From positions 1-25,323 of IMG/VR virus record IMGVR_UViG_3300027833_000205: DNA of 25,323 nt. One strand, 5' to 3'. The stretch comes from a virus. This document shows positions 1-25,323 of the stretch, in pieces. Position 1 is the first letter of the stretch, and the number at the start of each line of letters is the position of its first letter. The position numbers were made by a program, and so were the translations under genes. The notes under the pieces were generated by a model. That model made no database searches and was not told the DNA's origin. It saw nothing but the letters and a program-made list of their open reading frames with translations.

Positions 1-74
1 ATAAGTTCAGCAAATACCAAATACAAAAAGCACAACAAGGAATAGACGAATATAATAGTAACCAATTAAAATAA
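1..74 (+). CDS. 3' end of an unidentified gene (5' truncated)
   Basis: In the frame starting at base 3 the sequence is open from the window edge to a TAA at 72-74, giving the 23-residue tail KFSKYQIQKAQQGIDEYNSN followed by QLK. The other two forward frames stop within the first 60 bases. The charged, Gln-rich composition looks helical. The stop lies 9 bases before the next start, so it is probably the last part of an upstream gene of the same replication operon. Too little remains to name it; a recombination ATPase or annealing protein would be usual beside an SSB gene, but that is only a guess. Confidence 0.5.
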   Translation, partial: KFSKYQIQKAQQGIDEYNSNQLK

Positions 75-83
75 ATAAATATT

Positions 84-716
84 ATGGCAATTATTGCAAA
101 GAGTAAAGGAAACACTGAACGCACACTTGCACCAATCGGAAACCATTTGGCAAGATGTGTACGAATGATCCACATTGGAACAGCAGAAGAAAACATTCAA
201 GGAACTGTTAAAAAACTAAACAAAGTTAAATTATCGTGGGAGTTACCAGATGAAACGCACGTGTTTAAAGAGGAGAAAGGAGCAGAACCATTTATGGTAT
301 CAAAAGAGTACACTTTATCAATGTCTGACCGTGCAAACTTACGTAAGGACTTGGAAAGTTGGAGAGGTAAAGGGTTCACAGACAAACAGGCAGAAGAATT
401 TGATATTACGGTATTACTTGGCATCCCTTGTATGATTAACGTAATACATAAAACTGCAAAAACATCTGGTAATAATTACGTGGTTGTTTCTTCAATAACA
501 CCTTTACCAAAACGTGTTGAATGTCCAGAGCAAGTAATCCCATCTTTTGAGTTCAATTTTACAGATTGTTTTGAAAACTTTGAACAGTTGGACGAATGGA
601 CGCAAAACAAGATAAGGGAAACAGACGAGTTTAAAGCACTAACTGAAACTGCACCTATTGAAGATGCTGCTCCTGTTTCAGAAGAAGTTGAAGATTTATC
701 TGAATTAGCTTTTTAA
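84..716 (+). CDS. Probable phage single-strand DNA-binding protein
   Basis: A 210-residue protein likely to coat single-stranded DNA during phage replication or recombination. The N-terminal part (about 15-75) has the pattern P-x-G-N-x-x-A-R-x-V-x-x-I-x-x-G followed by a K-L-x-W-E-L strand. Around residues 90-100 is L-R-K-D-L-E-S-W-R-G-K-x-F-T, which I recall from phage proteins annotated as SSB-like. The last 20 residues are acidic and end in hydrophobic Leu-Ala-Phe, like the partner-docking tails of bacterial SSB and T7 gp2.5. ATG follows an A/T-only leader and no Shine-Dalgarno sequence. The stop is one base from the methyltransferase start. The family assignment is from memory; the acidic tail is directly visible. 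Confidence 0.6.
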   Translation: MAIIAKSKGNTERTLAPIGNHLARCVRMIHIGTAEENIQGTVKKLNKVKLSWELPDETHVFKEEKGAEPFMVSKEYTLSMSDRANLRKDLESWRGKGFTDKQAEEFDITVLLGIPCMINVIHKTAKTSGNNYVVVSSITPLPKRVECPEQVIPSFEFNFTDCFENFEQLDEWTQNKIRETDEFKALTETAPIEDAAPVSEEVEDLSELAF

Positions 717-717
717 G

Positions 718-1347
718 ATGTTTGAGATAACAAACGAGGATAATATGCAACTAATGGCAAGGTACAAGGACAATCATTTTGACCTTGCCATAGTTGACCC
801 TCCTTATGGGATTGACGTAAAAACAAGGGTTTTTGATGATGGCAAAAAATGGGATTCTAACATTCCAAATAAAAAATATTTTGATGAACTTTTCAGAGTT
901 TCAAAAAATCAAATTATTTGGGGGGGTAATTACTTTTTAAATTTTTTAGGTTCTACACCTTGTTTTTTAATTTGGGATAAAAAAATGACAGATAAACACT
1001 TAATGAGTATGAGCGAAATGGCTTGGACAAGTTTTAATACAAAAAACTTAATATTCAGACAACCCCCAGTAGGTGAAAGAGGTTTTTATAATATTGACGG
1101 TAAAAGAATACACCCAACACAAAAAAGTATTAAACTTTACGAATGGCTTTTAAAAAACTATGCCGAACCAAATCAAAAGATACTTGATACACATTTAGGT
1201 TCTGGGAGTATTGCAATAGCCATTGACAACGTGAACAAAGTTGAAAAGATGAATTTAACACTTACAGCTTGTGAACTTGATGCAGACTATTATAATGCTG
1301 CAATGAAACGAATTGACGAACAAACAAAACAATTAACAATATTTTAA
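718..1347 (+). CDS. DNA adenine (N6/N4) methyltransferase, beta-class order
   Basis: A 209-residue amino-methyltransferase that would transfer a methyl group from S-adenosylmethionine to adenine N6 (or cytosine N4) in DNA. Catalytic motif IV, D-P-P-Y-G, is at residues 27-31. The HPTQK block is at 132-136 and the SAM-binding motif I, L-D-T-H-L-G-S-G-S, is at 156-164. Motif IV before motif I is the beta-class order of the PF01555 family. The protein is short, leaving about 80 residues between motifs for target recognition. No partner endonuclease is adjacent, so it more likely protects phage DNA from host restriction than forms a restriction system. Target sequence is unknown. It starts one base after the upstream stop and resembles the catalytic half of the ParB fusion at 8760. 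Confidence 0.88.
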   Translation: MFEITNEDNMQLMARYKDNHFDLAIVDPPYGIDVKTRVFDDGKKWDSNIPNKKYFDELFRVSKNQIIWGGNYFLNFLGSTPCFLIWDKKMTDKHLMSMSEMAWTSFNTKNLIFRQPPVGERGFYNIDGKRIHPTQKSIKLYEWLLKNYAEPNQKILDTHLGSGSIAIAIDNVNKVEKMNLTLTACELDADYYNAAMKRIDEQTKQLTIF

Positions 1348-1348
1348 A

Positions 1349-1792
1349 ATGAACGATGTAAAAGAATTAAAAAGGGTGTGTGAAAATGAAGTCGCACACC
1401 TTTTAACAGAAGTTGACGAGGGAAACATTAACGCTCTTGAAGTGTATGCAGTCTTAAAACAATCCAAAGACTTAATAGAAGAATCAATTAAACAAGTTGA
1501 ACCATTTGCACAAGGGTTTGCAGAACTATATTCTGAAAAAACATTCACACAAGCTGGGTACACTTTTGAAAAAAGGAACGGATCAACTCGTTATTCTTAC
1601 AACCATATCCCAGAAATAGTTGAACTAAAACAACAACTAAAGTTTGCAGAAGCGAAATACAAACACGCTTTTTTAAGCCAACAAAAAGGATTATTGATTG
1701 CATCAGAAGATGGCGAAGAAATGATTATGCCGAAAGTAACCTACTCCAAAGATAGCCTAATTGTCAAAAAACAGGGCGAAAGGGCGAAATAA
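1349..1792 (+). CDS. Hypothetical helical phage protein
   Basis: A 147-residue protein with no family I can name. Residues 1-55 and 85-115 are rich in Glu, Lys, Leu and Gln with heptad-like spacing and are probably helical or coiled coil. The middle contains a short Gly/Ser/Arg-rich segment (K-R-N-G-S-T-R-Y), and the end is basic. It starts one base after the methyltransferase stop and so shares its transcript. Its place between an SSB-like protein, a methyltransferase and the primase suggests a DNA-metabolism accessory role, for example a nuclease inhibitor or a recombination helper. That is context only. It is the last gene before a 156-base gap. Confidence 0.7.
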   Translation: MNDVKELKRVCENEVAHLLTEVDEGNINALEVYAVLKQSKDLIEESIKQVEPFAQGFAELYSEKTFTQAGYTFEKRNGSTRYSYNHIPEIVELKQQLKFAEAKYKHAFLSQQKGLLIASEDGEEMIMPKVTYSKDSLIVKKQGERAK

Positions 1793-1948
1793 AAGGTGCA
1801 GTTGATACCCCCCAGATTTCTAATAAAAAATAAAAAACATAGGGGGGTTAAAAAACTAAAAATAAAATGCCCTTTTGTCTAAACACTGAAAACCAGTAAG
1901 TTAGTTGTGCAAAACATAGGCAAAACATGGCGAAAATAATACAAATAA
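1793..1948 (+). promoter_or_regulatory. Intergenic leader upstream of primase-helicase
   Basis: A 156-base gap with no credible gene; the longest ATG reading frame is ten codons. It holds a 7-bp inverted repeat, ACCCCCC at 1807-1813 and GGGGGGT at 1842-1848, with a 28-base A/T-only-like loop, followed by an A-rich stretch. This could weaken transcription from the upstream operon, but there is no T run after the stem, so it is not a standard terminator. A weak -7 promoter candidate, TAGTTGTG, lies at 1902-1909 with one mismatch to TAnnTTTG. The primase ATG follows the usual A-rich leader. Confidence 0.35.
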
Positions 1949-4282
1949 ATGGAAAAAATAGAAATATCGGTTTTTAAAAGCCTTTTCAAGCCAAATGAGA
2001 TTCCTTATGTTGTTCCTATCTCCAAAATTGTAAAACGAATTAAGCAAGGAGCATCAGAGGAGTTGGTTTATGAAATAAGAAAAGGAAAAAAAGAACTAAA
2101 GAACCAATTACCAGCAATTGTTTTCTCTGGATTATTTAATAAAAGAAACGGAAACGGTTTAAAACAACATAGTGGTTTAATGTGTTTTGATTTCGATAAA
2201 TACCCAAACAGTCAAGAACTAAATAAACAAAAGGAAATATTAAAGAAGAATAAGCACGTTGTTCTATTGTTTACATCTCCCTCTGGAAATGGTTTAAAGG
2301 CAGTAATAAAGGTATCTAATGAACTAACAAAGGAAACACATCCGCAAGTATTCAAGGCTTTTAATAAGCAGTTTAAATATGAGTATTTTGATATTGCTTG
2401 TTCTAATTTAGATAGGGTATGTTTTGAAAGTTATGATCCAGATATTTACGTTAATTATGAGGCTGAAACATTTGATGCCAAAACATTTGACGAGGGTTAT
2501 ACTTATACAAATAAAGTGCCTTTAATCCCTTTAGACGACGAGAACCAAATCATTGATAAGATAATGGCTTTTGATTGGAAAAAAGATTTTATCGATGGCG
2601 AAAGAAATAATTTTGTTTTTGATTTAGCTGGTGCGTTCTGTGAATACGGAATAAATCAAACGTATGCTTTTGGTTTCATATTTAATAATGTTGTACACGG
2701 TAATTTTACCGAAAAAGAAACACAAACTGCAATTAAGTCAGCTTACAGCTTAAGAGATTTTGGAAGTAAATACTTTGAGAACTACAATAAAATAGAAGCT
2801 GTAAAGCGTGATTTAAAAAACGGTAAAGATTATGTTGTTAAAACGCATAAAGTAACTTTAAAGGTAGCTGATAAGATAGAGGAAGATAGAACGGTTAAAA
2901 TTTTCTGGTTTACTGATAAGAAAGGAGCAATTAAAATAGACCAATATAAATATAAAGCATTTTTAGAGGGCAACGGATTCAATAAGTATTTCCCAACAGG
3001 AACAAATAAACCAACACTTGTTAAAATTACATCTAATGTCGTTGAAGAAACATCAGTCGAAAAAATAAAAGATTATGTTCTAAACTATTTAATTGAAAAG
3101 GCAGAGTTTGATGTTTGGAAACTATGTGTAAACTACTCTACTCTTTTTAGTGAGCAACATCTTTTAATGTTAAAGAGCATTGAACTTAATATGTTAAGAG
3201 ATACAAAAGAGCAATCCTTTATAGCTTATCAAAATGGGATATTAAGAGTAAAAAGAGATAATGTTGTTTTATTGGATTTCTATGATATTGATGGATATAT
3301 CTGGAAAAATCAAATAATAAATAGAGATTTTGTAAGGTCAAGTAATACAGACAACGATTACAAAACATTTATCTCTAATATATCAAACCAAGATCCAACT
3401 GCTTTAGAATGTGTTATTGGCTATCTGCTGAACACTTATAAAAATAAGATGAACAACAAAGCCATCATTCTAAACGATGAAGAAATTTCAGAAAATGCAG
3501 AGGGTGGTACAGGAAAAGGATTAATCGTTCAAGGGTTAAAGAGAATAAGAAGAACATCTATTTTAGACGGTAAAGCCTTTGATGATAAAAAGTCTTTTCC
3601 TTATCAAACAGTTTCTTTAGATAGCCAGATACTTGTATGGGATGATGTAAAAAAGAATTTCAACTTTGAGAGCAAGTTTAGCCTTGTTACAGAGGGGTTA
3701 ACAATAGAGCGTAAAAATAAAGATGCTGTTAATTTAAGCGTTGAAGATTCTCCTAAAATATTAATATCTACAAACTACGTCATTAAAGGAGATGGTAACT
3801 CACACGAACGGAGGAGGCACGAGATTGAGATAGGTCAATACTACGGTAAAAACTTAACTCCGTATGATGAGTTCGGAAAGCAACTTTTTGACGATTGGAG
3901 TGAATTGGAGTTTGTTGCATTTGATAATTACATGGTATCGTGTTTGCAACTTTATTTAAAATTAGGTTTAGTCAAGCAAACAGCCAAGAACCTAAAACTC
4001 CGCAAAGTAATTGCACAAACAGCACAGGACTTTATAGATTGGATAAAAGAGGAAAGGGTTGAGCATTTAGGCAGAATTAATAAATCTGACTTTTTCCAAA
4101 AATTCATTAACGATACTCCAGATTTTGCCAAGATGAAACGAAACACTTTTACACGGTGGGTGCAAAAATACGCAGACTTTAAAGGGTTTGAGTACAGCCA
4201 AGATAGAACGAACGGAGTGAGATGGTTTGAAGTTACAAAAACAAAAGGAATAGTTAAAACATTAGAAAATTTAGAGATATGA
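1949..4282 (+). CDS. Primase-helicase (VirE-N/BT4734 primase, PriCT, SF3 helicase)
   Basis: A 777-residue replication protein that would make RNA/DNA primers and unwind DNA at the phage origin. Residues about 10-170 match the BT4734/VirE N-terminal family of archaeo-eukaryotic-type primases: C-F-D-F-D at 79-83 supplies metal-binding acids, and the T-S-P-S-G-N-G-L-K block is at 109-117. A PriCT-like helical segment follows at about 205-275. The C-terminal part is an SF3/DUF5906-type helicase: Walker A G-G-T-G-K-G at 519-524, Walker B I-L-V-W-D-D at 561-566, motif C I-L-I-S-T-N at 604-609 and an arginine cluster at 621-623. Residues 680-777 probably form winged-helix DNA-binding domains. This architecture is typical of Bacteroidota phages and mobile elements. 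Its stop overlaps the next start as ATGA. Confidence 0.9.
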   Translation: MEKIEISVFKSLFKPNEIPYVVPISKIVKRIKQGASEELVYEIRKGKKELKNQLPAIVFSGLFNKRNGNGLKQHSGLMCFDFDKYPNSQELNKQKEILKKNKHVVLLFTSPSGNGLKAVIKVSNELTKETHPQVFKAFNKQFKYEYFDIACSNLDRVCFESYDPDIYVNYEAETFDAKTFDEGYTYTNKVPLIPLDDENQIIDKIMAFDWKKDFIDGERNNFVFDLAGAFCEYGINQTYAFGFIFNNVVHGNFTEKETQTAIKSAYSLRDFGSKYFENYNKIEAVKRDLKNGKDYVVKTHKVTLKVADKIEEDRTVKIFWFTDKKGAIKIDQYKYKAFLEGNGFNKYFPTGTNKPTLVKITSNVVEETSVEKIKDYVLNYLIEKAEFDVWKLCVNYSTLFSEQHLLMLKSIELNMLRDTKEQSFIAYQNGILRVKRDNVVLLDFYDIDGYIWKNQIINRDFVRSSNTDNDYKTFISNISNQDPTALECVIGYLLNTYKNKMNNKAIILNDEEISENAEGGTGKGLIVQGLKRIRRTSILDGKAFDDKKSFPYQTVSLDSQILVWDDVKKNFNFESKFSLVTEGLTIERKNKDAVNLSVEDSPKILISTNYVIKGDGNSHERRRHEIEIGQYYGKNLTPYDEFGKQLFDDWSELEFVAFDNYMVSCLQLYLKLGLVKQTAKNLKLRKVIAQTAQDFIDWIKEERVEHLGRINKSDFFQKFINDTPDFAKMKRNTFTRWVQKYADFKGFEYSQDRTNGVRWFEVTKTKGIVKTLENLEI

Positions 4283-4644
4283 GTAATTTATTAAAAGTAT
4301 TACAGCAAGATGTTGAAAAGGCTTTTGATGTTAAATTAAAAGAAAAAACAAGAAAAAGAGAGGTTGTAAATGGTAGAATAGCTTTTGGCTACATTGCGAG
4401 GAAACATCTTAAAAAAGGATATCAAACAATAGGGGAGTTTATAGGCAAAGATCACTCCTCTGCAATGCACTATTTTAAAACCTTTGATGGTATTTATAAG
4501 TATGATTCTAATTTTAAAACTCTTTTCGATGAGATAACTATTGATGATTATCTAATTAGAGATAAAGAATCAATCGAAGAAGAAATAAAAAGGTTAAATT
4601 TTAAAATTGGGTACTTTAAAAAACGTTTGAAAGATGCATTTTAA
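4279..4644 (+). CDS. DnaA domain IV-like DNA-binding protein
   Basis: A 121-residue protein whose middle part resembles the C-terminal DNA-binding domain of DnaA. R-x-x-F-G-Y-I-A-R-K-H-L followed by I-G-E-F-I-G-K-D-H-S-S-A-M-H-Y (about residues 33-68) parallels the DnaA signature with its G-x-D-H-(S/T)-(S/T)-V-x-H core. The DnaA ATPase domain is absent. Residues 90-121 are a basic helix or coiled coil. The likely role is origin recognition or recruitment of the primase-helicase encoded just upstream, to which it is coupled by an ATGA overlap. It also overlaps the downstream helicase gene by 11 bases. The motif is clear to the eye; the origin role is inferred. Confidence 0.72.
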   Translation: MSNLLKVLQQDVEKAFDVKLKEKTRKREVVNGRIAFGYIARKHLKKGYQTIGEFIGKDHSSAMHYFKTFDGIYKYDSNFKTLFDEITIDDYLIRDKESIEEEIKRLNFKIGYFKKRLKDAF

Positions 4645-5860
4645 ACCAAGAGATTACCAAGAAAGGCTTTCAAAAGATGCTGCAAAGATTTTAAACAATA
4701 CAAGGATTGTTGCTTTAGTGTTTGAGGTTCGAACAGGCAAAACAATCACATCGTTCTTAACTGCTGAAAAGGTCGGTGCAAAGTCTGTTCTTTTTATAAC
4801 TAAAAAGAAAGTAATACTGTCCGAAACAATTCTAAATGATTACAATTTAGTTTCTCCATCGTTTGAACTAAAGCAGATAAATTATGAATCGGTACATAAA
4901 ATAAATGCTGCTGATTATGATTTGATAATATTGGATGAATCTCATAATCTTGGTGCGTTCCCTAAACCATCTAAACGAACTAAACAGATAAAACAAATTG
5001 TAGGAGATAAAAAACTAATATTATTATCTGGTACAATTACACCAGAGTCATACTCACAAATTTATCATCAGTTTTGGATTAGCGAGTTTACTCCTTTTGT
5101 AGAAAGGTCATTTTATAAATGGGCGAAGAATTACGTTAACGTAAGTACACGCAAAATCAACGGTTATGATGTGAACGATTACACCAACGCAAATGAGAAT
5201 CTAATAAGACAAATGATATCAAAGCACGTTATATCGTTCACACAGTCAGAGGCTGGGTTTACATCGAAAGTAAATGAACACGTTCTAACTGTTCCGATGA
5301 AGAAAGTAACCTATGATTTAGTTAAGAAGATTGAAAAGGACAAAGTATTTGAGGGTGCGAATGGTGGTGTGATATTGGCAGATACACCTGTTAAAATGAT
5401 GCAAAAGGTTCATCAGCTTTATAGTGGCACGATAAAATTAGAATGTGGCACAGCTACAACAATTGATACAAGTAAAGGAGAGTTTATAAAGAAGCGTTTT
5501 AAAGGCTTAAAAATAGGCATCTTTTACAAGTACAAGCAAGAACTAAAACTATTGCAAGAGGTGTACGGAAATGAACTGACAACAGATTTAAAGGAGTTCA
5601 ACACAAGCGATAAAAACATTGCCTTGCAGATTGTTTCTGGTCGTGAGGGTATAAGCTTGAAAATGGCTGATAACCTTGTGTATTTCAATATTGACCATTC
5701 AGCCAATTCTTATTGGCAAAGCAGAGATAGGATGACCACAAAAGAACGAAGTGTTAATGATGTGTATTGGGTATTCTCCAAAGGTGGAATTGAGGAGAAA
5801 ATTTACAAACAAGTATTGCAAAAAAAATCATTTACAACTAAACATTATTTAAACAAATAG
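4634..5860 (+). CDS. SNF2-like superfamily 2 DNA helicase/translocase
   Basis: A 408-residue ATP-driven DNA translocase. Conserved SF2 motifs are visible in order: a Y-Q element at 8-9, Walker A E-V-R-T-G-K-T at 31-37, motif II D-E-S-H at 101-104, motif III S-G-T at 132-134, and motif VI W-Q-S-R-D-R-M at 361-367. The Walker A is unusual in having V-R-T-G-K-T where most SNF2 proteins have M-G-L-G-K-T. The protein is compact compared with cellular SNF2 enzymes, as phage versions are. Phage SNF2 helicases are often encoded near a VRR-NUC nuclease, and one is found here at 6229. Probable roles are replication fork or recombination intermediate processing. Start overlaps the DnaA-like gene. Confidence 0.85.
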   Translation: MHFKPRDYQERLSKDAAKILNNTRIVALVFEVRTGKTITSFLTAEKVGAKSVLFITKKKVILSETILNDYNLVSPSFELKQINYESVHKINAADYDLIILDESHNLGAFPKPSKRTKQIKQIVGDKKLILLSGTITPESYSQIYHQFWISEFTPFVERSFYKWAKNYVNVSTRKINGYDVNDYTNANENLIRQMISKHVISFTQSEAGFTSKVNEHVLTVPMKKVTYDLVKKIEKDKVFEGANGGVILADTPVKMMQKVHQLYSGTIKLECGTATTIDTSKGEFIKKRFKGLKIGIFYKYKQELKLLQEVYGNELTTDLKEFNTSDKNIALQIVSGREGISLKMADNLVYFNIDHSANSYWQSRDRMTTKERSVNDVYWVFSKGGIEEKIYKQVLQKKSFTTKHYLNK

Positions 5861-5932
5861 GGCAATAGCTGATAGTCAGAGTTAATAATGTGAGAGTTAA
5901 TAAACTTGTAAAGACTTGAAGATTGCCCTATT
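5856..5932. repeat. 11-bp inverted repeat flanking two direct repeats
   Basis: AATAGGGCAAT at 5856-5866, spanning the helicase stop codon, is exactly complementary to ATTGCCCTATT at 5922-5932. Between the arms, AGAGTTAATAA occurs twice, at 5878-5888 and 5893-5903, 15 bases apart. The right arm is followed by A residues, not T, so it is not an intrinsic terminator on the + strand. It could be an operator with paired protein sites, or an RNA stem that closes around the repeats. Confidence 0.5.
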
Positions 5933-5947
5933 AAAAAACAAAAAGAA

Positions 5948-6187
5948 ATGATAAAAGCAGAAAATATAATAATAAAAGAAAAGTATAAAGGGTTAAAAAA
6001 TTTGGTTTTAATATGTGAAGCAATGGATGAATTTGCTAAACAATACCATAAAGAGCAATTAACTTTAACCGATGTTAGCCAACAACGTGAACTGTTAATT
6101 GCTTTTTTAACAGATAACATACACGGCAATCTTTATTTTACTAAAGAAGTAGCAACAAAAGCAGTAGACGAATATTTAAGCAATTAA
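5948..6187 (+). CDS. Small hypothetical protein
   Basis: A 79-residue protein, probably all helical and without recognisable catalytic motifs or membrane segments. It contains E-Q-L-T-L-T-D-V at about 36-43, encoded by a stretch identical over 23 bases to part of the gene at 6714. ATG follows an A-rich leader (AAAACAAAAAGAAATG). It opens the accessory block after the structured gap at 5861-5947, and is followed by a 41-base gap before the VRR-NUC gene. Function unknown. Confidence 0.6.
   Translation: MIKAENIIIKEKYKGLKNLVLICEAMDEFAKQYHKEQLTLTDVSQQRELLIAFLTDNIHGNLYFTKEVATKAVDEYLSN
6054..6076 (+). repeat. 23-bp exact direct repeat, copy 1
   Basis: The 23 bases beginning AGCAATTAAC and ending CCGATGTT recur exactly at 6817-6839. 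In both places they fall in the same reading phase of a small gene and encode Q-L-T-L-T-D-V. Identity at synonymous positions suggests copying or recombination rather than convergent protein evolution. Confidence 0.8.
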
Positions 6188-6228
6188 TTGTGCCTAACTA
6201 CGGATAAAAGGAACTAAAACAATAAAAA

Positions 6229-6465
6229 ATGAGCGAAGCAACGCACCAACGCAAAATAATTAAGAAATTAGAACAGCAAGGGTATTATGTGCTGAAACTA
6301 ATTAGCACCAACAAAACAGGTATCCCAGATATTTTAGCCTTAAAGCCTAACGATATTAAATTCATCGAGGTAAAGGGAGTGAAAACACCTGTAAGTGAAC
6401 TGCAAAAATATAGGATAAAAGAATTAATTAATTTGGGCTTTGATGCCTCAATAGATAGAGAATAA
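6229..6465 (+). CDS. VRR-NUC domain nuclease
   Basis: A 78-residue single-domain nuclease of the PD-(D/E)XK superfamily, VRR-NUC branch (virus-type replication-repair nuclease). An initial E-A-x-x-Q-R-x-I-x-K-x-L helix (residues 3-14) carries the conserved Glu. G-I-P-D-I-L-A-L (31-38) supplies the catalytic Asp, and I-E-V-K-G (46-50) is the E-x-K motif. A C-terminal L-x-x-Y-R-I-K-E-L-x-x-x-G-F helix completes the fold. The length matches stand-alone phage VRR-NUC proteins. It probably cuts branched DNA such as Holliday junctions or flaps, possibly with the SNF2 helicase at 4634. Its TAA overlaps the next ATG as TAATG. Confidence 0.88.
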   Translation: MSEATHQRKIIKKLEQQGYYVLKLISTNKTGIPDILALKPNDIKFIEVKGVKTPVSELQKYRIKELINLGFDASIDRE

Positions 6466-6659
6466 TGGACTTTATAACAATGACTAACGTATGCGAGAGC
6501 AAAGGGTTTAAAATAGACTTAATACGCAGTAGAAAAGGTATAACAGTTGATCTGTATAAAAATGATGAACTGATTAAAATTGGTACAACTGTTTTTAACT
6601 CGTCAATCGATGCACAATGCGAGGTTTTTACTAAACTTTATTTATTAATATCTAAGTAA
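6465..6659 (+). CDS. Small hypothetical protein
   Basis: A 64-residue protein translationally coupled to the VRR-NUC gene through a TAATG overlap. It reads as a small alpha/beta domain: a G-F-K-I-D-L-I-x-x-x-x-G-I-T-V-D-L strand pair, then a helix near the C-terminus. The layout recalls small phage domains of the ABA-sandwich type, but the match is not specific. No catalytic or metal-binding residues stand out. Coupling suggests co-production with the nuclease; its job is unknown. Confidence 0.6.
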   Translation: MDFITMTNVCESKGFKIDLIRSRKGITVDLYKNDELIKIGTTVFNSSIDAQCEVFTKLYLLISK

Positions 6660-6664
6660 AAGCT

Positions 6665-6672
6665 TATTTTTG
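6665..6672 (+). promoter_or_regulatory. Candidate -7 promoter box TATTTTTG
   Basis: This matches the Bacteroidota -7 consensus TAnnTTTG and lies 41 bases before the ATG at 6714. No convincing TTTG-type -33 element is found at the usual distance upstream. It may start a transcript for the short genes at 6714-8433. Confidence 0.35.
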
Positions 6673-6713
6673 TTGCGAATATGATAATTAAATAAATAAA
6701 ACAATAAACAAAT

Positions 6714-7016
6714 ATGGAACATTTAGTAAAATTATTAAGAGACTCTTATGACTTGCAAGAAGAAAAAAGTGAAGAAACTGCATATTGGCACTTACAAAAA
6801 TTAAGAAGCGAGATAAAGCAATTAACTTTAACCGATGTTGGTTGTAGTTTTCTCGACGAGTTAATAGAAAAGCACAAAGCAAACAAAAAGCTTGCTTTAA
6901 TTAATTGTGAGAAAATGAAAGATAGCAAAGACTTCCCTTGGTATGATGCAACTTTTAATAATGAATTGCTTTTTGTGTTTGAATTAGAAGACTTAAAAAT
7001 TAGATTAGGACTGTAA
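6714..7016 (+). CDS. Small hypothetical protein
   Basis: A 100-residue, probably helical protein with alternating acidic and basic stretches, no signal peptide and no clear motif. Residues about 36-42 are Q-L-T-L-T-D-V, coded by the second copy of a 23-base repeat shared with the gene at 5948. After that point the two proteins differ, so the repeat is a shared segment and not a sign of simple gene duplication. It is preceded by a candidate promoter and an A-rich leader (ACAATAAACAAATATG). Confidence 0.6.
   Translation: MEHLVKLLRDSYDLQEEKSEETAYWHLQKLRSEIKQLTLTDVGCSFLDELIEKHKANKKLALINCEKMKDSKDFPWYDATFNNELLFVFELEDLKIRLGL
6817..6839 (+). repeat. 23-bp exact direct repeat, copy 2
   Basis: Exact second copy of the 23-base stretch at 6054-6076, in the same codon phase of a different small gene. 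Bases on either side of the two copies diverge within one or two positions. Confidence 0.8.
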
Positions 7017-7104
7017 AATTACTACCAATGGTAAATGTATGGTGTGTAGCTACCAAAACAGCACGAAACAAACGAATAATAATTAAACTTTAAAAATAGA
7101 ACAG
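7017..7104 (+). other. Gap with short inverted repeats and a shared 15-mer
   Basis: This 88-base gap holds TACC-AAT-GGTA, a small perfect hairpin, at 7023-7033. TGTATGGTGTGTAGC follows at 7036-7050; it matches TGTATGATTAGTAGC at 7377-7391 in the next gap at 12 of 15 positions. No promoter box matching TAnnTTTG was found. Confidence 0.35.
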
Positions 7105-7368
7105 ATGAAAAATTTAAGAACAAAACTAAGCTATACATTATACATATTGTTAGCGTGCGTTTTTATTTCTTGCGGTGGAGAAAATACCCAAGATAAACCT
7201 ACTAATAATGTGATAAAAAAAGATAGTGGAATTTCTTTTGTAGGTAGGTACGAAATAGAAGAAGGTGGAATGAAGTATGTTGTTTATAGAGAAGTAGATG
7301 GAGGAATATTTATACTAAACATTACAAAAGATAGCTTAGGCGTAGAGCGTTTGCGAAATGCACGCTAA
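7105..7368 (+). CDS. Small phage-encoded lipoprotein
   Basis: An 87-residue secreted lipoprotein. The N-terminus has basic residues, a hydrophobic segment (about 8-21) and the lipobox-like F-I-S-C with lipid-accepting Cys at residue 23, followed by Gly-Gly; Cys18 after L-L-A is a less likely alternative. After about 20 polar linker residues comes a beta-rich domain (G-R-Y-E-I-E-E-G-G-M-K-Y-V-V-Y, then D-G-G-I-F-I-L-N-I-T-K-D). The mature protein would be anchored in a host membrane facing the periplasm or surface. Phage lipoproteins of this size often block superinfection or inactivate receptors, but nothing in the sequence proves that. The TAA stop lies in the loop of a 5-bp hairpin. Confidence 0.75.
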   Translation: MKNLRTKLSYTLYILLACVFISCGGENTQDKPTNNVIKKDSGISFVGRYEIEEGGMKYVVYREVDGGIFILNITKDSLGVERLRNAR

Positions 7369-7373
7369 CGTGC
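7360..7373 (+). other. Hairpin with the lipoprotein stop codon in its loop
   Basis: GCACG at 7360-7364 pairs with CGTGC at 7369-7373 around the loop CTAA, which contains the stop codon at 7366-7368. An alternative AGCGT (7346-7350) with ACGCT (7362-7366) pairing would compete. No T run follows. Confidence 0.45.
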
Positions 7374-7417
7374 GAGTGTATGATTAGTAGCGTTAATAAT
7401 AACTAAAGATAATAGAA

Positions 7418-7654
7418 ATGAAACAAAAAGCAGAGAAATTTTTAAATACAGCACTAGGTGGAAATATGAATTTAGCCACTTTAAAACCACTAGCATTAAT
7501 TGAGATAATGACAGCATTTGCAGAAATAGAAGTAGCAGCTATTAATTATACACATTGTTGTACAACGTTTACTTGCGATGTTTGTTATAAAGAAACAAGT
7601 AATAAAAAAGACAATGAAGGTTATAGATATTGTAAATCTTGCAAGGAGTTATAG
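7418..7654 (+). CDS. Small zinc-ribbon protein
   Basis: A 78-residue protein with a helical N-terminal half (about 1-40) and a C-terminal zinc-ribbon: C-D-V-C at 53-56 and C-K-S-C at 72-75, 15 residues apart. Two further cysteines at 47-48 precede it. Such ribbons bind Zn and commonly contact nucleic acid or protein partners. No enzymatic domain is attached. It sits in the accessory block between a lipoprotein and a cytosine methyltransferase and has its own upstream gap. It may be a small regulator or an adaptor; the metal-binding pattern is visible, the role is not. Confidence 0.7.
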   Translation: MKQKAEKFLNTALGGNMNLATLKPLALIEIMTAFAEIEVAAINYTHCCTTFTCDVCYKETSNKKDNEGYRYCKSCKEL

Positions 7655-7680
7655 CAAGTATATGTTTTACAACGTTTTGG

Positions 7681-7742
7681 CTATGCTCTCGTAGTGTAGC
7701 TTTTGCGAAACTATGGAGTATAGGTAGTGTTACCTACATTAC
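7681..7742 (+). other. Two adjacent hairpins in the gap before the cytosine methyltransferase
   Basis: Bases 7681-7695 fold back on 7710-7723: fourteen base pairs with two G-T wobbles and a single bulged T at 7689, around a 14-base loop. Immediately next, 7724-7730 (GTAGTGT) pairs with 7736-7742 (ACATTAC) around the loop TACCT, with one wobble. No unpaired base separates the stems, so they could stack coaxially. A rival hairpin, TAGGTA 7721-7726 with TACCTA 7731-7736, overlaps both. No T run follows, so this is not a plain terminator. It may be an RNA element or a DNA recombination site. Confidence 0.5.
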
Positions 7743-7770
7743 GGTATTATTAAAAACTAAACTTAATTAA

Positions 7771-8433
7771 ATGAACTTATTAGAATTATTTGCAGGATCA
7801 AGAAGCGTAGGGAGTGAAGCCGAAAAACAAGGCTTAAATGTTTTTAGTGTTGACTGGACTGCATACGAAAATATAGACTTATCAATTGATATTGGAGAAT
7901 TAAAAAAAGAAGATGTGCCTTTTGTGCCTGATGTAGTTTGGGCTTCTCCTGATTGCACAACTTATAGTATTGCAGCTTGTAGCACCCATAGAACGAATAC
8001 AAAAGAACCTAAAAGCGAATACGCTATAAAATGTGATACAGTAAATCAACACTGGATTGGATTGATAAAAGAGTGGTTATTAGTTAACCCAAACTTAGTT
8101 TTTTTTATTGAGAACCCAAGAGGAATGTTAAGGCATATGGAATGGATGCAAGAATTTAAAAGGCATACAGTATGGTATTGTAAGTATGGAGATGATAGAG
8201 CAAAGCCAACTGATATTTGGACGAACTCTAAAACTTGGGTACCAAGACCAATGTGTAGGAATTTTAAATACAATAAGGAAACTGGCGAAATAATAGACAG
8301 ACATTGCCATCACGAAAGTGCAAGGCGTGGAGCAAGAACAGGAACGCAAGGTAAAAAAGGATCATACAATAGAAGTAAGATACCAAACGAACTATGCAAA
8401 GAGATTATTGAAAGTACTAAAGTAGTATTGTAG
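7771..8433 (+). CDS. DNA (cytosine-5-)methyltransferase, compact phage type
   Basis: A 220-residue enzyme predicted to methylate cytosine C5 in DNA. Motif I L-F-A-G-S-R-S-V-G at 6-14 binds S-adenosylmethionine. Motif IV reads S-P-D-C at 59-62, with the presumed catalytic Cys at 62; Asp replaces the more usual Pro or Phe before Cys. Motif VI is E-N-P-R-G at 114-118. W-Y-C-K-Y-G-D-D-R-A-K-P-T-D-I-W (about 135-150) matches the motif VIII region. The C-terminal part has several Cys and His and many basic residues, perhaps a metal-bound recognition region. It is shorter than bacterial C5 enzymes (usually over 300). No cognate endonuclease is near, suggesting self-protection of phage DNA. Confidence 0.85.
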   Translation: MNLLELFAGSRSVGSEAEKQGLNVFSVDWTAYENIDLSIDIGELKKEDVPFVPDVVWASPDCTTYSIAACSTHRTNTKEPKSEYAIKCDTVNQHWIGLIKEWLLVNPNLVFFIENPRGMLRHMEWMQEFKRHTVWYCKYGDDRAKPTDIWTNSKTWVPRPMCRNFKYNKETGEIIDRHCHHESARRGARTGTQGKKGSYNRSKIPNELCKEIIESTKVVL

Positions 8434-8441
8434 GTAACAAC

Positions 8442-8472
8442 CGTATAACAGCAACTCTATTGCGTTTATACG
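8442..8472 (+). other. Hairpin downstream of the cytosine methyltransferase
   Basis: CGTATAA at 8442-8448 pairs with TTATACG at 8466-8472, then a two-by-two mismatch, then GCAA at 8451-8454 with TTGC at 8460-8463, closing the loop CTCTA. It begins 8 bases after the stop codon and is not followed by a T run. Confidence 0.5.
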
Positions 8473-8499
8473 TCTAAATAGCGTGTATCGGTCAACAAA

Positions 8500-8518
8500 A
8501 ATTAATTAATTAATTAAT
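8500..8518. repeat. AATT tetranucleotide tandem repeat
   Basis: Nearly five tandem AATT units lie in the gap before the small gene at 8603. Such a run can change length by slippage and could alter spacing between control elements. Apart from this and the hairpin at 8442-8472 I see nothing definite in the 169-base gap 8434-8602. Confidence 0.7.
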
Positions 8519-8602
8519 CATAATAAACTAAAATACAGAAATTTATTAACAGTTACTTAAAGTATTACTTTAATTAAAATAAAAAACGTATATTGCATTG
8601 AT

Positions 8603-8788
8603 TTGTTTAGTTATAGGATTAAAAAGAATGGTATCTATTACGATTATTCATTAAAATATAGTCGTGTTTCTTTGGCTCTTAAATGGTACAATCAAAAAGG
8701 GGTACATTTAGAAAAAGTATCAAATCGTAAATTAGTATTATTTAGAAATTCATTGAGGTATGCAAACGGAGATTCTTCCAATAAGTAA
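8603..8788 (+). CDS. Small hypothetical protein with non-ATG start
   Basis: A 61-codon frame with no internal Met. The TTG at 8603 is the best start; an in-frame ATT at 8597 is an alternative, and the frame is open back to a stop at 8558-8560. The peptide, Y-R-I-K-K-N-G-I-Y-Y-D-Y then L-A-L-K-W-Y and L-E-K-V-S-N-R-K-L-V-L-F, has the alternating pattern of a small basic beta domain, which argues for a real gene. It overlaps the ParB-methyltransferase start by 29 bases. If it is not real, 8434-8759 is a 326-base gap. Confidence 0.45.
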   Translation: MFSYRIKKNGIYYDYSLKYSRVSLALKWYNQKGVHLEKVSNRKLVLFRNSLRYANGDSSNK

Positions 8789-9869
8789 AATCAAAAATAA
8801 TCCTAACAACCCACGTTTAGTAAAAGACGATAAGTTTGAGAAACTTGTAAAGTCAATTAAAACGTTTCCAGAAATGTTAAAAATTCGTCCTATCGTTGTA
8901 AACAAAGATTTTATTGTTTTAGGTGGCAATATGCGTTTAAAAGCGTGTCGTGAAGCTGGACTAAAAGAAATACCTATTATACAAGCATCACAACTTACAG
9001 AGGAGCAGCAACGTGAATTTATTATAAAAGATAACGTAGGCTTTGGCGAGTGGGATTGGCAAATGATATCTGCTGAATGGGATGTTGAGCAAGTAGAAGA
9101 ATGGGGTTTAGATGTTGAAGATTTATTTATTGATGAAGTTTTAGAAGCAGAAGAAGATGATTATACAGAGCCAGACGATTTACAAGTAGATGTTGTTTTA
9201 GGCGATTTAATAGAAATTGGAGAACATAGACTTTTATGTGGAGATAGTACAGATAGCAACCAAGTGGCTAAATTGATGAATGGAGTTCAGCCAGAATGGA
9301 TTCACACAGATCCTCCCTACGGTATGAACGCTGTTAGTAAAAGTGGTGTTTTGTCAAAAAATTATAGTGGAGATATTTTAGGAGATGATAATCCAGATGT
9401 AGCAAAAGATTCTTTTAATTTAATATTTAATCTTTACCCAAATGCAAAGCAAGTTTGGTGGGGTGCTAATTATTATAGCAGTTCTCTGCCAGACAGTGAA
9501 TGTTGGTTAGTTTGGGATAAGAATAACGGAGGAAGCGATCAAACTGATGCAGAGTTAGCTTGGTGTAATTACAGAAGTGTTGTTCGAAAATTTACAAAGG
9601 CTTCTGAAAAAACAAACAGAGTACATCCAACACAAAAACCAGTAGAGTTAGTTCAATGGTGCTATGATTGGAGTAAAGAAAATTATAATAATATAGCTGA
9701 TTTTTTTGGAGGTAGTGGTGTTACTATGGTTTGGTCGCATCAATTGAATAAAAAGTGTTTTATGATGGAGTTTGATCCGAAATACTGCCAAGTTATAATT
9801 GATAGGATGATGAAATTGGATGATACTTTAGAAGTAAAAATAAACGGTAAGAGTTATGGCATACGATAA
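8760..9869 (+). CDS. ParB-like domain fused to DNA adenine methyltransferase
   Basis: A 369-residue fusion. Residues 1-120 are a ParB/sulfiredoxin-type domain: I-L-P-I-S-K-I-K-N-N-P-x-N-P-R at the start and the nucleotide-binding box G-G-N-M-R-L-K-A at 55-62, in place of the usual G-x-x-R. An acidic linker (about 122-140) leads to a beta-class methyltransferase with D-P-P-Y-G at 184-188, H-P-T-Q-K-P at 289-294 and SAM-binding F-G-G-S-G at 316-320. ParB-methyltransferase fusions commonly sit beside terminase genes in phages, as here, and may modify DNA before packaging or recognise packaging sites. The second idea is inference. Its end overlaps the small terminase by 14 bases. Confidence 0.9.
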   Translation: MQTEILPISKIKNNPNNPRLVKDDKFEKLVKSIKTFPEMLKIRPIVVNKDFIVLGGNMRLKACREAGLKEIPIIQASQLTEEQQREFIIKDNVGFGEWDWQMISAEWDVEQVEEWGLDVEDLFIDEVLEAEEDDYTEPDDLQVDVVLGDLIEIGEHRLLCGDSTDSNQVAKLMNGVQPEWIHTDPPYGMNAVSKSGVLSKNYSGDILGDDNPDVAKDSFNLIFNLYPNAKQVWWGANYYSSSLPDSECWLVWDKNNGGSDQTDAELAWCNYRSVVRKFTKASEKTNRVHPTQKPVELVQWCYDWSKENYNNIADFFGGSGVTMVWSHQLNKKCFMMEFDPKYCQVIIDRMMKLDDTLEVKINGKSYGIR

Positions 9870-10245
9870 AAAGAAAATATTCAATGACGCAATAAGAATA
9901 GCAAAGGAAAAGAAATGCTTTTTTATTGAGCAATTGGTTTCGTTTCTGCCTATTGCAAAGAAAACACTTTATGAGTGGTTTCCTATTGGTAGTAACGAAA
10001 GTAACGCTATAAAAGATGTTTTAGAAGCTAACAAAGTAGAAGTTAAAACAGCAATGTATAACAAATGGTTCAAGTCTGATGCTCCAGCTTTACAGATTGG
10101 TTTAATGAAACTAATTGCAACAGACGAGGAGGCACACAGGCTGAACGGAAGCAAACAAGAGATAAAAACAGAAACAATAAACGCACCATTTAAAGGCATA
10201 GATTTAAGTGTTAAGACAGACGACAGCACAGCTAAAGGTATCTAA
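9856..10245 (+). CDS. terS: Terminase small subunit
   Basis: A 129-residue protein predicted to recognise phage DNA and start packaging. Residues about 5-45 resemble a helix-turn-helix domain (A-I-R-I-A-K-E-K, then P-I-A-K-K-T-L-Y-E-W-F-P). A central helical oligomerisation region follows (about 50-95, with K-V-E-V-K-T-A-M-Y-N-K-W and A-L-Q-I-G-L-M-K-L). The tail is polar and probably contacts the large subunit. Assignment rests on this layout and on position directly before the large terminase, which it overlaps by 38 bases. Confidence 0.8.
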   Translation: MAYDKKKIFNDAIRIAKEKKCFFIEQLVSFLPIAKKTLYEWFPIGSNESNAIKDVLEANKVEVKTAMYNKWFKSDAPALQIGLMKLIATDEEAHRLNGSKQEIKTETINAPFKGIDLSVKTDDSTAKGI

Positions 10246-11359
10246 TCTTCGCAAACGTATTAGAGTTGTAAGAGGTGGTACATCAGCATCTAAAACCTTT
10301 ACAATTATCCCAATGCTTATCACTTATGCAATAGATAATCCTAACAAAGAAATATCTATTGTATCGGAATCAATACCACATCTAAAAAGAGGAGCGTTAA
10401 GGGATTTTCTTAAAATAATGCAGCTTTGCAACATCTACAAAGACGATTCATTTAACAAATCTTCACTTACTTATAAATTTCCTAACGGTTCTTTTATTGA
10501 GTTCTTTTCTGCTGATCAACCAGATAAATTAAGAGGAGCAAGACGTGATGTTTTGTTTGTTAATGAGTGTAATAATATTGTATGGGAGGCTTATTACCAA
10601 ATGGCAATACGAACAAGGGAGTTTATCTATTTGGATTACAATCCTGTTTCAGAGTTCTGGGTTGATACTGAATTGATTGGAGATGTTGATACTGATTTCT
10701 TGGTGCTTACTTATTTAGACAATGAGGCTTTAGATAAGTCAATTATAAAAGAGATAGAGAAAGCAAGGGAGAAAGCCAAAACGTCTGATTATTGGGCAAA
10801 TTGGTGGAAAGTTTACGGACTTGGGCAAATAGGTTCATTAGAGGGTGTTGTTTTCGATAATTGGAAGCTAACAGATACAATTCCAGAGGATGCAAGACTT
10901 ATTGGCATAGGTTTAGATTTTGGTTACTCCAACGATCCAACAGCAATCGTGGAGATATACAAATATAACGGTTATAGAATACTGCACGAGGTTTGTTACC
11001 GTACTCAAATGGTAAACAACGATATTGCAAAGATGTTGCCTAAAAACGTTACTGTTTACGCTGATTCAGCAGAGCCAAAGTCAATCGAAGAAATAAGACG
11101 AACAGGCATAAGTATTTATCCTGTTACGAAAGGTAAAGATTCTATTATGTTTGGTATTCAAACAATGCAAACACAAAAGTATTTAGTTACAAAGAATAGC
11201 CACAACTTAATAAAAGAATTAAGGAGTTACAGCTGGGATATAGATAAGACAGGTAAGAAATTAAACAAACCTATTGACAACTTTAACCATTGTATCGATG
11301 CCATACGTTATCACGAAATGATGGATATAGGAATCAAGGACAAGGTTTTCTTTTTCTAA
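10208..11359 (+). CDS. terL: Terminase large subunit (packaging ATPase and nuclease)
   Basis: A 383-residue motor that cuts concatemeric DNA and pumps it into the prohead. The ATPase half has Walker A G-G-T-S-A-S-K-T at 23-30 and Walker B V-L-F-V-N-E at 115-120. The RNase H-like nuclease half has acidic metal ligands at D237 (G-L-D-F-G-Y), D286 (Y-A-D-S-A) and D364 (H-C-I-D-A-I-R-Y). Length is at the short end of the family. The start is GTG at 10208: an in-frame TAA sits directly before it and no other start codon precedes the Walker region. The gene overlaps terS by 38 bases and ends 54 bases before the portal gene, which has its own promoter candidate. Confidence 0.95.
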   Translation: MLRQTTAQLKVSNLRKRIRVVRGGTSASKTFTIIPMLITYAIDNPNKEISIVSESIPHLKRGALRDFLKIMQLCNIYKDDSFNKSSLTYKFPNGSFIEFFSADQPDKLRGARRDVLFVNECNNIVWEAYYQMAIRTREFIYLDYNPVSEFWVDTELIGDVDTDFLVLTYLDNEALDKSIIKEIEKAREKAKTSDYWANWWKVYGLGQIGSLEGVVFDNWKLTDTIPEDARLIGIGLDFGYSNDPTAIVEIYKYNGYRILHEVCYRTQMVNNDIAKMLPKNVTVYADSAEPKSIEEIRRTGISIYPVTKGKDSIMFGIQTMQTQKYLVTKNSHNLIKELRSYSWDIDKTGKKLNKPIDNFNHCIDAIRYHEMMDIGIKDKVFFF

Positions 11360-11384
11360 TTTACCTTTTATAGTTTTTATTTAT

Positions 11385-11392
11385 TACTTTTG
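11385..11392 (+). promoter_or_regulatory. Candidate late promoter -7 box upstream of portal
   Basis: TACTTTTG matches TAnnTTTG. Fifteen bases before its start is ATAGTTTTTA (from 11370), also seen upstream of the protease and tail-tube promoters. Transcription would begin near 11396-11399, leaving a leader of 15-18 bases before the portal ATG at 11414. The preceding gene ends at 11359, so the box falls in a true gap. Confidence 0.5.
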
Positions 11393-11413
11393 GTTTAATT
11401 ATAATATAAATTT

Positions 11414-12781
11414 ATGGGATTTTTTGATTTCTTACGACAAAAGAAAACGGACAACAAGTTTAATCAGTCGTTTTATTGGGGTGGCAACGGTTATACGAAC
11501 AATGATGATACAAATACAAATAGGTATATTGAGCAAGGATATAATATAAACGGTGATGTTTTCTCAATTGTTAACCAAATCTCTAATAAACTTATCTCAA
11601 TTCCTTACTCAATCAAAAAGATAGAGAGTGAATCATCCAAAGCTAAATACAATAAACTATTAAAGGCGGTTAATTATAACCCAACCGTAACGCAGAAAAT
11701 ACGTTTAAACGCTTTAGAATTGAAATCTTACGTAGAAGGCGAAATGAATCTACCTTTTGAAACTCCTAACCCTACGCAGACGTGGGATGAGTTTTTCAAA
11801 TTATCAGAGGATTTCTTAAACCTAACAGGGAATATTTATTGGTATAAATTAATGCCAGAGGAGGGAGCGGATGCTGGTTCTCCTATTCAAGTTTATTGTC
11901 TGCCAAGCCATTTAATAGAGATAGTATTACGTAATGATGCTAATATGTTAAGCGTTGATTCTCCGATTGATTACTACATTATGGAGGATCGAACAACATA
12001 CGTAAAGTTCAAGAAAGAAGAAGTTGTGCATATCTCAATTAACAACCCTAATTTCGGTATTAATGGCGAACATTTGTATGGTCAATCTCCTTTACGTGCA
12101 GTTTGGCGAAATATTGAGGCATCAAATAAAGGTTTGGATTTAAATTTAAACACGCTTAAAAATGGGGGGGTTTTTGGATTCATTCATTCAAAAGGGACAG
12201 CTTTAACAGGGGATCAAGCACAAGAGTTAAAAGAGCGATTAAAGGAAATGAACAAATCCCCAGAAGATTTATCTCGCATCGCTGGTATATCTGCGGAGAT
12301 TGGTTTTACACGATTATCTTTATCAGCTGATGAACTAAAACCATTTGAGTACTTAAAGTATAACCAAAAGCAAATATGTAATGCTTTAGGTTGGTCAGAT
12401 ACTTTGTTGAACAATGATGACGGAGGTAAGTATGACAAGCAAGTAACAGAACTAAAAAGGGTTTTAATCAATACAGTATTGCCTCACGTTAAAATGATTG
12501 AAGATTCTTTTAATCAGCACATACTACAAACAATAAAAGGATATGAAGATACTTGCATTTATTTCGATTATAAGGAACTACCAGAAATGCAGTTGGATAT
12601 TGAAACAATGTCTAAATGGATAGTAGCTTTAAAAGATGTTGGAATGTTAACAGGAAACGAGGGCAGAAACTTTATTGGTCTGGAGGCTTCAGACGATCCA
12701 AATATGGATATGTTTACCGTAAAAGACGATATAATGTCTTTAGAAGATGCATTGTTGCCGAAAGATGAATTAACTCTATGA
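11414..12781 (+). CDS. Portal protein (HK97/SPP1-type phage portal)
   Basis: A 455-residue protein predicted to form the dodecameric ring at the head vertex through which DNA passes. Family features include the N-terminal V-F-S-I-V-N-Q-I-S-N-K-L segment (about 50-62), L-T-G-N-I-Y-W-Y (about 138-145), the H-I-S-I-N-N-P-N-F-G-I-N-G segment followed by G-Q-S-P-L-R-A near 211-234, and a C-terminal L-N-N-D-D-G-G-K-Y region before the crown helices. Length is normal for the family. It is preceded by a promoter candidate and overlaps the next gene as ATGA. A run of seven G residues at 12164-12170 is read in frame. Confidence 0.93.
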   Translation: MGFFDFLRQKKTDNKFNQSFYWGGNGYTNNDDTNTNRYIEQGYNINGDVFSIVNQISNKLISIPYSIKKIESESSKAKYNKLLKAVNYNPTVTQKIRLNALELKSYVEGEMNLPFETPNPTQTWDEFFKLSEDFLNLTGNIYWYKLMPEEGADAGSPIQVYCLPSHLIEIVLRNDANMLSVDSPIDYYIMEDRTTYVKFKKEEVVHISINNPNFGINGEHLYGQSPLRAVWRNIEASNKGLDLNLNTLKNGGVFGFIHSKGTALTGDQAQELKERLKEMNKSPEDLSRIAGISAEIGFTRLSLSADELKPFEYLKYNQKQICNALGWSDTLLNNDDGGKYDKQVTELKRVLINTVLPHVKMIEDSFNQHILQTIKGYEDTCIYFDYKELPEMQLDIETMSKWIVALKDVGMLTGNEGRNFIGLEASDDPNMDMFTVKDDIMSLEDALLPKDELTL

Positions 12782-13593
12782 CAGAGAAACAGTTTCGTAA
12801 ACGTTGGTTAAGGTGGCACAGTGGCTATGAGAAAATTGTGTATCGTAAGCTAATGAAGAATTTTAGAGAAGCTGGTAATTCAATCCCTTTCAATTTTATT
12901 ACCAAAGATAACTACGAGGTTATTTTTAGACAATCCCTATCAACTGATAAAATGATTACTTTGTATGCAGACTTTTATAGAGAAATAGGTATCATACACG
13001 CAAAACGCATTGGCAAAGAGATTAACGAAGAAACCAAAGATTTCTCTTTAAATACCTTTTTAACATACTTTGAACAAAATATTATCGGTTGGCTTTATGG
13101 CAATAGCTTATCTAATATCCAGAGCGTTAAAGGTACTTATGTGAAATACTTAACAGACTTATTTGCAAAGGGTGTAGCAGAGAATAAAACAATCCAAGAG
13201 ATTACATCTGATATAATGAAGCTAATCAATAAGCGTAACTTTTATAAATACCAAGCATTAAGGATTGCACGAACAGAAACAACTGCTGCTGCCAATCATT
13301 CAAGTTTGGTAGTATCTGAAACATCTAATTTGGTGTACGATAAAGTTTGGATTGCAACGGAGGATTATCGCACAAGGCGAATCCCAGAAGATGCGTTTTC
13401 TCACTATGCAATGAATGGTGTTGTTGTTCCTGTTGATGAACCTTTTACCGTTCCAAGTAAAAAGGGAGGTGAACAGATTATGTTTGCTGGTGATCCAAAG
13501 GGTAGTGCTGGTAATATAATTAACTGCCGATGTGCTAACGCTTTAAAGCCAAGACGAGATAAAAACGGTAAACTTATAAGAAAAACTTATTGA
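12778..13593 (+). CDS. Minor head / head morphogenesis protein (Mu gpF-like)
   Basis: A 271-residue protein of the Mu F/SPP1 gp7 family, which joins the procapsid with the portal and helps head assembly or DNA ejection. The signature is at the C-terminal third: A-L-R-I-A-R-T-E-T-T-A-A-A-N-H (about 161-175), then T-E-D-Y-R-T-R-R near 198-205, H-Y-A-M-N-G near 214-219, and the closing A-G-N-I-I-N-C-R-C-A (about 246-255). The N-terminal part is helical and basic. Start overlaps the portal stop (ATGA), supporting coupled production. A 38-base gap with a promoter-like box separates it from the protease. Confidence 0.9.
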   Translation: MTEKQFRKRWLRWHSGYEKIVYRKLMKNFREAGNSIPFNFITKDNYEVIFRQSLSTDKMITLYADFYREIGIIHAKRIGKEINEETKDFSLNTFLTYFEQNIIGWLYGNSLSNIQSVKGTYVKYLTDLFAKGVAENKTIQEITSDIMKLINKRNFYKYQALRIARTETTAAANHSSLVVSETSNLVYDKVWIATEDYRTRRIPEDAFSHYAMNGVVVPVDEPFTVPSKKGGEQIMFAGDPKGSAGNIINCRCANALKPRRDKNGKLIRKTY

Positions 13594-13618
13594 AACTTAC
13601 TTTTAAATAGATTTTATT

Positions 13619-13626
13619 TATATTTG
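13619..13626 (+). promoter_or_regulatory. Candidate late promoter -7 box upstream of protease
   Basis: TATATTTG matches TAnnTTTG. ATAG starts 12 bases before it, at 13607, followed after one base by TTTTA, the same arrangement as at 22285-22304. Only five bases separate the box from the protease ATG at 13632, so transcription would start at or almost at the ATG. Confidence 0.5.
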
Positions 13627-13631
13627 TAAGT

Positions 13632-14342
13632 ATGAAAGGAATATTGAAGTTTAAAAACAACGATTCATCTGTAAAAGATGTAGATATAAAAAAGGGTATT
13701 GTTACAGGCTATTTATCTTCATTCGATACAAAGGACTATGACAATGATATAATTGTCAAAGGTGCTTACAAGAAGTCAATAAACGAACGAAAAGAAAACA
13801 TCTTTTTTCTTAATCAGCATAATTGGTCACAGCCTCACGGAAAGTTTAACGTGTTATCAGAAGATAGCAAAGGGTTATATTTTGAGAGTGAACCTTTGAT
13901 TAAGACTACATACAGCCAAGATACTTTAAAACTTTATGAAGCTGGAATCATTAAAGAGCATTCAGTTGGATTTATAACGGTTCAATCTGAATATGATACC
14001 AACGAGAAAGCACGAATTATAAAAGAGATTAAACTTTTGGAGGGTTCTAATGTTACATTAGGAGCAAACGAAAATACACCGTTTACAGGGTTTAAATCAA
14101 TGACGTTAGAGCAAACAAACAGTCAAGTTAATAAGATTGTAAAGATGCTTAAAAACGGTACGCTAACAGACGAAACATTTGTTTTGTTAGAGATTGCATT
14201 AAAGCAATTACAGAAACAAGCATACGAGATAGGAATAAACAAATCACTTAACGAGCCATCTAAACCAGATACTCCAATCAATGAGCCGAAAAGTTATGAT
14301 TCCGAAGTAAATACAATTAATAATTTCATTAAAAATTTATAA
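13632..14342 (+). CDS. Prohead maturation protease (HK97 family, peptidase S78)
   Basis: A 236-residue serine protease that removes the scaffold region of the capsid protein during head maturation. The N-terminal strand G-I-V-T-G-Y-L-S-S-F-D leads to catalytic His63 in L-N-Q-H-N-W and catalytic Ser111 in E-H-S-V-G-F. L-L-E-G-S-N-V-T-L-G-A-N at 135-146 is the next conserved block and may give the third active-site residue. Residues 160-236 are polar and helical and may be lost in self-cleavage. Length is normal. The capsid gene starts two bases after its stop. The next possible start codon is TTG at codon 5, so ATG at 13632 is preferred despite the very close promoter box. Confidence 0.92.
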   Translation: MKGILKFKNNDSSVKDVDIKKGIVTGYLSSFDTKDYDNDIIVKGAYKKSINERKENIFFLNQHNWSQPHGKFNVLSEDSKGLYFESEPLIKTTYSQDTLKLYEAGIIKEHSVGFITVQSEYDTNEKARIIKEIKLLEGSNVTLGANENTPFTGFKSMTLEQTNSQVNKIVKMLKNGTLTDETFVLLEIALKQLQKQAYEIGINKSLNEPSKPDTPINEPKSYDSEVNTINNFIKNL

Positions 14343-14344
14343 CG

Positions 14345-15481
14345 ATGAACGAAGATTTAAAAAATGGTTTAGATGCACTTAAAACAGAATTAAAGGGCAA
14401 AACTGAACAAGAAGTAAAAACTGCAATTGATGGCTTTGAAGCTAAATTTCAAGATGTAGTAAGCAAAGAAGTAAAAGCAGTAAAAGAATCTTTTGAAGCT
14501 GAATTAAAAGCAGTAAAAGATCACGCTAACAAGTTAGATGTGAAATTACAAGAGAAAGCGAAAAAAGAAGTAAAAGGAGATTTTATTTCTAAAGCATTAG
14601 CTGACAATTTCGAAGAAATTAAGGAGGTTGAAGATGGTTCACGTAAAAAATTTAAAACAGAGCTTAAAAATATGACTTTATCTTCTGCTTTGACAGGAGA
14701 TCAGCCAAGAGATTACAATTTTAATGTTGTATCTGCACCATCTCCATTGGTAAACGTATCTGATTTAGTTGGTTCTCGTCAGATTTCTGGGGGTACTTAT
14801 ACTTATGTAAGGGTATCAAAAGCAACTGGAAATATTCAAACTCAAACAGAGGGAGCATCAAAATCTCAAATTGACTATAATTATGAGATGATTGATGTTA
14901 ATACACAGTATTTAGCTGGTTATGCTCGTTACAGTAAGAAAATGAGAAATAACTTACCATTCTTACAGTCAAGTTTACCAATTGAGTTAAGACGTGATTA
15001 CATCATATCTGAAAACACAAAATTTGAAGCAGTTTTAGAAGCAGAAGCAACTGCATCAACTATTACAGAGGGGAACGAGATTGAAAGATTATTAAATAAC
15101 ATTTCTGTTTTAGCACAAGCAAACTTTCAAGCAAATGGTATAGTAATTAATCCATTAGATTATTTTAAAATCATTACAACTGAAAAATCAACAGGTGCTG
15201 GTTACGGATTGCCAGGAGTTGTAACTGTTGAGGGTGGTATGTTGAGAGTTAACGGAATAGGAGTTTATCAAGCAAATTGGGTTGCAGAGGGCAAATATTA
15301 CGTTGGAGATTGGTCAAGAATAAATAAGATTGTTACAGAGGGATTGTCTTTAGCCTTTAGTGAGGAGGAGGGAACAAACTTTGTAACTAATTCTATAACT
15401 GCAAGAATCGAGGAGCAAAACGCTTTAGCGGTTGAGCAACCAGCAGCGTTAATCTACGGAGATTTCACAACAGCAGCATAA
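14345..15481 (+). CDS. Major capsid protein (HK97 fold)
   Basis: A 378-residue capsid protein that forms the icosahedral shell. Residues 1-about 85 are a Glu/Lys/Ala-rich coiled coil, the delta or scaffold domain normally cut off by the protease encoded just upstream. It contains internal similarity (E-V-K-A-V-K-E-S-F-E-A-E-L-K-A-V-K-D). The shell domain follows, with V-V-S-A-P-S-P-L-V-N-V-S-D-L-V near 128-142, a G-T-Y-T-Y-V-R strand near 150, and T-E-G-A-S-K-S then Y-A-R-Y-S-K-K-M near 168-202. The order protease then capsid is standard. A strong terminator lies 30 bases after the stop. Confidence 0.94.
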   Translation: MNEDLKNGLDALKTELKGKTEQEVKTAIDGFEAKFQDVVSKEVKAVKESFEAELKAVKDHANKLDVKLQEKAKKEVKGDFISKALADNFEEIKEVEDGSRKKFKTELKNMTLSSALTGDQPRDYNFNVVSAPSPLVNVSDLVGSRQISGGTYTYVRVSKATGNIQTQTEGASKSQIDYNYEMIDVNTQYLAGYARYSKKMRNNLPFLQSSLPIELRRDYIISENTKFEAVLEAEATASTITEGNEIERLLNNISVLAQANFQANGIVINPLDYFKIITTEKSTGAGYGLPGVVTVEGGMLRVNGIGVYQANWVAEGKYYVGDWSRINKIVTEGLSLAFSEEEGTNFVTNSITARIEEQNALAVEQPAALIYGDFTTAA

Positions 15482-15511
15482 TATTAAACAATACACTTGT
15501 TTTAATTGGCG

Positions 15512-15549
15512 AAAAGGAGGTGTTAAATTAAGTTTTAGCACCTTTTTTT
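15512..15549 (+). terminator. Rho-independent terminator after the capsid gene
   Basis: Nine pairs, 15519-15527 (GGTGTTAAA) with 15534-15542 (TTTAGCACC), including one G-T wobble, close a six-base loop. They are followed by seven T residues at 15543-15549. The A-rich bases at 15512-15518 can pair with the T run, lengthening the stem to sixteen pairs. Confidence 0.82.
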
Positions 15550-15571
15550 ATTAATCATTAAAAATATAAAA

Positions 15572-15721
15572 ATGGTACAAGTACTAAAAAGATTTCATAA
15601 GCTGACAGAGAATAAAAGTTATGCAGTAGGCGAAAAGGTGGAGTTTGATGCAAAAACAGAGAAGCAATTAATTGAGCAAGGGATTGTAAAAAAAATCATT
15701 GTTCGTAAAAAGAAAAAATAA
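15572..15721 (+). CDS. 49-residue head-tail region protein
   Basis: A short gene, ATG at 15572 to TAA at 15719-15721, whose last base is the first base of the next ATG (TAATG overlap). The product begins M-V-Q-V-L-K-R-F-H-K-L-T and has Y-A-V-G-E-K-V-E-F-D, then L-I-E-Q-G-I-V-K-K-I and a basic tail. This pattern, a strand with G-x-x-V-x-F followed by a helix and L-I-x-x-G-x-V, is familiar from tiny proteins coded between capsid and connector genes in many HK97-type phages. It lies just past the capsid terminator, so it depends on read-through or an unseen promoter. The function in those phages is not known to me. Confidence 0.78.
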   Translation: MVQVLKRFHKLTENKSYAVGEKVEFDAKTEKQLIEQGIVKKIIVRKKKK

Positions 15722-16188
15722 TGAGTTACCTAAATGTTATTAGTTTAGGACACGCAAAGAAATATTTGCGTATTGACGAGGAGTTAATTGACGATGATTG
15801 CCAGATTGAGCGTATGATAAAATCAGCGTTAAGCACTTTGGAACGTAGGACAAACATTCTATTTTACGCAAGAGATAAAAAGTATATTTTCAATGATAAC
15901 TGCGTTAAGGTTTACGATTATCCAATTAATAGCGTGGTATCAACATTTGAGTTAGATACGGAGAAAAAAACTTTGTTTACCAATTACCAAACCAAAACAG
16001 GAGATTATCAGATTATTTTAAATGTTGGATTTGAGAATAAAGATGATATACCTTTTGAGTTAATTGATTGTGCGTTGCAGTACATTAAATATTTATACTA
16101 TGAGGCTGAAACAAACACAGCTAATAAGGGAGGTTTACCAATGTGGTTAAATGATATGATAAACCAAAATAAACGCTTTGTATTTTGA
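15721..16188 (+). CDS. Head-tail connector / DNA-packaging adaptor (HK97 gp6-like)
   Basis: A 155-residue protein of the connector (gp6/SPP1 gp15-like) type that sits under the portal and continues the DNA channel. Typical features are an early A-K-K-Y-L-R-I-D segment followed by acidic residues (D-D-D), a helix M-I-K-S-A-L-S-T-L-E-R-R-T (about 32-45), the R-D-K-K-Y-I-F strand and a C-terminal helix A-L-Q-Y-I-K-Y-L-Y-Y-E (about 118-128). Position after the capsid gene and before head closure fits. It is coupled upstream by TAATG and downstream by a TTGA overlap. Confidence 0.78.
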   Translation: MSYLNVISLGHAKKYLRIDEELIDDDCQIERMIKSALSTLERRTNILFYARDKKYIFNDNCVKVYDYPINSVVSTFELDTEKKTLFTNYQTKTGDYQIILNVGFENKDDIPFELIDCALQYIKYLYYEAETNTANKGGLPMWLNDMINQNKRFVF

Positions 16189-16519
16189 GAGCAAGGAAGT
16201 ACAATAAAAAAATACAGATTTGGCAAACTGCTCCTGTTTCTGATGGGTTCGGTGGGAATATCATATCTGAAACATTGCTATCTAATGCGTGGTGCAAACT
16301 AATAACAAATCCAAAAAATGCAAATAGGCAGACAGATTTCGGAGAAACTGAAACATTTGACAGGTTGGCGATTCAGTTACGTAAAAATAAAAACTTGGTT
16401 TATGATTCAAAGACTATGTTTTTTAAATACAGAGGTATTGATTATAATATGGTTTCAGAGCCAACTAATATAGGTTTTGAGGATAGAGAAATAGAAATAA
16501 TAATCGTAAGAAAAATATA

Positions 16520-16520
<1 letters not shown>
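16185..16520 (+). CDS. Head closure / head-tail joining protein (SPP1 gp16-like)
   Basis: A 111-residue protein of the Phage_H_T_join type that seals the head and joins the tail. R-K-Y-N-K-K-I-Q-I-W (4-13) is the family's first strand, then D-G-F-G-G-N (about 20-25), W-C-K-L (about 36-39), a central D-R-L-A-I-Q-L-R-K-N region and a closing strand E-I-E-I-I-I-V-R-K-I. No ATG is available: the start is TTG at 16185-16187, overlapping the upstream stop TGA at 16186-16188. The TAA end overlaps the next ATG (TAATG). Confidence 0.8.
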
Positions 16521-17946
<1,426 letters not shown>

Positions 17947-17947
17947 T

Positions 17948-19375
17948 ATGGCAATAATAATCGATCCAGATAATTTACAGGATTCAAACATAGACAATGG
18001 TAGTACAAACGTATTTATAGATACAACAAACTTAACAATTAAATTAATTACAGGTGTTGGGGGTTTAGATGCTGCTGATGGTGTAACAATTAAAGCTGTT
18101 TATAGCTTTATAAAGGAAGAATGGAAACAAGACCCAAACAGTAAAAATTTGGCTGCATTTGATTTTCCTTTAGTTCCTATTACTGATGAATTTTTTGAGT
18201 TAGTTAATGGTTGGACTTGGGCAAACACAACAACAGAGCAAACTATTCGGAGAGGTGGTTGGCTTGTTAGAAATTTAGCTGGTCAATTGATAGAGCATTG
18301 GGTTGGTACTGCCATTCTTAATTCAGAGGCAGATGATCAGATTTATTATGATTTGGGAGTTGGTGCAGTAGATTATACCTTTCAAGGAAACACAGCGGAG
18401 GCATTGCAAGTAATAAGCGATCCTAATGGAGATGGAGATTTCTCTGATGGGTACGATAGGAGTTCAAATGTAAATGTTTACAACAGAGAGCAAGGTCAAT
18501 TGTTTAGTTCTTCTTCATCTATTGGAATTGGGGAAAGTTCTTTATTAGCACCAAAACTATTCTCATTTGCATTACCAACAGGATTAGATTTAAATATATC
18601 TGTTTTAGATACAGGGATAGATTCTAACAGTGATGGTACAGCAGATGTAGCACCTTATGATGGTATGTCTATTGAGTTTTATACAACACCGCAAACTCGT
18701 GATATTGGTGGAATAAATAAAGATTTTGGTATTATTATCGATGGAAACAATGCACCAAAAAAGAAGATTTATGAATTTGTTCAATGGGCATTAAGACAGG
18801 ACAACGATCAAGACGATGGAAGCGGAACATTGATTGGAAATGTAATGCCTCAACTATTAGAGTTTGTTGGGAGTACATTAAAAACAGTATCAGCTGAAAA
18901 CTATCAAGGTGGAGGAAATGGTGTTTATATCGATAGATTTAACGCTTTAGATACAAATGATATTGCTTTTGCAGATAATAGCGGAGATGAAGTTACTTTT
19001 CCATTCGTTTCAGCTGGTAAATTATTGTTTAATCTTAATTTAATAAATGATACAGATGCTGTTTACAGAGTGTATTTTACAGATGGTGTTGATGCTGGTT
19101 TAGAATTTGGGGAAAGTGGAGCGATATTAGTTCAAGAAGATGGTGCTATAAATATAAGCGGAGATGTAAATGGATTGGCTGAAATTGATTTTACTTTTGA
19201 CTACGATGGAAATAATCAAGGTAATAGAACAAGCGGAACAGATGCTAACGTTACAGCAATAGCTTTAGGATTAAATACAGGGCAATATGTGAAAACTACA
19301 GCTACAATTGGAAGAAGTAACTCTAATACAATTTCTTTTGTTTCCTCTGTTGAAAGACAATATCAAAACGCTTAA
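17948..19375 (+). CDS. Large beta-rich virion-associated protein
   Basis: A 475-residue protein without a family I can name precisely. Residues 48-110 hold A-V-Y-S-F-I-K-E-E-W-K followed by I-T-D-E-F-F-E-L-V-N-G-W-T-W and a G-G-W-L-V-R strand; a related K-I-Y-E-F-V-Q-W-A-L-R-Q-D lies at 273-285, and D-I-Y-S-A-W-K-R-W with L-T-N-G-W-K is in the protein at 20924. Two calcium-binding-like Asp/Asn/Gly loops are at 158-170 and 221-233. The rest is Gly/Thr/Asp-rich beta structure. It ends R-Q-Y-Q-N-A, close to the R-Q-Y-K-N-D ending of the next gene. No signal peptide or transmembrane segment is present. Gene order and shared motifs suggest a virion-surface assembly with its neighbours. Confidence 0.7.
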   Translation: MAIIIDPDNLQDSNIDNGSTNVFIDTTNLTIKLITGVGGLDAADGVTIKAVYSFIKEEWKQDPNSKNLAAFDFPLVPITDEFFELVNGWTWANTTTEQTIRRGGWLVRNLAGQLIEHWVGTAILNSEADDQIYYDLGVGAVDYTFQGNTAEALQVISDPNGDGDFSDGYDRSSNVNVYNREQGQLFSSSSSIGIGESSLLAPKLFSFALPTGLDLNISVLDTGIDSNSDGTADVAPYDGMSIEFYTTPQTRDIGGINKDFGIIIDGNNAPKKKIYEFVQWALRQDNDQDDGSGTLIGNVMPQLLEFVGSTLKTVSAENYQGGGNGVYIDRFNALDTNDIAFADNSGDEVTFPFVSAGKLLFNLNLINDTDAVYRVYFTDGVDAGLEFGESGAILVQEDGAINISGDVNGLAEIDFTFDYDGNNQGNRTSGTDANVTAIALGLNTGQYVKTTATIGRSNSNTISFVSSVERQYQNA

Positions 19376-19378
19376 AAT

Positions 19379-20920
19379 ATGGCATTTAATTTACCCGCAC
19401 CGCAAAATTTACACAACTCAAATTCTGGTTCAAATAGGGGTACTATTGGGAGTTTATCAACTGGTTTTAAAAGTGGGGGGAATTTACCTATATCTACAAA
19501 CGGTTCACAGGTAATAAACACCACTCCAAGTAATGCATCTGGAAATCCGTCGGGAGTTTTTTTTGGAATGGATGGCAACACATCTACTATTGGCTATGAT
19601 GCAACTCAAGAGGCGAGAGTATTACTGTGGAGTTTGCAATACAATGCACCGAACAGAATACAATCATCTGATTTAGCGAATGGAGGCAGTAGGTTTTGGT
19701 TAGGCAGTGGTCAAACTCCAAATCAAAAATATAAAGAATTTTTTATAGGGGGCAACGATACTCCGTTTAGTGCTTCACAGGCTGGACCTGTAACAATGTG
19801 TATTGATATATCAGATACATCAAACGAAAACATTATCGGAGATTTTGACCCTACTGATATTACTGCTTACGCTCACGGTTCAGTAAGAAGAAATTTAGTA
19901 GGTGGTTCAACACTACAATCTTTTTTTCAAAGGTCTTTTTTATTTACCACAACAAAAGGAAGTTCTAATATACCAACTTTTACAGGTGTTTCTAATTTTG
20001 ATGATGCAATAGCAGTTGTACAAGGGGATGGATATACTACAAAAATAGGTTCTTGGCTTACAAAATCTGGTTCATCTTTTTTTATTCCTTGTCCTTTTAG
20101 TTTGGGAGATGGAATTAATTCTGTTTCATTTAATGATAATGGAGTAAGCGTTGTATCTCCAGGAAGTAATCAACCCAATCAAGAAAACTTTAGACTTACA
20201 AATGATGCAATGCGTGTATATTTAGACACAAGAGATAATGCTGCGGATAGCGTTGTTTTAAGTGGTTCTTATGCTTGGGGTACTGCTGCGAATTGGGATT
20301 TTGATATTAATAATAATTCAACTTGTCAATTAACAGGAAACTTTGTTGGTATGGGGGATTTTTCATTGGGTTCATCAGTTACAGCGAGTGGTAATTTTAA
20401 TTTATCAAATGGGTTTTCAGTTATTTCAATTGGTGCAAATATTAACAATATAAATGTTACAGGAGATTTAAAAATACAAGGAAATTCAATAACAGATTTT
20501 AATGTTTTAAATGTTAGCGGAAAATTAGATTTTGATACAGCTGGAACTTATAATTTAAACGGTTGTAATATTGAGGAGGTTACAAATTCAAGCGGTGGAA
20601 ATGTTATTATAAACTCTGTAAACACAGTAATAAATATTAATAACAATCCAAATACAAGTATTAATACATCAACAGCTTTTGCATTGACAGGATTACAACC
20701 AAATTCAGAGGTACGAATTTTTGTAGCTGGAACAACAACAGAGATAACAGGAATTGAGAATAGTGGTGTAAATTTTATCACAACATTAAGCGTTTCAAGT
20801 GTTGATGTTGTTGTGTTAAATTTACAATATTTAGCAATAAAGATAAAAAACATTGATACAAGTTCAGATGTTGCATTGCCCATTCAGCAAGTTTTTGACA
20901 GGCAATATAAAAACGATTAA
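19379..20920 (+). CDS. Large beta-solenoid-like virion protein
   Basis: A 513-residue protein, Ser/Asn/Gly/Thr-rich and poor in charged residues at its start. Residues 1-60 are low complexity. Residues about 60-300 look globular. About 305-430 consist of short repeating strands with Asn, Gly and Val (for example L-T-G-N-F then A-S-G-N-F-N-L-S-N-G and V-T-G-D-L-K-I-Q-G-N-S-I), the signature of a right-handed beta helix as found in phage adhesins and host-glycan depolymerases. About 431-495 form a separate beta domain (L-T-G-L-Q-P-N-S-E-V-R-I-F). The end, P-I-Q-Q-V-F-D-R-Q-Y-K-N-D, resembles the previous gene's end. No enzymatic residues can be assigned. A receptor-binding or decoration role is plausible, not shown. 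Confidence 0.7.
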   Translation: MAFNLPAPQNLHNSNSGSNRGTIGSLSTGFKSGGNLPISTNGSQVINTTPSNASGNPSGVFFGMDGNTSTIGYDATQEARVLLWSLQYNAPNRIQSSDLANGGSRFWLGSGQTPNQKYKEFFIGGNDTPFSASQAGPVTMCIDISDTSNENIIGDFDPTDITAYAHGSVRRNLVGGSTLQSFFQRSFLFTTTKGSSNIPTFTGVSNFDDAIAVVQGDGYTTKIGSWLTKSGSSFFIPCPFSLGDGINSVSFNDNGVSVVSPGSNQPNQENFRLTNDAMRVYLDTRDNAADSVVLSGSYAWGTAANWDFDINNNSTCQLTGNFVGMGDFSLGSSVTASGNFNLSNGFSVISIGANINNINVTGDLKIQGNSITDFNVLNVSGKLDFDTAGTYNLNGCNIEEVTNSSGGNVIINSVNTVININNNPNTSINTSTAFALTGLQPNSEVRIFVAGTTTEITGIENSGVNFITTLSVSSVDVVVLNLQYLAIKIKNIDTSSDVALPIQQVFDRQYKND

Positions 20921-20923
20921 TTT

Positions 20924-21400
20924 ATGGCAGATTGGGTATTTAATGGAGTTACAAAAATAATAAAAGAGCCAAACATCGGTTCTGGAAATCTTACGTGGAA
21001 CGCTGAACGAGATATTTATTCTGCTTGGAAACGCTGGGTTGTTGATAACTCACAATTTGAAAAGGCTTTTAATGTTGAGGGAGGAACTCCAATTGGTGCA
21101 ACAGGTATTTTTACAGGTAAAACTTTAATTCTTACAAACGGATGGAAGTTACTCGCTGGAGATTGGGATCATTTGAGTTTTGTTACAGGCAATTTATTTA
21201 GTGATGATGGAATTGATGTTGTTCCAAATCCTAACTTTTCAGCAAGTTTAAAAACATTTGGAAGTGTAAACGCTCAAGGAGTTGCACAAGGTGGAATTGA
21301 TACAAGTTTATTGGCAACTAAAGAAAACCAAGCAATAATAAATAAAGGTGTTAAAAATTCAAGTTTGTTAATACCACATAGAAATGACACGATAAACTAA
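20924..21400 (+). CDS. Putative virion protein sharing a domain with its neighbours
   Basis: A 158-residue protein. D-I-Y-S-A-W-K-R-W (about 31-39) followed by L-I-L-T-N-G-W-K-L (about 68-76) and V-T-G-N-L-F matches in order the Y-S-F-x-K-x-x-W and V-N-G-W-T-W elements of the 475-residue protein at 17948, so the two probably share a fold. I recall similar uncharacterised proteins in other phage structural modules. The last 50 residues are Asn/Ser/Lys-rich and may be flexible. The TAA end overlaps the ATG of the gp10-like gene (TAATG), so it belongs to the neck/tail transcript. Confidence 0.68.
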   Translation: MADWVFNGVTKIIKEPNIGSGNLTWNAERDIYSAWKRWVVDNSQFEKAFNVEGGTPIGATGIFTGKTLILTNGWKLLAGDWDHLSFVTGNLFSDDGIDVVPNPNFSASLKTFGSVNAQGVAQGGIDTSLLATKENQAIINKGVKNSSLLIPHRNDTIN

Positions 21401-21831
21401 TGGCAAAAGCGGAGATAAAAGGGTTGCAAGAACTTTTAAAGAAGTTTAAAACGTTAGATAAAGAGATTATTAAAAACGTTGATGATTTAATTGAGGGTGC
21501 AGCACAAGAGATAGAACTTGATGCAAAGGTTGCTGCTCCTGTGAATTTCGGTAAATTAAGACAAGGTATAAAAGCCGAACCAATACAGGGCGAAAAGTTA
21601 GGGTATAGGGTTGTTGCAAAAGAAAAATATTCTGCCTTTATGGAGTTTGGAACAGGGGGGAAGAATGTAAAAGTGCCTCCAGAGTTAAAAGAGATAGCTT
21701 GGGAATTTAAAGGAGATAATATAAGAGAGGGTAATATAACACCAAGACCTTTTTTATATCCAGCTTTTGTAAAGCATAGAAAAATATTAATTAAGGATTT
21801 AAAGGACTATTTAAAAACATTAAAGCTATGA
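21400..21831 (+). CDS. HK97 gp10-like neck/tail completion protein
   Basis: A 143-residue protein of the HK97 gp10 family, a component at the head-tail junction. Visible features: an N-terminal helix G-L-Q-E-L-L-K-K-F-K-T-L (8-19), A-P-V-N-F-G-K-L-R-Q-G-I (about 46-57), the diagnostic Y-S-A-F-M-E-F-G-T-G-G (about 77-87) and P-R-P-F-L-Y-P-A-F (about 115-123). Length is usual. Normally this gene directly follows head closure; here about 4.9 kb of fibre-type genes lies between them. Start overlaps upstream TAA, and the end overlaps the tail-terminator start. Confidence 0.9.
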   Translation: MAKAEIKGLQELLKKFKTLDKEIIKNVDDLIEGAAQEIELDAKVAAPVNFGKLRQGIKAEPIQGEKLGYRVVAKEKYSAFMEFGTGGKNVKVPPELKEIAWEFKGDNIREGNITPRPFLYPAFVKHRKILIKDLKDYLKTLKL

Positions 21832-22262
21832 TAAAGACGTTGCCGAATAAATGGGTTAGAAAGGCAGTATTTGAAGCCATCAATAATATTGAGGTGGATG
21901 GAAAAGAAATCCCTTGCTTTGATATGCGTACACCTACAAACAACAAAAGCGAGTTTTATACACTACTTACAACACAAACAAATTTAGAAGATAAGAACAA
22001 CAAATGCGAGAGCCTTTGGCAATCTTCAATCCTTATTGATGTAGTAACAATATACAACGGTGTTGGTAATACAGGTAGCAGATTGGCGGTTGATAATATT
22101 ACGGATGCAGTAAGAAACTCCGTGCAAAATTTAGCTTTAGATTCTCAAAGCGGTTTGGAAATTATGTTTCAAACGGTGGGAAGTATTGATAACCTTGACA
22201 CGGTTACACGTAGCCAAAACGTTTATCGAATTTTATACAGAATTGAATTAACTATAAATTAA
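21828..22262 (+). CDS. Tail terminator / tail completion protein (DUF3168-like)
   Basis: A 144-residue protein that probably caps the tail tube where it meets the head. The order V-F-x-A-I near the start, a mid section L-W-Q-S-S-I-L-I-D-V-V-T-I-Y (about 63-76), a helix L-A-V-D-N-I-T-D-A-V-R (about 85-95), and a final strand N-V-Y-R-I-L-Y-R-I-E-L-T fit the DUF3168/gp17-like fold. Position between the gp10-like protein and the tail tube is standard. It is coupled upstream by an ATGA overlap. A 65-base gap with a promoter candidate follows. Confidence 0.8.
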   Translation: MIKTLPNKWVRKAVFEAINNIEVDGKEIPCFDMRTPTNNKSEFYTLLTTQTNLEDKNNKCESLWQSSILIDVVTIYNGVGNTGSRLAVDNITDAVRNSVQNLALDSQSGLEIMFQTVGSIDNLDTVTRSQNVYRILYRIELTIN

Positions 22263-22284
22263 AATTATCAAAAAGAATATTTTA

Positions 22285-22304
22285 ATAGTTTTTAACTATA
22301 TTTG
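22285..22304 (+). promoter_or_regulatory. Candidate late promoter upstream of tail-tube gene
   Basis: TATATTTG at 22297-22304 matches TAnnTTTG, with ATAG starting 12 bases before, the same spacing as at the protease promoter. ATAGTT at 22285-22290 and AACTAT at 22294-22299 also form a 6-bp inverted repeat with a TTT loop that overlaps the box, so it could be a regulator site. Predicted leader before ATG 22328 is about 17-20 bases and A/T-rich. Confidence 0.55.
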
Positions 22305-22327
22305 TTTAAATAATAAAATTTCACAAA

Positions 22328-22765
22328 ATGAGTACATTTATAAAAGGGGATGCTATCATCTTGTCAATCTGGAACGGTACAGATGCTTATGAGCCTGTTG
22401 GGTGTTTAACGTCAAACAGTTTGTCAGTATCAAGAACAGTGATTGAAACACAAACTAAATGCGATCCGTCTGTTATGATTAAAGAGGCTGGAACAACTAC
22501 AAGCGAGGTATCGTTTGAGGCTACTTATATTAAGACTGATGCTGGTAAAACAGATTTCGATGCTTGTTTAGGTTTCATCAATTCAATTGGATTAAGTACG
22601 CAAGATTGGAAAATGAACACAGACCAAACATCTCCAGAGGCATACTATGGAACAGGTGTTTTTTCTGATTTAACTTTAGATGCAGCGGCTGGAGATGAGT
22701 TTGCAACTTACAGCGGTACAATACAAAACAGTGGTTTAATTACAACCGTTGATCCAAATGCGTAA
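22328..22765 (+). CDS. Major tail tube protein
   Basis: A 145-residue tail tube subunit. It opens with I-K-G-D-A-I-I-L-S-I-W, then L-T-S-N-S-L-S-V-S-R (about 27-36), T-Q-T-K-C-D-P (about 41-47) and a closing F-A-T-Y-S-G-T-I-Q-N-S-G-L-I-T, the pattern of the TP901-1-type major tail protein family. It is just upstream of the tail chaperone and tape measure, and is the only tube gene seen; no sheath gene is present, which indicates a flexible non-contractile tail. It is preceded by its own promoter candidate, fitting the high copy number of this protein. Confidence 0.85.
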   Translation: MSTFIKGDAIILSIWNGTDAYEPVGCLTSNSLSVSRTVIETQTKCDPSVMIKEAGTTTSEVSFEATYIKTDAGKTDFDACLGFINSIGLSTQDWKMNTDQTSPEAYYGTGVFSDLTLDAAAGDEFATYSGTIQNSGLITTVDPNA

Positions 22766-23114
22766 CAGTGTAAAAATTGATTTTAGCGGTAAAGAGTTAG
22801 AGTTTTTTTTCGGTTTATCATTTCTTGGTTATTTCTATGAGAAATACGATTTAGATGTAGCTGATTTATCAAACAACTTGCAAACGAAACCGTTTAGTTT
22901 TATTCCATTGTTAATGTTGGAAAGCTATTTGCATAACTGCGAGAGGAACGAAAAAAAGCCAGAATACAACAAATTTACATTCGCTGATTTATTGGATGAA
23001 AACGGAGGAGTAACGGATGATAATGGAGCAGCTACTAAATTTATGAAAGCGTTTGGGGATTCAATTATTGCACGTTTACCAAAAGCAGAGGAGGAGGGTT
23101 CAAAAAAAAAATAG
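22758..23114 (+). CDS. Tail assembly chaperone, short (pre-frameshift) product
   Basis: A 118-residue protein equivalent in position to lambda gpG, which binds tape measure and tube protein during tail assembly and is not in the final virion. It has D-F-S-G-K-E-L-E-F-F-F-G-L-S-F-L-G near the start and a helical, acidic second half ending E-E-E-G-S-K-K-K. ATG at 22758 is preferred over the in-frame TTG at 22749; it overlaps the tail-tube stop by 8 bases. The gene ends in ten A residues and TAG, a setting for -1 frameshifting into the next frame. Confidence 0.8.
   Translation: MRNSVKIDFSGKELEFFFGLSFLGYFYEKYDLDVADLSNNLQTKPFSFIPLLMLESYLHNCERNEKKPEYNKFTFADLLDENGGVTDDNGAATKFMKAFGDSIIARLPKAEEEGSKKK
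23102..23111 (+). other. Slippery A10 run, -1 programmed frameshift site
   Basis: Ten consecutive A residues come directly before the TAG stop at 23112-23114 of the short chaperone. In the 0 frame they read as the last base of TCA then three AAA codons. Slipping back one base lets tRNA-Lys re-pair fully on AAA, and the next codon becomes ATA at 23111-23113. Confidence 0.72.
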
Positions 23115-23428
23115 ATTGGCAGACTGATGTAGTAGCGTTTGCGATTGGAGAATTGGGATGTACTTATAAACAATATGAACTAATGACGTGGGCTGAATTT
23201 CAACTACGTCTTTTTTCTTTTAATAGGGTAGAGAAAAATAATTGGTTTAAAATTGGGGAGATAGTTGCAAACGTTGTTCAAGCTGGTTTTATAGATGCCA
23301 AAGATAAAAAGAAGATGTTGCAGAACATACAAAAGGCATATCAAGGCAAAAAACGAAGTACATTGAACGAACATCAAAGACAAGCAATACTAAAAGCACA
23401 AGAGCAATATGGCACAGTTAAGCGTTGA
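23111..23428 (+). CDS. Tail assembly chaperone C-terminal extension (via -1 frameshift)
   Basis: This frame has no usable ATG but is open from the A10 run and codes I-D-W-Q-T-D-V-V-A-F-A-I-G-E-L-G-C, then M-T-W-A-E-F-Q-L-R-L-F-S-F-N-R. Such A-x-x-E-L-G and T-x-x-E-F motifs are typical of phage tail chaperone C-terminal parts. An internal TTG at 23153 would cut off the conserved beginning. It is -1 relative to the gene at 22758, so the fused product would be about 223 residues, equivalent to lambda gpGT. The end overlaps the tape measure start by 20 bases. Length and position fit; the frameshift itself is inferred. Confidence 0.78.
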   Translation: MDWQTDVVAFAIGELGCTYKQYELMTWAEFQLRLFSFNRVEKNNWFKIGEIVANVVQAGFIDAKDKKKMLQNIQKAYQGKKRSTLNEHQRQAILKAQEQYGTVKR

Positions 23429-25229
23429 GATAGTAGGGGAAACAAAAAAACTTGAAAAGGCTTTAAAGGATTCTGAAAGGTCTTTAAAGAATTTTGAGAG
23501 CAAAGCAAAAGCCTTAAATGATAAGATAAATAAATCAACTGTTTTACAGGGTAAACTCGCTATTGCAACAGAAAAGGTTGAGCGAGAGTTTGCGAAGGGA
23601 GTTATTACTCAATCCAAATATGAGAACTCAATAAGAGCGATATCTAAAGCAGACGAAAAACTATCAAACAGTACTAAAAATTTACGTACAAATTTAACCA
23701 AAACAAACAAATCAATTAAGGATTTAGGAGGTACGAAAGGTTTTAAGAAGTTAGAGAAAGGAGCAGTAAGCGGTACATCTGCAATGACAGCTTTTAGTAG
23801 AACGGTACAGGATGCACCGTTTGGAATTATGGGGGTTTCTAACAACATTACCAACTTAACGGAGCAATTTGGATATCTAAAGAACAAAACAGGTTCAGCT
23901 GGTGGGGCATTAAAAGCAATGTTAAGAGATTTAAAAGGTTTTGGCGGTATTTCATTGGCTATTTCGGTTGCAACGTCTTTAATGTTGGTTTTTGGGGATA
24001 GGATTAAAGAGGCTACAAAGTCAAGTAGCAAATTGTCTGATGCAATTGATGAGGCTTCTGAAAGTATGGGGGTTGAGATTAATAAATTAAGTGCCTTAAA
24101 AGATGCTTTAATTGATGAAAATACTGAAAAATCAACCAAGTTAAAAATAATAAACAAACTTAAAAAAGACTATCCAAAGTATTTTGGTTTTTTAGATAGT
24201 GAAAAAGTTAATGTTACAAAAGTAACAAAGGCTTATGAATTGCAAAAAAGATCGATTATAGGTTTAGGTATAACAAAAGCACTTGAATCACAAAAAGCAC
24301 CAGAATACGCAAAACTTGCTGAATTAGAACTAAAAAAAGCGTCTGAATTATTAACTGCTGCTGATAGGATTTTCTTAACAAGTGGAGCATTGACTTTTGA
24401 CCAAATCTCAAAATTTACATCAGATTTAGCAAAGCAAAGCAAAGACAGGCAAATTGCAGAGATTGAAAAAAATATTGCAGAGATTGACAAAGCAGCAGAA
24501 AGAATAAAAACAAAATTTAATATATCTGTTGACGATGTTTTAGGGTTTAAAGATTCAAACAATGATAAATTAAAAGAAAAAGTTACTGCATTATTTAGCG
24601 AATTAAATCCAATTGTTACAAGTGGAATAGAGGGGTTAAAAACAAATATATCTTTTGAGGGTTTAAATTTATTCCCTCTAAAAGAGTTTGACGAACAAGC
24701 ATTGCAATTTGCTGAAAGATTGAAAAATTTAGCTGATAACGCAATCCCTAATGCTATGGCTGGTATAACAGATGGAATTGCAAACGCATTAGCTAATGGA
24801 GGAAATGTTTTAAGCGGTATAGGTGGTGCGTTATTAGGTCAAATGGGGCAGTTTCTATCTAAAATGGGTGGTTTGCTTGTTGAGTACGGAACGTTGGCAA
24901 TATTAAAGGGAAAACTTGATGTTGCAATTGGTGTAGGTGGTCCTGTTTCAATTGCTGCTGGTATTGCTGCGGTTGCAGTTGGTACTTTATTAAAGGCAGC
25001 TGGAGGTGCATTTAGTAACGCTGGGAAATCATTGTCTGGCGGTGGCGGTGGTAATGCTAACGGTGGAGCAGACAGATATTCCCCAAGAAGTAGCAACAGC
25101 AGTTCAGTTAGTTCAAGCGGTGGCGGTTTTCAAAATGTAGTGTTTGAGATACAAGGAACAAAATTAGTTGGTGTTTTATCTAACACGTTAGCAAGAAATA
25201 GAAATTTAGGCGGTACATTAGGAATATGA
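23409..25229 (+). CDS. Tape measure protein
   Basis: A 606-residue protein that sets tail length and is threaded through the tube. Residues about 8-115 are Lys/Glu/Leu/Ser-rich coiled coil. V-Q-D-A-P-F-G-I-M-G-V-S-N-N-I (about 133-147) is familiar from Bacteroidota phage tape measures. A first hydrophobic segment is near 178-196 (I-S-L-A-I-S-V-A-T-S-L-M-L-V-F), more coiled coil follows, and a long Gly/Ala-rich hydrophobic region (about 440-545) ends in a Gly-run linker. Such segments are thought to aid membrane passage of DNA. At about 0.15 nm per residue the tail would be roughly 90 nm, fairly short. The stop overlaps the next start as ATGA. Confidence 0.88.
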   Translation: MAQLSVEIVGETKKLEKALKDSERSLKNFESKAKALNDKINKSTVLQGKLAIATEKVEREFAKGVITQSKYENSIRAISKADEKLSNSTKNLRTNLTKTNKSIKDLGGTKGFKKLEKGAVSGTSAMTAFSRTVQDAPFGIMGVSNNITNLTEQFGYLKNKTGSAGGALKAMLRDLKGFGGISLAISVATSLMLVFGDRIKEATKSSSKLSDAIDEASESMGVEINKLSALKDALIDENTEKSTKLKIINKLKKDYPKYFGFLDSEKVNVTKVTKAYELQKRSIIGLGITKALESQKAPEYAKLAELELKKASELLTAADRIFLTSGALTFDQISKFTSDLAKQSKDRQIAEIEKNIAEIDKAAERIKTKFNISVDDVLGFKDSNNDKLKEKVTALFSELNPIVTSGIEGLKTNISFEGLNLFPLKEFDEQALQFAERLKNLADNAIPNAMAGITDGIANALANGGNVLSGIGGALLGQMGQFLSKMGGLLVEYGTLAILKGKLDVAIGVGGPVSIAAGIAAVAVGTLLKAAGGAFSNAGKSLSGGGGGNANGGADRYSPRSSNSSSVSSSGGGFQNVVFEIQGTKLVGVLSNTLARNRNLGGTLGI

Positions 25230-25323
25230 AAGAAGTAAAGTTAATTTTCGGAGATGTTTTAGATAATCAAACTTTAGGGATTGAATTGGAAAAAGATAAT
25301 GATGATTTATCAGTATCAACAAG
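25226..25323 (+). CDS. 5' part of a distal tail gene (truncated by window end)
   Basis: ATG at 25226 overlaps the tape measure stop (ATGA) and the frame is open to the window end, giving 32 residues beginning M-K-E-V-K-L-I-F-G-D-V-L-D-N-Q-T and continuing L-G-I-E-L-E-K-D-N-D-D-L. The strand-rich acidic start is compatible with a distal tail or baseplate hub protein, which is the usual gene after a tape measure. The sequence seen is too short to name the family. Confidence 0.65.
   Translation, partial: MKEVKLIFGDVLDNQTLGIELEKDNDDLSVST

Follow-up and report, generated by a model that had tools for sequence, protein, structure and literature searches.

A long A run conserved at a probable -1 frameshift junction of phage tail-chaperone frames

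Frameshifting in G/GT tail-chaperone genes is a textbook case of conserved recoding and is regarded as ribosomal. A virus contig of 25.3 kb (25,323 nucleotides, here called the window) carries two overlapping frames of this general layout, the first of which ends in ten A residues that run directly into its stop codon. We asked whether the two frames are joined by a -1 shift at this run, and whether the ribosome or RNA polymerase would slip there.

Two overlapping frames between tail tube and tape measure

The initial annotation had placed a short chaperone ending in ten As and TAG, continued in the -1 frame, between tail tube and tape measure genes, and each of these points holds (Table 1). 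The 0 frame has 118 codons, with its ATG (22758-22760) inside the end of the tail-tube frame (stop at 22763-22765) and its terminus reading TCA AAA AAA AAA TAG. The -1 frame is open across the junction, as had been noted, from 23039 to 23428. Read from 23111-23113 (ATA GAT TGG...) to its last codon at 23426-23428, it spells IDWQTDVVAFAIGELG..., and it shares 20 nt with the tape measure frame. Its earliest ATG, GTG or TTG is the TTG at 23153, 14 codons into the conserved part; the conserved part thus begins without a start of its own, and a gene called from 23153 would lose about 14 residues, both as first proposed. The joined product would have the predicted length of 223 residues (118 + 105).

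Table 1. Features of the chaperone locus in the window
Feature	Position	Strand	Basis or remark
Major tail (tube) protein	22328..22765	+	PF06199 E 1.8e-6; phrog_1407 (major tail protein) E 3.9e-20; adjoins the chaperone pair upstream
Short product, putative gpG-like tail assembly chaperone, 118 aa, 0 frame	22758..23114	+	Sequence; conserved family (79-row alignment); AlphaFold2 pLDDT 87.7; Foldseek
Last -1-frame stop before the junction	23036..23038	+	5' bound of the region where a shift can happen
Candidate slippery site, A10, 0-frame TCA AAA AAA AAA	23102..23111	+	Two in-phase A AAA AAA heptamers
0-frame stop TAG, directly 3' of A10	23112..23114	+	Sequence
-1-frame extension, putative T-like domain, 105 aa	23111..23428	+	Would complete the 223-aa long product; conserved from its first residues (IDW) in relatives
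Tape measure protein	23409..25229	+	phrog_1272 (tail length tape measure) E 2.9e-4; phrog_30292 (unknown function) E 1.2e-89

Elsewhere in the window, an ORF with collagen-like GEQGEQG repeats (16852-17946) lies between the head-tail and tail genes, and a tail fibre gene with collagen repeats is found at a comparable position in the genus Helsingorvirus. Three frames (718-1347, 7771-8433 and 8760-9869) resemble DNA methyltransferases by eye, one of them with a ParB-like start.

We then considered the identity of the two proteins, called here part 1 (0 frame) and part 2 (-1 frame). Within the part 2 family, 37 of 79 members matched PHROG 441, annotated as tail assembly chaperone (best E 1.5e-7), and 71 of 79 matched phrog_16333; the window's own part 2 reached only the latter (E 0.005). 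Part 1 of the window gave no useful match in Pfam or PHROG and no meaningful match in the PDB, whether by sequence or by fold, which counts against the proposed fusion. Its AlphaFold2 model (confidence in Table 1) had as top Foldseek matches in BFVD predicted viral proteins without a functional name, with annotated tail assembly chaperones following at E 5e-3 and weaker. A viral protein of 247 residues, A0A0K1LMC7, matched part 1 and part 2 separately with weak E-values, as would be the case for a natural fusion. These searches gave no direct sequence match to lambda G or T. Position, architecture and homology identify the pair as a tail assembly chaperone of the lambda G/GT type, with its function assigned by analogy with lambda (PMC5009743).

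Conservation of the junction across the family

Homologues were gathered from public collections of viral contigs, genome contigs and cultured phages, giving 317 loci with both parts; these represent 175 distinct junctions and, at 80% identity, 78 clusters. Part 2 stood in the -1 relation to part 1 in 174 of the 175. The site within the overlap was an A9 run in 96 junctions, A10 in 51 and A11 in one, so that a run of A9-A11 occupied the homologous place in 148. Six further overlaps held A AAA AAG, and 19 held G GGA AAG in phase, which we take to be phage lambda's own slippery site; one of these 19 (L192) also has an A8 run. Nearly all 175 overlaps, the window's included, contained a slippery heptamer of the form X XXY YYZ in phase, and L109 was the sole -1 junction with no clear slippery site in its overlap. 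Two overlaps (L244 and L245) carry two in-phase GGGAAAG heptamers 18 nt apart, and another (L018) carries A8 plus A10, each with an in-phase heptamer. The last -1 stop sits just 5' of the run in most relatives, and often no more than 10-30 nt separate it from the 0-frame stop, with little besides the run in between.

Named relatives infect Flavobacterium, Cellulophaga and Allomuricauda, and from these hosts the window phage appears to infect flavobacteria-like bacteria. The gene order around the pair is the same in Flavobacterium phage 11b, whose A9 run lies near 18.2 kb of AJ842011, and in Cellulophaga phage phi10:1. When 397 genomes belonging to the family around the Allomuricauda contig were searched for prophage copies, one gave a match, indicating that this is mainly a family of phage contigs.

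The run in the window is not evidence in itself, since dinucleotide shuffles of this AT-rich DNA yielded 4.3 A10 runs by chance. No other run of nine or more As or Ts occurs anywhere in the window. What goes beyond chance, as read from the family's sequences, is the conservation described above, of the -1 relation in 174 of 175 junctions and of A9-A11 in 148.

The exceptions all come from phages of Cellulophaga baltica, from the same region and record series. The one anomaly among the 175 is phi10:1, in which an A8 run goes with the +1 relation and an ATG-ATG precedes part 2. Its record (KC821618) omits the short chaperone ORF (L008 3631-4005) from the annotation, skips gp085 in the numbering, and annotates part 2 from the ATG at 3983. 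Within Helsingorvirus, phi17:1 (L172) has A10 and the -1 relation, while phi18:1 (L173), phi12:3 (L179), phi18:2 (L180) and phi12:1 (L181) have A9 and the +1 relation; all share the junction motif GAGTC-A(n)-GATTAA, so that a difference of one A flips -1 to +1. The phi10:1 junction and these four genomes count against the fusion. The exceptions represent either miscounts of the run or a real tolerance of both relations. If +1 and -1 were both truly tolerated, this would point to polymerase slippage.

Taken together, the frames, the conserved slippery site, the absent start and the gene context make it very probable that slippage at the run produces a fusion of the G/GT type. The fusion is supported by the near-universal -1 relation with an in-phase site in the overlap (L109 excepted), as well as by the presence of lambda's exact GGGAAAG, in phase, in members of the family. 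The central claim of the initial annotation, that a -1 frameshift at the A run joins two tail-chaperone frames, is thus strongly supported by comparative sequence evidence: frame relation, slippery site and missing start are conserved family-wide, and the PHROG 441 matches give part 2 its chaperone name. We further infer that both proteins are made, along with their ratio and their roles. Most translation of 22758-23114 would stop at the TAG at 23112 to give the short chaperone, and a minority of decoding would slip in the A10 run by a net -1 and proceed to 23428, giving the short protein plus its extension. Such a slip would require nine or more As. By analogy with lambda, whose G/GT tail chaperones have been reviewed (PMC5009743), the short form would bind the tape measure protein and the long form, which is rare, would additionally recruit tail tube subunits, so that the ratio of the two would matter.

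Run length, exchange of sites and the slipping machine

We examined the junction runs by codon phase. Among 63 representatives with A9 or longer (A9+), the run is in phase 0 in 43 (lengths 9-10), in phase 2 in 19 (9-11) and in phase 1 in one (10), and no -1 junction has a run of seven or eight As as its only site. Phase-2 runs are the most informative, as they contain A AAA AAA already at seven As; no junction has a phase-2 run of seven or eight. Other genes of the same genomes have 47 phase-2 runs of seven, nine of eight and none of at least nine, a contrast of 0/56 against 19/19 at the junction (Fisher p ~3e-18, relatedness not corrected). Across all phases, runs of at least nine are depleted in other coding sequence, with two seen against 14.5 expected from synonymous codon shuffles (Poisson p 6e-5). 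These two (L232 2355 and L302 312) are the sole A9 runs in other coding sequences of 64 A9+ genomes, and one of them falls early in what is probably a tape measure gene.

Ordinary genes of these phages often carry the A AAA AAA heptamer in A7 and A8 runs and junction runs are always at least nine, which argues that the heptamer is tolerated and that the special feature of the junction is a run length of nine or more. The initial annotation had added that RNA polymerase might slip here, and this caveat proved important, as a run length of at least nine, rather than the in-phase heptamer, is the conserved feature. A homopolymer of at least nine As that is conserved at the frame junction and avoided elsewhere is the pattern of a slippage cassette. 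It points to length-dependent slippage, by RNA polymerase, the ribosome or both.

No conserved stimulator was found in either the A9+ class or the short-heptamer class. Folding energies over 50-80 nt downstream were hardly below those of shuffles (mean z -0.62 and -0.18 for A9+), and downstream RNA structure was rejected as a general stimulator. The window has a Shine-Dalgarno-like sequence, GGAGGAGGG, at 23090-23098, just upstream of A10; such sequences occurred in seven of 63 A9+ representatives, which equals background (12%), and they were likewise rejected as a conserved feature.

A tree of the 78 representatives required eight changes between A9+ and other sites by parsimony, at least four of them forced by well-supported branches. 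A single clade of all non-A9+ members was rejected (p-AU 0.0025, with phi10:1 excluded and the group picked after the tree was seen), and L199, with A9, is nested in the GGGAAAG group. The direction of the shift hardly ever changes across these switches. A9+ runs and short ribosomal heptamers thus seem to have replaced each other about eight times on the tree. Because GGGAAAG is not expected to work by polymerase slippage, the family can, on this reading of its sites, use ribosomal frameshifting.

Two explanations of the slip survive about equally, as the evidence from run length and the evidence from site exchange pull in opposite directions. In the first, to which we give a little less than an even chance, the host RNA polymerase inserts one A at A9 or A10 in some transcripts, and normal translation of these yields the fusion. 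The length evidence favors it: runs of at least nine occur at junctions in each codon phase, the phase-2 contrast and the depletion elsewhere both set in at nine, and in many bacterial genomes selection against slippage becomes visible at runs of nine (PMC1088944). The lack of Shine-Dalgarno-like enrichment and of clear downstream structure also speaks for it. Polymerase slippage deletes as well as inserts, which sits uneasily with a relation that is -1 almost without exception; we rejected the argument that this constancy rules out polymerase, since insertion is reported to be at least twice as efficient as deletion on runs of 7-11 As (PMC6260861), a bias that fits the -1 relation. The E. coli polymerase, however, is less prone to slip on runs of A than on runs of T (PMC6260861), no such slippage is expected in relatives with GGGAAAG or with A6-A7 plus G, and the depletion of long runs fits replication slippage or ribosome sliding too.

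The second explanation is a purely ribosomal -1 shift on AAA codons in tandem (A AAA AAA), where the ribosome would pause at the three AAA codons and at the stop that follows, polymerase being uninvolved; we regard it, too, as falling just short of an even bet. It draws on the tree, where A9+ runs exchange with canonical heptamers, GGGAAAG included, and always in the -1 direction. It also draws on the overlap of L241, which consists only of TGA-AAA-AAA-G-TAG, that is, A AAA AAG abutting the stop. Lambda-type tail frameshifts reviewed to date are ribosomal (PMC5009743), and sliding of ribosomes on three AAA codons (PMC4363877) is the best counter-reading of the length evidence. Against it, the bare A AAA AAA of A7 and A8 runs, frequent in ordinary genes, is never the sole site of a -1 junction, and junctions of the form xxA AAA AAA AAG keep nine As with just two full AAA codons. 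That both machines contribute in comparable shares looks improbable. For the group as a whole, it is possible, though slightly short of an even prospect, that most phages of this large flavobacterial set tune their chaperone ratio by polymerase slippage at A9-A11, with the family switching repeatedly between mechanisms.

Far less probable is that part 2 is an independent gene, translated by coupling from its own start at TTG 23153 or at a non-standard codon near 23111. The ATG-ATG of phi10:1 would suit such a gene, as would the internal start that gene callers placed in 11b. In relatives, however, part 2 is conserved upstream of the position equivalent to 23153. The first 120 junctions were scanned from the last stop of the -1 frame to 45 nt inside part 2: ATG was missing from this stretch in 112, and ATG, GTG and TTG were all missing in 92. 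An independent gene would also leave the conserved slippery site functionless. Least likely of all, to the point of being negligible, is one gene falsely split by a miscounted A run: homopolymers are prone to error and run length varies by one A among five Cellulophaga isolates of a single genus, but run length and frame relation are consistent between separate assemblies, and the -1 relation recurs in 19 relatives at GGGAAAG, a site without a long homopolymer to blame. An error at the window's own run is very unlikely, given the agreement of many metagenome assemblies and a second contig, IMGVR 3300009550_000213, whose chaperone proteins are ~95% identical to the window's and which also has A10 then TAG.

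Comparison with known recoding systems

The fusion by slippage at the run, our preferred reading, belongs to a known kind, the G/GT frameshifts; what is new lies in the site, with its nine or more consecutive As. In the literature, which we covered incompletely, we found neither a site defined by homopolymer length nor transcriptional slippage described for the tail chaperones of phages, and no frameshifting described for flavobacterial ones. The cultured relatives 11b (PHG11b_38/39) and phi10:1 are annotated without the fusion, gene callers remove 14 or more conserved residues, and frameshift finders tuned to heptamers with stimulators may overlook plain A runs. Within one homologous family, nature provides ~150 sites with a long run and ~25 with a short heptamer, and the two types switch repeatedly on the tree. 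The family thereby permits a direct test of how a recoding site changes machine, between polymerase and ribosome, while the needed product stays the same.

Lambda G/GT resembles the window in its gene order of tail tube, chaperone and tape measure, and in having a short product with a -1 extension that lacks its own start. In contrast to lambda, the window and most of its family use an A9-A11 homopolymer with a length threshold, and the window's run touches the 0-frame stop. The annotated tail chaperones of Lactobacillus phage LfeSau and Lactococcus phage ul36 are weakly similar to part 2 of phage 11b (E 5e-3 and 0.9, respectively) and share the gene order, and that of LfeSau is annotated as a joined frameshift product. 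Unlike the window, LfeSau has AAAAAAC in its overlap and ul36 only A7.

Transcriptional slippage offers two further parallels. In dnaX, as may be the case here, the need of one gene family is met either by transcriptional slippage at A9 (Thermus thermophilus) or by a ribosomal -1 shift on a short heptamer (E. coli) (PMC1088944, PMC5009743). Slippage in Thermus dnaX gives a shorter product at about 1:1, whereas here it must extend the product, presumably at low frequency, and the role of polymerase is putative. In Shigella, expression of spa13, spa32 and mxiE likewise depends on slippage, and these genes are linked to controlling the length of a tube-like structure (PMC5009743). Their proteins are unrelated to those of the window, and they belong to a bacterial plasmid system in which slippage was shown by experiment.
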